From assembly GCA_025526935.1 (NCBI GenBank), contig JAHLKD010000099.1, positions 62,001 to 126,000 of the forward strand: a stretch of 64,000 nucleotides of DNA. The letters are read 5' to 3'. Numbering within the stretch: the stretch's first letter is position 1; every line of letters starts with the position of its first letter. Both the position numbers and the translations under genes were made by a program. Below, in pieces: positions 1 through 64,000 of the stretch. Source of the stretch: Cladochytrium replicatum (lineage: Eukaryota; Chytridiomycota; Chytridiomycetes; Cladochytriales; Cladochytriaceae). The notes beneath the pieces are model-generated. The model saw nothing but the letters and a program-made list of their open reading frames with translations, made no database searches and was not told the DNA's origin.

Positions 1-87
1 AAACCAGCTCCGGAGTACGTGAGGATATTCGCTCCAACCCCACTTGATCTGCCGCTGCAGATTCGGAAACGGAACAAGGCAAAGTGA
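1..87 (+). CDS. 3' end of an unidentified gene (partial)
   Basis: Frame 1 is open from the window edge to a TGA at 85-87 and gives a short basic tail ending IRKRNKAK. It could be the C-terminus of a gene that begins outside the window. No domain is recognisable, and an open stretch of this length can occur by chance. Confidence 0.25.
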   Translation, partial: KPAPEYVRIFAPTPLDLPLQIRKRNKAK

Positions 88-356
88 TCAGATCCCGCCG
101 GGGTTGATTTATGAATATCATGCATTTCTTCATTTGACACATATTAGTCTGAGTTGAAGGCTGGTCTAATTCTTGCGAACCTTTCTGCATCGAAGATAAG
201 CGACTTGATGGAGAAGAATTCTATGGCAATCTCCACACAGTTTCTTTCAGTTCAAAATATAGTAATAATTATGGCAGTAAACTTGCTCCAGATGAAGATT
301 TGTCTCCCAACCTTCACAAAGTGCGTTTAGCTACCTTCCCGATAAGGCAGTAGCAA

Positions 357-1654
357 TTGCCAGAATGTCCCCGGCTCTTGCACCATCTCCTAATCCAGCA
401 CAATACGTACTCCCAGCAATACGCTGCCTATACTTCTCGAGACTCACCCTTCAGTCAAAGAGAGTGCTCGCCGGCGCACGCGAAATTCGCCTCGAAGGCT
501 CTAGATGTGCGGGCCAATGGGACGGTGTGTGTACACATGCCGCTAAAACCCAATATTCTGGACGAGATCGCTAAAGAGAGATTACATGAATGATCTTGGA
601 CGACGATATATACATATGGTGGTGTTTTAGCATAATATGGAGCCGCTCCCGCCGGGACCAAAGCCCGCGTATTGCAACCTCCCTGGCGGACATATTTTTC
701 ATACTTTGTTGAATGGACGTTTACCTCCATCATTCGATGAGCTAGGTCATCTATCATCTTTTGGACGTTCACATCATGCTAATGTTCTGCACATTACTAC
801 CAAAGTGGGCCTAATGGTATTTGGTATAGATCGCAGTGGCAGTACTGGGATCTGATATGCGCGATGGGTCGTTCGAGGTTATCGATATTGCATACCCGAA
901 ATTGGACCGGCAATCACCACTTCCAATGTCCATAGGTACTATCACACATGCGGTCTGAACAAAATACTGACATTTTTCAGAAGAGGACGAAGATCCCAAC
1001 ATTGCGATCGTGTCTGGGATCAACATTGATGAGAAAGGTGTGGGAGTGGAGGCGCATCTATTGGTTGACTACCTTTCTGGGAAGCTGGATGTATCGACGT
1101 AGAGCTGAGTTACAGCCCATTGCGATCCTTGGTAGATGATTCTGTCCCATCGAGTCAGGAAGATGTATGTCGGATAGCGAGATTGGCTATTGCAGGCAAC
1201 ACCATCAACCTCGCAAAACCAACAGAGGAAGAACTGCACCAGGTGCCATCCAATGCCATGAATTCAAAACAAAACTAACTTTCCGTTCATGCAGCTCCGA
1301 ATACGAAGAGCCCGGCACAGGTAAAATACGGCACCACTACGTGCGAACTCTGCGCATCCATTAACGCCGATAACATCCCCGCCCGAAAGTGATCCGGCGT
1401 CTTACCAACTCCCCCAACTGCCGATGCACTTTGCACTCTTTCGAAAATCGCAGGGATACAACTCCTTCCATGTGGACGAATCCGCATGCGTTAACAGTCG
1501 ACGGAGTAAGGCAAGGCTCCCAACAATTTGGGGGTGCATTCATTCTTAGTGGAAGTGTATTGGACACATTGGGCCAGAATCTGGACGACATATTCAAGTA
1601 TGTCCAACCGGATGATCGAGATGGCGGCCAAAATACTGCAATGGTGTGTAAGTG
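357..1654 (+). pseudogene. Decayed DNA polymerase delta small subunit (POLD2-like) copy
   Basis: Fragments in all three forward frames line up in order with the delta polymerase small (B) subunit: MPLKPNILDEIAKERL near 540-590, GLMVFGIDRSG then DGSFEVIDIAYPKL near 810-905, IAIVSGINIDEKG and LLVDYLSGKL near 1000-1090, IARLAIAGNTINLA near 1175-1215, DPASYQLPQLPMH near 1390-1430, and TNPHALTVDGV then GQNLDDIFKY near 1480-1600. The intact protein is the non-catalytic phosphoesterase-fold/OB subunit of Pol delta. Two introns are still recognisable (about 936-980 and 1243-1294, the second with an ACTAAC branch site). At least four frame changes and in-frame stops separate the pieces, and no C-terminal metallophosphatase-fold half is visible after 1654. 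An essential single-copy gene cannot work in this state, so this is probably a duplicated relic, unless the assembly is very indel-rich here. Confidence 0.7.
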
Positions 1655-1837
1655 TTAAATTGAAGCCATCAGGTTAGACCAATTTCCTACTTTTTCTCTT
1701 CCGACTCTCGCTCCCTCCCAATAATTTCCTTCTTTTCTCTTCCACGACCCTCTCTCCACCGTGCGATGGCACGGTCCGCGGATGGTCAAGCGTTACAAAT
1801 TTAGCGTTTCTCCCCCGGATAATGGCATAATTCTAGT

Positions 1838-1847
1838 CATATATATG
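1838..1847 (+). promoter_or_regulatory. TATA-like element upstream of the gene at 1905
   Basis: CATATATATG lies about 60 bp upstream of the start codon at 1905, a plausible distance for a TATA box with a short leader. It is only a consensus match. Confidence 0.3.
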
Positions 1848-1904
1848 GGTGTGTGCATCTGGGAGAGCCGGTCTTTCGGTTATTGAACTATAGCTTAACA
1901 CATC

Positions 1905-2936
1905 ATGACGCTCTCTGATTCTTACTCCGACTCCGACTCCGACTGGAGCCTCGACCACTTCGATGACCTTGAGTGCGACGAAGACGAATCCCTCTCTTGT
2001 GGTTCAGACCGCCCCTCCGCCTCCCTCCTCACCTCTCTCGAAAACATAACCGATCGCCACGAACAATCCCTCCTCGCCATCCAGCGCACCTCCACTCGCC
2101 GCATCGCCTCGCTCTCCTGTCGCCTGGAGCAGCGTCGAGCGCACATCCTCTCCAGAATAGACCGCCTCCACCACCGCATCGACCGCTCCCGCTCCATCGT
2201 CGATAACCTAATGGACTCAAACTCCCACGACGACCGCGTCGCATCGCGAGTCCGCCGACACATTGGCACCATCGACCGCACCCCAGTGGCGCTCCACGAC
2301 CTCTCGACGACACTTGAGAAGCTCGAGAGCCGCGCAGAATGGATACTGAAACGGATCGAAGAGGACGCGCAGCGTGCCGTTGAGCGCGCAACTGCGGAGA
2401 AAGAGCGTCTCGTGAACGTTCACCGACGTTACATCGAGATTTCTGCCTCTCGCGCGCAACAACTACAGCAGCAACAACAACAAGCTGCCGCAGCCAACGC
2501 AACAAAACAAGCCGCTGAAAATGCCGCAGCTGCTGCACAACCAGCATCGCGATCCCCCCCAGTCGTCCTTCCCTCGCGTTCCCCACAACAACAGCACTAC
2601 ATCTCCTTCGTCGCACCACCGCAACCCCAGCAACGTACCCTGGGACGCCCAACTCCCCGCCCTGGCACGCAAGCTGTCCAGTTCCGACAGATCTACGTCA
2701 ACCACCTCCAGCAGCTCCAGCGACACCACCCAGTGCAGAACACCACTACACCCACAGTCGCGCAGGAAGTCGACCGACTCGTTGGGATCCTGCAGGGCAT
2801 GCTGGGATCCGCGCCCGACCTCGTTTCAAACGCACTGTGGCCCAACTCGAATGCGGCAACTACGGACGTGACGGCCCCGATACGGACCAACATCGTCGTT
2901 GACCCGCCTTGCCACGCAGAGCAGCCTGCTTCGTGA
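1905..2936 (+). CDS. Hypothetical acidic/coiled-coil/poly-Q protein, 343 aa, intronless
   Basis: This is a single uninterrupted frame with strongly C-ending codons, unlike the flanking AT-richer DNA, so it is probably real. The N-terminus is a Ser-Asp repeat (SDSYSDSDSD) and acidic stretch (about 1-30). Residues 45-190 are Arg/Glu-rich heptads typical of coiled coil. A Gln tract followed by Ala/Gln-rich sequence occupies about 188-215, and the remaining C-terminus is Pro/Gln-rich with no known domain. There is no signal peptide or membrane span. I do not recognise the family. It may be a scaffold or a transcription-associated protein, but that is only suggested by composition. Confidence 0.6.
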   Translation: MTLSDSYSDSDSDWSLDHFDDLECDEDESLSCGSDRPSASLLTSLENITDRHEQSLLAIQRTSTRRIASLSCRLEQRRAHILSRIDRLHHRIDRSRSIVDNLMDSNSHDDRVASRVRRHIGTIDRTPVALHDLSTTLEKLESRAEWILKRIEEDAQRAVERATAEKERLVNVHRRYIEISASRAQQLQQQQQQAAAANATKQAAENAAAAAQPASRSPPVVLPSRSPQQQHYISFVAPPQPQQRTLGRPTPRPGTQAVQFRQIYVNHLQQLQRHHPVQNTTTPTVAQEVDRLVGILQGMLGSAPDLVSNALWPNSNAATTDVTAPIRTNIVVDPPCHAEQPAS

Positions 2937-4680
2937 ATCGAATGATTTTGGCGAGTCAATGGATTTTTCGAAATTCAGAACTTGAAGTGCCTACATCGAT
3001 GTCGTTCATCGTACCTGAATGTACTCCCCCCCCCTCAGATTGGAATCCGACGCAGTGTGCCCCTTCGAGCACCACCATCGCGCGAAGTGTTGGTCAGAAC
3101 AGTTGGGATTTGAGGGAGTGTTTCAACAAGCAACACAGCGAAGTACCGCAAGCAATGATCCGTTGACTCTTAGCTTTTTGTCCGGAGCTTTCGTGATTGC
3201 GGGTTTGTGGTTTTGACTTTTGTTTCAAGAGTTAAGGGTGGAAGTGACAGCTTGCCATAAATGTGGTTGTTCCTGCTGACATAACCTGAAATATTTGCAT
3301 GGTGCAACTTCTATGAGATTCTGAATGTAACAATGTGCACCGAGGTTATTTGGCCTTGATTGTCGATCTTGTCTTCGATTTCGAGAACTCCTCGCCGCTC
3401 TTTTCAATGGCCAAAAAAGTTATTCCGTAATTCTCTGTCGCCTTCATCTTCGAATAAGAAGATTGGGCTACCGAACGGTCCATCTTCTGAATGCTCGCTC
3501 ATCTCTTCAACCAACATTTCGTCTTGAATCTGATCTTGTGTTCGGGTTTAGTCGTGTGTGTGTGCACATGCACACTTGTGTAAAGCTCACAACGGACTGC
3601 CAAGCAGAGAAACCATGGTCGGCACCGCTGTGCTGCCAAAGCTCCCCGAAATATGCCACAATGCGTGACGATTTCCGAGAGAAACAATCCACATTGACTC
3701 AACAACAACAACGATTGATTATCACTCGGCAGGAAAAACGCGGGCACTTTCGAGCTAGTTTCAATTTGCACATAGAATATCGGGATCCAACAGGAAAATC
3801 GTGGGAGACAACTTTATGTCTCTTGAACCTTCGAACGAAACTTCCGAAAAACCTTTCCCAGATCAGATATCTCACCAACACGCATCATACCACGAGCCCC
3901 ACATCCAAGGAGATGTGCTGCGTGATGAAATAACGTGCTCCTATTTTCACTTTATCGAATCGCTGCGGGTCAATGCAGCCGTGGGACCTGGATTCCACCA
4001 GATCGTACAGCATTATGAGAATGGAAAACGGGCTGTCGAGCATCGAGGCAAAGAACAGCGCATTCGTGACTCGTTATTTCCAATTCACATTCTCCATTCT
4101 CCGACTCCCCATCATTGAGAATTGCGCAACATTTGTGGTTTCAACCTTTTACGGTCAAAAAGGAGTGCCAGTGCTGCACAACTAAAAGGTTCAGTACCGT
4201 GGGAAGCGGCACAGAAGACAAAGTTTTCAATATGTGCGTCGGCCTTTCCTTGGGTCTGTGCAAGCCTGAGAGAGCTTTCATGGTATGTATTGGGCAACGG
4301 TGCAAGCCTGAGAGAACGTTCATGGTATGTATTGGGCAACGGATGCTTGTGGAGTGAAAGGAATTCCGGTGCACAGAAAATGCATAATCGGCTTGTTTAA
4401 CCTCAATCCATTTCCAAAATTCCTTATCCCTCTACGACATGCATGCGTGGAATTTCTACAAAGGCTAAGAAACATCGGACAGCTCTTGTGTTGTGGACAC
4501 ACACTGACTCAATATAACCGGTTGTCTCAAGCGATGTGTTGACATCAAAAACCTAAGGTCATACTCTGACGGTATGCAACATTTTTGCACGCAGCTGAAT
4601 CATCGAACAGTCACAGTACTTTTCAAAACGCTTATTTCTGCAAACGAGAATACAGCAAACGCATATGTAGACTTTACGGG
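2937..4680. other. Intergenic, no convincing gene
   Basis: Only short overlapping ORFs with no recognisable motif are present, and most contain stops in any splice model I tried. The only structure seen is the 42-bp tandem duplication listed separately. Confidence 0.5.
4259..4342. repeat. 42-bp unit duplicated in tandem
   Basis: Two adjacent near-identical 42-bp units at 4259-4300 and 4301-4342 both begin TGCAAGCCTGAGAGA and both end TATTGGGCAACGG. They differ only in a few central bases. This is a simple recent tandem duplication in intergenic DNA. Confidence 0.85.
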
Positions 4681-5205
4681 TCAAATCCTGAAAGTGCAAG
4701 TACACAGGGTCTTCGGCTGCCACGGTTGCTCTTCCAAACCCTTCAGTAATAGCCCGGTCGAATCTTTTTGAATCTGCTCTGGAGTGCGGTTCTTGCAGCA
4801 TTCCCGGCCGAGGGACACGAACGCATCCTGTTGACTCACGTCGGTAGCTTGAGCGCCGCAAACATGCGGAAAAGCTCCAAGGCAGCAATGTTCATGCCTC
4901 TCCAAATTGGCGATCAGCGATGATCCGACGGCTTTCACTGTGAAGGGAACCCCGGGGATCAGAGCTGCTAAGGTGCCGGCAGCACTTTCAGCCTTGTCCA
5001 TGACGAGTTGGCATGCAGCAGCAGAGCACTTGTGAAAGAGCTTGTGGATAATGAATACCACCTCCCGAGACCTCAAGTGCGGGGTTAATTTGTCATTGAA
5101 TGCGTGACGGAAGGTAAAACCCGGTGGAGTCGTCGGATCTATAATTGTTGGATTATGAACGGTCCAGGTATCTATTACTACAGTCACTTTAACAACCATG
5201 CACAT
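4681..5205 (-). CDS. Hypothetical Cys-rich protein, 174 aa
   Basis: This is a 525-bp open frame on the minus strand with reasonable coding texture and no antisense competitor. It has about ten cysteines, most in the C-terminal two thirds (HKCSAAAC, HEHCCLG, ECCKNRT, LCTCTF). There is no clear signal peptide, although the N-terminus (MVVKVTVVIDTW) is hydrophobic. An ATG four codons in (MVVKV) is an equally good start. No family is recognised, and the gene may be spliced. Confidence 0.35.
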   Translation of the reverse strand: MCMVVKVTVVIDTWTVHNPTIIDPTTPPGFTFRHAFNDKLTPHLRSREVVFIIHKLFHKCSAAACQLVMDKAESAAGTLAALIPGVPFTVKAVGSSLIANLERHEHCCLGAFPHVCGAQATDVSQQDAFVSLGRECCKNRTPEQIQKDSTGLLLKGLEEQPWQPKTLCTCTFRI

Positions 5206-6126
5206 AACACACTACGACATAACGGATAGATTGGAGACGTCCAAGTTCTCTATGTTAATGGTACAGTGCACACCAACTTATGAATATTCCATCCAACAGC
5301 AGATTAATGAGGTCACCTCTCGAAATGGTGTTGCAAAATGTCAACATCTTGGGATGGAAGTGTAGATCCAAGCATACTTGCTCGAGTTTGCTTGCACAGT
5401 GTGGACCCTGGTGTTATTGTTTCATATGCAAATGAACTGAAGCAAGAGATCGAGCAGCCCCAACTAATCTGAACAACATTCGCAGTGATGGGAGGCTGCA
5501 GCCGATACGTTCTCCATTAACCAAACATTATATTGCCCTTCCACAACGCTCGTTGAACGTGAACCGCTGTCTCCCCGCCATTACAAGATCTCCAATCGAT
5601 AGTCTGCGAAATTTTCTCCATGATTAGCCTGCAGTGCTTACTAACCAACTGCTTCTACAAGTCCCGCATTCGAAGACCAGGTACATCTGATCCAAATCGT
5701 ATCCACAAAGAAATCGACATTTGTACCTCTTCCGCCACCATTCTGCACGTCCGATCCAAATCGTATCCACAAAGAAATCGGCATTTGTACCCTCTTCCGC
5801 ACCATTCTGCACGTCCCGTCTACACTCACAACGTTCATTTCTGTACCCGAAATCTCAAGCTCGAGCCCAGCGTTCTTCCCGCCATTCCTGCACGTCCATG
5901 TATCGCTTCAAAAACGCATTCTTCACATCAAGCCCGCAAGTTCAACAGCTATTTTAGTTCTCGCTTTACTTTTTGCGTACTTTCGCTCGGCAGTCACCAC
6001 CATCTTCCACCACTCCAGAACGCCAACATGTCCCGTTCTCGTTCGCGAGACCCATGGCCAGGCTTCCTTCGGCGTTGAATTTCAACCCGCTCTTTTCCAC
6101 TGCTGCACCTGTGGCTCGGAGTGGCG
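5206..6126. other. Intergenic/5' region of ALKBH6
   Basis: No gene is recognised. The stretch contains the 64-bp tandem duplication at 5689-5816 and a pyrimidine-rich run leading to the ALKBH6 start. Confidence 0.5.
5689..5816. repeat. About 64-bp unit duplicated in tandem
   Basis: The segment beginning GATCCAAATCGTATCCACAA occurs at 5689 and again at 5753. The copies stay alike through ACCATTCTGCACGTCC, with only single-base differences and one-base indels. It lies upstream of ALKBH6 and has no coding potential of its own. Confidence 0.85.
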
Positions 6127-7102
6127 ATGGACGCGTTGGAGCAGTTCCGGCTTGCACGGGCGCCAGAGGGTTGCACGATCTACTACATACCGGAATTCGT
6201 GTCGCAATCCGCAGAGTTTGACGAGCAGGACCATCTACTGAGAAAGGTATATGCTGCACCGAAAGTGAAATGGACACAGGTGAGTGTGTTGTTGGGGCGG
6301 CCTCAACCACTCTGACCACTCGGTGTGTTGTAGTTGAAGAGAAGACGCCTCCAGAGCTGGGGAGCTTCGCCAATATACACAAAGGAAGAGCGAGACGAGG
6401 GAATAGCGCCGAATCTGACGCCCAAGAATACAATCGCGATCGACGAGAAAATGCCAGAGTGGTTGGACCGTCTAGGTGGGAGGTTGGCGGACCTCGGAGT
6501 ATTCAATGGGACAGAGGGGTGTGATCCTGCAGACGGCCAGCAATCTTTGTCTACCTCATCCAGCGGTTCTACCCCAGTACCAAAGCGGATTGTACCCAAC
6601 AATTGCCTTATAAACGAATACGAGCCATCGCAGGTCAGAATAAGCTCATCTTTCCCGAGTTCGTGAAAAACTCAACGAATTGACTCAGGGGATTATGCCA
6701 CATTTCGATGGTCCAGCATATTTAACAGCAGTTGCAACGGTTTCACTGGGAGGCCCGTGCATGCTCGAATTCTACCACCCAAAAACCCATCCAGACGCTC
6801 CCAATGCGCCAACTCGTCCGGAGTTCGGGGTGTATGTTGAACCCAGAAGTCTTCTTATCTTGCGTGACGGTGCGTACACGCGCTACCTGCACGGAATATC
6901 CGAGACTACAATGGATGTTCTTGATCGAGAGTTTGTGATCAATTTCGACGAGTGCGGGATCGCGTCGAGGGGCCATTCGAAGAAGGACGATAATACTTTG
7001 GTCGAGGTTCTTCGTGAAACGACAAGGGTATCGTTGACGTTCCGGAGAACGAAGCGGGTAGCTAAGACGAATGTGATGTCGCTTCTCGGGAAGCGCAAGT
7101 AA
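6127..7102 (+). CDS. ALKBH6: AlkB homolog 6, Fe(II)/2-oxoglutarate dioxygenase
   Basis: There are three exons: 6127-6279, 6334-6633 and 6689-7102. Introns of 54 and 55 nt have GT-AG ends. The product is about 288 aa, longer than animal ALKBH6 because of a Ser/Thr-rich insert in exon 2. Family landmarks appear in order: the N-terminal TIYYIPEF, KVKWTQ joined across intron 1 to LKRRRLQSWG, then GIMPHFDGP with the HxD iron ligands, LEFYHP, the EPRSLLILRDGAYTRYLHGI segment with the distal His ligand, and RVSLTFRR carrying the Arg expected to bind 2-oxoglutarate. All core ligands are present, so it should be an active dioxygenase. Substrates of this subfamily are poorly known; RNA or nucleic-acid demethylation is the usual proposal. 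The start is the first ATG in the exon 1 frame. Confidence 0.88.
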
Positions 7103-7809
7103 CAGGAGCAATGCTATTGATGAATCGGAAACTTCAAGATACTGTGGCCTCATTGGAGAACGACCCTATTGCCCCCAAACATGACATAGCACACTCTCAT
7201 CCCAATGAAAAACGACAGCGAGGTCCACATCTTCCTCGAAAACTGAATGGATGTGTGCACAAGCTCGTCCAACAAAATAGCAGCCACCACACCCGCAAAA
7301 GCCACAAAAGGGAGCTCAACGCAATCTCAATGTATTCAATGCGTAGCTGAATGTAGCACCGCCAATAAGCAGCCCCAGAGGCTCTTCGAGCTGTTCAAAA
7401 TGTGTAGAGAAGGTACACCTTGTTAGTCGATCCTTGTGTTGCTGCCCAGAGCGAAATTGCGATAGCCACGCCCTCTGTAACACAAGTCGAGATCAAACAC
7501 AACTCTTCTTTGTAATCCGATGATTAGGAAACCTGGGATGTTATGAACGAAAATGGCTGCCCCATCTGCAAACCGAGCTCCCGACATCGATGCGAACGCA
7601 AATGCGTCGTTGCACAAACTCGTCAGTGGCTGCAATGAATGATTTCCGTTTTTTATTTTTTATTTCTTTTAGTCGAACCTTTGGTCCCCAGATCAAACTC
7701 TCGCAGCGCTCCTGAAGCAATCAGCGTCTCGTCTTCGCAATATCCAGCGATCGTGTGATGCTTCGATTAGTTATGAATCACAGACTATACAAGCAAAGAA
7801 ACTGAACAT
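7103..7809. other. Intergenic, no convincing gene
   Basis: Short ORFs only. A TTTTTATTTTTTATTTC tract near 7650 is the only composition feature. Nothing is recognised on either strand. Confidence 0.5.
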
Positions 7810-8370
7810 ATGCTCCACCATCCACCCACCGCGACAATAATGCTCGTCCGCGGAATCACTGACCAAGACATCCCCGCCGTTCTCGAAATCTACACTCACT
7901 ACGTCCAAAACAGCGTCGCGACCTTCGAACTCACCCCTCCCTCCCTCGCCGACTTTTCCAAACGCGTCGACTCGATCCGGACCAGCAACCTGCCCCACCT
8001 TGTCGCAACCGCCGAAGAAAACCCCAACTCGGTCCTCGGCTACGCATACGCGTCGTTCTATCGCGCTGAACGACATGCGTATCGCCACACTGTGGAGATC
8101 AGCATCTATTTGTCACACACTTGCTTGCGGAGCGGAGCGGGACGGGCGTTGATGAATGCGCTGGTCGCTGGGATTCGGGAGCGTCAGCCGCACGTGCGGG
8201 AACTTCTGGCTGTGATGGCGGTGGATACGGTTGGGAGCGGGGTTGGGGTGGAGATGTTTTATCGAAAGATGGGGTTTGAGGAAGTAGGGAAACTGAAGAA
8301 GGTCGGGTACAAGTTCGATCGGTGGATTGACGTGATGTTCTTGCAAAAGAGTTTGGTGGTGGAGGCTTGA
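7810..8370 (+). CDS. GNAT N-acetyltransferase of the phosphinothricin/MddA type
   Basis: This is an intronless frame of 186 aa from 7810. The ATG at 7840 (MLVRGITDQD) fits the family start better and gives 176 aa. The domain fills the protein: the N-terminal IRxxTxxDxxAVLEIYTHYVQN helix, SVATFELTPPS, then GYAYASFYR, the HTVEISIYLS strand and the acetyl-CoA loop RSGAGRALMNAL (R-x-x-G-x-G/A). The end VGYKFDRWIDVMFLQKSL is characteristic of the Pat/Bar/YncA group, which acetylates phosphinothricin-like compounds or methionine sulfoximine/sulfone. The lack of introns in an intron-dense neighbourhood and the bacterial type of the family suggest acquisition from bacteria. Substrate is unproven. Confidence 0.8.
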   Translation: MLHHPPTATIMLVRGITDQDIPAVLEIYTHYVQNSVATFELTPPSLADFSKRVDSIRTSNLPHLVATAEENPNSVLGYAYASFYRAERHAYRHTVEISIYLSHTCLRSGAGRALMNALVAGIRERQPHVRELLAVMAVDTVGSGVGVEMFYRKMGFEEVGKLKKVGYKFDRWIDVMFLQKSLVVEA

Positions 8371-9702
8371 TGAGAGTTTGAAGAGATACCGCCTCTTGTG
8401 AGTCTTGCACAATGTGTATTGAGTATGAGCAAATAGAGCGTAAAGGGATTTACAACTTGGAAAACAGCGACCGCAGCTCTCAAGACTCTCCTGTCCAGTC
8501 CAAATACGCAACATGATCCGCACAACCACTGCTACTCTGGAACCCATAACCTCCATGTCCATAGTTGTGTACAAGCAACGGCTTCCCGGATTTCGTGACT
8601 GTACAATGTAATCCTCAGGCATAAACCCTTTTCCTTTCACGGGAATCACCCCAGCCTCTTCGGCCAGTCTCGAAAGAAAAGCCAAAGCCCAAGAAGCCTG
8701 CACCGAAACCAAAGGAGGAGGGCGCTTCGAAGCAAAGCACAGGGATAGATTCCTCACGCTTTGAATAAATCGATACAGACGACGAAGACGAAGTGGTGGA
8801 AGCGTATCCAATTCCAAAAGCGTCGGAGGAGCATAAGGTGAATCAGAACAAGGAGTCTCTCGTGGCCCGTATTCTTTCTGTGCCCCGAACACAAGGAGAG
8901 CGACCTGATTGCACAGTTCCACGAAGACTCGACGTTCAGGGTCCATCTTGAGACCATGTTTGACGATCATTGAAACAGACCAGGTTGGGACCCGAGGTGC
9001 AAACTACACTTCGGAAAAGCTGTATGTGTACTTTGAGATGCGGGAGGACTTGGATCTGGCGGAAGGTGGAAAGAAGAAGGAAAGACGTTGATTGCTGAAG
9101 ATTGGAAAGGATTTGCCTTTGGGGCAGGTTCTGTCGAGTAAAGACTTCAGAGCGGTGGACGGGATGGGAGTGTTTTTCGTGTTGCCGAAGAAAGGCGATT
9201 TTACGAAAACGTTCAAGAAGCAGTATAGTGCACCAAAAGCGAAACCAAAATAAAAACTTGACACACCACACCAAGTTGCTCAATACCGAAGCTGTTCAAG
9301 TTGGCCGAGTCGAACACTCCGCTGAACTTATGATTTCTTTGCAAGCAACAGCTTACGTGCAGGTAAAAAAGTATGAAACAGAGACAAGATCCGTCGGCTC
9401 ACTCTCCCTCATTTCCTAATGTTCCAAGTCCGATGTGATTCCCGACTTCCAACGCGCTCCGGCTTTCTCCGCCACTCACCTTTGCAAAAATCTCAGCGGT
9501 CACCGTCAGGTAGGGAGTCGCTCACTGTGTTGGACAAAGGTGCATGCATCGGTTTGGCACACTCCACGGCATTATTACTATTATCTGGATGAGCCGCCGA
9601 CGTATTTCCTGCCATTCTTGAGGCCAAACCCGGATCTCGTCTTAGTTGCTCAATTAAATCTCATAGCGATTTTCCTCTTTATTGCCAACTGTCCAGGTTA
9701 CT
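8371..9702. other. Relic-rich spacer between GNAT gene and Rieske gene
   Basis: The spacer holds the D-amino-acid oxidase signature fragment (separate entry) and a 285-codon minus-strand frame running back over the GNAT gene, which I do not accept as a whole gene. A plus-strand fragment near 9110-9250 reads GKDLPLGQVLSSKDF then GMGVFFVLPKKGDF and ends SAPKAKPK. It lacks an upstream exon I can connect, so it may be the end of a decayed gene. Confidence 0.4.
8480..8617 (-). pseudogene. D-amino-acid/D-aspartate oxidase C-terminal fragment
   Basis: One minus-strand frame, open only from about 8617 to a TGA at 8480-8482, encodes GKPLLVHNYGHGGYG followed by FQSSSGCADHVAYL. This fits the D-amino-acid oxidase signature exactly (two aliphatics, H, N, Y, G, x, G, G, x, G, five residues, G, x, A), the segment that helps bind FAD near the C-terminus. 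I could not find the N-terminal GxGxxG Rossmann motif or other oxidase blocks upstream (8620-9400), and the adjoining frame is different. The piece therefore looks like the last recognisable remnant of a decayed gene rather than a 3' exon of a working one. Confidence 0.5.
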
Positions 9703-10637
9703 ATGGCTACATTGAAGTTGGTGCCAAGGGCTGTCGCAGTGGCGACGTCGTTGAAGAACCCCGCCGTTGGAGTCATTAAGACATACGGGGGCCACGGCCA
9801 TGGCCATGCGTCTGCTCCATCCAACACCAAGGCTGTGCTGTCGAACATGCAGGCGAAACTCACTACGACCTTTGCTGGTGGTAAGACCGAACGCTCAATA
9901 TTTTACCCAGCTTTGTAACTCAGTCGATGGGGTCCGTAGGGAATAAGAGCGCGGTGGTGCAGCGACGCTTCTACGCTTCCCCTCCACCAGCTTACGTAGG
10001 CGGCCCTGACTCTGACCCGACCACTCCGCCGGACACGAGCTTCTACCAGGCCCCACCTGCCTCGTACGACACCACCACCGCCAGGACCTTCTCATACTTT
10101 ATGGTCGGCTCGCTCTTGACTGTCACTTCGGTCGGAATGAAGAACTTCATCACGGACTACGTCGTTACCCTCTCTGCTTCTGCTGATGTGTTGGCCATGG
10201 CCAAGGTCGAAGTTGACATTTCTACCATCCCCGAGGGCAAGAACGTCATTGTTAAATGGCGTGGAAAGCCCGTGATGATTCGTCACCGCACTGCTGCTGA
10301 GATCGAGGAGGCGAACAGCGTCAACTTGGCTGAGTTGAGACATCCCGAGACCGATGCCGAACGCACAAAGAACCCTGAGTGGTTGGTCATGTTGGGCGTG
10401 TGCACGCACTTGGGTTGTGTCCCAATTGGAGAGGGTGTGTATTGTCCGAGATCAGTGTCTGAGGGAATGGTTTTCTCACGATTATTTTATCCAGCGGGCG
10501 ACTATGGTGGATGGTTCTGCCCGTGCCACGGTTCGCACTACGACATTTCGGGCCGCATTCGCAAGGGTCCTGCTCCTCTTAACCTCGAGATTCCTGAATA
10601 CACCTTCAACGACGATGGGAAGTTGGTGGTTGGATAG
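9703..10637 (+). CDS. RIP1: Ubiquinol-cytochrome c reductase Rieske iron-sulfur subunit
   Basis: There are three exons, 9703-9880, 9940-10434 and 10495-10637, giving about 271 aa. The N-terminal ~55 residues are Ala/Lys-rich with few acids, a mitochondrial presequence. A mature-type start ([10 protein letters not shown]) is followed by the membrane anchor [16 protein letters not shown] and the flexible hinge region. The 2Fe-2S ligands are CTHLGC in exon 2 and CPCHGSHYD in exon 3; an intron separates them. The protein carries electrons from ubiquinol to cytochrome c1 in complex III of the inner mitochondrial membrane. The intron-1 acceptor at 9939 was chosen because it alone keeps phase; the nearer CAG at 9921-9923 runs into a stop. 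Intron 2 is 60 nt, divisible by three and stop-free. Confidence 0.95.
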
Positions 10638-10761
10638 AGAGCAAATCCTGTTGCATCCAAATGCTATTGATACATTCCTAAGAAATTTTATTCTTTTTTG
10701 AATCCTCAAATCAATTCTGTGGGAGTGTAGAAGGGCTATTAATAGGCCTCACGCGACAAAG

Positions 10762-11676
10762 ATGGGGTCGGTGAGACCGACAGAGACTATTCTGCTCTCC
10801 AAGAACGCTGGCACCTCTTCGCCTAGCAACAATGTTCCCACACCTTCCAGCGATGTTGATGTTCTTGCGGAGGATCAAGTTGACAGAACCGATTGCAATA
10901 GCAGGATGAGGATCTCTCGCTGGGCAGTTTTTGACAGTGATGATGAAGACCATATTGCTCTTTTCAGTCAGCGGGCGATGAACGGGAATAAGCAAGAGTT
11001 GTCAGAGTATGATCTGGAGTGGGAAGTTACGGTAAGCCACCAAAGGCTTCGATATATTTAGTTGCGATTCATCGCTTATGTTGGTTTTTTAAGGAGGATC
11101 CAACAGCTGCAGTCGAGGATGTCATTCTCCGAGATGGGTGAAACTCATTGGAGACTTTTGCAAACAGATGAAGAGAACGATGTCGGTTTGAGGAAGTTGA
11201 TCGCGGACTCTAGGCCGTTGGCAGAGACGAAAGAGGCTCAGGAGAATCTGGTGGAACTTGCACCTGCAGAAGAACACCTGATCAATGCTTTTGACAGACA
11301 GATGCGCAATGCTAAGCTGTACGTGGACCCGACAGACGTGTACCTTAGGAGAATGAGGACAACGACGTATTTAATGGAAAAGGCCAAGCCTGCGACGATC
11401 CCGATCCCGATGACGATCATGACGCCGAGGGTACGTAAATTATGGCAACAGCTTGTTTGGTTTATACCAATTCCCTTCCAGGAAGCAACTGCGGCAGAGA
11501 TACATCTTCTCGAACAATCATCAATGGAAGAAGTAGCAAACCAACGTTCAGGAGATGCGTTCACTGCAAAGCTATCCACTCTAGCAACGAAATGCGCTTT
11601 GACTGGCATTATCCAAGCAAAGGAGGATCGAAAAAATGTTGACTCTGAAGGATTTTCCAAAAACCAATTTGTTTGA
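10762..11676 (+). CDS. Hypothetical acidic protein, about 260 aa, three exons
   Basis: The exon model is 10762-11031, 11113-11430 and 11482-11676. The first intron uses GTAAGC and the CAG at 11110-11112 (a nearer AG gives an early stop). The second is a 51-nt GTACGT/CCAG intron, in frame either way. The N-terminus is Ser/Asp-rich (SSPSNNVPTPSSDVDV), followed by an acidic stretch with an SRWAVFDSDDEDH motif. Exon 2 is charged and helical (EEHLINAFDRQMRN, DPTDVYLRRMRTTTYLM). There is no signal peptide, transmembrane span or family I recognise. The pattern of evenly spaced acidic residues suggests a soluble nuclear or cytosolic protein, but this is only composition. Confidence 0.5.
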
Positions 11677-11984
11677 CAAGCTGGAAAGAACGCGCACAGT
11701 CAAAGTCAAAATGTGTAAACGAGTGCGGAGATCACCATGTATGGCAGCAAAGCCGAAATGGCCCAGATATGGAATGGTTGTTGAACTTCTAATATACAGT
11801 TGCATAACAGAAAAACGAAACAGAAATTGCATTCGATGTTCAGTTACATCCACCGCCTTTCGTGCAGCCGTTGAAACAACCAGTGGACACCCACGCACCA
11901 TTGTCGCAATAGGGAATTGTGATGAGCGAAGTAGTTGTTGACGGACAAGCCTATACAACAAGGAAAGAACATGTCAGCAGTAGT

Positions 11985-13222
11985 TCACTTGCCTTCGCAA
12001 ACGCTTGGACCTACCCCAGCCCCTGAGTTTGAACAGGGACAAATATTGTCACCCGCTAAATTTTTGGGTCTTCCAGGGGAACCTTTGCCGTTGCTGCACT
12101 TTTGCTGAATGCCAAGGGCGGAGGCCGCTCCCTTAACGCCGAGACATCCTGCAGACATTTCTGTCCACCTGAAGTTGGTGCACTCGAAAAGTCGGTTGTT
12201 GAAACACCAATAGTTAAGGTCGCTGCACGAGGTTCCATCTATGTCGCTCCCCCCTCCGTTGTTTCCTCCGCTACTTCCTCCGCTGTTTCCTCCGCTATTT
12301 CCTCCGCTACCGCCCCCGGTGGTACTCCCGCTGGTACTGCTGCTGTTGTTGCTTGAGCTTGACAGCAGTTTAGGGACGAACAACGCCAAGACGATCCCAA
12401 GAATGAGAAGTATCGCAGCGACTCCAATGAAAATCATCACGCGACGGCTGATCTTAAAGCTCTTTCCCTTCTTGCGAGCGGCTTGCGGACCGCTGGTTCG
12501 GAACTGGGGACGCCAGTGACCCTCACGAATCTCAGGCCTGATCTGGCCAATGATACTGCTCATAGCCCGGTCGAACTCACCGGAATGGTTCGGGTGGTAC
12601 ATTGCAGTAACTAAAACCGAAGCAAGGTTACAAAGCAATCAAAACTTTATAATACCATTTCAGACTCACAGATGTTGCTTTCGACACCAACAGCGATATC
12701 CGCATAACCAGGTGCATTCCTCAGCTCCTTGAAAGGATCGACCAGCGCAATGGGGAATATGACCTTGTTGTTTTGCTTTGCGTAGCGGAACTCAAACTTG
12801 CAGTTATCCGACGAGCAATAGTCTCTGCTGAGGACCGGAACCACGATCTTTGAGTTGTCGATTGCCCACCGCATCCTGGAGAGCAAGTCTCCTCGCATGT
12901 TTCCACCTTCGGTGTCTCGCCAGACTTTGAACCCGACCTGCTTGAAGCGGTCGGAGATCCGTTCAACAACTGCCGAGTCTGTATGGCGATATGACAAGAA
13001 TATATCGAACCAATCGTCGGAGTCCAAGTTGGCCGAAGATGATCCAGCAGCCTTGTCAAAGGGAGTTCGTCCAGGCGTGTATGGTGGGTGAGTTGGAGAC
13101 GCGTAGTTGGGCTGTACAGGGTATGCTGAAAACGTTCGCTCAAGCGACATCCCATTGTGGGCTTCAGGCGGTGATTGAGGTCCGTACATTATTGTCCGGT
13201 GAGCCGAGAGGAGTGTGCGCAA
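11985..13222 (-). CDS. TIR-domain single-pass membrane protein with Cys-rich ectodomain
   Basis: There are two exons, 13222-12670 and 12610-11985, with a 59-nt intron (12611-12669), giving about 392 aa from the first ATG; later in-frame ATGs at residues 12 and 25 are possible. Residues 1-68 are Pro/Tyr/Ser-rich. A TIR domain follows (about 71-180): WFDIFLSYRHTD (box 1), VWRDTEGGNMRGDLL, SKIVVPVLSRDYCSSDNCKFEF and KVIFPIAL. The Glu after the conserved Cys in NCKFEF sits where NAD-cleaving TIRs have their catalytic Glu. Next come YHPNHSGEFDRAM, a basic patch (ARKKGKSFKISRR), one hydrophobic span (about 242-263), a Ser/Gly linker and an eight-Cys domain (about 308-392) ending NICPCSNSG. The basic patch before the span predicts a cytosolic TIR and an outside Cys domain (type II). 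TIR domains signal by assembly and/or NAD cleavage. The ligand is unknown. Confidence 0.82.
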
Positions 13223-13589
13223 TAAATATTTCGAAAAATTTTCCGTTCTTTTGTGGCTGTATTATCTCCAGAAAGGTATAAACAGGGCTCATGTGTTGCA
13301 CACTCCTTTTTTCGAACGCGTTTGTGAGGAAGATCGCTCAGCTCAATCTGCGGAAAACACCAACAACATCTCGGCAATTTTTGTATGAACATGTGCTCAG
13401 TTGCATCCACCATCTTTCGTGCAGCCTTGAAACAAGCTGTGGACACCCAAGTACCATTGTCGCAGTATGGAATTGTGGAGCGTAGAAGTTCAGGAAGGAC
13501 CCACCTAAAGGTGCGAAAAATGAGGGGGGCAAATTCAGCAACGGGATTCCAAACAAAGGAAATGAATGGTTGCGTACCCTAGTTCCAGA

Positions 13590-14777
13590 GTTTGAGCAGG
13601 GACAGATATTGTCACCGGCTAGATTTTCGGTCTTCCCGGTGTACCTTTCCCGTTGTTGCACTTTTGCTGAATGCCAAGGCCGGAAACAGCTCCTGCAACG
13701 CCGAGACAACCTGCAGGCATTTCGGTCCACTTGAAGTTGGTGCATTGGAAGAGTCGGTTGTTGAAACACCAATAGTCAAGGTCAGTGCACGAGGTTCCAT
13801 CTATATCGCCCCTTCACTGTTGCCTCCACTGTTCCCTCCGCTGCTTCCTCCGCTACTGCCCCCGCTATTGCTGCTGCTTTTGTTGCCACCTGCCACAAGC
13901 TTGTAATGAAGACACCAAGGACGATAGCGAGGATTACGAGCACAACAACGACCGCGATGATGATCAGCGTTCGCCTGCTCAGCTTGGAGCTTTCCTTCTT
14001 CTTTGGGCGGCCATTAGCAGCTCCCATTGTTCCGTTGGCCCGATATTGGGGACGCCGGCCATCACGAATCTCAGGACCGATCTAGCCAACGATGCCACTC
14101 ATAGATTTTTCGAAATCTGCGGGGTGGTTCGGGTGGTACATTTCAGTGACTAAGAAAGAAAAATCAGTAAGTGCGAAGAAAATGAAGCAAAGTTAAGACA
14201 TACAAATGTTGCTTTCGATACCAACAGCGATGTCCGCATAGCCTGGTGGATTCCTCAGCTCCTTGAAAGGATCGGCGAGCGCGATGGGGAAGATTACCTT
14301 GTTGTTCTGCATCGCGTAAACAAATTCGAACTTGCAGTTATCTGACGAGCAGTACTCCTTGCTGATGATGGGAACGACAATCTTCGAGTTTGTCGATTGC
14401 CATCGCATCCTTGAAAGCAAGTCTCCACGCATGTTGCCACCTTCCATATCGCGCCAAACATTGAGCCTAGCCTGCTTGAAACGGTCCGGGATTCGCTCTA
14501 CCGCTCTCGCATCCGTGTGACGATATGAAAGGAAAATGTCGAACCAGTCGTCAGGGCTCAAGTTGGCAGTGGTTGATTGTTGATTGGTGTCATACGCAGT
14601 TTGCCCGGGCATGTATGGCGGGTAACTTTGGGATGAATAGTTTGGCTTGCACAGGTTACGCTGAAACTGGTTGCTCATAGGTGGCCTCGATGGTGACCTT
14701 GTAACCTGGCCTGGTATGACCTTCGGGAGGAAATTGTGGTTCAGTGTACATCGTCTGGTGTGACTTTTGTGGCTCAC
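13590..14777 (-). pseudogene. Broken tandem copy of the TIR/TM/Cys-rich gene
   Basis: Exon 1 (14777-14204) is intact and encodes a full TIR domain: WFDIFLSYRHTD, NMRGDLLSRMRW, SKIVVPIISKEYCSSDNCKFEF. The 54-nt intron (14150-14203) sits at the same place and phase as in the sister gene. Exon 2 is damaged. A TAG at 14082-14084 replaces the Gln of IIGQIRPEI. The frame shifts after the membrane span (LIIIAVVVVLVILAIVLGV), again at the end of the Gly/Ser linker before DGTSC, and again after GRPK, beyond which NLAGDNICPCSNSG continues in another frame. A soluble TIR plus short tail could still be made from exon 1 up to the stop, so residual function as a free TIR is possible. Confidence 0.78.
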
Positions 14778-15086
14778 AGCCGAGTCCAGCTTTCTGCTTG
14801 GCAGATAAAGTTTTCGGGTTCCAAATTTACTAAATACATGGGGATCGGAAAATCAATCGAATTTCATGGTGCAGATGTGATACAGCTCACACTGGACAAC
14901 GGCTACTCTGCTGCAATGTAGCTGTATGTGGCTCATAGAGGCTCGTTCCGCAGGTGATAGTTGGCGCTGTATCCTGATTAAACTTTGGTGTCTAGGAAGT
15001 AAATTCTCACCACAGCCCGACTAAATTTTTCTCTTTCTACACCAGTATAGCAGTTTAGCGTTGATCGTGTACGCTGCCAGGTTGGT
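14778..15086. other. Divergent intergenic region
   Basis: About 310 bp separates the broken TIR gene (leftward) from the TIR-less gene (rightward) and probably contains both promoters. I see no recognisable regulatory motif. Confidence 0.4.
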
Positions 15087-15686
15087 ATGAGGATCAGCAA
15101 ATGGCATTTGGTGGCATTAGAATTTTCGGTGTTAACTTGCTTTGTTAATCCAAAACAGCCCAACCGGATTTTGACGTCCTGCTCCTTCGTTGTGCTTGCA
15201 ATCGCTGGAGGAGTGGCATACGCTGTCGTATCCAGCATAAAGAAAGCAAGCAATGACCCGAGCGGTGCTAATGGGAACACGATCACCACACAAACCGGAC
15301 GTGCAGTCAGCACAAATACACCGACGAGATCTGCAACTTCGATAACGTCCACTACAGCGACGACGACGACGACGATTGCGCCAGCTGCATCGCCAGCTGT
15401 TCCAGGCACGGTTGTTCCAGGCGGTACGTGCACTTTTGGTGACCTGTTCGGTAGCGTCCTGTCCGATTGCGCACAGGGATCCAAGTGGACAGCGGCCGCG
15501 GGAGGGTGCACTTCGTTCCCAACAAGTCCTGCCATTGCAAACCTGGGCTTTACTATACGGTGTACAATCAACGGCACAGTTTCTGATACATCTCCGCCCT
15601 TAACTGGAGGGAACGGTGGACAGCTCAATTTCTGTCCTTGCACTAACAAAGGAGCACGGGTGAGACCGAGTTGTGTCAAAAGTTAA
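15087..15686 (+). CDS. Single-pass membrane protein with a related Cys-rich ectodomain, no TIR
   Basis: The frame gives up to 199 aa. The first part may contain a 48-nt in-frame intron (GTGGCATTAG...AAACAG, 15111-15158), since its removal leaves a short N-terminus directly before the membrane span ILTSCSFVVLAIAGGVAYAVV. A Thr/Ser-rich linker (about 65-125) leads to a seven-Cys domain: GGTCTFGDLFGSVLSDC, SKWTAAAGGC, FTIRCTING, and the end NFCPCTNKGARVRPSC. This tracks the ectodomain of the neighbouring TIR genes (W and GC spacing, C-x-NG, NxCPCxNxGAxVxPS). It could be a partner or decoy for the TIR protein, a role inferred only from proximity and likeness. N-in orientation is less clear here because positive residues lie on both sides of the span. 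Confidence 0.6.
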   Translation: MRISKWHLVALEFSVLTCFVNPKQPNRILTSCSFVVLAIAGGVAYAVVSSIKKASNDPSGANGNTITTQTGRAVSTNTPTRSATSITSTTATTTTTIAPAASPAVPGTVVPGGTCTFGDLFGSVLSDCAQGSKWTAAAGGCTSFPTSPAIANLGFTIRCTINGTVSDTSPPLTGGNGGQLNFCPCTNKGARVRPSCVKS

Positions 15687-16072
15687 CAGAGGCTGATCGA
15701 GGTTGGATGTCTTCTCGACAGTTTTGTAGTCAACCTTTCCCAAGCACTCTCGAAGTGTGCGATTCCACTGGAACATGGGTCCGAAGCTCATGCCCTGTGC
15801 GGTTTGTAATACAGCCACGAATTCATGTGCATATATTGTTTTCTTTTTAGCTAGTTCTCTTCATTCAAAACTTTTCATCAAGAATAATGAGGCAAGAGAT
15901 TTTCCTGTAATTAGTTTGGGCTACATTCTGAACACGATTCAGAGATTGCTGCTCGCTTTGTCGTTGTGGAATGATCTGCCCCTCAAGTTCATCATCCGCC
16001 CCAAATTATTCGCCTCCTAGTTCTCTTACACGAAGTGTGAAGTGTGAGGTTCCAGACCTGTTGTCCCGATAA
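15687..16072. other. Intergenic, nothing recognised
   Basis: There is no gene or repeat that I can support; an 87-codon ORF here has no motif. Confidence 0.4.
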
Positions 16073-16590
16073 TTGATCGCTATGTGTCAAACGGGCACTC
16101 TGCCCAAATGTGTTTTGCCGTTCTGCCAAGAGCTAGTAGAGATTGACACTATGCGGGTTAGACACTGTGCGGTTTACTGGAGCCTCATCCTCGAGCAAGA
16201 AAGCCTCGCTCCACAAAACTTGCTCATTCAACCCAGCTCTAGCATTCAACCATCGACATCATCACCAATAGTAACAGAACCAGAAACGGAGAGCGTTCCT
16301 GAAAGAGATGAGCTTGGCATTTCTGTGAATGTGCCTATTCCACCAGCGGATTGGTGCACGAGCGGATGCGTTCATTGCGTATGGGACATTTATCAAGAAG
16401 ATATGGAAAATGTACGCTCAGTTCTTGGCAAAGCAATCGGATTCTCCTCGATTCTCATTCCTTTCAGTATCGGAAAGAACCTGACAGGAGAAAGTGGAGG
16501 GCAGATAGTGCATATATTCGGAGCAATGACGTGGATCCGGGAATGAAAGCATTTTTTTTGGAGCTCGAGAGAAAGTTGAAGGGACAATAG
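16073..16590 (+). CDS. OXLD1: Oxidoreductase-like domain (OXLD1-type) protein
   Basis: There are two visible exons, up to 16411 and 16468-16590, joined over a 56-nt intron (GTACGC to TTTCAG). The short conserved domain is PIPPADWCTSGCVHCVWDIYQEDMEN, split here as PPADWCTSGCVHC and VWDIYQEDMEN, continuing after the intron as YRKEPDRRKW. It has the C-x3-C-x2-C cluster typical of this family and ends with SNDVDPGMKAFFLELERKLKG, the usual fungal C-terminus. Family members are small, often mitochondrial, and poorly characterised; the Cys cluster may bind metal. The start is uncertain: several ATGs (16073, 16082, 16151) share the frame and a further upstream exon is possible. Confidence 0.7.
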
Positions 16591-16687
16591 AACTCGGTAC
16601 CGTTAAGGCCGTCAAGGTGCGATGTAGTATTCAAAGATGCATGAGTGAAAGATGCTGTACACATTAAGTGAAAAACAAAGTCCTAAG

Positions 16688-18540
16688 TTAAGGTCCTTCT
16701 TTTGGGCTCTCCTGATCTTCCAACCGTCTACCAATGAAACTCACTCGCCGCGACCGACAAAATTGTATCTCCTCCTGGTCGCTTCCATAATGAATACGCG
16801 GATGGGTTGTACTGTTGCTCTCACTCGGTGTTGTCGAGTTGCATTCACGAGCGAATGCTTGGAAATGGCCCAATGTTTGGAATTGCTGTGCCGGAGCGGT
16901 TTGTGTGTTTACCAGGAGTGAGTTGGGAGGATTTTCGTTATGCACTGTCGTTCCTAGCGCCCCGCAGTCTGTTTGTACTTGCGCGCTTCCAATCGACGCT
17001 CGATTCGAGCTCCCACCTCTCAGATCCACCCATACTCTCACAACGTTTTCAACTGACGCCTCAGTAAACAAGATGATTATCCACACTGTGTTGATAAGGT
17101 CAGACTTGAAGAGTTCCAAGCGTTCCCCGATGTGGAGACCGATCGCTGCGAGCCAGAGGAGAAGTGTGACGCAAAGAATTCCATTGTATACCTGAAGCAG
17201 TGTGTTTAGAGGGTGCTGAACACGTCTGGCGCCACGACGTCTATTTTTGCGATTGAAAGCCTCCAGAGAAACACCGTGAAAGATCTCTGTAGCCACATTC
17301 ATCATAGCCGGCGTTGCTGCTGTTGATTCAGGAGTGGGATCGGGAGCATCAGAAGAGGATATACCAGGACGCGACATCCTTCTGATGAATTCAGCAGCGG
17401 ACCTTGCTGCATCTGAGAATGAAACTTTTTTCGTTATCGGCTGTGGTGCTCCAACATTGTCTAGCTCATCGAGCAACCGACCAATCGGGATGTTGAATGT
17501 GAATATGCTTGTAAGTAAGAGCTGGGAACTATGGGTTAGAGGAACGAGCACAACCCAGTGTTGACTTTGCTTACCATTATGGGATGAACAGACAATGTCA
17601 AAATCAAAATGCAAGTTACCACTTTGCTTGAACCCAAAGCACTCTCGAACGCTTCCGATAGATGATGAGCGGCTGTGGAAATCGCCAATATAGAAATACT
17701 GAGCAGGAGATATATCAAGCGTTTTCTGTGATCGATCAGTGTAATGATAAACCGGTCGAGCGCAAGAACTGTTGTAAACAGTGGCAAAACGATCTCTACA
17801 AATTTTGTGTTCTCCGGGCGTTTACTGTTAGATAGGAACCTTTTCCGGCAAAGCACAATGAAGCTCACCAGCTGTGTACCCGAAGACTCGGTAATCACGA
17901 TCACAGAAGACTTTGTGGATGCAAGCACAACAACTGTTGAGGCGAAAAGAAGGAACGTGTTGCGAATGATCGAACGAAGACTGAACGACAATCGCTTTCG
18001 TGCAGATTTGGTGTGAGCAGTGGTGACTGATCTGCGCAGAGTTGCTGAAGCTGGTGCTTCTGGAAATCGGAAGGCCTCAGAAACGGGTTTCTGAGGACTA
18101 TCAACAGTAGTTGGGAGTACGGCAGTTGTGGGAGATGTTATTTCCGCTGCATAGTGTTTAATCGATGCGGGGCTGCGTGAAAGAGTTTGTCTTCCGGATT
18201 GGGGTGCAGAGTGGGTTGCGGAGGCTTGAAAGGACGACGCTCTGGTCCTGTTGCTGCCGTTGTCAGTTGCCGATGTTTCCCTATAAAACGAACGCCTTTC
18301 CCGGCGATTGTCAAGCATGATTCTGATCTGCGCAAGAAGAGCCGGTCCTATGTAACTCAATGACATGATGAAAGTGTTGATCGACAAAGCGAAGTTCACA
18401 CCCACGAGCCTACAATGTGCAGATTAGGACAAGCATTGAATAGATGGATCGACCTACCATTTGTCTAGGTCGGCACGGATCTCAGGGATCTGAGCATCCG
18501 TCGAACTTTTGCTGTTGATCGATTGTGTGCTCGGCAGCAT
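16688..18540 (-). CDS. Multipass membrane protein, about 583 aa, family unknown
   Basis: There are three exons: 18540-18458, 18409-17575 and 17521-16688. The introns (48 and 53 nt) have clean GTAGGT/TTGTAG and GTAAGC/CCCAG ends and the phases agree. Hydrophobic spans appear at the N-terminus (VGVNFALSINTFIMSLSYIG), then after a long Ser/Thr-rich loop: NTFLLFASTVVVLAS, VSFIVLC, VLPLFTTVLALDRFIITLI, LIYLLLSISILAI, CILILTLSVHPIM joined to LLLTSIFTFNI, GILCVTLLLWLAAIGL and TVWIIILFTEAS, so about seven. The C-terminal ~120 residues are hydrophilic. The overall plan resembles a seven-helix receptor or transporter with a large cytoplasmic loop, but I see no diagnostic motif. Confidence 0.6.
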
Positions 18541-18809
18541 TAGCACACCAACCACACATAGTGTTAGATCAAAAAAGGTTTCGGAGAAATTTTACCACTG
18601 GTTGGTCCCAATCAACACTGCTGCTACACAGGCGTTGTTTTTATTTGAGTTTCTTGAATTGCCACTGCTTACTGTGGATGGCTAGTGAAATGAGTGCACT
18701 GGCACAGCATGCAGGCACGGTCATGGAGTCGTCAGCAAATTCGTCACCATCTGAATCCATGTAAAATATTTAACCCCACAGTCTCCACACTAAATTTTCA
18801 AAACACAAA

Positions 18810-19917
18810 ATGTCCATCAAACTCGTCGACGCATGCTGCGAGTAAGTTTTGATCAATGGAAACGCCGACATAATTGAATCCTTCATCTTCATGGATCGAA
18901 CCACACATCGATTCCAGACTTCCTCCCACCGCTTCAGAATACAAACCTGTTGGGGAACAGATCAAGGTCGGCAACCTTTCTGTTTACGTGACTGGTGAAA
19001 AGGGCAAGGTAATCTGCATTCGCTCAACGTATGACATGGGTAAAATTTTTCTCGCTCGTATCAGCCTGTTATCCTCAATGTAAGCATTGATTCCACCGCT
19101 TGTGACTGCCAATAACGATCTCGATCCCAGGTTTTCGACATTTACGGGTACCACCACTGTACTTCTCGCGTGTGCGACTTGATCGCGAGCCACGGCTTCC
19201 GCGTGGTCCAACCTGACTATTTCCAGCAAGTCGAATTCATCATACATGTCACTGCTTCTAACAATCCACATAATGCAGCGGGAACCCGTATCCTTTGGAT
19301 GAGCCCATCCAGTTCCCCAAGCTCATGGCGCTGATCGCAAAGGAAGCCTCGGATGAGAGCATCTACCGCGACACCGAGGCAGTCATGGCTTATCTCAAGA
19401 AAGAAGAAGGTACATCAGTGTCGGGAGTCATTGGAATGTGCTGGGGTGCTCAAATTTGTACGTGATATCGTCTTGTCGAACGTTTCACGATTTAACTGAA
19501 TGCCTTCTCTTCAGGTGTCAAGCTTGCAATCAGGTACCATGAGATCAAGGCTGTCGCGTCTCCCCACCCCAGCTTCGTGACCCCAGCCTCCGTCACGCAT
19601 CTCGGCGTCCCTCTTTACCTCATTGTCACTAAGGATGACGCTCCCCACGTTGACGTTATCGAAGCTATGAAGCGTAAGGGCGGGGATGCAGAGAAGTACT
19701 CTCACGTTTCCAGCTACCCTGACGTTCATCACGGTTTTATGTCTGCTCGCTGGGGTAAAGATCATCCACTGAATGTGTTTGCACCAAATTTGTAACTTAA
19801 CCAACCTTCAATCTTTAAAACCCAGAGGAGACTTCTGAGCTAAACAACAAGCGTGCCACCGAGGGTACTAACGAGTTTGGAACGTTCTTCAAGAAGGCAA
19901 TCCTTGCAAAAATTTGA
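18810..19917 (+). CDS. Dienelactone hydrolase family protein, copy 1
   Basis: There are seven exons: 18810-18841, 18918-19008, 19065-19079, 19131-19225, 19279-19457, 19515-19754 and 19826-19917. This gives an alpha/beta hydrolase of about 247 aa. The catalytic triad of the family is visible: nucleophile Cys in GVIGMCWGA, Asp in VTKDDAPHVD, His in DVHHGF. EYKPVGE and VYVTGEKGK precede the 15-nt exon encoding PVILN, and FDIYGYHHCTSRVCD follows it. Bacterial members open dienelactones in chloro-aromatic breakdown; fungal relatives (AIM2-like) have unclear substrates. Intron 4 starts GCAAGT, not GT. The gene is paired in tandem with a close paralogue 300 bp downstream. Confidence 0.88.
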
Positions 19918-20025
19918 CCGGACTTTCCCGGTCCAATTGTGAAGTGTTGAGCGTAATTCTATGTTTGTTTTTGTGTTACAGTTTGTATGTGATTTGGTGA
20001 CAAGCTCAAGCAAAGAAATCCGGAT

Positions 20026-20152
20026 GCCGGTATCTCAACGAGACGCAAAGAATATAATATGTTTCTCTTGATTTTTTGTCCCGAACGTTGCCGGTATCTG
20101 AACGAGACAAGAATATAATATGTGTTTCTCCCTATTTAAGTGCCGAACGTGC
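20026..20152. repeat. About 63-bp direct repeat in the DLH2 promoter region
   Basis: Two adjacent copies, 20026-20089 and 20090-20152, share GCCGGTATCT, AACGAGAC, AAGAATATAATATG, TTTCTC and CCGAACGT with small indels. The tract lies between the two hydrolase genes, ending about 60 bp before the DLH2 start codon. It could duplicate a regulatory element, or it may be a chance tandem duplication. Confidence 0.75.
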
Positions 20153-20212
20153 TGCCGAGGGGGTTATTTAATCCGCACGGGGCCAGCCACATTCTCTCCA
20201 CAGTTTTACGAA

Positions 20213-21357
20213 ATGTCCACCGGTCTCGTCGAAGCGTGCTGCAAGTATGGGTTAAACCTCTGGAGAGCTTACTCCATACTATGCTTACGAGTTCATTGTT
20301 TCATCACCTAGACTTCCCCCAGTCGTCTCCGAATACAAGCCCACCGGAGAAACCATCAAGGTCGGTGACCTTTCGGTTTACGTGACCGGTGAGAAGGGCA
20401 AGGTATTATTCAAAAGAAAAGAGGAAGTAAGTGAGATCTCCTAATCTTGTCGTTCCGATTCTGTCTCTACCGTTTCATCTGGCCAGCCGGTGATCCTGAA
20501 TGTGAGTTCTAAAATATGCATGCGATCTCGGGGGGATTCTCTGAACCAAATTACAATTCAAGGTTTACGACATCTATGGTTATCACCGCTGCACCTCCCG
20601 TGTCTGCGACTCGATTGCAAGCCATGGCTTCCGTGTCGTCCAGCCAGACTACTACCAGTATGTTTACAAGTCTTTTGCTCTTGTTTCTCCGTTGTTTCCT
20701 GCTGTACTGACGCATTGGATTTTAATCACTTAGTGGAAACCCTTGGCCTTTCGATGAGCCCCTCGACTTCCCCAAGCTTCTTGCTTTGATCGCAAAGGAA
20801 GCGAATGACGAGAGTATCTACCGTGACACAGATGCGGTCATCGCATACCTGAAGAACGAAGAAGGTGCATCGATTTCCGGAGTCATCGGAATGTGCTGGG
20901 GTGCTTCGATTGGTTTGTGAAATCTACATTTATCCGCGTTGTGTGCACTGATAAATTTTACTGCCTTACAGCCGTGAAGCTTGCGAACAGATTCCCCGAG
21001 ATCAAGGCTGTTGCCTCTCCGCACCCTAGCTTCCTGAACCCGGCCGCCGTCGCCGACCTGAAGGTGCCCCTGTACCTGATTGTGACCAAGGACGACGCTC
21101 CTCATGTTGATGTGATTGAAGTCGTCAAGCAGAAGGGCGGCGAAGCTGAAAAGCATTCGCACGTTTCGAGCTACCAGGATGTTCACCACGGCTTCATGGC
21201 TGCCCGTTGGGGTAAGTCGCAATATGGGAGGGATGATAGCCAAGTTAACACACTTTGGTCCTCTTTTTCAGAGGAGGAATCGGAAGTTAACAACAAGCGT
21301 GCTAACGACGGTGTCCACGAGTTTGTTGGTTTCTTCAAGAAGACGCTCGTTGCTTGA
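20213..21357 (+). CDS. Dienelactone hydrolase family protein, copy 2
   Basis: There are seven exons at the same positions as in copy 1: 20213-20244, 20312-20402, 20487-20501, 20563-20657, 20734-20912, 20972-21211 and 21272-21357, giving about 245 aa. The triad is intact (GVIGMCWGA Cys, TKDDAPHVD Asp, DVHHGF His). The protein is very similar to the upstream copy throughout, diverging most in the helix after IPHPSF-like positions and at the C-terminus (FVGFFKKTLVA). The 15-nt exon (PVILN) is also conserved. Unlike copy 1, intron 4 begins with a normal GTATGT. The pair arose by tandem duplication. Both copies look functional, so they may differ in expression or substrate. Confidence 0.9.
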
Positions 21358-21707
21358 AGAGTTCCAGTTAGCCAAAGTTTCTTAAAGGTCATTTCTTAAA
21401 TCTATAAGACTTACCTTGATTGTTGATAATCAGCAAATATACTCATAGCAACCATGCGGTTTTTAAAATGAGACTTAACTTTTACTTTTCGTATTCATCC
21501 GAACTATTAGACTAAGGTCAAGGAACAAGTCCCACCGTTCGTGCCTTGTCGGGAACGAAAAACTGAAAATGTCCGTGAATCATGCATGATTGATGTGGAT
21601 TCCTTTCAATAACTTAGGACGCATAAATATCCATATCCTGGCCAACCCTTGGCCAATCGCATTTCTCAAGCGGTTTAAAAAGACTAGCTAATGCGTTCAA
21701 ACTAAAA
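21358..21707. other. 3' intergenic between convergent genes
   Basis: AT-rich convergent spacer between the second hydrolase and the cytochrome b5 gene. Nothing else is seen. Confidence 0.5.
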
Positions 21708-22640
21708 TCAACTATTCTCTGGCTCTGGAACAAGATATCCCAAGAAGCATTTGTCCAGCATTACATCGATGTTTACCCACGGATGAATCGTCAAGTACAG
21801 CTCCGTGGCGTCTCTTCCCGCTCCCCTCATCAACTGGGAAACTCCGCCAGGGTGGTATCTGAGATACGGCGTGACGTTGTAAACCTTCCCCTGTACAGCC
21901 ATCCAGCAATCATCCTTTGTTCGATGCTGCGTGAGCATCGATGGTTTGAAACGCGATAGGCCATTCAATCCACCACGAAGATCCGCACCCGAAGATTTGA
22001 GCTTCGCCCAGTCTAGCGCAGAATGTCCCGGACCAAGTGGTACTTTTCTTCGAACACCTGGTGCCGTTGACCTAAACTTCGGTTGTCAGTTTGCAACATA
22101 TGCATTATGCATTTCTGTACTAAGACTCACAGTATTTGCGGCCCATTAAGCGTTGGAAAGACGTCTTGAGATGATTCAGTCGATAACCCGGGTCCATAGG
22201 GCGTCATTTTTGGTTGTCGAGCAGAGTGAGCGGAAATGGGCGAAAGTAGGGAGGATGATGATGGTCGGGATGGTGGCAGAGGCATCAAACTCTTTGTAAA
22301 AATTTGAGATGGGCGGTTGGAAAAACTTGATTCAGAGCTCCGTCCAGAAACTACTGATTGATTTGCAGAAACATAGTCGGACTTCTTTTGTGATAACTCT
22401 GATCCATGTACGTCCGTCTGAGATCCTTTGGCAGCGCCAGGGTTGAGTGGTGTGTCTGAGGCAGATAGCGATATGCCCGCCATTGCTTCAAGTTCGGTTG
22501 TATGGCACTCGTTCACTGATGCAGCATGTTTGGTGTCAGCTGCGGGTTGTTTATTTAGCGATATGACCACTTCATCCACTTCCTCGTCTTCCTCCTCTTC
22601 ATCCGCGTTGTCCTTTTCGTCATCCTCGTCATCCTAAGTG
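21708..22640 (-). CDS. Cytochrome b5-like heme-binding domain protein
   Basis: The main exons are about 22632-22136 and 22073-21708, joined by a 62-nt intron (GTGAGT to TTTAG); the phase fits (CT/G). The N-terminal ~180 residues are low complexity: an acidic run (DDEDDEKDNADEEEEDEE in frame above the first ATG at 22579), then Ser-rich sequence. After the intron, PGVRRKVPLGPGHSALDWA leads into the cytochrome b5 fold, RFKPSMLTQHRTKDDCWMA, GKVYNVTPYLRYHPGG (first heme His) and LTIHPWVN (second heme His). No reductase domain follows, so this is a stand-alone b5 module as in the N-terminal part of NCB5OR. There is no membrane tail, so it is probably a soluble electron carrier. The 5' end is uncertain because the acidic stretch implies an additional upstream exon. 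Confidence 0.78.
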
Positions 22641-22982
22641 CGGTCCAGTTGCAACGGCGAGTTTGCGATTTCCATCATTCACATATGAGTGGCGCAGGCT
22701 CGGAAGACCACCGGTTCCATGCGACAAAAAGCACGGGTCCGTTGGCACGTAAGGTTAAAAGCACCCTTGCATCTCATCCCATGTCCCCGTCCTTCCTGAT
22801 CTGGCATACACCGAATGTGGAAATAGCCAGGTGATACGCGGTGCCACCAACGCGTCCCGCCAATATTTCCTTTTCGGGAGCGGCGTACTTACCCCGCGTG
22901 TTGTAAATAAGCAAATCCGCACCCACAAAAATCCAGAGAGAACTTTGTGTCACGTCGTGGGTTCTATCATCGAAACAGCAAA

Positions 22983-24720
22983 ATGGTGCTACTCACAGCA
23001 GCACAGCAGAGCTCGCTTCAGCCGATCATCCAGTCGGCTGCATCTCTGTCCTTTTTAGGATCTGTCTTCATCATCGCCACTTACTGTTGGTGTTGATTGT
23101 TTATCAAATCCGACTATATTTTGATGAATTCTGTGCAGTGTTCGTCGAGAGCTTCCGCAAGCCTTCCAACCGGCTTGTGTTCTACATGAGCTTCGCCAAC
23201 ATGCTTGGCTCGATCTTCATGTTTCTTTCCAGGTAAGAAAATTTGTCATTTCATTCACATCATCCCTGATAGATCTCTGCAGCTGGCCCGCTCGTACTTG
23301 GCAAAATCGCGCTCTTTGCACTGCTCAAGGATGGCTCATGAATACGTTCATGTTGGCAGCTATCATGTGGTCCGGATGCCTTTCCCTCCAAGTGTTGCTT
23401 GCCACCCGCAAAGGAAGCAATGTTGATCAATTGCAACAATACGAGCGCTGGTTCCATCTGGTCTCCTGGGGTGTTCCCGTTGCGCTCTCCACTCTTTTGC
23501 TATTCATTGCTTCCGATGTCTACGGCGACGCAGTTCTCTGGTGTTGGATCACCGCCAGCTACCAGGAGTACCGATTCTGGTTCTTCTACATGTGGCTCTG
23601 GGCGATCTTCCTGTTCAACTTTGGCATCTACCTTTGGGTGGGCTATGTTCTGATGAGCACTCAAAACAAGTAAGTTCGTGTATATCGTCCTTGCGAACAG
23701 ATCTCTCATCAATCATTAAAGGATCAGGAAGATGTCTGGTGGTAACTCATCGTGGGTTCCGAGCAAGGGAATGCGAATATATCTCTTCAAGACAAGTTTC
23801 TTCATTCTCGCTTTCTTCATCAACTGGATCTGGGGAAGTGTCAACCGCTTGCAAAACATGTTCAACCCATCCGAACAGGTGTACGCCCTGTTTGTGCTTC
23901 ATGCGGTAAGTTTCAGTTTGTGCCCCTCTTCCACATGCTTACCAAACTCTCCTGTCAGATCTTCACTCCCCTCCAAGGATTCCTTAACTTTATCGCCTAC
24001 TTCCTAGTTCACTACCTTTTCCGCCAGCGAAGCGAGAAAGACTCGTCTACCAACGGATCTACCCGCAAGAGTGAAGACACCCCGTCCTCTCCTGGCTACA
24101 AGGTTAATAACGATTCAGGAAACTCTCCCGGTCCCAACCCGTCCATTGGCGAGGGCTACCAGAAGCCTTACAACAATGCCCAAGATTACTCCTACCCAAA
24201 ACCTCCATATGCATACAATCAATCGCAATCGAGCTCCCCTGCCTCCTCTGTACTTACTGCCAACAACACTCCTCCGCAACAACAATCTATCTTTGGCGTG
24301 TCGGGAATGATATCTCAAGGTTCACCTCTTGGCTCGAACGTCCTGGGAGCCTCGCCTGGTCGCCAGCAGACCAATAACTCCAACAACGGCGGTACTTACC
24401 CTCCAGCCCTTTCTGTCAACACTTCGCTCGCTTCAATGTATGCAAACGCCGCCAACCCTGGCATGAACAACAACTACTCCAGCAGCTCTGGTGGCTACTC
24501 GTCCCGCACACCTGGAAGCGGCAGTAACCAGAACGGAGATCTTGGCGCGTCGGTGCAGTGGACAAACGTTTCGGCTCAAGTCCCGCAATCTGCGCGCACG
24601 GCGCCCACGCCTGGCGGTTCAAGCGACGCTGGTGCTTCGCAGCAGCAGTGGTCAAACTACCAAGTTCCGAGCACCGTCAAGCCTTACATCTCGCACAACG
24701 TGAACAGCCAGCGACGATAG
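22983..24720 (+). CDS. cAMP receptor-like (Dicty CAR/CRL-type) G-protein-coupled receptor
   Basis: There are five exons: 22983-23085, 23139-23232, 23283-23669, 23722-23905 and 23959-24720, about 509 aa. Seven helices occupy the first ~270 residues: SLSFLGSVFIIATY; LVFYMSFANMLGSIFMFLS; TFMLAAIMWSGCLSLQVLL preceded by the extracellular-type Cys in LCTAQGW; HLVSWGVPVALSTLLLFI; WFFYMWLWAIFLFNFGIYL; TSFFILAFFINWIWG; and FTPLQGFLNFIAYFLVHYLF. The layout (RKPSNRLVFYMS, CTAQGWLMNTF, YERWFHLVSWGVP) matches cAMP-receptor-like receptors of Dictyostelium and fungi. The long Ser/Asn/Gln/Pro-rich tail (about 240 aa) is likely a cytoplasmic regulatory region. It should couple to a heterotrimeric G protein; the ligand is unknown. 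The first intron donor (GTTGGT) is weak and was chosen by phase. Confidence 0.82.
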
Positions 24721-25588
24721 ACAAGCCGCAGCAAGCTGCAATATCATTCAACCCATTTGACGACATTACTATTGAGTTTTGTTTATTCTGCTTCGACTTA
24801 CGGACTCCTCTCTTAGCTCATATCTTTTTCAAACCCGCACGGACGCCATCACGCATGTTTGTTTATGCATTTGCGCGACAGCCCGTTGCTTTGCAGTATT
24901 TTTTGTTCCTCTCAAACTCCCTGATTTTTCAAACGTTTTCTCCCTTCTCTTGTGGCACGGCATTGTATACATACACAGCATGGCTTTCAAATGTACATTC
25001 TTTGTTTTTCATTTCCTCTTTCTTTGCCAATCTGTTGTACATTCTGCTGAAAGCGGTGCGTGGTTTATTGCGGTATGTTGGTGGTGAGCATCTGTATGAG
25101 TAGAGGGATTTTTATACAGCTGGACTGTTGTTAATGTGGGCTTCCTTAGATATTGGTTTGCATTGTAACGTCTTGTTTGTTCGGTAGCAAGATTGCACAT
25201 CTTCACAACTTAAAGTGAAAAGTAGTTTTCAGGTTACGGGTCCGTTTCTTGAGAGTGTTTACTAGCCAGTACATTTGGATGAGAACAAAGTTGATTAACT
25301 TTCTTGTGAAACACTGAAGTAAAGCAGCAGCAGTTCTCCTGGCAAGCAAAAGCTGGAGCACGTTGTAAACTTTAAGGAACAACAGTCCGCCAGCACCTTA
25401 GTCGAAGTGTTGCTGGTGGCATTCGATGACTAGCGTAACTGTCTTTGGCGTTATACAAATAAGTCTTTCGACTCTATTCCAAAAGGAGAAATGTGTGCTT
25501 TCCAGAGCCGATAATCAGAGATCAAGAATCCGAGAGACTTATTTGACTTGCGATGAAGTTGGACAACAGCTCGTCGGTATGTCACCAA

Positions 25589-25620
<32 letters not shown>

Positions 25621-26233
25621 CCCCTCCTAGCAAGGCTGAAGAAACTCCGACGGTGTGTAGCGCATATGTGGTGTGATGATCTCATACCGGTCCTCATCGT
25701 CTTCGCCGGCCTTCATCGCAGCATCCCAGATTCGCACTGTGGTGAATCGGATGCAGAGGGTTTTCAAACCCGATGAGGTTGGTCTCCGCATGATAGATCT
25801 TTGCCATTCAAGTAACGCCGGCGCATCAAAGTGTACTCGGACCGATGAGAACTATTCGGTCGGACTGGACACATTTGATCCGTACACTGGAAGTTTTAAA
25901 CAGAATGCCCTTCGACGGGTCCTCCAGTACACGGTGGCCCGACGAGGCAGAAATTGGAACAGAATGGTAGCAAGAATTTGAGAGTTACTAATGCTAGCAA
26001 GATCGAAGAGGTGTGGGCGGCAGGGTTGGAGGATCCGGTTTCATGGATCTGCTGCAGCTTGAGCAACGCCGGCTCGATTGTTCTACCTACCGGAGCGTGT
26101 GAGAGTATGTGGAAAGGAAAGCAGGAAAGTGAGAACACTTTCTTTTTGGATAGTTTAATTCGCTTTGGGGCCATTCACATTCCATCGCTTGTAAGGCAAC
26201 AATACAACACTTATTATATCTGTCAGTTGCACC
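24721..26233. other. Intergenic with C30 homopolymer, no convincing gene
   Basis: Several overlapping ORFs of 60-180 codons exist, but none has a recognisable motif or a consistent splice model. The plus-strand ORF at 25673-25981 is the best candidate by length. A run of 30 C is listed separately. Confidence 0.45.
25590..25619. repeat. Homopolymer of 30 C
   Basis: An unbroken C run followed by GCCCC. It can form G-quadruplex or i-motif structures and is prone to length error in sequencing and replication. It produces artificial poly-Pro and poly-Gly ORFs on the two strands. Confidence 0.95.
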
Positions 26234-28102
26234 TCACCCTTGGTTGAGTTTCTTCCAATTCACTATAGCGCGGAACACATATTCAAGCACATGTTTTGCG
26301 TCACGCTTGTCCGAGTCCAGTTTAGCATTAACTCCAAGAATTTCACCACATTCCCGAATATAGTACTCCAAATCGTCGTCATTGCCTGCGTAAGAAACAC
26401 ATGTTTAAGTGATCCAACGATCTGATCATGAATCGTATGCATTTTACATTTGTTTGTGAGCTGGGCGAGACGAACCCTTTCAGATGCAAACTGCTCGTCC
26501 AGATCGAACAGGTCCAAAGATGGAGGTGGGAGGTCGCGAAGGACGGGGGGGAATATGGCTGGGGCTAAAGGTGGAAGGGGGGTCTCAAACTGCAAAGTTT
26601 GGGTGTTAACTGTAAATTGAAGGGGGTTTTCTGACAAACCTGAGGTTGGATAAGCGTCAGTGGTTCATGTTTTAGGCCAAGTTGCTGGGAATTAAGTTAG
26701 ACACATTTTTTGTCATTTCACTGCTCCTCACCTCGTACAGCTGAAGAGCAGCAGGGATCAAGCTGGTATCAAACTTGAAAAGGTCGAGATCAAAGAGAGT
26801 GGTGAAATCCTTCGGTAGCTCCTCACTTTCCTAAAATTCCACGTCAGAACCATGTTGCGAAGATACTGTGATTTACCTGGAGGCACGACCGCAAAGTGTC
26901 GGAAAGCTTAGCAGTATCCGGAAGGTAGTGATAGTCTGAGATCTTAAAAAATATGCTTTTTCAATAATTCGGATAACTTTTATACGTTTCACGCACGTCT
27001 GGTTCGTTCGCATCGATGTTGTTCAACACGATCTTGTCTGGTTTGCGGAGCATGAACAACCTTTCGAAGCAAATGTAGAAGTTTACTTACCACTTGTGAG
27101 AAACTCCATCAGTACATCGAACAGTTTTGCATTCTCTTCCTTATCGATATACTGATCCGAGAAAATCGATCCTGATCCCAAGACAACAAGCTTCCCCTTT
27201 CCACTCTAAGGGCTGATCAGCGCTCGTCGATCTGTGTCATTACCCACTCACAGGGCTCACATAAACCGCACCAATGGGTCGATTAAGTGGATACGACACC
27301 GTTCCGGACGACAAAATCGGTATAGCAGGCTTCTGAACATTCAACGTCGCCCCAAACGGGTACACAAACGTCAACGTCCGTCCACTGCTCCCACCCTTTC
27401 CATCTCCGTCCGCGGCGCCTCCCATTCCACCAACCCCGCCACCCATTGTCGCTACGACGCCAGGACCGATCCCGGTCACCCCTCCGCGTTGCTTTCCAGC
27501 CGCGCGGTTCAGCTCGCGATTGAGAACTCCGTTTGCGACGTACACTTCCTTTGGGTGGAAGTATTTGTAGTAAACGGTTCTCGCCACGGAGTCCGGGTTC
27601 ACGGTCATTCCGTACTCCTCGAGCAGGTAGTTGAAGTTTGTGGACATGGCCGATTCGCCTCCTTCGTTTGCTAGATATAAGATCGAACCACCGCGTTCAA
27701 GATACTGCTTTAGAGCGGAGAACTGAAATCTCTTCCGGTTAGGTATCGAATTCTTCATTATTAGTAATAAATGCATACCTCTGAAGTGAGGAAGTTTTCT
27801 CTGGGCGCACCGAATACAAGAACGCTCGCTTCATTCATTTTGGATAAGTTCATGTCCTCTTTGTACCTAGAGATAGATGGAAGCTCATCAAATACCGACA
27901 ACACAGAGATAATCACTCACAGCCCGACTTTGAAACCATTTCTCAGTCTGCGTTGCAAGGATTTGAATCCGCTCGAAGGTGTGAACGATTCACGTTTTGA
28001 TATGTTGAACAAGATAGTTCTCTGCTGCTGTTGCTGTGTCGAGGTCGGCACAATGCTTTTGAACGAGCTCATCCCTTTCGGTTGCTGCGGGGTTGATAAC
28101 AT
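26234..28102 (-). CDS. IFT52: Intraflagellar transport protein 52
   Basis: Read right to left from an ATG at 28102 (or one ten codons in), with about eight short introns. Segments match IFT52 in order: RTILFNISKRESFTPSSGFK, VLVFGAPRENF, FSALKQYLERGGSILYL, NFNYLLEEYGMTVNPDSVAR, YKYFHPKEVYVANGVLNRE, LTFVYPFGATLNVQKPA, VSYPLNRPIGAVY, VVLGSGSIFSDQYID, KDFTTLFDLDLF, LKHEPLTLIQPQFETPLPPL, LPPPSLDLFDLDEQF, RLAQLTNKC and DAKHVLEYVFRAIVNWKKLN before TGA at 26234. The largest exon (about 27725-27250) carries a Gly-rich insert not usual in the family. IFT52 is a core IFT-B scaffold, binding IFT88/46/70 for cargo transport along cilia and flagella. Its presence implies flagellated zoospores. Confidence 0.92.
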
Positions 28103-28279
28103 GGGAAACACGGGCACGTGACTACGCGTTTTGTGGAATCGGGATATATTACGAGGAGAAAGACAAAACCAGATTAGCACCCAACCCTCTAGCGAAAGAC
28201 CCCATAAACGCTTAATCCATCATCTCCTCTGGCCTGCACACAGATGTCAGTTCGGCATATAACTATGGTTCTCTGGTCC

Positions 28280-31200
28280 TTACCTATCATGCGGCTTGAC
28301 CATTCCCGGAATCCTGAGTGCAGCTTCAATCTCCTGCTGCCTCTTCATCTGCAACTGTTCCTCTCGCTCCTCAATAAAGAACTTATTGCTATTTTCATCT
28401 CCTGCAAATTCCTTCAATTGAATCAAAACTGGACCACAAAAAACATGCGCGTTGCGATCAGCATTCCGAGAAAGTACTTCACTGATTGAATTTGTACTTA
28501 CAGTCACGCAAATGGATCTTGAACGCATTCTGATCCTTGTTCAGCTGGAGCAAACCAACTACAAAGTCACGGATCTGCGACCTACACAAACAATTGGGCG
28601 TGAGACTTACATGCACAGAATACAGAACGACTTACGCTTGCAAATGTGGGAACGCAGTTTGGAGTAACTGCATAACATATTCTTGCAGGAACTCCTGGTT
28701 TGTCATGTTGGGATTTGCCACCGTTCTCGGATCGAATAGAGGAACGCTGATCACCCCAGAGTCCGCAATCTGGAACATCTGCATCAAAATCATGGTCTGC
28801 ATGCGAAAACCTTTTGGGAAAGGCTCGTTCAGGTCGACTTTCTCAAAAAGAAGGATTTAAACTCAACTCACCAGACTTGTGGAGTGTATTCGTCAACACG
28901 TAGAAGACGTCCTGCAAAATGGACAAGAAATACGTCTGGAAGAAACTGTTCGCGACAGGCGGCTCGGTCTTTGCAAACTGCACGAGCAGGTCATACAGAA
29001 TATCAAGTCCCATGTCACTGATATCTCGAACAGTGTGTTTGAAGCCCCAGACAACGCTGTCGAGATAAAGCTTAAACTGGGGTGGTTGCAGCAGTAGAAG
29101 CGCTAAGCAGTTGACAAGTCAGCTTCGATCCGTGCCCAATGCTTCATTCACTCACATGGGAAGCAGTACTTCTGAATGGCATGCAACAAGCGATAGAAGG
29201 CGGGCCTGATTTCCGGGAATTCTGTAAAGTCCTTGGTAATCATATCCAGAGTGCATTCAAAGACTCCCTCGAGGATGATCGGTACTTTGTCTAGCACCAA
29301 ATCCTGTTGCGTGTCCAAATCCCAGGCCGATTTGAGAACAACGCCGGCCAGTCAGAGAGCATGCATTCATGAGGTATGTGTAACGCACCATCAATCGTGT
29401 AACAATAGCTGCCATTGCATTGAGCACTTCCGCATCGCGCGCAAGCGGAATATTTCTCTTGTAATCCGACAGCACGGTTTCCAACAGTGGGGGAACCAGT
29501 GTTCCTGCTACGGTTGGGAGCTCATCAGCAGAGTTGACGTAGGTCTCAACCAATCGCAAAGTCTCCTTCTTAATCGTCCGGTAACCACGAGATGTATCAT
29601 AGTTGACCGCGATCGGACCTGTTTTTGATGAATTCGTGAGCATTGCCACAGGACACATGAAAACGATTTGCACTCACCGTTTGATGCGATGGTCGCAGAG
29701 AACAGCTCACTGCAAGCTTTGTAGAGCGCTAGCATGTCGTTGTAAATCATCCGCATCTGGACGAAGAACGCTGGACCGACAGATGCACATGCAGCAACGT
29801 TTGTCTTCAACACCGCACTGAGCAAAGAAATGGTCGCGGAGCTGCGTAGTTCATCGGGATTTTGTGCAGCTCTACCAAGAGTGGACTCCCACTACATTCC
29901 AAACTGATTATTTCGCGTTTATCCAAGCGCCTTCACCAACACATACCGCTTGATTTGGCAACTCCATCAACTTCTGAACCAGTCGCTCCTGCGCAGACTT
30001 ATTTGGTTGTGCGGATACCATGTGTCCTATCGCCTCGTAGAATGTGTGAACCTGATAACAGAGAAATTTTGAACGTTGAAAAAAAGCTTGGCCAAACGTA
30101 ATTACTCACCTGTTGCGGGGACAAGTCTGCTGTATGTTGTGGAACGGCCATCAGAATCTCCTCAATGTAAGGCATAAGCTCTCCAGCCTGCGTCATCACA
30201 AAATGACGTTTGCACTTTTGCGCAATCTTGATGAACGTGTCGCAAGCCATGTCCTGCACACCTGTAAGATCACAAAATACGTTATGCAAAGAGTTCCATA
30301 TGTGGACCGAAGGAGTACCTTCATGCTTCTCGTGCATGAATTCGAACAGCTTATTCACAACCGTCTTCAAAAACTTCCAATGTGCCTTAAGGAATCGCGG
30401 ATACTGGCCCACAATGTACATGATATTTGACGCAACAACGGCCTTGTTGTCCTTCCCTCGCTTTTGCTCAACCAAGCCAAGCAAGTCTTTGATCACTGCT
30501 ACGAGGAACTTCTTTTCTGTTTCGTCGTTCATAGCACCAGAGATGGAGCCAATAGCCCAGCAAAGCTTGTTGAGATTGTCCCAGCTCCACTCGGTCCCGT
30601 CAATCTACAGAAGCTTACATCAGCTCACAAATATCGTCACGCTTCATGACTGACCCACCTGCCGTGCAAGCTTCTCATTCATGATCGTTTCGGTGTCGTC
30701 CACATCCAAATGTGTGAGGTACACAAGAACTTCCCTCATGCTCTTGTACAAGGTGATCGTATCGGTCTCCTTTGTCCGTTCCCTGACGATTTCTCCTTCG
30801 TCATTTTTAATGATGAGAACCTGGCATTGCCCAGTCAGCGGATTTCCAAATCCAATTGCACTGAACAAACCTCCTCGGGCTTCACCATCCGCTCAATCAT
30901 AACAAACCGCAACTTTGTCAGAATCTGTGGATAGAGCGTTTTGCTTCGGACCTGGACACCGCTCATGAATGCTGCGTTGGCTATTGCAGTTGTTGGCGTC
31001 ACACCTGGCATGATCGCCTGTGAAGCAAGCCCACCCGTCATTTTCATCGCAAATGGATCCAATTGGGCAGGTAGTCGCTGTATTTCGTCATACAGCTCCG
31101 CAACTAACTTAGTCCAATACTCCAATGCAACCTTAAACACCTCACGCTCTTGGACAAGCGAAGTTTTAAGGAGGTATTCGTGTGCGAGAAGAAGCATATC

Positions 31201-32853
31201 AGGGTTCGCCTGTCGTTCGAGCAGCTGTAGGAAGAAAAAAGATGTTAGCGGACACCAGGAAAGTGGAGAAAGTTTCTTACATTCAAATGTGAACTCAAAA
31301 TGGTGGTGAGGTAGAGATTGAGATTTTGGATAAAGTTTTCGTCTTCGTTCGTGCCGTTTGCGTAAACATCATCGAGGTCTAACATGATTTTCATCAGTTA
31401 AGTTCGAACTGAGCTCAAAACCTCACATACCAGTCGCAATCGGTATCATATTCATGATGGAAGTCATAGCAAGAGTAAACAGCTCGACAAATTTCATGTC
31501 GTATTGTTGATCGATTCCCTGCAGCCCAGCAATCTCGGTGAAACATTTCAAAGTTACGTTGCGAAATTCTGGGACGCTGAAGAACTATATTAAAGAGAAG
31601 GATTTAATATGGATCAACGGTCCCACAATGAAAATTCATACCCTGCGATGCAGCGTCCCGATCAAGTCCGTTTCAAAAATGTAGCCAAGAGGAATCCACG
31701 ACAAAAATCTTTCCAGAGTACTCAGTGTCACAATAACGAGTGAAGGGCGAGCTGCCTTCTCTAGGATTTCAAAGCAGAGCTTGAAAATCTCAGAGAACTC
31801 ATTACACATCTGGTTCTTCAGATCCTTTTGTTTTTGCAACGTCATCTGTTCGGCTGAGAAGTCAAAGATCTCTTCACTGGAAGAGGTGATCAATGTGGAT
31901 TCGACAACCAGATATCAAACGATCCACCTCAATAACTTTAAGATTGCCATGTTGTTCTCGCAGAGGGATAGGCTCGTTCTGCTTGACTGGACTATTTCTG
32001 TGATAAACGTTGGCCAATTGCGCGGCCATTCGTGCTTTAAAATCTGCAGAAATTGTCAGAGGGAGGATAATTCAAATCAAGTTAAAATCTACCTGTACGA
32101 GCACTTCATTCAGCTTCTTCAAGTACGCTCTCTGCTTTGCCATTGATACATCATCTGACGACGTTTTAATTACTACCGCAACGATGTACTTTCGAATCCC
32201 TGCACGATATAGTAAGTAGAGCATCCGAAAACATACGGGAAATAGAACACACCCAATCGCTGTCCCTCCGGAAGTGCTTTCCACATCGACTTTATGAGTT
32301 TCTCTAAAATAATAAGTGCGACGATCTGGAAGTGAAAATGTATCTCTCGTCAAAATGCTTTCCAAATGCGCAATATTGCAATCATGAAAAATCACCTTGG
32401 TCTCCTGGAACTGTGCACGTTCCAAAATTGCGTCTACACGTTTCCATGATTCCGGATGTTCTTGAAATTGGTTCAAAACTCCGAGTGCACGGGCTTGCGC
32501 CTAGAGTATGGATCATGAGTAAATAAATGCACTGATCCAACAAAATAGCGGTGGGCGAAAGTCAGTTCACCATTCCACCTCCCGACCGGCTGCTAAATAT
32601 AGCCTCTGCAAGCCTTCAGCAACGAATTCCACCCTTCATTATGAATCAAAAATGTCGCCTCCGTCTCAACCTCACAATTTCCACAAACATCGGAATCGAG
32701 ACTCAAACCCGCCAGCCGAGGCGAGAGCTGTGCCTTTAAAAATAAATAGAGCTCCAAAATATTCACCTCGCCGAAGCCGCCTAGAGCAGTCTTGACAACT
32801 TGGTCAAGAAGTCCAATGTCAAGGTCGATCGAAAAGTCCAAAATTCCTTCCAT
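28280..32853 (-). CDS. XPO1: Exportin-1 (CRM1), nuclear export receptor
   Basis: This is a large multi-exon gene (about 20 exons) from ATG at 32853 ([20 protein letters not shown]) to TAA at 28280-28282. Recognisable blocks include [21 protein letters not shown], a long importin-N region, SMCNEF-like [38 protein letters not shown], the very conserved central block from [15 protein letters not shown] through [38 protein letters not shown] and [53 protein letters not shown], and the C-terminus [15 protein letters not shown]. Exportin-1 carries leucine-rich NES cargo out of the nucleus with RanGTP. The Cys in KLCWAIG (codon 30560-30562) equals the leptomycin-B target Cys of metazoa and fission yeast. 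Intron 1 is unusually long (about 265 nt). Exon edges were not all fixed. Confidence 0.93.
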
Positions 32854-34100
32854 TGCAGGGCCGGCAAGCTAATTTAAAGACAAAAGGGAGCAAATAAGAA
32901 TCGATTCTCTTCCGAAACCCAGAATCTAATCTCTCGAATGTGCGACACAGAAAATGCTGGACAAGGTCCCGACAACAGAACATCCATACCATGGGCGATT
33001 ATTTGTGCAAAGCGAGCTTGTTTGATACGGCATACACTTGGTACCCGGTAATAGTGCGACCGTATAAGATTTTGTGGGTTTGTTTAGCTGCTAAAGTTTC
33101 CCGACGCGTTTGGAAAACGTGCTGAACGAGTTTCTAAGCCGTGCTTCCAGTAGGAAATGATGCAGCGGACAGCTTCTGCAAGGAGTGCACACTCTGGTGC
33201 AGTTGGCAGCGGCTTCCAGTTGATCTGCACAACAACTTAAAGGTCAAGGAAACGCGGGGGAAAAGTAAAAAGCCAAATATAGCCATATTGCGACACGACG
33301 GTCATGTGTTGCTTGATGGGTATATTAACATGGTAAGAATAAGGAAATGATCCTTTCGCGACAGCTCACACCGTTAGGAAACGTTGCCAACGTGAACAAG
33401 TGCTCGCTGCGTTTGGGAATGGTTGCTTGTTTGATCGGTCGAGTGACTGCCTCAGCTATCCACCATGAATCCAGCATGTCCAAAGGTACTGTAGACGCGA
33501 TGGTGTCAGCGTGGCCGTGGTTCGGGAACCTGCAGCCGTGTCAGTCTTACGCTCACATCATCGTGTGCCCGTTATAAGCGAATCGGTAGCCCTTTCGAAT
33601 GAATTTAAGCGTGCGCCTTTCGCAAGATATATTCAGTTGGCTTTCGAGTTGAAGACAGTGCGGATACTCACTTGTATCCCAACAATTCAACGTATGCGAA
33701 TGCATCGCCTTCAATTTCAATATCGAAGATAGACTGGTAGTTTGCAAGTGGTTCTTAGACTCCTTGACACAACGAAACGTAAACCAGCTGATCTCAAATC
33801 ATCTCCCGAAGTTACCATGTCCTGTCCGTCATTTTATGCATCGAGCATTGAAAGTGCGCAGTATGAGCAGCACCATCAGCACCGATCCTTTCCGTAGGTG
33901 TGACACATACCGTTGTCAATTCATTATAGCTGGGGTGGCTTTTTCAAGCAGAAAAGGTTACAAACCTGACATTGTATTCTACTCTCGCGGCACTCGACGA
34001 GCTCAGAGCTAACACAGAATAATCTAGCTCTCGCTTCCAGAAATACTCGGACACTCGTTTTTCTCTCCGAACGCGTAAAAAAGTGTGCTCATAGAACATC
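32854..34100. other. Divergent intergenic region between XPO1 and CCT4
   Basis: About 1.25 kb holds both promoters. Fragments such as NKCSLRLGMVACLIGRVTA (33380-33455, plus) and FDIEIEGDAFAYVELLGYK (33728-33672, minus, followed by a GTGAGT) look somewhat coding, but I cannot join them into a gene. Confidence 0.4.
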
Positions 34101-36159
34101 ATGGTGGAACCAGCGCGATCAACTAAGGCCGCTTCCGGCGCAATGCACGGTGCTTTCAAAGATAAGGAAAAGCCTGCTGAAGTGAGGTCCTCAAACATTG
34201 TTGCCGCAAAAGGTAGTTTGCCGTATACGCTGGATGTACCACGAAGTAATTGATTTCTGCTCATCTAGCTGTTGCCGATGCCGTAAGAACGAGTTTGGGA
34301 CCGAAAGGAATGGATAAGATGGTTCGTTTGTGGATGAAATTTTTCGGTATCAACCTTGAGCCAACGACTTCGATTTGTAGATCCAAGGGGCAACTGGGGA
34401 GGTTATGATTACCAACGACGGTGCGACGATTTTGAAGCAAATGTCTGTGATGCACCCTGCGGCAAAGATGGTGTGTTTTGGAGTCATAACGAAACCCTCT
34501 GTTCCTGATGGTGGTGTTTTGTTCTAGCTTGTCGACCTCTCACACGCTCAGGATGTTGAGGCTGGTGATGGAACTACATCCGTTGTGGTGCTCGCTGGAA
34601 GTCTTCTCGGTGCTGCCGAAAAGCTCCTCGACAAAGGTAAATCGGGATGCCTCTTTCTCAATTTTTTTTCTTACTCCCCATTACTCTCAAGGAATCCACC
34701 CAACGACAATCGCCGAATCATTCCGCCGCGCTGCAAACAAATCTGTTGAATATTTGACAGAAATGTCAATGTCTGTTGACCTCAATGATCGCGAATCACT
34801 TCTGAAGAGCGCCACCACGTCTCTTTCCTCAAAGGTTTTGCTCTGCACTATCAATTCCATTGATCTATTAATATGCCATATACGTAGATTGTTTCCCAAT
34901 ATTCCAGCTTGCTCTCTCCCATCGCCGTCGACTCGGTTCTTCGCGTGATCGACCCATCTGTCGCAAACAATGTTGACTTGAACGATATACGAATTGTGAA
35001 AAAGGTCGGTGGAACGATTGATGACACGGAGCTAGTCGATGGGTTGGTGCTCACTCAGAACGTGATTGGGAGCGCGGGCGGACCGAGCAGGATGGATAAG
35101 GCAAAGATCGCATTGATCCAGTTCCAGCTTTCGCCACCAAAGCCTGACGTACGCTTCCTCAGAAGTATCCATTTTACCACAGTTCTGATTCATATCATTA
35201 CAGATGGACAACACCATTATCGTCAACGATTACAGGCAGATGGACAAGATTTTGAAGGAGGAGAGGCAATATCTGTTGAACATGTGCAAGCGCATAAAGA
35301 AGACCGGCTGCAATGTTCTTCTGATCCAGAAATCGATTTTGCGTGACGCAGTGAACGACCTTTCGCTTCACTTCCTCGCCAAGCTGAAGATCATGGCCAT
35401 CCGAGACATCGAGCGTGACGAAATCGAATTCATCTGCAAGGTAAAGATCAAACAGCTTCATTTGCTGTTTATCGTTAAATCGAAATGAATCAAACTCAGA
35501 GCACGGGATGCAAACCCATCGCCGACATTGAATCCTTCTCTGAAGACAAACTCGGGTCCGCCGAGCTCATCGAGGAAGTCGAGTCGGCTGGCGCAAAGGT
35601 CCTCAAAGTTACCGGCGTCAAGAACGCCGGCAAGACCGTCTCGATCCTCGTCCACGGCGCAAACGGCCTCGTCCTCGAGGAAGCCGAGCGTTCCCTCCAC
35701 GACGCGCTCTGCGTTATCCGCTGCCTCGTGAAGAAGCGCGCTCTCATCGCCGGCGGCGGCGCACCCGAGATCGAGGTCGCGTGGAAACTTGCGGCGTACA
35801 GCAAGACGCTCACGGGGATGGAGGCGTACTGCTTCGCGGCGTTCGCGGAGGCGCTGGAGATCATCCCGACGACCCTTGCGGAGAACGCGGGGTTGAATCC
35901 GATCCAGATTGTGACAGAGCTGAGGAATCGACACGCGCAGGGTGAGACTGCGGCCGGGATCAACGTCCGCAAGGTGAGTGGTTCAGTAAGTCTATGCTGA
36001 TAGGATGAGACACTCAATCTTTTGGAGTAGGGAACTATCTCGAATATCCTTGAGGAGAGCGTAGTCCAGCCGCTTTTGGTGTCCACCAGCGCAATCGAGC
36101 TTGCTGCGGAAACAGTTAAGATGATCATGAAAATTGATGATATTGTTGCCACGCGATGA
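34101..36159 (+). CDS. CCT4: T-complex protein 1 subunit delta (CCT4)
   Basis: There are nine exons: 34101-34212, 34269-34321, 34381-34470, 34528-34636, 34692-34834, 34888-35148, 35204-35440, 35500-35973 and 36031-36159. All have GT-AG introns of about 50-60 nt and the phases agree. The product is about 535 aa, normal for the family. Group II chaperonin motifs are present: [38 protein letters not shown] (ATPase), [39 protein letters not shown] and [15 protein letters not shown]. In the C-terminal half, [28 protein letters not shown] and [15 protein letters not shown] are delta-like. It is one of eight ring subunits of the cytosolic TRiC/CCT complex that folds actin and tubulin. Confidence 0.95.
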
Positions 36160-36564
36160 TCTGTATTATTGTGATAATAGTATTGGTGGTAGAATTATCC
36201 ACAGCTTAATCATATTGGTCGGTTGGGGTCTTGAACACGTTCTGGTCTAGCACCTCTACCACATCGATCAGCGAAGCTCGTATCCGACCATCCCTCGACA
36301 ATTGCAGATGACGATCACAGTAAGGATTCTCTATGGAAGATATACTGTATTGCAGACGTTGCGCATGCTAATACTAAATAAAAATGGCCCTGCCATTGGC
36401 TTATATACCGTACGTATAGAGATTCCATCTGCTCATGGATCTCGTCCCTGGCCTTCAAGAATAATGAATTGTCCACAAATAATGGAACTTCTGAGGGGGT
36501 TCTTTCCAGTTGAAAAAATGACATGCTCTCAAGATAATTACCACGTGCAATCCAATCGTGAGTT
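36160..36564. other. Intergenic between CCT4 and tRNA-Ala
   Basis: CCT4 3' region and unremarkable AT-rich DNA. No gene is seen. Confidence 0.5.
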
Positions 36565-36636
36565 TGGAGAATGCGGTGATCGAAACCGCGGCCTTTTGTA
36601 TGCAAAACAAACGCGCTACCACTGCGCCAATTCCCC
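36565..36636 (-). tRNA. tRNA-Ala (anticodon UGC)
   Basis: The minus strand folds into a full cloverleaf. The acceptor stem GGGGAAT pairs with ATTCTCC, including a G3-U70 wobble, the alanine identity element. The D stem is GCGC/GCGC, with A box TGGCGCAGTGG. The anticodon stem TTTGT/ACAAA closes the loop TTTGCAT with anticodon TGC. A five-base variable loop follows, then T stem GCGGT/ACCGC around TTCGATC, and discriminator A73. There is no intron. All stems pair without mismatch, so the gene should be functional and transcribed by Pol III from its internal promoter. Confidence 0.93.
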
Positions 36637-36644
36637 GCTGGGAT

Positions 36645-36716
36645 ATTATAGTGGCTCAGTCGGTACAAATGCGACTTTTCGAAGCTAAACTCCGGGGTTC
36701 GAATCCTATAGGGGAC
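36645..36716 (+). other. tRNA-like relic with intact A and B boxes
   Basis: TGGCTCAGTCGG (A box, 36652-36663) and GGTTCGAATCC (B box, 36696-36706) match the Pol III consensus with normal spacing, and a TTTCGAA loop lies between (36676-36682, anticodon TCG, Arg-like). The acceptor, D and T stems do not pair properly, so this is not a working tRNA. It may be a decayed tRNA or the head of a tRNA-derived SINE ending in the A19 tract at 36925-36943. It sits head to head with the intact tRNA-Ala, 8 bp apart. Confidence 0.45.
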
Positions 36717-36924
36717 TGGATTCGAATTTCCTACGAAATATATCTCTCGCAATATCGTGTCACGTGCAAGTACCGCGCCACACCTCCTTCGATTCGCCAT
36801 TGCCTTCGCTCCTCTTTCCTACGGCTCGCACGGCTCCCCAAGTACTGAAGATTCCAAATCTTGGTTGAAGTACATGTGGGTGACATGTACTGATTAAGCA
36901 TTGTCAATACATGTTATAACATTC

Positions 36925-36943
36925 AAAAAAAAAAAAAAAAAAA
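36925..36943 (+). repeat. A19 tract at the 5' edge of the retrotransposon
   Basis: Nineteen consecutive A directly precede the retrotransposon's first ORF. A poly(A) at this place is expected at the 3' end of a retroposed sequence, so it may end an upstream SINE-like or processed insert (36645-36943). Confidence 0.8.
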
Positions 36944-36949
36944 GTGGCG

Positions 36950-37654
36950 ATGCTGGATCCTATGCTTGCACATTTGCCGAGGGACACTCCTGCTGAATTT
37001 TTTAGTGTTTGTCGTGATATGGCCGAGGATCTGGTGGGTCGCTTTGGGAGGCCGCTGCCTTCGCCTTCACCTCCAGTTGCCCCAGTCTCCCGCCATGATG
37101 ATGTGGCTGCGCCTGTGTGCCTTCCCCCTAGACAACTGCATGGTAATCCTCCAATTCAGGACGATCTTGGGAACTCTGGTGCTCCTGGCCCTCGCCCCCC
37201 GTCTAGTCGACCTGCCCCACGTGGACCTCGTGGTCCACGCACTTATGCCGCTGCTGCTGCCAATGCCCGTGCCCGTGTGCTTGAGAGTCTCCCCACACTG
37301 AGTGCTGAATCTCGTACAGAAGCTGTCAGGACTGCCCTTGCTGGTCGTGACCCCACTTCGAATGTCAGCCTTCGTGGCCCTCGGCCTGTCGTATTCTATC
37401 CTCCGACCTCTCCGCTGCTGGTCTCCCCACCTGCTGATCTTCAGGCCCGTGTGGATGATTTGACCACTGTGTACATCAAGGACATCATGAGACAGCGGCT
37501 CGGCTTTGTGCGGACCATGCTGAGGGCTCTCTTGGGCGATGAGGTGGTGCGTGGTATCCGCCACATCAGTTTCGTTGGTCGCAAACTGATTAGCATCACA
37601 TTCTTTCTCAAACGCGTGATCACTCGCAGAACTCTACTAGATTCCAATGAGTAA
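36950..37654 (+). CDS. LINE ORF1 (gag-like)
   Basis: An open frame of about 234 aa beginning MLDPMLAHLPRD, rich in Pro/Arg (GPRPPSSRPAPRGPRGPRTYAA region), with a helical C-terminal part (DLTTVYIKDIMRQRLGFVRTM). No zinc knuckle is visible within the ORF. It probably encodes the RNA-binding coat of the element. It may be intact or truncated by the same deletion that removed the endonuclease, since it ends 80 bp before the endonuclease remnant. Confidence 0.6.
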   Translation: MLDPMLAHLPRDTPAEFFSVCRDMAEDLVGRFGRPLPSPSPPVAPVSRHDDVAAPVCLPPRQLHGNPPIQDDLGNSGAPGPRPPSSRPAPRGPRGPRTYAAAAANARARVLESLPTLSAESRTEAVRTALAGRDPTSNVSLRGPRPVVFYPPTSPLLVSPPADLQARVDDLTTVYIKDIMRQRLGFVRTMLRALLGDEVVRGIRHISFVGRKLISITFFLKRVITRRTLLDSNE

Positions 37655-37731
37655 AGGAGGATGTCTTCATGACCAATAGTTAGAAATGCGTGCCAGAGCA
37701 CTTCTTTTTTTTTACAGCCCACTAACTTTCA

Positions 37732-40537
37732 TTGGTTGTCCCAGCTTCTTCTTCAGCTCGTCGCCCAACTTTTCGTTCCCACTTAGGGAGTTCAATTATT
37801 GATTTGTTTTTTGCTTCTACTTATGTGACAGCTTCCTCTTATTTAGTGCATGATCAACCCCAGTCTATGGCTCCCCATCCTTCAGACCATTTTGCAGTGA
37901 CCTGTTCATTTTCTTTAGCTGGCCCAGATCCTCAGGCCACTGTGCCTCCTCCTCTACCTTCTTGGAATCTCCCATTGTTAAAGGATGAAGTTATTCGTAA
38001 GTCGCACAGAGAAACTGCTAAGATTCTGCTTCCTCCAACATCAGAGGCGCTAACAGCAGCATTGGAACCACTTCAGGTCCCTGTGGGGACTTCTCTTTCT
38101 CGTGCAGTGGCCCAGGGAGCAATTGATTCCGCATTTGAAATTATAGTTGATTTTGTTGCGGCAGCAGCAGTTCTGACATTAGGACCACCAACACCTCGTC
38201 GTAGAGCACCAGCGACCACTCCTTTGCCCCCTGAGATTGCTCTGTTGCGTAGTAAGGCTCGTTCAGCATTCCGTGACTATTATTCCCTATTTCACCACAA
38301 TTCTTCTGACCCTCTTCTCCCTTTTCTAAGAACTCGCCAACGTGATAGTCACAAAGCATTCAAATCAGCTCTGAGATCACACAGGAGTAAGACAAAAGCC
38401 AATTTTTTTGATGACCCTAGTTCTTCATCAGTGCCTTCTCTTCTGAAACATGTGTCTCATGCTTGGCGCTGTGCTAACTTTCGTACTTCAGCTAATGGTT
38501 TAGATTTTGATCCTCAGTCTTTAGCCAAATATTCTGATCATTTTGCTAGTGTCTACAATGCTCAAGCTGCTGACCCAGTTTCACCTTCAATTGTTCTGTG
38601 TGATTTTCAGCTGCCATTGGATGTTGAAGCTTTTGTTCTAGCTATTAGGGACTGCCCTTTGGAGTCTGCCCCGGGTCATGATCGTCTGCCTGCAGAACTT
38701 TATCGCCCAATTTCAGCTATTCTTGCTCCATTGTTCTTGCAACTTTCTCAGTCCATTTTTCGCAGTGGTCTTACACCCACTTCATGGAATCTTGGGCTTT
38801 TGCACCCAGTTTGGAAGCAACGTGGTACGCTTGGTGATATTACTAATTATCGCCCCATTACTCTTTCGTGTGTTGCCCGAAAAAATTTTGAGCGAGCTTT
38901 GTTGCCACATCTTTATTCTGCTATCACGTCTCAACGCCCACTTGATGCTGCCCAAGCGGGATTTCAGTCACACCGCTCGGGAATGGAATGTGTTTTTGGT
39001 CTTCAGGCATGTATCTCCCGTGCGTCTAATGCCAAGGTTCCTTGGGTTGCTGGTTTTTTAGATATTCAAGCAGCTTATGACACCACAAATCGTGCAATTC
39101 TTTGGGCTGAGCTTCTTTCTAGGGGAGTACCGTTGCCATTTGTTTTTGTTTTGAAGTCTCTGTTTGATTTTTTGTTCTTCCAGAGTGGTTGTTGCAAATT
39201 GTTTTTCAGATGCTTTTGATTTGTTTAGAGGTTTGTTTCAAGGTTCTGTTCTCAGTCCACTTCTCTATATCACTTTTCTTGATCCTCTACCTGGGCTCCT
39301 CCGACCATTTGCCCCACCTATAACACTCTTTCATCCTGCCAAACCACGATATAATTCTTTTTTATTTGCAGATGATTTGGCCTTGTTTGCAATTACTTTG
39401 GATGCTATGCAGGTTCTTCTCTCTGTTTGTGACCAGTTTGCCCAAGCTCGTGGTTTTTCTTTTGCTCCTTTGAAGTCTGTGATTCTCACAAAAATTCCTA
39501 TTCCTGCTCATTCGCCTTTGCTTCTTCATGGTCAAACTCTGCCTGTCAAGCCTTCATTTCGTTATCTGGGTTGCTTTTTTGGAGATACTGGATTTGATGT
39601 TTCACTGACTATTTCCCATCGACTTGCCAAAGCGCGCGCAGCTTCTTTTGCTTTGCTTTCTTTTTCAAGGATGTTTGGTTCTCATTCTCTGGTTGTGGTT
39701 CGTCATTTGTTTTTGTCTTTTATTCGACCTACGCTTGAATTTGGTTTATATTTTATTCTTCCCTCTGTTGCTGTTTGCAAACCAGTTCGGACTTTTATTC
39801 ACCAATGTTTGTGTCGATTTCTTCGCCTTTCATTTTCCACTTCAATTGCTGGGGTTTTACTGTTTTTTAAGTTTCCTGACCTTCAGTTTTGGCTTCAATA
39901 TCTGCAGTTTCAGATGTTTCAACGTTGGGTGGATGATGATGCCCCTGATATGGTTCACTCTATGTTGTCATTCTTTCTTCACCAGGGAAAGCACTTTCGT
40001 TGTTCTCCTGTCCCTTTCAACAATCACTTCCTCTTCCCGGCTGCAAATGTTGTAGTTCCCAAACCTTCTGATGTTATCGCAAATCACTTTAACCAAGTAG
40101 CCTCATCTGCCTATGGTTCTATAGCTGCTAGCTTTGCTCCCCTTGCATCTGCACACCCTCATGCGCTAGCAATTGCTCCTCCATGCTTCCCTATTTCGTC
40201 AATCTTGAGGCTTCTGCAGTATCGCCTTGGACGTTTGTTTTATCACCTCCGCAAGCAGTGTTGTCACTGCCACACTGCAACTCTCTCTAGATCTCATGTT
40301 TCAGAATGTTTGCGTCTTGACCTATTGTTGCCTCCTGTTCCTGTTCCTGTTTTACAACTTCCGCTTGACGTTGCAATTGATAGCCTTCGTCCACTTCGCA
40401 TTGTCAACCCAGCGAATCTTGCACCGTGGTATCTAGTTTTTCGTTGTCTCCATAAGATTTGGCTTCACTGTATGGGTCTGCCATTAGAAGTTTCTCCTCC
40501 AGACTCCCTCTTTGGCCCTGCATTTGTGGATCTTTAA
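37732..40537 (+). pseudogene. LINE ORF2: endonuclease C-terminal remnant and frameshifted reverse transcriptase
   Basis: The first part (37732-39219) starts with only the end of an APE-type endonuclease (GSSIIDLFFAS and HPSDHFAV, the SDH catalytic tail), then RT fingers and palm: SAPGHDRLPAELY, WKQRGTLGDITNYRPITLSC, AQAGFQSHRSGMECVFG and GFLDIQAAYDTTN (first RT Asp). Near 39165-39190, in a T-rich stretch, the frame shifts. The second part (39164-40537) continues with FRGLFQGSVLSPLLY, SFLFADDLALF (catalytic Asp pair), FRYLGCFFGD, a long thumb/connection region, and the C-terminal CCHC. About 200 residues of endonuclease are missing. Confidence 0.85.
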
Positions 40538-40651
40538 CGTTTTCTTTTCTCATTATTTATTACTCACCTGTTTTTTTGGCACCTTAGCAGTATCTGACGG
40601 GTAGCCACAGGTTTGAGTTTACATTCTCTGTTTTGCTTTGTTGCTTTTCCT

Positions 40652-40955
40652 TATGCTGCGCGCGCTTCCCTATGTGCTGGTCCATGACCATCTTGTAAGG
40701 CACTTTGGGTGTTGTTTTTGTTATGCATTGTATGTGCAAAATGAATAAGAATAGTGTTAAAAAAAATAAAAATTTTGCACCAGTGGGTGATATGTATTGG
40801 TTGGAAAATAAATACATATCAAGTTCAAAAAAAGGGATTCTCCTTTCTCGCTCCTCATTTATGCTGTGTGCTTCCCTGTGTGCTGGTCCGTGACCATCCT
40901 TGTAAGGCACTTTGGTGAATGCATTGTATGCCCAAAATAAGCAAATAATATTGTT
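40652..40955 (+). repeat. LINE 3' tail present twice
   Basis: Sequence with CTTCCCTATGTGCTGGTCC, GACCATC, TTGTAAGGCACTTTGG and GCATTGTATG at 40652-40757 recurs at about 40858-40955 with roughly ten differences. The second copy is probably the 3' end of an older or 5'-truncated element of the same family. About 100 bp of A/T-rich DNA separates the two. Confidence 0.8.
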
Positions 40956-41760
40956 TAAAACAAAGGAATAATTACAAATATAAACTTGTCTGTAAGTAGC
41001 AGAAACATCTCAAATCATTCAAGCAAAAGCAAATAGTAACCGAGGACAATCTGTAACCGGCGTCCCTTTGCAGTCGCATTGATTATACTTTTCTTGAGGT
41101 GTATTTGTGGGACAGGGCTTGATTGAAATGATGCTGCTGTTTTGAGAACCCACAACTTATCCATTGATCCACATGTGTAGCACTTATCATTGTTGCCTTG
41201 TTTGGCACCTCATAACCCAGGCTCCATTTTCCTTACTAGGCGCTTTTATGGCTTGTGAAGAGCTTCTTCTTTGGACTCCCTATGGAGGTTCAGTGCAGTT
41301 GTACGGGTAAAGGTTCTATAGTGATTGCTGCTGCATTTTCCTTTTGTTTTGTAAGTGGGCGAAGGAAACGGAGGTGGGATTGGAGGCAAGTTGGCAGACG
41401 ATGCAGACACTGACAGCTGTTGTGTGCTGCTTTGCTTGGACTGACACAGAAATGGATAGAGATCAACATATGAAACTTGAGCGAGCACATACCATCATGT
41501 ACATGTCAGTTTGGATCGAAACTCTGGCAGGTCCAACCATCTTGAGGGCAAATCACATTGGACAGAAGTAGGAATACGCCAACTCATGGCCGGACGTGGT
41601 GCCACATTCTCGCTTGAAAAAAGGTGATAGTTAGGGACAGTATCACCTCAAACCATTCCAGCCATACCAAACATTTGCATCAGGTAAATTGTAATTTCAT
41701 TTGCCTTGTGGTAATTCCCGACAACTTTTCCAGTATTCTGTCAGCCAATATCAGCTTTTT
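40956..41760. other. Intergenic, nothing recognised
   Basis: Short ORFs only. A direct relation to the retrotransposon was not seen. Confidence 0.4.
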
Positions 41761-41779
41761 CGACACTGCCTGGATCTAG

Positions 41780-42058
41780 GAGATTGCGTTGGCAGCCATT
41801 TGCGGACTGTGTGCAATCTTGACCATTTTCGCGGCGAGAGAGATGATTCTCGGTGGTGTACTTATTCATGGGCTACATGGCGTCCGAAAAGGCTCCATCG
41901 CAATGATGCTGCTGTTTTGCATGATCCTAATCGGAACTAGGTTGGTCGATATTGCAGTCATCGTCGTTCCGTACCTCAAAATCAACAATCAGTTTGTTGT
42001 TCAGTTCCAGGAGCTCGTAGCAGGTGCGGACATTTTCCTCACTGTTTTCTTGTTTCTG
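41780..42058 (+). CDS. Exon of an incomplete membrane protein
   Basis: After a CTAG acceptor (41776-41779), a frame encodes three hydrophobic segments: ALAAICGLCAILTIFAA, MMLLFCMILIGTRLVDIAVIVVPYL and ELVAGADIFLTVFLFL. It ends at a GTAAGT donor (42059). I can find neither a matching first exon nor a coherent continuation; the G26 run lies about 190 bp downstream. It may be a broken multipass protein, or a gene whose other exons are too short to see. Family unknown. Confidence 0.4.
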
Positions 42059-42250
42059 TAAGTCTCTTGACACGACAGTGCTCCACCTCTCCAGCCTAAC
42101 AACTTTCTTATAAACTTAACCGCAATCTGTGTTCTTTTGAAATCGACTTCGCTGGCTATTGGTTTCCAATCTCTTCTCAAATTTAGCCATGAAAATTACA
42201 GGGAATTGGTAGGTATTTTAGGTTTTCTGGGTGGAAAACATCTTGGCAAC

Positions 42251-42276
42251 GGGGGGGGGGGGGGGGGGGGGGGGGG
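42251..42276. repeat. Homopolymer of 26 G
   Basis: Unbroken G run, potential quadruplex former and unstable tract. The complementary type (C30) occurs at 25590. Confidence 0.95.
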
Positions 42277-42510
42277 TGTAATTGGGACAACTCCCTGCAT
42301 GGACGTATTGATCGGAGATCACAGTATCTGACGAACTACAAAGAAACACCCATATTGTGTGGTGTCTTGAGTGAGCTTCTGTTGATTATCTGCCGTTATA
42401 AATGACCTCCTTGCGAAGGATGAAGGAGAGCTATTTTTATATTTATTTTTTGATTTTAACATCACTTGTCAACGTGGTTTGATTTCAAGCCTCACAAACT
42501 CGACGTGGAA

Positions 42511-42977
42511 ATGGCCGTTCCAACGATCCCGTCCGCCCTTCCCGTGGCCCACCGTCTATACGTCATGCGCCTGTACAGGCGCTCGCTCAAACTGGCCGCA
42601 AGCTGGTACTGGCAGCGCAGCGAGTACTGCGAGAAGGCCATGATCATCCGGTCCATGTTTGACGAGAACAAGAACGTAACGAACCTTCGGCATGCACAGG
42701 AATTGCTCGCTCATACCGAGAACTTGCTCGGAATTTATAACCACTCGGACCCATACATCTGTACGTCGAGCAGAGCATATGTGGATGAGAAAGATATTAT
42801 GAACTGATGAAATTGGGGAAATTTATGTAGCACCGACGGCCCCGGGCGGTTCAAAGTGGGAGCGTAATGTTCCGTTCCCGGAAGAGGTTGGTCCAAGGAG
42901 AACACTTGAAGTGGTTCTTCCTCATCTTGTTATTGCAGCTTGCAAGGAGGGGTGTCACGATTTACGACAAAAACTAA
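42511..42977 (+). CDS. NDUFB9: NADH dehydrogenase 1 beta subcomplex subunit 9 (LYR protein)
   Basis: There are three exons: 42511-42760, 42831-42886 and 42939-42977. Phases agree and the product is about 114 aa, the usual fungal length. The LYR-family signature is HRLYVMRLYRRSLKLAASW (L-Y-R core), followed by the charged helices RSEYCEKAMIIRSMFDENKN and ATQLL-like LRHAQELLAHTE. After intron 1 comes the short NDUFB9-type motif TAPGGSKWERNVPFPEE. It is an accessory subunit of respiratory complex I, matrix-side membrane arm, anchoring an acyl-carrier protein. Its presence shows the organism has conventional complex I. An ATG at 42466 in the same frame adds 15 residues and is less likely. Confidence 0.88.
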
Positions 42978-44251
42978 CGCTCCGTTGGCTGAACTCGGAG
43001 ATGAAGTGGGATTTTTAATGGGCATAGCGGATGGTGATAAGTGACAAAAGAACTACAATACATTTCATGGTGCAGATATTCTGTGGGGTAGAGAAGTGCA
43101 TCCGCAGAGAACCCGATTCAATGGAAGAAGGCGATGCATTTTTGATGTATTCGTGAGCAGTTGAGAGTTCCTCACACTTGCTTGTGTTTTTATCAACAGA
43201 TCCGCTGGTCCAATCACACTGATATCCGTCCGAATATAAGCGTAGCAAGTCAGAAGCATCAATCAAGCCGGCAGACGGTAATATTCCAAATAGAGGTGGT
43301 AGGTTAAGCATTCCTCAAGCCAATTAATATTCGGCGTTGCCAACAGTCACAGCTGGTCTACTGGTCAACTTGGACACTATTAGAGATATCACAGCAGAGG
43401 GATCTCTTGATTTTTGGCATCCAAACTTGTGTAGTCCTCACACCACCCAAAATATGGCACAAGCGCCGGTGTTGTGAACATTACTACGACAAAGATCTCT
43501 GACAATCACTATTTTTGCTGCAGCCCAGTCCGTTCGCTGGATTCTCTCCCACTCTCAAACCCACCTTCAACTGCTATCGACTGTCGCTCTCTTCCCGCAC
43601 GCGACAACTTTTGGCCTCCCGCCACAACACCTAATTCTATTGTCGCCGTTCAACGGCTCGCAAACTCGATCTGCGTCACAGCTGCAGGTAGGCTCGGTTT
43701 CGATTTTTGTGGGGGGACACTTCACAGCTCCGGCAGAACCAACTTTTTGGAGCTGACACATTCTCGTCACCTACTTTATATTATCTTTCAAATAGGTGCG
43801 TTGCTGCACCCAGTCGCTACTTCTCGACCCGCACTACCATTCTATCGCTCGCTCGGTGCCAGATCGAACTCCCGTTAAGGACAACTGACACCAACAACGG
43901 CAATAATCTCCCAGTCATTACACTATCTCGTGCTGCTGTTTCTCGCAGTAATTTCTTAAGCCCTCATTAATTCTTTGGGATTCTGGTCTTTCAGTGAGCT
44001 GCTTGAGCTTTTACCGCTGTGGGCCGATCGTTCTCCGGTAGGTGTCGGGGCTTGATTACTGGAAATGCTGGATGGTTATCTATTTCTATTTATATGGGCA
44101 ACGAACTGATCTTCAGGTTCTTACTTGCCTTTTCTTCTGATTTTTTGCTCTGTTTATACAGGTTGAACCCCGATTTGCCAAAGCTGCATATTCGTCAAGA
44201 TTACTTGGTCAACTGCAAAAGGCCTACCGCCTGTACAAAGTTGACCTCGAA
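42978..44251. other. Intergenic / long 5' region of PP2A-B56
   Basis: An ORF at 43474-43878 has no recognisable motif. The stretch may be the leader and promoter of the phosphatase gene. Nothing else is seen. Confidence 0.4.
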
Positions 44252-46902
44252 ATGAAAGGACTCAAAAACCGAGTGGTAAGTTCCTCTGAGTCTCGCAAAT
44301 TTGTTGCGAGTTTAGAAAGAGTCACTAATCAGAGGTCATCTCACACGTAAGTTGCCTCAGTTGACGAGAAATAAGTCTGTGAACGATACAAACGGCGGAT
44401 CCAAAATTCCTCCAACTTCCAACACAACGCCATCAACTGCCTCGACAAAATCACTGAGTTCGGGCACCTCAACCCCTTCACCTTCAGCTCCGGTGTCCCG
44501 TCCGGACAGCAAATCCGCTTCCGCAAGCTCCGGGACAAACTCTCCAATTCCGAAGGCGAAGGAGTCCCCAACACCGTCGAAACTCGCCCCTAAAAAGGAC
44601 GATATGAATCTAGATGCGCCAGTGCCTCAGCATTCTCCATCTTCGCTTGTGGTACTTTATATCTATCTATGCAATTAGAGAAATTAAGAGCGTTGATCTT
44701 TTCTCTAGAAACCTGGCGGGGAGGTGCCAAAGAGCGGACCACTAAACAGGCTAAAGAATACTCCAAAAGATGCCATTCCAATCAGTAAGACACCAAGGCG
44801 GCAACGTTCTTCACGATTCCATGTCACGGAGCGAGTTGAGCTTGAGAAGTTGGTCAATCTGAAGGGTGAGCCTGATTTCTTTCTAGGCGACAGTGTTCGC
44901 TGACTACTCGATACAGATGTTGGAGCGGGTGAACGTCCAGAGCTTATGATCAAAAAGATACAACAATGTATGGTGATCTTTGACTTCAACGATGCTCTTT
45001 CGGACTTGAAGGGGAAGGAAATCAAGAGGCAGACTTTGACGGAACTGGTGGAGTACATAAGCAATACCCGCGGGGCCATCACAGAGCCCGTGTATCCCGA
45101 GATTGTCAACATGGTGAGTTGAAAAGAAGTGTTTTTGGTCTGCACCTAAATGTCTGGTCAGTTTGCGACCAATCTGTTCCGACCTATTCCTCCTCAAGTA
45201 AACCCAACAGGGGATGCATTTGATCCAGAGGAAGACGAACCGGTTTTGGAACTCGCTTGGCCACATCTGCAGATTGTGTACGAGTTCTTCCTTCGATTCA
45301 TCGAGTCCCCCGATTTCAACACCAACATCGCCAAAAAGTATATCGACCAGCACTTCATATTGCAGGTGCTCAAAGAATTATCAATAACCACAACGATATC
45401 ACTAATTGATGTAAACAGCTTCTTGATCTCTTCGACAGCGAAGATCCTCGTGAGCGTGATTTCTTGAAGACGACGCTTCACAGAATCTATGGAAAATTCT
45501 TAAACCTCCGCGCTTTCATTCGAAGATCTATCAACAACGTGTTCTTCCTTTTTGTATACGAAGTGGAGCGCCACAACGGCATTGCAGAGCTCTTGGAGAT
45601 TCTCGGCAGGTTTGTTCATATATTAATTTCAATAGTTTTTGGACAATTAATCAATGGATTCAGCATCATCAACGGCTTTGCACTTCCGCTGAAGGAGGAA
45701 CACAAGCTCTTCCTCACCCGAGTCCTCCTCCCGTTGCACAAAGCAAAGTCGCTGACGCTCTACCACCCTCAGCTCGCTTACTGCGTTGTCCAGTTCCTTG
45801 AAAAGGATCCGTCGCTAACGGAGGAAGTGATCTGTGGTTTGCTGCGCTATTGGCCCAAAGTTAACTCGCCCAAGGAGGTCATGTTCCTCAACGAGATTGA
45901 GGAAATTCTTGACGTCATCGAACCCCAAGAGTTTGTAAAGATTCAGGTTCCGCTGTTCCAGCAGATCGCCAAATGTGTATCGAGCCCCCACTTCCAGGTA
46001 TGCGATATTTATCCTTAATTGATGCGCCGCTCAAAAAGCGTTGTGTTTTTCCTAGGTTGCAGAGAGGGCACTTTACTATTGGAACAACGATTACATCATC
46101 AACCTCATTGGAGACAATGCCAGCGTTATTCTTCCGATCATGTTCGCATCCCTGTATCGTAATTCCAAGTCTCACTGGAACCGGTTAGTGCGTGATACCT
46201 TTTTAAGCGTCCAAGTCTAATCTTAGACGTGCAGAACTATCCATGGTCTGGTTTACAACGCTCTGAAGCTATTTATGGAGATCAGCCCAAAGCTGTTTGA
46301 TGAATGCACAAACAAGTACAAGCAGACTCGGCAGTTGTAAGTTTCTTTTTTTTTAGTAACTAGATTCCAGAAATTTTAATGGACTGCTGTTCAGGGAGAG
46401 GAAGAAGCAGAAGGAACGAGAGGACGTTTGGAGCAAGATCGACAAAATGGCACAGCAAAACGTATCGAAGGGTGGGTCAGGTCAAGGCGGCGTTCGAGTG
46501 GCAGGTCCAACTGCCGTTCCGCAACCGGCCCTGTTACCAGGTAAACATCTCAAGCAGCTCCGCCTGGAAGGTTGAAAGACTGATATATGTGATATAGTGG
46601 CTACGGCGCAGGAGCCATACGAGCTCTCATCGGAGGAAACACCAAAATCAGAGGCTGCCGAGGAGGACATGTTGACGAACGAGCTCAAGGTAGTTTTTGG
46701 ATCAAAAACTCTGCTTTGAAACAAACTCGATTGATTCTTGGTAAAGCAATTCGAAGACCGTCCAACCCCACAGCGGTTCAGGCGAAAATCGGTCCTTCCT
46801 GTCGACGAGACCGTACTCTCGGAGCTCTCTCGGCATAAATCGTTGGAGGACCTTATTGCGAGCAAGGCGGCGGGGTCGGCACGTGGCGGCAACCAGGACT
46901 GA
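44252..46902 (+). CDS. RTS1: PP2A regulatory subunit B56 (B'/PPP2R5, Rts1-like)
   Basis: There are twelve exons: 44252-44275, 44361-44651, 44709-44865, 44917-45113, 45162-45365, 45419-45609, 45664-45997, 46056-46183, 46235-46336, 46395-46540, 46598-46689 and 46747-46902. The start MKGLKNRV joined to LTRNKS is typical of B56 proteins, followed by a Ser/Thr/Pro-rich region. The HEAT-like core is unmistakable: [91 protein letters not shown] without break across intron 5, [68 protein letters not shown] and [17 protein letters not shown]. It targets PP2A to substrates in cell-cycle and stress signalling. Confidence 0.95.
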
Positions 46903-47972
<1,070 letters not shown>

Positions 47973-49408
47973 TCAAACTTTATTGTTGTGGGACTCAACA
48001 CTTGTATCGCACCTGAAAGCTTCCTGCGCTTTCATACGCTCCTCTCGTCGACGTTCCTCGATGATTCTACGCTGCCTTTCTATCTCGTTGTACTGTGCTT
48101 CACGTTCGTTCCATTCGCGCTTGTCTTCATCGATTTCCTAAGAAGAAGAGTTTCAACAGCAGACCATGTTGTGTTGGATTCGGTTAACAAAATACCTCCT
48201 GCCTTTTCTTGCATATGTCATTCTTTTTCTTCATTTCTGCCATCTTGGCGGCAAGTTCTTTCTCCGTGAGTCGCTTCGGCTAGAGTCGGTCAGATGATGG
48301 TGCGATGCGTGTTCGTTTTGAAGAGCATACTTTGTTCACTTCTTGGTTCCTACTGTACACTCGGTATCCACCGTTTACATCTTGGTTCCTACCGTAGCCT
48401 CGGTGTCCGTTGTTTGCGGTTAGGGTCCGACTGTACATGTGGGATCCGTTGGCGTTGTTATTGTATCCAGAATACTACAGCATACGAGTGGGCAAAAAAA
48501 AAAGTTGATGACTCCTCTTACTTGTCTGGGAGGCTGAAGTATCGTAGAGGAGTGTTCACGGCGACTCGCCGCTTCCACCATAGGTTGCTTTGGCGTTAGT
48601 GTTCAATCGACAGTCATTCAAAGGGAAGTATTTAACCTACTTTGTCCTGATTCCTGCTGTACACTAGCTGTCCGCTTCTCACATCTTGGTTCCTGCGAGA
48701 GCCTTGGGGTCCGGGGTTTGCATCTTGTTTCCTGCTGTACTCTCTGTATCCGTTGTAGTAGTTGTTGTTGTTTCCAGAGAACTGTCACACTCCAAGGTGA
48801 GTGAACGAACGCAATCCGTGGATCACTGGTATTGAACCATACTTGCTTGAGTTGCTGAGCTTTTGGACCCGAGCTTACACTTCGAGTCGATGCGGAGTTG
48901 GCAGGATTCTCTGCGGGCAGACGGTTCTGTTTATCACGCTCTCCCGGAGGAAGCGCCTTGTTCAGAGCCGCAGCTGCTTGGATGTCGCTACGCAACGCCT
49001 TCCAAGCCAACCCAGAACGGTGCGGCCCTCTCTATTTGCAAACAAATCAAAGTTAATATCATATTATTTCACCTTAAAATAGAACTTACGTCGAAATGAT
49101 TGTCCTTCGGGCCAGTGGAGGTGATCGCTTGAGTGGATGTCGTGGGGATTTCGGATGAGACCAGCGGCACTTTCGATTCTTCTTTTACAACATTGGGCTT
49201 CCCTTCTTTGGAGATAATGGGCTTCATATCTTCCTCCAGTTCCTCCAATTCGGTGGTGGTAACGTAATGTTCTTCATAGGACACCTCGGTGACTGTGATT
49301 GAGGTGACCCACACATTGTTCTCAATATCGGTCTGAGTGCCTTTATTCGAGATTAGTGGTGAGAACTTAGAATACGCTTTCTGTTCAGCACTTACTTAGT
49401 TCAGGCAT
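47973..49408 (-). CDS. Hypothetical Tyr/Asn/Arg/Gln-rich protein with duplicated exon and C-terminal coiled coil
   Basis: Read right to left from MPEL at 49408. Exon 2 (49340 to about 49090) begins STQTDIENNVWVTSITVTE and is acidic. Exon 3 (about 49029-48879) has WKALRSDIQAAAALNKALPP. Two alike exons follow: near 48772-48645 (YREYSRKQD, SRRNQDVRSG, VYSRNQDK) and near 48464-48330 (HMYSRTL, GYGRNQDVNGG, VYSRNQEVNK), with a short exon possibly between. The C-terminal exons (48278-48199 and 48139-47973) encode a strongly charged coiled coil (LTEKELAAKMAEMKKKND, then EIERQRRIIEERREE). The low-complexity Y/S/R/N/Q part suggests an RNA-binding or condensate-forming protein. One splice junction (exon 2 to 3) is uncertain. 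Family unknown. Confidence 0.55.
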
Positions 49409-49740
49409 GGCTAGCTTGTATTCGAAGAGATGGACGAAGAAGGGGGACTCGGAGTGCAATCAGGATTGTGCTTGAGGACTGTCATGATTCTTATATATCT
49501 TTAACAGGTCAAATGCTTGGTTCTGTCATTGTGTGATTGGAAGAGCACGGCTTTGTTTGTCGGGAATCAAAACACCGCCGCCCGGACAATAAAAACGAAG
49601 TTCGTGCGAGGCTAAGTAATAAAAGTATGGTGAGGAGGATGAACCCCTTTCTTCGTTCTCGAGAGGCACCTATCGCAAAATCGTCCTGACGTTCGATCAT
49701 TTGACGAAGATCGCTTAACTTAGATAACCTTGCGTATCAA
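49409..49740. other. Intergenic, nothing recognised
   Basis: Promoter side of the preceding gene and 3' side of the TXNL4B-like gene. No motif is seen. Confidence 0.4.
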
Positions 49741-50276
49741 AGCATAATGCGGAACTCGGCTCCTATGGATCGGGCTGTCAACAATGTACTTGTCCGTCCT
49801 CGCACCCACGGAGAATGGTCTCGACGAGGTAATGCAGTCCACAAACGCAGCAATCCATTTCGTGTCATCTGGTGTTTCTGAGAATATTGGAGAGAAAATT
49901 CATACAACGAGAGAGATTTCATTCGTAAGATACCCGCTTCATGTGCCTGCCATTGTTAAAACAACAAGTCGCGGGGATCAATGTGATATCGAAGTAGGTT
50001 GTGTAAACCTCTACATCCCCAACGTCGACTGTATATTTCTGCCATCCTCCGCAGCTGCTCCTTCACCTTTTCCATCATTACATCCAAACTAGTGAGTGTC
50101 ATCGATTCCAAACTGGCCCAACAACACACCACACGATCCTGCTCCATGCACCCGACATCAATGCTCCTCCCGAATTTCAGCACCAAAACCTTGTCTTTCG
50201 TGTTTCTGATTGCCCAGTCACCCTCTCGCTCCGCAACCTTCCAACATTCTCGTGGCGCAGCTCCCGCCGGTTCCAA
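49741..50276 (-). pseudogene. TXNL4B/Dim2-like spliceosomal thioredoxin-fold gene with frameshift
   Basis: Minus-strand pieces match the Dim1/Dim2 (TXNL4A/B) family in order: WAIRNTKDKVLVLKFGRSID and GCMEQDR, an apparent 44-45 nt intron (GTGGTG...ACTAG), KVKEQLRRMAEIY, then in another frame VDVGDVEVYTTYFDIT, IPATCCFNNGRHMK, and after a second probable intron PDDTKWIAAFVDCI and KYIVDSPI. The change of frame between AEIY and VDVG needs a gain or loss of bases; it looks like loss of one GT unit. Family members act in pre-mRNA splicing. The break means this copy is a recent pseudogene or there is a small sequencing error. Its 5' end lies 34 bp from the divergent mL44 start codon. Confidence 0.6.
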
Positions 50277-50310
50277 AGAAAACAGACTCCTTGAAAAACA
50301 GAATCAAATC

Positions 50311-51714
50311 ATGTCGTTTCGCACGAGGGCGCTGCCAACCCTGACCCAACACGCATCCTCCAGACTCCGCCTCGCACGATCTCTCACACACGTACCAAAT
50401 ACCCAACACCTCCTCTCACAGCTCAGAGCGACCTCCAGACCACGAGCGTACATGACCGAGGCCGCGCAAGTCGAAGCGACCGGATCTCGTCGGCCGCTGG
50501 GAAGCACGGTCGAGGACCCGCTGTCATCGAAGGAGTACGTGGCCAAGCTGTCGGCGTTCACGGCGCGCTCGGGGATCGAGCTTGGAAGTGACGGTCCGCT
50601 CGTGGAAGCGCTGACCCACGTTTCGTACAGGCGGACGACGAACAACCAGCGCCTTTCGTATCTCGGTAGGTGCGATGGTTTGCTAAAACAAAAAAAGAAA
50701 AGACAATTGGCAGTGAAGGGAGGTCACGACGAAGTGTTTTAATATTCTTGCATTAACGACAGGTGAGAAAGCGGCAAAGTTATTTGTTACGGAGCAAATC
50801 TTTAGTCGGTACCCAAAGCTTCCTGCCGACGCACTGGAGAGTATCGTGAAGAGCTACACGGAGAGGAGGGTGCTTGCGAACATTGGGAAGGCGCTCGGCG
50901 TGCCTGCAGTCATGTTGTGGCAGGTACGAGCCATACCGAAACCATCCATAAGTTAGGCGTATTCTAATTCCTGGTTCATCCTTGCAAAGAACTCAGGTGC
51001 CGTAAAGCAGGAGGGTCAAAAGGAGGGTGCGATGAACGAGGGCGTTATTTCGGCAAAGGCAACCTTTGCATTGATCGGTGTATTGTACCAGAAGGTTTTT
51101 TTGGGCTGCGGTACTCTTTGCGACTGACGAGGTACTAATAAAGCCGTTGGTGGTTTGCTTCAGTCTCCACTTGCGGCAAGAAAGTTTGTCCACGCACACA
51201 TCTTGTCACGCGATGTGGACGTTGAGACGCACTTGAAGTTGCAGGGCGCAAAGTCGTATCTTCCGTTGATCATGAGGGAGCGGGGGAAGCCAAGACCAGT
51301 GTCGAGGTGATGATGTGGTTGAAATGAGTGCTGGTTGCGACTTTCGACTGATCGGTTGGGTCTGGTTTTCAGACTTATTCGTGAGAGCGGTCGTCTTTCA
51401 ACTTCGCCGGTTTTCCTTGTGGGAATATACAGTGGTGCTGAGAAGATCGGCGAAGGTTAGGAGAGCACAGAATTGTGGAGTGTGTTGCGCGAAAACATAA
51501 TTTTGTTTCTTTTAGGATATGGAAGCTCCCTTTCAGAAGCAGAGTTCAGGGTAAGATAAATGGATTCGATCAGGTGCTTGTAGCTAAACAAGTTATTTTT
51601 CAGGCTGCAAAGAATGCCCTTTCAAAACACTTTATGACGGATTTGAAGAAGGTGGAGCTTCCTTCAGAGCATGATTTTGTGGATGACAGCGATGATGGAT
51701 TACAGCTTCAATAA
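50311..51714 (+). CDS. MRPL44: Mitochondrial large ribosomal subunit protein mL44 (yeast Mrpl3)
   Basis: There are seven exons: 50311-50665, 50763-50923, 50990-51077, 51144-51306, 51373-51455, 51516-51550 and 51604-51714, about 331 aa. The N-terminus is rich in Arg/Ser/Thr with no acids for 40 residues (mitochondrial targeting). An RNase III-like fold follows (ALTHVSYRRTTNNQRLSYLGEKAA, KSYTERRVLANIGKALGV, SAKATFALIAVGGLLQ), then a double-stranded RNA-binding-type domain (SPVFLVGIYSGAEKIGEGYGSS, AAKNALSKHF). The acidic catalytic residues of RNase III are not apparent, as expected for the ribosomal paralogue. Exon 3 ends at a GTGTAT donor chosen for phase. It serves mitochondrial translation. 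Confidence 0.88.
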
Positions 51715-52060
51715 ACGGACTTGTCACCAACTGCAAAAATATCTACCTGTTGGCCCATATCTTTGCCGTTGGTCTGTTCTATCACACTGCAATAATTATT
51801 TGGCAGACCATCTCCTCCCTCTGTTATTCTGGTGTAGTTCGGTTTTCCGGTTACGACTAGTGCTCTTCAACGAGTCAACTTACACCTTCCTTGAGCCGAA
51901 TTTCGTTCTCGTCTTCTATGTTCGGGTTTTGCACCATCCATCGTGGTAAAGTTCACTGGATAGAGTGGCTTCGTTTGGGAGTTGCAAATCCACGTGAGCA
52001 CAGCCACCCGCCAGGCCAGACTCACCCACCGACACCACCCAGCACACCCAGCCAACACCA

Positions 52061-52925
52061 TGGTACGTACGTGGGAAGAGAACGGGATGACACGAGGCGG
52101 GAGAACGGGCGACGGCTGATATCATACGGGGGCGAGAAGGAGTGGAGGGCACGACAGTCGATGGTTGGATGGATGGTTTGATGGATGGATAGGAGATGAC
52201 CTGTGTGTGTGCGTTCTATTCGCTCACGATTTCTTCGTTTGAATCGAACAGCCGCCGAAGCTCGACCCCAACGAAATCAAGATCGGTATGTCACCTTAAT
52301 ATGCCATCGAAATCCGTATTTTGCTCATCAGTTATTCCTTGCGATAGTTGTTCTCCGAACAACGGGTGGTGAAGTTGCTGGTGGTTCGGCTCTTGCGCCC
52401 AAGATTGGTCCTCTCGGTTTGTCGCCAAAGAAGGTTGGTGAAGATATCGCAAAGGCCACCGGCGACTGGAAGGGTCTTCGCGTTACAGTGAAGCTCATCG
52501 TACAAAACCGTCAAGCCCAAATCGAGGTTGTTCCTTCCGCTTCCTCCCTTGTCATCAAGGCCCTCAAGGAGCCTCCCCGCGACAGGAAGAAGGAGAAGAA
52601 CAGTGAGTTGGAAGACTGACTTTGATTTTAAAAAACACCGCTGATTCTACTTTGATTTAGTCAAGCACAGCGGTAACCTCTCCCTCAACGACGTCATTGA
52701 CATCGCACGCAAAATGCGCCCGAAGTCTATGGCTAAGGAGCTGTCGGGTACTGTTCGCGAGATTCTCGGCACTTGCTTCTCCGTTGGCTGCACGGTGGAG
52801 GGGCAATCCCCCCAGGACGTTAGCGAGAAGGTCGCATCCGGGGTGAGCTTTGTTCACTTAGTACAATAAGTGCACAAAACTAAATTTGTTTCATACAAAA
52901 GGAAATCGAGATCCCCGCAAACTAA
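52061..52925 (+). CDS. RPL12: 60S ribosomal protein L12 (uL11)
   Basis: There are five exons: 52061-52063 (only the ATG), 52252-52285, 52348-52602, 52661-52842 and 52902-52925, about 165 aa. The first intron (188 nt) directly follows the start codon. The sequence [108 protein letters not shown] and the end EIEIPAN is clear RPL12. It lies at the base of the ribosomal stalk, binding 28S rRNA at the GTPase centre. Confidence 0.96.
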
Positions 52926-53338
52926 ACGTCCTTTCCGAATCGGCCACAACATCGTTGATCCCGTCTTTCATTATTGTTACCTATTCACATCTTGCGACTT
53001 TAGTGTTGGACATGCCAATTTTGTTGTTGGGATACTTGGATATGGCCTGTTTAGTGTATATGGGTTGCATATGGGCTGGCGACTTGTTTTGTTGTTTGCT
53101 AGTGTGCGCTGTATTACATTCCTCTCCCTTCCTCTCACACATCCTATCCATCGACAGCACATGTCTTCCAAAAAGAGCTTGATACAGTTTCACATCCCAA
53201 AATACTCATGTCATGCTGCAAATCGAAGCTACCCGTTAGTTTGCTAACTTAAGCTGTCACAGACAGACGGTGCGGTGCACCAAAGCCCGATCAAAAAGGA
53301 TGCACACTTCTTTCGAAATGGGAGGTCAATGAGGCAGG
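52926..53338. other. Intergenic between RPL12 and subtilase
   Basis: RPL12 3' region and subtilase promoter. Nothing further is recognised. Confidence 0.5.
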
Positions 53339-56300
53339 ATGTGTACGCTGACACGTCATACACTGGCACTGCTCGCCTTTGTCGCCATTTGTCTTCTCTC
53401 CTCACACGCCGTTGGGTAAACTTTATTTACCAACTTCAATGTTTAGTCTTACAACATCATACAGACTCGCCCAGTACGGGGCTAGATGGATCATCGAGCT
53501 TGACACCCCGATCGCGACTTCTCAACTTGGCGAAGGGGCCTCCGGTACCGACGACCACACTTCTGCATTGAACCTGTTTCGATCGGCCTCCCGCGATGCT
53601 GGAATTGACATGAGAGAGGTATGCACAATGCCGTTGTTTAACACCGGATCTGACGTCGACGCAATAACTAGCGGTTCACATTCCAAGGGATCTTGTTTTC
53701 CGGTCTCAGCGTCGACCTTTCCACCCAAGCCGATGCGGAGATCTTGTCCTCTTTGGGCGGCGTCAAACGTGTCTGGCCCGTGGTGAGAAAGCCCCATGTC
53801 TTCATTCTTTCAAATTCAAGTTTTTCTGTGAACAGAGAACATATGTACCGCGCCAGTCGACACGGGTTGCTAACTACTACGACGGCGTTCTCATGGACGC
53901 CTCGATGCCTCTGATGCGGTTCACACATGACGCAACGGGCGTGGGAACAATTCAACATGCCGACCCGGACGTGGCTCGATTGAGGGGCACAGTTGATACG
54001 AACGTGAAAAGGGGGCGACAAGCTCTGGCACAGGGTATCGACGCTACGGGTACGGGTGTAAGCGATCCATCAAAACCTCTTGCTTCAACAAAACAACCTG
54101 AAATGTTTTCGCCAGGTTCGAGTGGGAGTGATAGACACCGGGGTAAACAAAACACATTGATTACACATACTGGATTGTGAGGCTGATTTTTCGCTGTGAG
54201 ATTGATTATACGCATCCTGCGTTCGGCGGATGCTTGGGTCTTGGATGCAGAGTATCGTACGGACGTGATCTGGTCGGAAACGACGATGGAACACCGCAAC
54301 CAAGATCGGATCCCCGAGATTGGTGTGCACACATCGTTTTCTTTGATTAAAACAGTTCTAACTCCCTATTCGGCAGCGCTGGGCACGGATCACACGTGGC
54401 AGGGTGAACCCTACCCTAAACTTTCACGGAGAGTCTTCTTCTCAATCTTATTCTCAAGGATCATCGCAGGGAACGACCAGAGGATTCTTGGAGTTGCGCC
54501 GAATGCTACCCTTGCAGCATACAAAGGTGTTGTATTCGAACAGAACAGCTGGGTGATAAAATCCAACGATTGACCGTTTCTTCCAGTCTTCACGTGTGAT
54601 GAAGACGGAGGTGTTTCTTCGGACGTTTTGATCGCGGCGATGGAGCAGGCTTATCTGGATGGAATGAACGTCATCAACTTAAGCGGTAAATAGCACAATC
54701 CATCCGTTTTTATTTGGTTTGTTTTTTTGCAACTTCATGCTCATGTGCATGTGAAAATTGATAGTTGGCGGATCTAGCTCGTGGTCGGTTTTTCCGGAGG
54801 CAGTTGCCGCTGGTGCGCTTGCCCGAATGGGAGTCCTTGTCGTAGCTGCCGTTGGTAAACGAACGCCCTGCCTTCAACCTCCAGAATCTTTCCTCATTCT
54901 ACATATAAAAGGAAACGATGGCACACAAGGCCTCTGGGAAACCTCCTCCCCCGCCATCGACGCATCCGCAACCGCCGTCGGCTCGCTCGAAAACACATAC
55001 TACCTCGGCGGGCACATCACCCTCACCAAAGCAAACACCTCGTCCCTCCGGATCAACTACGCTGGCAACGACGACCCCGCGGACATCGGCGCCGTCCCGC
55101 TCATCCACGTCGCTTCCAACGGCTGCAATAATGTTACGATGCCTTCGTTGTCGGGTGCGATCGCGTTGGTGCGTAGGGGTGGTTGCACGGTCGCCAAAAA
55201 GGCAAAGGCTGCGAGCAGCATGGGCGCCAAGGCGCTCGCGGTGTACAACAATGTCCCGGGGCAGTTGTTTGTTTTTGCGACGGGTGAGAGGGAGTCGACG
55301 GGTGGGATACCTGTCGTTGGTGTCTCGGGGGAAGATGGCGAGAGGATGGCGGCGGTGGCGAGCGGAGGTGGTGGAGTAGTCGCGGAGGTGAGGTGGGAGG
55401 CGGGGATTCGAGTATTTGGGAACTATCCGAGGGTTTTGCAGCCAGCAGAGTATTCGTCTTGGGGGTATGGTCCGATGTTTGAGGTCAAGCCGGGTATGCC
55501 CCTGTTTTGCAATGCCGTGGTTTCAACTGATGGGTTGCTCTGTTCTGAAGATATTTCTGCACCTGGATCGATTGTATACTCGGCTTATCCAGTCTCAAAA
55601 GGATCCTACGCAACGGTAAATACAAAAACAATTCTTCGTCACTTTCTCACTTTCCCAAACTTTGCAGATGAGCGGAACAAGCATGTCCACACCTTACGTA
55701 AGTGCCGATAAATTGCTTAATGATCTGATAACAAATCGATTCCTGTAAAGTTAGCAGGAGCCATGGCACTACTCGTATCAAGGTTTGGTCCAGCTGCCGG
55801 TTACATGATATCTGACCATCCTAAGCTGCAACTCGCCAAAGCGATTGTTCAATCCACTGCCACAAAGATTCCATGGCCGCGCAATCCCACTTTCATATCG
55901 CCGGCTTGTAGAGTCGGATCAGGAATGATCAACGTCGAAGCGGCGCTCTCATCCCCTGCAATCTTACTTCCCAGCGTCATACATATCCCTTCGATCCAAC
56001 AATCCAACAGTTTCTACTTGACGAAAATTCAAATTCACCGCGTTGATCACCACTGGCGCACGAAAAGTGGGATTGCAAGCCTGTCGTATCGGAAAGTCGT
56101 GTGGACGCTCAGACACGAACCCATGGCCGCGATCGACCTTCGAAAGGCGGCGGAGTCGGGATCTGGACCCGGCGACGGCACGTTTTCAACTTCGATACCC
56201 GAAACTGCAGATATTCTCCCTGCGGAAGTCGATTTCGAAACACCGGTGGTCACAACGGAGTTTTTAGCCAATGCATCGACATCGAAGACCTTGCCGCTGT

Positions 56301-57202
56301 TCACGGTTGAGCTGCCTGAACTCGCATCGGCAGGAGTCCGGATCACACCTCCACTCACAGTGAATGCACCGTATTGGTTCGGTGGTGCGATCGTTGCGGT
56401 CCCCTCGGATCCAGCACTTCATTCGATCCGGACCGTTTATGTCGGTATCACTGGTGACATCGGCGATGTCCCGATCATCCCGTTGAACGGGAGCTATCCA
56501 TATCTCACCATCACACCATCAACAAATGTATCATCTTTGGAATTGCCACCAGGCGACGAGAAAGTGTTTGGATGTACGATTAACTCCAATGAACGCGACT
56601 TGAGTCAAATCGAGCGATGTAGGGCGGTGATACATAGCGAGATTCCCCTAAACTTTTCAAATTCCGAGCTGAGCATTGGTATTGCTACGTTTTACCTTCG
56701 GTTTTCATGTTCTAACTTGTCACATTCGATTATTACAGTGTATACAATGCTTCAACCCGCAAGTAAAATCCAACTCCATCTTCTCCGGCAGAGTACCAAC
56801 GACAGATACGGCGAGGGTGGAGATGTGTGGAGTTCGGTCGCGGTGATCTTCGCCGACCGCCATGTTCCTCGAAACGAGGAATCACGTCCGACATCTCGAC
56901 ATGCGTGGAAGGGGCTCGTTTCTAATCGCACATTGGTGGGCGGACCGGTCGTGCTCCAGATGCGGGAGGCTGATGCGGTCTCCGTTCCACCATTTGTGGT
57001 ATCGATGGGGGGAAACGAGGTAGGCCGCGGTCGTGTTGGGCGCGAAGCACAGAATCGGCACACTACGTTGGAAAGGGTCGCACCAGGGAGGTACAGGATT
57101 TTGGGGTCCTTCTGGAGACCTGGTGCAATAGCATTGGGTAGGAAATCCAGTAAAACGGGGGAGCCGACACATTGGGTCTCACCAGTAATGATCGTACTTT
57201 GA
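53339..57202 (+). CDS. Secreted subtilisin-like serine protease with PA domain
   Basis: Fourteen exons give about 1041 aa: 53339-53415, 53465-53618, 53672-53782, 53836-54057, 54116-54142, 54201-54322, 54377-54403, 54459-54526, 54587-54685, 54765-54854, 54912-55493, 55551-55615, 55668-55697 and 55751-57202. A signal peptide (HTLALLAFVAICLLSSHAVG) is followed by an inhibitor I9-type prodomain (YTFxG-like RFTFQGILFSGLSV) and the S8 domain: Asp in RVGVIDTGIDYTHP, His in CAGHGSHVAG, oxyanion region NLSVGGSSSWS, and Ser in MSGTSMSTPYLAG. A protease-associated (PA) insert lies between His and Ser (SGAIALVRRGGCTVAKKAKAA). The ~480-residue tail after Ser contains beta-rich sequence of the C5a-peptidase/Vpr type. 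It is likely an extracellular digestive or wall-associated protease. The exon model closes in frame over its whole length. Confidence 0.9.
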
Positions 57203-57288
57203 TTTGGAAGATTTGATATTATTGATATTGACTCCATCTCTTTTGCTAAATGGAAGATTTGAATATGATGAGGCAATTACACTGTCAT

Positions 57289-59839
57289 TCAAAGCAAACG
57301 TGTGCACAAGGTTGGAACGTCAATATCATAAACAGCTGCATGAGAGACTCCATCAGATCTGTCACCAAGTATCAATGATCGAGCTGCCTCTCCTCGTGGC
57401 TCGAAGTGAAGTCGAAACACAGCACAAGTAGATCCATCTCCACGTGGCCGGCGTAAAGCGCACTGCGGTTCTATTCCATCGCTCGACTCTCCTTTGACTA
57501 TGATTGTCGAATCGCCAAGGGAGGGGGTGATGCCAAGGTCTTCTCGAAGTGTCTCGATCATCTCACAAAAGTTCCGCCTTGATAAAATCCGTCGTCGTCC
57601 CCTCCAGCACCGTCTACCGTCCACATCCCGTCTGAACAAGTCCAGCAACTCTTCGCGGAGCTGCACATCCGTCTCAATATGCTTGTTTCTGTGCCATATG
57701 CCTCCTTCGCTGCCAGATAGAGAAACAACAGATCTTGGCCATGAAACCACATACTTCCGAGCAGCCCAATTGAATAGTCTGCGAACTGCCTTAGGTGGCG
57801 GCTCGTTTGCAATTGCGCTGGTCGTGATCTGGTACATTAATCGATGGTCGAAAACTTCGGGCGTCCGACCATGTCCTCTGCTCAACACTGTCCTGAAACG
57901 TCCCACTGAGCCGGCATGCACGTCGCCCGCCAAAATTGTCACACGCACGCCGTATCGCAGTGACACATCTTGAAGCTTTTCCAACAATCGATCCCTCTCG
58001 TGAATGTGATAGGCACTGTCAAAGTGATCCACCAAATCTGCAGAATTTGAAAATTCTCATCTGAAGTCAAGGAATGCACAGACATCACCCATCAACTTAC
58101 CATCAAGTACTTGGGGTTCTCCAAAGGCAAATCCGAGGGTCTTGTACAAGCCGCTCCTTCGGAAAACCGATTGAACAGCTCCTAAGCGACGTGAACGACT
58201 TAATAGATCCAACAGACGCTCCACGGTAGGAAGTCGTGGGTATGTCAAAGGCACCCCTACTGCAACCACCAAGTGTGTGCATTTTGGTCTTCGCTCTTGT
58301 TCTTGTGCCGCGGTACCGTCATTTTCTTCATCATTACCGTCCAGCAGATCATCCAACTCCTGAAATACAATATTCCACGAGACTTCAGAAAGGATCTGAG
58401 ATTTTGATCGCTCAGATCGAGTGTCCAGGCCGAGGACGTAAGTCGAGCTTCCAAACAGTTTCAAAAAATGATAGGCTGAGCCATCTGGCGCCTTTATGTA
58501 TCCATCGGCTTCGGCGAGAGTATGTGTCGTATGGCATTGGAAAAGGAGGAAGAAACTTTGTGCGATCCTCCCAATCGTCTTGAAGACAGCACAGTTCTGG
58601 AGCGAAGTGGGGTAAGATCCTATTGACGCATTTGATTACCACACTCAAAACATCCTTATCCAATAAATACCATCTGAAAGACGATTAAGGTTAGTCGCAC
58701 TTAAATCAACATGCTTGACTTTGACAAAACTCACATCCATCGAAGATATCATGATCGTCACCTGGAATAGATTTTATCCACCAAATTTTGGAGCGCTGGC
58801 GCATGTTACTTACATATATTGATCTGAGGAATGTTGCCCAACACTTCTCGCAAAATGGGTTGGGAAAAGTGTGCAAGATAGTGAAAAAACATATACTTCA
58901 CTACTTCTTCCTGCAGAGCATCAGTAGCCTCTATTTCCTCCCGTTCTTCGTGGTCAGGAATATCCAACCAGCGCTTCAATGTTGGGCAATCGAACCACAT
59001 CGCATCCTGATATATCTGTGCCATAGAGTAAGATATTTCTATGTTTCTCAAACCGCGATTTATATATTCTGTACCTGATCTCCTACACCAAAAAGTACGT
59101 GAAAAGGACGCCGAGCATGGATGTTCAAAAGTCGCACCCACATCGGTCGAATCCCATCGTATTTCTCTTCCGTCTGCTTTGTCTTGGGTTCAAAGCCATT
59201 GCAGCTGTAAATAGCATTGTGCCACGGTTCTTCCCGCCCCTGTATGTGCATCGTAAATGTCGTTTGAGCAAAATCAAAAAGCTCCCGCCCAATAGAGCAC
59301 ATGGATGCGTGGGCCGATGCATGAAGGCCGCTGATGGTGTACTCAACTTGGCGAGAGATCGATTTCATTTCTATCGAGATGTTGTAGCGTAAAATTCTGT
59401 ATCCTAGAAATGTCCCCAATTCCACTTCGCCTTGTTCGCACGCTTCCCTTACAGCATCAGCGTTCTTAGACCCTTCCAGTTCTGCCGATAAAAATGAGGA
59501 CAGATTCATTGATGGTCCCTGAATCCAAATGGACGTTGTGTCCTCTTCGTTTTCATCAAACACGCGGAATGTGATCCGTGGTGTGCCCATCCCCGTAAAC
59601 ATCGCGTCGTTGACGAATAGGAGTATGGATGCTCTCCAGTCTCCATTTTGGACTCCTTGATACCCGAGGAAAGGCCCAAAAATCACAGGAAGAGAAGCAG
59701 CCATCTCTGAGGCTGAGGTGCTGATCTCTATCAACTGTCTGGTACGGTGCACGTCGAGTGGTGCGTCATTCCCGGCTGCTGGGGCAACATGCTTTTGCCG
59801 TCGGCGCTCTCGTCCTATCGTTCTCATTCCGCGATTCAT
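57289..59839 (-). CDS. PhoD-like metallophosphatase family protein
   Basis: Multi-exon, from ATG at 59839 (MNRGMRTIGRERRRQ) to a stop at 57289. The N-terminal exon (to about 59065) reads SLPVIFGPFLGYQG, then a beta-rich domain (FTGMGTPRITFRVFDENEE). Then come RRPFHVLFGVGDQ, IYQDAMW and the metallophosphatase motif DDHDIFDG, followed by FQCHTTHTLAEADGYIKAP, FLKLFGSSTYVLGLDTRSERS, DLVDHFDSAYHIHERDRLLE, VRVTILAGDVHAGSVGRF (metal-binding GDVH) and ITTSAIANEPPPKAV. The tail is SRRNFCEMIETL followed by variable sequence. Metal ligands D, H and the GDVH block are seen. Fungal members of this branch are cytosolic with undefined substrates. Exon edges between about 58650 and 58760 could not be fixed with certainty. 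Confidence 0.8.
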
Positions 59840-60228
59840 TGACGCAACAACGCAATATGGAAAAGGCAGGTAAATAGCAAGAGTGGAATGACGAACTGTC
59901 TCCCGTGTAGATGATATTTAGGTAATGCTATGCATGTTCATATTGAACAAAGAAGATCAAGGTTACCAACGGTGGATAATCTATGCTCTTTGGTACATGT
60001 CAGAAAATCGATGATTGTACATGGAGGATTCAAACTGTTCAAGACCCTAAACGTACACCTACACCTGCACAGTGGGGTGATCACACAAAACTTCGGGTTG
60101 ATTTTGCAACTTCCATCCTTTAAGGCTGAAGAAGGACTTCTCCAACCTTGGTCCACGATTCTGGCTTCCCGTTCGTGTTCCTGGTTTAAAGTTCAGATCC
60201 AATCTACCTTCAGACAGTCATTTATAAC
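59840..60228. other. Intergenic
   Basis: Promoter side of the PhoD-like gene and 3' region of the phosphodiesterase. No feature is recognised. Confidence 0.5.
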
Positions 60229-60772
60229 CTACCAGACCTGAATCCTATCAATTCTCACCGTCCGCCCTACCACATCCCAGTTTTCCTCTATTCGTTTGGC
60301 CATTGCACGCTTCTCATCTTCACCAAAATGGCCGTACACCAGAGACATGTGGGGCCAGAAAGATGGATCTCCAGTCTTCCCAAACAGATCGCGGGCTTTC
60401 CTGTTCAGCTCCATGAGCTCCCACGTCTCTTCCACCTTTGCCATCACACATTGAAAGTACAAATCCTTGATGGCAACGTTTGGAAGCGTGACCGAGAGCG
60501 ACCGAGAAGATGACAAGGTCGAAAGCCTTTCTAGAAGCTCTTCCGGATCTAACGCTACGGAGCCGATCAAAGTGATGTGTGGATCCCACTAGTTGGTCTT
60601 TATAAATTCATTGTTTGCCAACTGACAATAATACTATGAACACCTTTGGAGAGTTGTATTCATCCGCTAGAGCATCGACTACGGACCGCAGATACGCCTG
60701 CAAGGCAGCATCCGCCGAACAGAGCCATAGCGAGTATCCTTTAAACACGGGCTTGTCGTAGAGATCGTCCAT
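60229..60772 (-). CDS. CPD1: Cyclic phosphodiesterase (2H family, Cpd1-like)
   Basis: There are two exons, 60772-60644 and 60588-60229, joined over a 55-nt intron (GTGTTC to ACTAG), giving about 162 aa. The two catalytic H-x-T/S motifs of the 2H phosphoesterase family are present: DPHITLIG directly after the intron and WPHMSLVYG near residue 130. KPVFKGYSLWLCS at the start is the usual first strand. Members open ADP-ribose 1'',2''-cyclic phosphate or 2',3'-cyclic nucleotides, the last step of handling the tRNA-splicing by-product. The start codon is only 24 nt downstream of the stop codon of DRC12 on the same strand. Confidence 0.85.
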
Positions 60773-60796
60773 CACCAAGCCACTGACAAATTAGTT

Positions 60797-61733
60797 TCAC
60801 AGGTCCAGCTTTGCGAGTGCCAACTTCGACATCGGGAAGTCAGCGAGTCGGCGCTGGTTCGCCTCGGACAGATGGAGCTTGTCGTTTTCGTTCCACTTGG
60901 CGCTCACCCCTTCCAGCTTCTTGCCAATTTTGGCAAGCGTTTGCTGCGTTTTCAACAGTTAGCATCAATAAAATGAATCAACCGTGCATTCGGGCCTACG
61001 TTTAGCATCTGTTCAAACTCGTTTGTCATGTATGTCATTTTGACATTCTGATCCTCGATGATGGAATCCTTTTCTTCGATGACTGCCTCGTACTCCTTTG
61101 TTGAACCAGCTAGGGCTGCTTGGGTCTCCGCTTGTTGGGGAACGACATATCAGGAAATGATCATCGAAGATCTCTTACTCTCTCATATTTCAGTACCCAG
61201 TTTTGTCTTGTACTCCAACAGCTGGGATTCCATTTTCTGAACCTGAGTTTTGAGCTCCGCCTGCATTGATTTGTATTGTCGGCTCATGTCTATGAAAAGT
61301 ACCATTGGGATCAATTGTTGTTTGCTCCATTCTCAAAGGCCCTTACCAGAAGTAAGATCAACACGGTCTTGTGCATTCATGCCGAGCTGATCTTGAAGCA
61401 TTTCGATGATCGCTCGATGTTGTGCGAGCTCCAATTTCAATCGCGCATTCAGGTCGTTTCTTTGCTCTGAAGAATGTGGGACTTCATCATGATAAATGAG
61501 CATGAGACGCACCTATTTCTCTTTTAAGAACATCGTTCTCAAAGTTTGCCGCTACTAGCTTCTCTTGTAACTTTTCAAGTTCTTTGTCGCCTGTGAACAC
61601 ATGATTCGTTTATGTGTCAACATTAATGAACTTCGTTTTTGTCTGAAATTTCCATCGCACCTCCTGATCCCTGACTTTTCGCCGCCTTCTTCTTTGCAGA
61701 ACCAGGTTTCGATGATGCTTTCTTTGGGGGCAT
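60797..61733 (-). CDS. DRC12: Dynein regulatory complex subunit 12 (CCDC153-like)
   Basis: About six short exons from ATG at 61733 (MPPKKASSKPGSAKKKAAK) to TGA at 60797-60799. Almost the whole protein is coiled coil: DKELEKLQEKLVAANFEND, QRNDLNARLKLELAQHRAII, DMSRQYKSMQAELKTQVQKM, ESQLLEYKTKLG, STKEYEAVIEEKDSIIED. The end is WNENDKLHLSEANQRRL, then LALAKLDL. The basic MPPK start, the DMSRQ helix and the W-N-x-N...L-x-LDL end match CCDC153/DRC12, a component of the nexin-dynein regulatory complex that controls axonemal bending. It is expected only in flagellated organisms. Its start codon faces that of uL10m, 42 bp away. Confidence 0.75.
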
Positions 61734-61775
61734 CTGATCCAGGGTCCGTGGCTTGGTGATCTTTTGCACACGAAA
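61734..61775. promoter_or_regulatory. 42-bp divergent start-to-start region (DRC12 / uL10m)
   Basis: Only 42 bp separates the two start codons, so the leaders and core promoters must overlap each other or the opposite coding region. No TATA box is seen. Expression of a flagellar gene and a mitochondrial ribosomal gene would be physically coupled here. Confidence 0.55.
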
Positions 61776-62556
61776 ATGTCAACGATGCGAATGCTGTCAT
61801 TGCAGCGACGGTGCTGTGAGTAAAAGTCGTCTCGTTCTTTTGAAAACGATTCTGAAATATTGTGTAGACTCTGTTTCAACTACATTCTCGAAGGAGCGTG
61901 TTCAACAGCTTATGGAGAAACCTGGCCGTACCCGAAGTGGTCGACCGCTGGATGTTCGACGATTGTACCTTCACGGTCTTTACCAGGATATCCTCTCTCA
62001 GCCAGCAGTATACGTCATGCAGATGCTGAACCTCACTGCACATGAGCAACTCGATTTGAAGAAGGCAATGAAGACAAAAGGTCTCGTAGTAACCCACGTA
62101 AAGAACTCCATATTCGACCGCGCGATCCGAGACACGCAGAAGGGGCCCTCAAAATCCATGCGGGTGCTTCGAAACATGCTGGTCGGGGAATGTGCCGTTG
62201 CATTTCCGAGGGACATTGGTGACGGTTCGAAACCTGTCGATCAGGTCAACACCACCGGAGACTTGTTGGACGTTTTGAAGAAATTTTCGCCCAAAGTAAT
62301 GCTTGTGGGAGGCAAGCTGGACACGGATTATCTTGGCTCCGAGTCGCTTGCAGATGTCAGGAAAATGAGGAGCTTGGAACAGCTTCGATCGGACCTACTG
62401 GGCTTGCTACAGCAGCCGGCTGCTTCACTCGCTGGAGTTTTGGAGCAAACGAAGCCGCACTATTTGATCTACATTCTTAACCATCACAGCTCGAATTTGT
62501 ACTTCTTGCTGGACCAGCATGCAAGAAATTTGAAAGGAGGAGATTCCAACCAATAG
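61776..62556 (+). CDS. MRPL10: Mitochondrial large ribosomal subunit protein uL10m
   Basis: There are two exons, 61776-61815 and 61868-62556, with a 52-nt intron (GTGAGT to GTGTAG), giving about 242 aa. The start MSTMRMLSLQRRCYSVSTTF, read across the intron, is a good mitochondrial presequence. The body fits L10: LYQDILSQPAVYVMQMLNLT, ADE-like HEQLDLKKAMKTKGLVVTHV, KNSIFDRAI, LRNMLVGECAVAFP, FSPKVMLVGGKLDTDYL and LLGLLQQPAASLAGVLEQ (the typical QxP helix). It would form the stalk base of the mitochondrial ribosome. The longer frame from 61753 reads through the intron and was rejected. Confidence 0.8.
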
Positions 62557-62632
62557 AAAACTTATAATGGCAAATGCACGGGAGTTCAAAATGGATGTGA
62601 TACACACTAAAAAAGCGCACAAGAGTGGGTTT

Positions 62633-63471
62633 TTATCGCATCAATCCACCGAAAACTTTCTTCATTGCGTCGCGCGCGAACGGAATGTAGCTACGAATGG
62701 ACACAGGTTAGAGTTGTCGAAATATTGCGTGAGTTTAATCTGGGTACCTTGCCGAATACCACTGTGAATGGATGGGAGACAAGATAAGCTTCAGAACTAT
62801 AACTGCAACAACGACTTACAAAGAGAGCACAGTATTGCACAAGGACGCAAACAAGGACCAGAATGGCATTACCCAGCTAGAATGATATTTAGACAAGCCA
62901 TTTGGCATCACAGCAGCCTAGCCTACCAATATTGCGACTAGAAAAGTAACAACCATGGCGGCGAGAAAGATAATTGTGGCCACAAGGCGAGTTGGATCGA
63001 ACATTTTCTAAGAATGCGCTGTTCAGATCTGTCCCGAATCAGCAAAATCAAAAATACCTTCAACTGAGTGAGGAACCCAACTAGGAAGCCAGTGGCAACA
63101 AGTGAGATAATGTTGCCGAAAGTGTAGAGCACGGCGAAGCCTGCTGCGCTGATAGCAAGAAGGAGGAACGACTAGATTGAACTTAGCAAAAACGACTTTT
63201 GAAGAACTGTCGACACAAACCAGAACGCTGATGACAAAACCAGTCACCATGCAGATCCCTAGCATATTTTTTCATCAAGTGCCATTCACAGCAAACAAGT
63301 GTCAGAACACCCACCGAAACCGTAGAGACGCTGCTTCCTTGTGAGTTGAAATCCTCCACACATCTAGGTTCATGAACTCAATCATTCTGCAATCAATGAT
63401 TCATTGATCTTTAACACCTCCTCCAGTCCATCACTGGATCCTGCACCCGGTAAGAAGTCGGTGATAGCCAT
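62633..63471 (-). CDS. SFT2: SFT2-like vesicle transport membrane protein
   Basis: About six exons from ATG at 63471 (MAITDFLPGAGSSDGLEE), joined by a 54-nt intron to MCGGFQLTRKQRLYGFG. Four membrane spans then follow: ICMVTGFVISVL, SFLLLAISAAGFAVLYTFGN with ISLVATGFLVGFLTQLK, RLVATIIFLAAMVVTFLVAI, and a last span near 62700-62880. The C-terminus SYIPFARDAMKKVFGGLMR ends at TAA 62633-62635. The order LTRKQR, YTFGN, GFLTQLK, RLVATI, YIPFARD is diagnostic of SFT2, a Golgi protein assisting fusion of endosome-derived vesicles. It is convergent with uL10m, with 76 bp between stop codons. Confidence 0.88.
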
Positions 63472-63727
63472 TTTCTGCTGCTTTGCGTCGTTCCTTGCGA
63501 AGTACTGAGTGGACGTCCCCCAGCCACAACTAGCCGCGTGTGAAGATGTCTGTACTTGGGTCCACCAATCGCCTTTTGAGGATTTCAGGGAGGACAGGAA
63601 GAACGATAATGTGGTAGCTCGATCAAGGTCGCGTGGAGCATCAACTGGACCGACGAGCAAATCCGTTGCTTCGCTTGCTTGTGAATGATCGGGATAATAA
63701 GGTCATTGAGGCAAATACAGGAGAGAA

Positions 63728-64000
63728 TCCTTTTAACCGCCAATGATGGAGTTTCTGGGGCTGTTGAATCTCAGGATAGGAACGTTCAACCCGAACACAA
63801 GCTGAACCTTTTGAAAACTGGGTTCGACAGACAGACACTTGCATCGACGTTTGGTGATTCTCAAACATCATTGAGCAAGCCATCCCACAAGCTGACTTTC
63901 TTCAGACAAAGGAGGCCGCTGTTAATCCGGAAGCTGCTTCAGACACAACCAAAGTTTCATAAGTCGGATCAGAGCAGAACGCAAAAGTGGCGGTATCGCT
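63728..64000 (+). CDS. Unidentified partial ORF at the window edge
   Basis: A frame open from about 63728 to the end of the window encodes polar, Gln/Ser/Lys-rich sequence (LLTANDGVSGAVESQDRN, FGDSQTSLSKPSHKLTFF, LLQTQPKFHK). It may be an internal exon of a gene continuing beyond 64000. A preceding fragment, LLVNDRDNKVIEANTGEN (63673-63726), lies in another frame. No family is recognised. Confidence 0.3.

Follow-up and report, generated by a model that had tools for sequence, protein, structure and literature searches.

The question raised by this locus is whether a fungus can carry a membrane receptor built in the order TIR domain, membrane span and Cys-rich exterior, and if so, what such a receptor might do. 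The window, i.e. the whole stretch of DNA analysed here, is 64,000 nucleotides long (contig C99, positions 62001-126000), and the searches covered the 50.5 Mb genome in its 198 contigs. The first-pass annotation had assigned the gene to a fungus, and two genes elsewhere in the genome agree with this. Consecutive pieces of a fungal-type aminoadipate reductase (TIGR03443) on contig C55 together cover nearly all of the 1390 model positions, with no single piece over the whole-protein cut-off and with matches, also under the cut-off, in 12 of the 14 control prokaryotes. A radial spoke protein, found in five pieces on contig C49 and silent in the controls (all of them prokaryotes), points to a flagellum. 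The host is likely a flagellated fungus, consistent with a chytrid. Elsewhere in the window there are a Rieske iron-sulfur protein of the respiratory chain (9885-10637, plus strand), an ordinary neighbour, and reverse transcriptase pieces in two overlapping frames (37726-40537, plus strand; PF00078), probably from a retroelement.

The gene of interest (gene A) lies on the minus strand, from an ATG start codon at 13189 to 11840. Read from its splice sites and frames, it has three exons that encode 408 aa, separated by introns of 59 bp (GTGAGT..TTTTAG) and 64 bp (GTAGGT..TATAG; 12014-11951). The protein runs from a P/Y-rich N-terminus through the TIR domain, a basic patch, one span and a Gly/Ser linker to a C-terminal domain with 12 Cys. 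Its features are as follows:

12670-13189, minus strand: exon 1, with the P/Y-rich N-terminus and the greater part of the TIR (splice reading and TIR_2 match)
12671-13021, minus strand: exon 1 part of the TIR, residues 57-173, with Cys130-x2-Glu133 (Glu codon 12793-12791)
12015-12610, minus strand: exon 2, end of the TIR, basic patch, membrane span, Gly/Ser linker and the first seven ectodomain Cys
12375-12440, minus strand: predicted single membrane span, residues 231-252 (hydrophobicity and K/R count)
12246-12374, minus strand: Ser/Gly/Asn-rich linker, residues 253-295
12015-12245, minus strand: exon 2 part of the 12-Cys ectodomain, residues 296-372
11840-11950, minus strand: exon 3, the last five ectodomain Cys and the stop (splice reading; paralogous exon 3 in genes E and D)

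All of the parts named at first reading (TIR, basic patch, single span, Gly/Ser linker, Cys-rich C-terminus) were recovered on the minus strand. Two details had to be corrected: the 3' end had been put at 11985, which is a read-through into intron 2 that misses exon 3, and the exterior had been given eight Cys, whereas it has 12 (seven from exon 2 and five from exon 3), the supposed eighth being intronic. Intron 1 interrupts the TIR domain, the end of which sits in exon 2 with the span. The exons belong together because paralog E has the same three exons and phases, because a single-exon TIR on contig C124 aligns across the exon 1/2 junction (44 of 138 columns identical), and because the divergent paralog D is also intact. 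Judged from the sequence, a single protein with the TIR-span-Cys layout is almost certainly real.

Both intact paralogs lie on contig C62. Paralog E (206806-208171) encodes 407 aa, and paralog D (206386-205140) encodes 376 aa, each with three exons and intron phases as in gene A. Over 397 codons, comparison of A with E by the Nei-Gojobori method (NG86) gave a dN of 0.149, a dS of 1.12 and a dN/dS of 0.133; by region, dN/dS was 0.039 for the TIR, 0.103 for the ectodomain and 0.31 for the span. With dS at 0.7-1.6 per region, near saturation, these ratios are approximate, and they place A and E under purifying selection. In a tree of the TIR domains alone, A grouped with E and B (100/99), and D did not group with A but stood on a long branch beside another TIR locus, L014 (82/85). 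The kinship of A and D is drawn from the full-length alignment and not from the TIR tree: blastp aligned D with residues 57-401 of A (E = 1.9e-19, 24% identity), and D retains the span, the C-x2-E motif and every one of the 12 Cys.

Two further genes stand beside gene A:

13396-14751, minus strand: gene B, a broken tandem copy with an in-frame TAG in exon 2 near 14082, the pieces of which match A in different frames
15051-15831, plus strand: gene C, a divergent neighbour with a span, a Ser/Thr-rich stalk and a Cys domain related to that of D

The C-terminal pieces of gene C match D in two frames and keep only part of the Cys domain, and no TIR like that of A or D was found in the window beyond A and B, including upstream of C. 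Gene C may be decayed, perhaps as a degenerating copy of D, or it may serve as a decoy. The block C (plus), B, A (minus) parallels D, E, F on C62 in order, with blastn matches that are 75-85% identical. C pairs with D, and the best match of B is E; gene order alone suggests F as the counterpart of A, and F matches B about as well. The intact copies are A on C99 and D and E on C62, and F carries stops. Duplication and loss are common among recognition genes, and the duplication and loss seen in this cluster fit a recognition role without proving one.

The TIR had been assigned to the cytosol by the positive-inside rule, in a type II layout, and the charge counts bear this out. In the 15 residues flanking the span, gene A has 7 K/R before (N side) and 1 after (C side); the counts are 5 and 1 for E and 2 and 0 for D. 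Four relatives with an SH3-like domain in place of the TIR (see below) gave 3/1, 4/0, 3/1 and 5/1; their frames were read from the first Met, the Cys exon is missing from that frame in three of the four, and further exons may lie upstream. The N-side excess was found in all seven family members tested. A second hydrophobic window reaches a mean of 1.6 in none of the seven, and hence no signal peptide was seen. Gene A has the features of a type II single-span protein: one hydrophobic segment, no visible signal peptide, and K/R of 7 versus 1. We predict an N-inside, C-outside topology for all seven members, although D has only 2 K/R ahead of its span.

We turned to the TIR domain, which extends over about residues 57-202, and to whether it could cleave NAD+. 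The TIR_2 model matched the 408 aa protein at residues 63-151 (E = 1.2e-18), with 68.2 bits against a curated cut-off of 28, and box 1 and the helix C Glu are present, the Glu also in the aligned rows, as befits a member of the TIR superfamily. In the printed HMMER alignment of the gene A TIR with the PDB sequences, Glu133 shares a column with the Glu of flax L6; in that of a profile built from 18 TIRs of this genome, the profile Glu shares one with the Glu of Cat1. The Glu at this position is catalytic in SARM1, L6 and AbTIR. The 18 rows were picked by us from the stronger of 71 genomic matches, with the TIR-NACHT members excluded and one row being a piece of the broken copy B; in all 18, one Tyr and the Glu are invariant. 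The C-x2-E motif is present in A, E and D alike. The proposal that the Glu occupies the catalytic position of NAD-cleaving TIRs is upheld by these alignments. A Glu at the right place is not proof of catalysis, and NAD+ cleavage by the gene A TIR is a prediction.

Searched against the PDB sequences, the 18-TIR profile reached 54 distinct sequences at 0.01. Among them were Cat1 (1e-11), a bacterial TIR (1.9e-7), plant Roq1 (4.1e-7), C. elegans tir-1 (1.6e-6), AbTIR (1.4e-5) and SARM1 (3.9e-5). Cat1, Roq1, tir-1, AbTIR and SARM1 are NAD cleavers, in part as judged from the molecule names. TLR and MyD88 chains matched more weakly (0.0011-0.0067). The gene A TIR alone gave 13 matches at E up to 1, all weak: the best was flax L6 (4.5e-4), with AbTIR at 6.3e-4 to 0.0017 and, at 0.01, a TLR chain. 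We considered, and set aside, a recent origin of the TIR from bacteria or viruses. Peptide-pattern scans, which see close relatives only, gave 31 stretches in bacterial and archaeal genome contigs and one in viral contigs, none confirmed as a TIR relative; plasmids, again at the level of close relatives, gave none at 1e-5. An old transfer from bacteria or viruses may be compatible with such scans.

The reading that we prefer, to which we give somewhat better than an even chance, is that of a signalling receptor with an enzymatic TIR. It starts from the layout, constraint, family and catalytic-position Glu, which the gene and its copies establish, and adds a predicted topology, surface location, ligand and catalysis. 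Gene A would be a type II (N-in, C-out) single-span receptor whose 12-Cys domain faces the cell wall or the medium and binds a polymer of the wall, a foreign surface or that of a partner. The receptors would cluster on binding their ligand; the clustered TIR domains would assemble and, with the Glu at the catalytic position, probably cleave NAD+, either to produce a signal or to deplete NAD+. Such a receptor may serve wall sensing or self/non-self sensing.

A receptor of the same topology could instead be non-enzymatic, its TIR only recruiting TIR or adaptor proteins, as animal TLR and MyD88 do, and its Glu being structural. The genome would offer many possible partners among its 71 TIR matches, and the 18-TIR profile does extend to the TLR and MyD88 chains at the weak scores given above. 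We rate this reading as distinctly less probable, given that the better matches of the profile include TIR NADases rather than TLR or MyD88, that C-x2-E is kept in A, E and D, and that the Glu is kept in every row of the alignment.

In the signalling receptor that we prefer, the ectodomain would be the sensing part; that it has no credible Pfam or PDB relative counts against this reading. No family came up in a Pfam scan at E up to 10, known carbohydrate-binding and WSC ectodomains included; few matches above about 0.1 survive the HMMER filters, and a distant relative could escape such a scan. A PDB search gave no hits, and a second one only short matches to NKG2D, none credible. The NKG2D match spans 34 residues, and its score of 0.0018 came from a two-copy fusion, with single stretches at about 1. 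A CBM19-like reading was also rejected: it arose from a resemblance seen by eye, in which the unit C-x2-G-x-L-x2-C-x(3-5)-W-x(4-6)-C occurs twice, most clearly in the ectodomain at locus L056, and Pfam gave nothing at E up to 10 for gene A and nothing for the L056 ectodomain. Bubble protein, matched by one half of L056 at 0.035, was under the Pfam cut-off, and a viral contig match to 14 ectodomain residues (L059) was treated as chance.

When three versions of the Cys domain were used as queries, it was located in the clusters on C99 and C62 and also on contigs C13 and C15. On C13 it lies at 184 kb (E = 1.3e-4 from the gene A version), with a second place at 186 kb that is 69% identical to the first; on C15 it lies at 155.9 kb (1.9e-8) and, with the same layout and a score of only 0.16, at 143 kb. 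The C13 and C15 proteins follow the order of gene A: a cytosolic domain, a span, a Ser/Thr-rich stalk and the Cys domain. L055, one of these proteins, is complete in a single frame and carries 13 Cys after the span rather than 12. SH3_9 matched all five of the pieces scanned, each below the Pfam cut-off: four trimmed segments (L045, L058 and two genes in L056) at 1.8e-4 to 1.7e-3, and the L055 frame at 3.9e-3. The untrimmed L045 frame matched no Pfam family at E up to 0.01. At this sub-threshold level the cytosolic domain is SH3-like, and four of the SH3-like frames carry a PPxY motif ahead of the span. Ectodomain alignments of five and eight rows share a Cys-Pro-Cys and other landmarks. The ectodomain is a module carried by both TIR proteins and SH3-like proteins. 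The loci L045 and L055 (C13, 184-187 kb) and L056 and L058 (C15) seem to make up another class of receptor, whose ectodomain is related. Such relatives, with a similar Cys domain, would probably couple similar ligands to a different output.

An ectodomain of this kind also bears on the idea that the span is a tether in an inner membrane (ER or vacuole), which would restrain a toxic TIR until proteolysis frees it, the Cys domain being lumenal. There is a precedent for this in the amoeba TirC, which has an N-terminal helix: in yeast the full-length protein colocalised with a marker of the ER/vacuole, and a version lacking the helix was toxic to amoebae (PMC13142454). Yet the helix of TirC is N-terminal and the available part of that source describes no ectodomain for it, whereas gene A has a conserved 12-Cys ectodomain (dN/dS of 0.10) related to that of the Ser/Thr-stalk proteins, and we consider the tether improbable. 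That the gene is a prediction artefact or dying, with the TIR and span/Cys exons in different transcripts or a pseudogene like B, draws on the broken state of B and F and on the lack of a TIR found for C, but is very improbable given that A, E and D are open with like three-exon plans and intron phases, that the TIR is completed within the span-bearing exon, and that selection is purifying.

TIR domains had been called rare in fungi at first reading, which fails for this genome: TIR_2 gave at least 71 matches at E up to 0.001 (counted as matched stretches, not genes), 62 of them marked over the cut-off (six only with neighbours in frame) and nine not. A NACHT-like stretch lies within 1.5 kb downstream on the same strand of 29 of the 71. 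The 58 NACHT-like stretches were found using one NACHT of this genome (L048) as the query; just 10 matches were obtained at 0.001 with the NACHT model of Pfam. Pfam found NPHP3_N in all four TIR-NACHT loci tested (L048, L034, L026, L029) and WD40 repeats in L048, the latter near-identical by eye. These loci appear to belong to a large TIR-NACHT(NPHP3_N) gene family, with L048 at C61:137500-142500 and others on C61, C63, C80 and further contigs; many of the NACHT-like stretches lie within open frames over 1,000 aa. Other TIRs have different companions: long Sel1 arrays follow the TIR in L021, L022, L023 and L024 (by Pfam in L021 and L022, by eye in the others), L022 matching a TPR-S sensor model at 1.1e-7, and a VIT domain lies downstream of the TIR in L013, L015 and L017 (by Pfam in L013 and L017, by eye in L015). 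EDS1_EP and STALD receive TIR signals in plants and bacteria; neither matched in the genome, and the controls were equally silent.

Tentatively, and with the odds against it, one can imagine an inverted-Toll surface system in which one home-grown Cys-rich ectodomain sits on type II receptors whose inner domain is a TIR (NAD-signalling) in some and SH3-like in others, beside dozens of TIR-NACHT(-WD40) genes. The two would then be the arms, one at the surface and one in the cytosol, of a fungal system for immunity or self/non-self recognition built on TIR domains. Both animals and plants rely widely on TIR receptors in their immunity, and fungal TIRs have been reported as almost absent. According to the accessible text of a 2026 preprint, EukProt holds almost no fungal TIRs, the one source being the chytrid Rhizoclosmatium globosum, and the InterPro STIR clan held no fungal sequence on 2025-11-02 (PMC13142454). 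As excerpted, earlier reports differ: PF01582 was absent from 49 fungi in 2010 (PMC2939053); no NLRs were found in chytrids in 2014, with HET called a distant relative of TIR (PMC4986451); fungi were said to have TIR domains in 2020 (PMC7075850); TIR_2 was named as one of the domains that only certain groups of fungal species have (PMC4102429); and TIR was placed in NLRs of Chytridiomycota in 2022 (PMC9815663), so the TIR-NACHT genes are not wholly new for this group. A study of transfers into early-diverging fungi does not use the word TIR (PMC11291939), and the excerpts of two others describe no such fungal receptor (PMC6040629, PMC12881547). Among the matches listed from a mostly open-access literature (e.g. 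the best 12 of 294), no title or abstract opening described a TIR receptor with the layout of gene A, in line with the first-pass annotation, which had not known the combination from described families. The TIR-span-Cys order is not known from any described family; fungal TIR-NLRs are already in print. The locus provides a concrete gene set for testing TIR-based immunity or allorecognition in zoosporic fungi, and the question of whether fungi sense microbes at their surface becomes directly testable.

Several known systems resemble parts of what we describe. The TIR-NACHT-WD40 genes, which are separate from the gene A receptor, share an N-terminal TIR-like domain, NACHT and WD40 with HNWD and other fungal NLRs (HET-NACHT-WD40) and, unlike HNWD, have a domain that matches TIR_2. 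SARM1 has a related TIR, and neither ARM nor SAM is among the five Pfam families listed for gene A. The fungal wall sensors of the WSC/Mid2 type likewise combine a Cys-rich or Ser/Thr-rich exterior with one span and a linker or stalk; they are type I proteins with a signal peptide and without a TIR, and the Pfam scans of gene A gave no WSC match. The amoeba TirC pairs a TIR with one hydrophobic helix in a eukaryote that is neither animal nor plant, but, in the portion of the preprint available, its helix precedes the TIR, no ectodomain is described and its TIR is of recent bacterial origin (PMC13142454). Similar in overall plan are the animal Toll/TLR and IL-1 receptors, with a single span, a cytosolic TIR and an extracellular sensor. 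In gene A the order is reversed (TIR at about 57-202 ahead of the span at 231-252), the protein is type II by prediction with no signal peptide seen, no LRR is among the five families listed for its 408 aa at E up to 10, and the profile of 18 TIRs matches plant, bacterial and SARM1-type TIRs better than TLR and MyD88. If gene A is indeed a surface receptor, this would suggest a separate origin of membrane TIR sensing outside animals, with opposite polarity and a new ectodomain.
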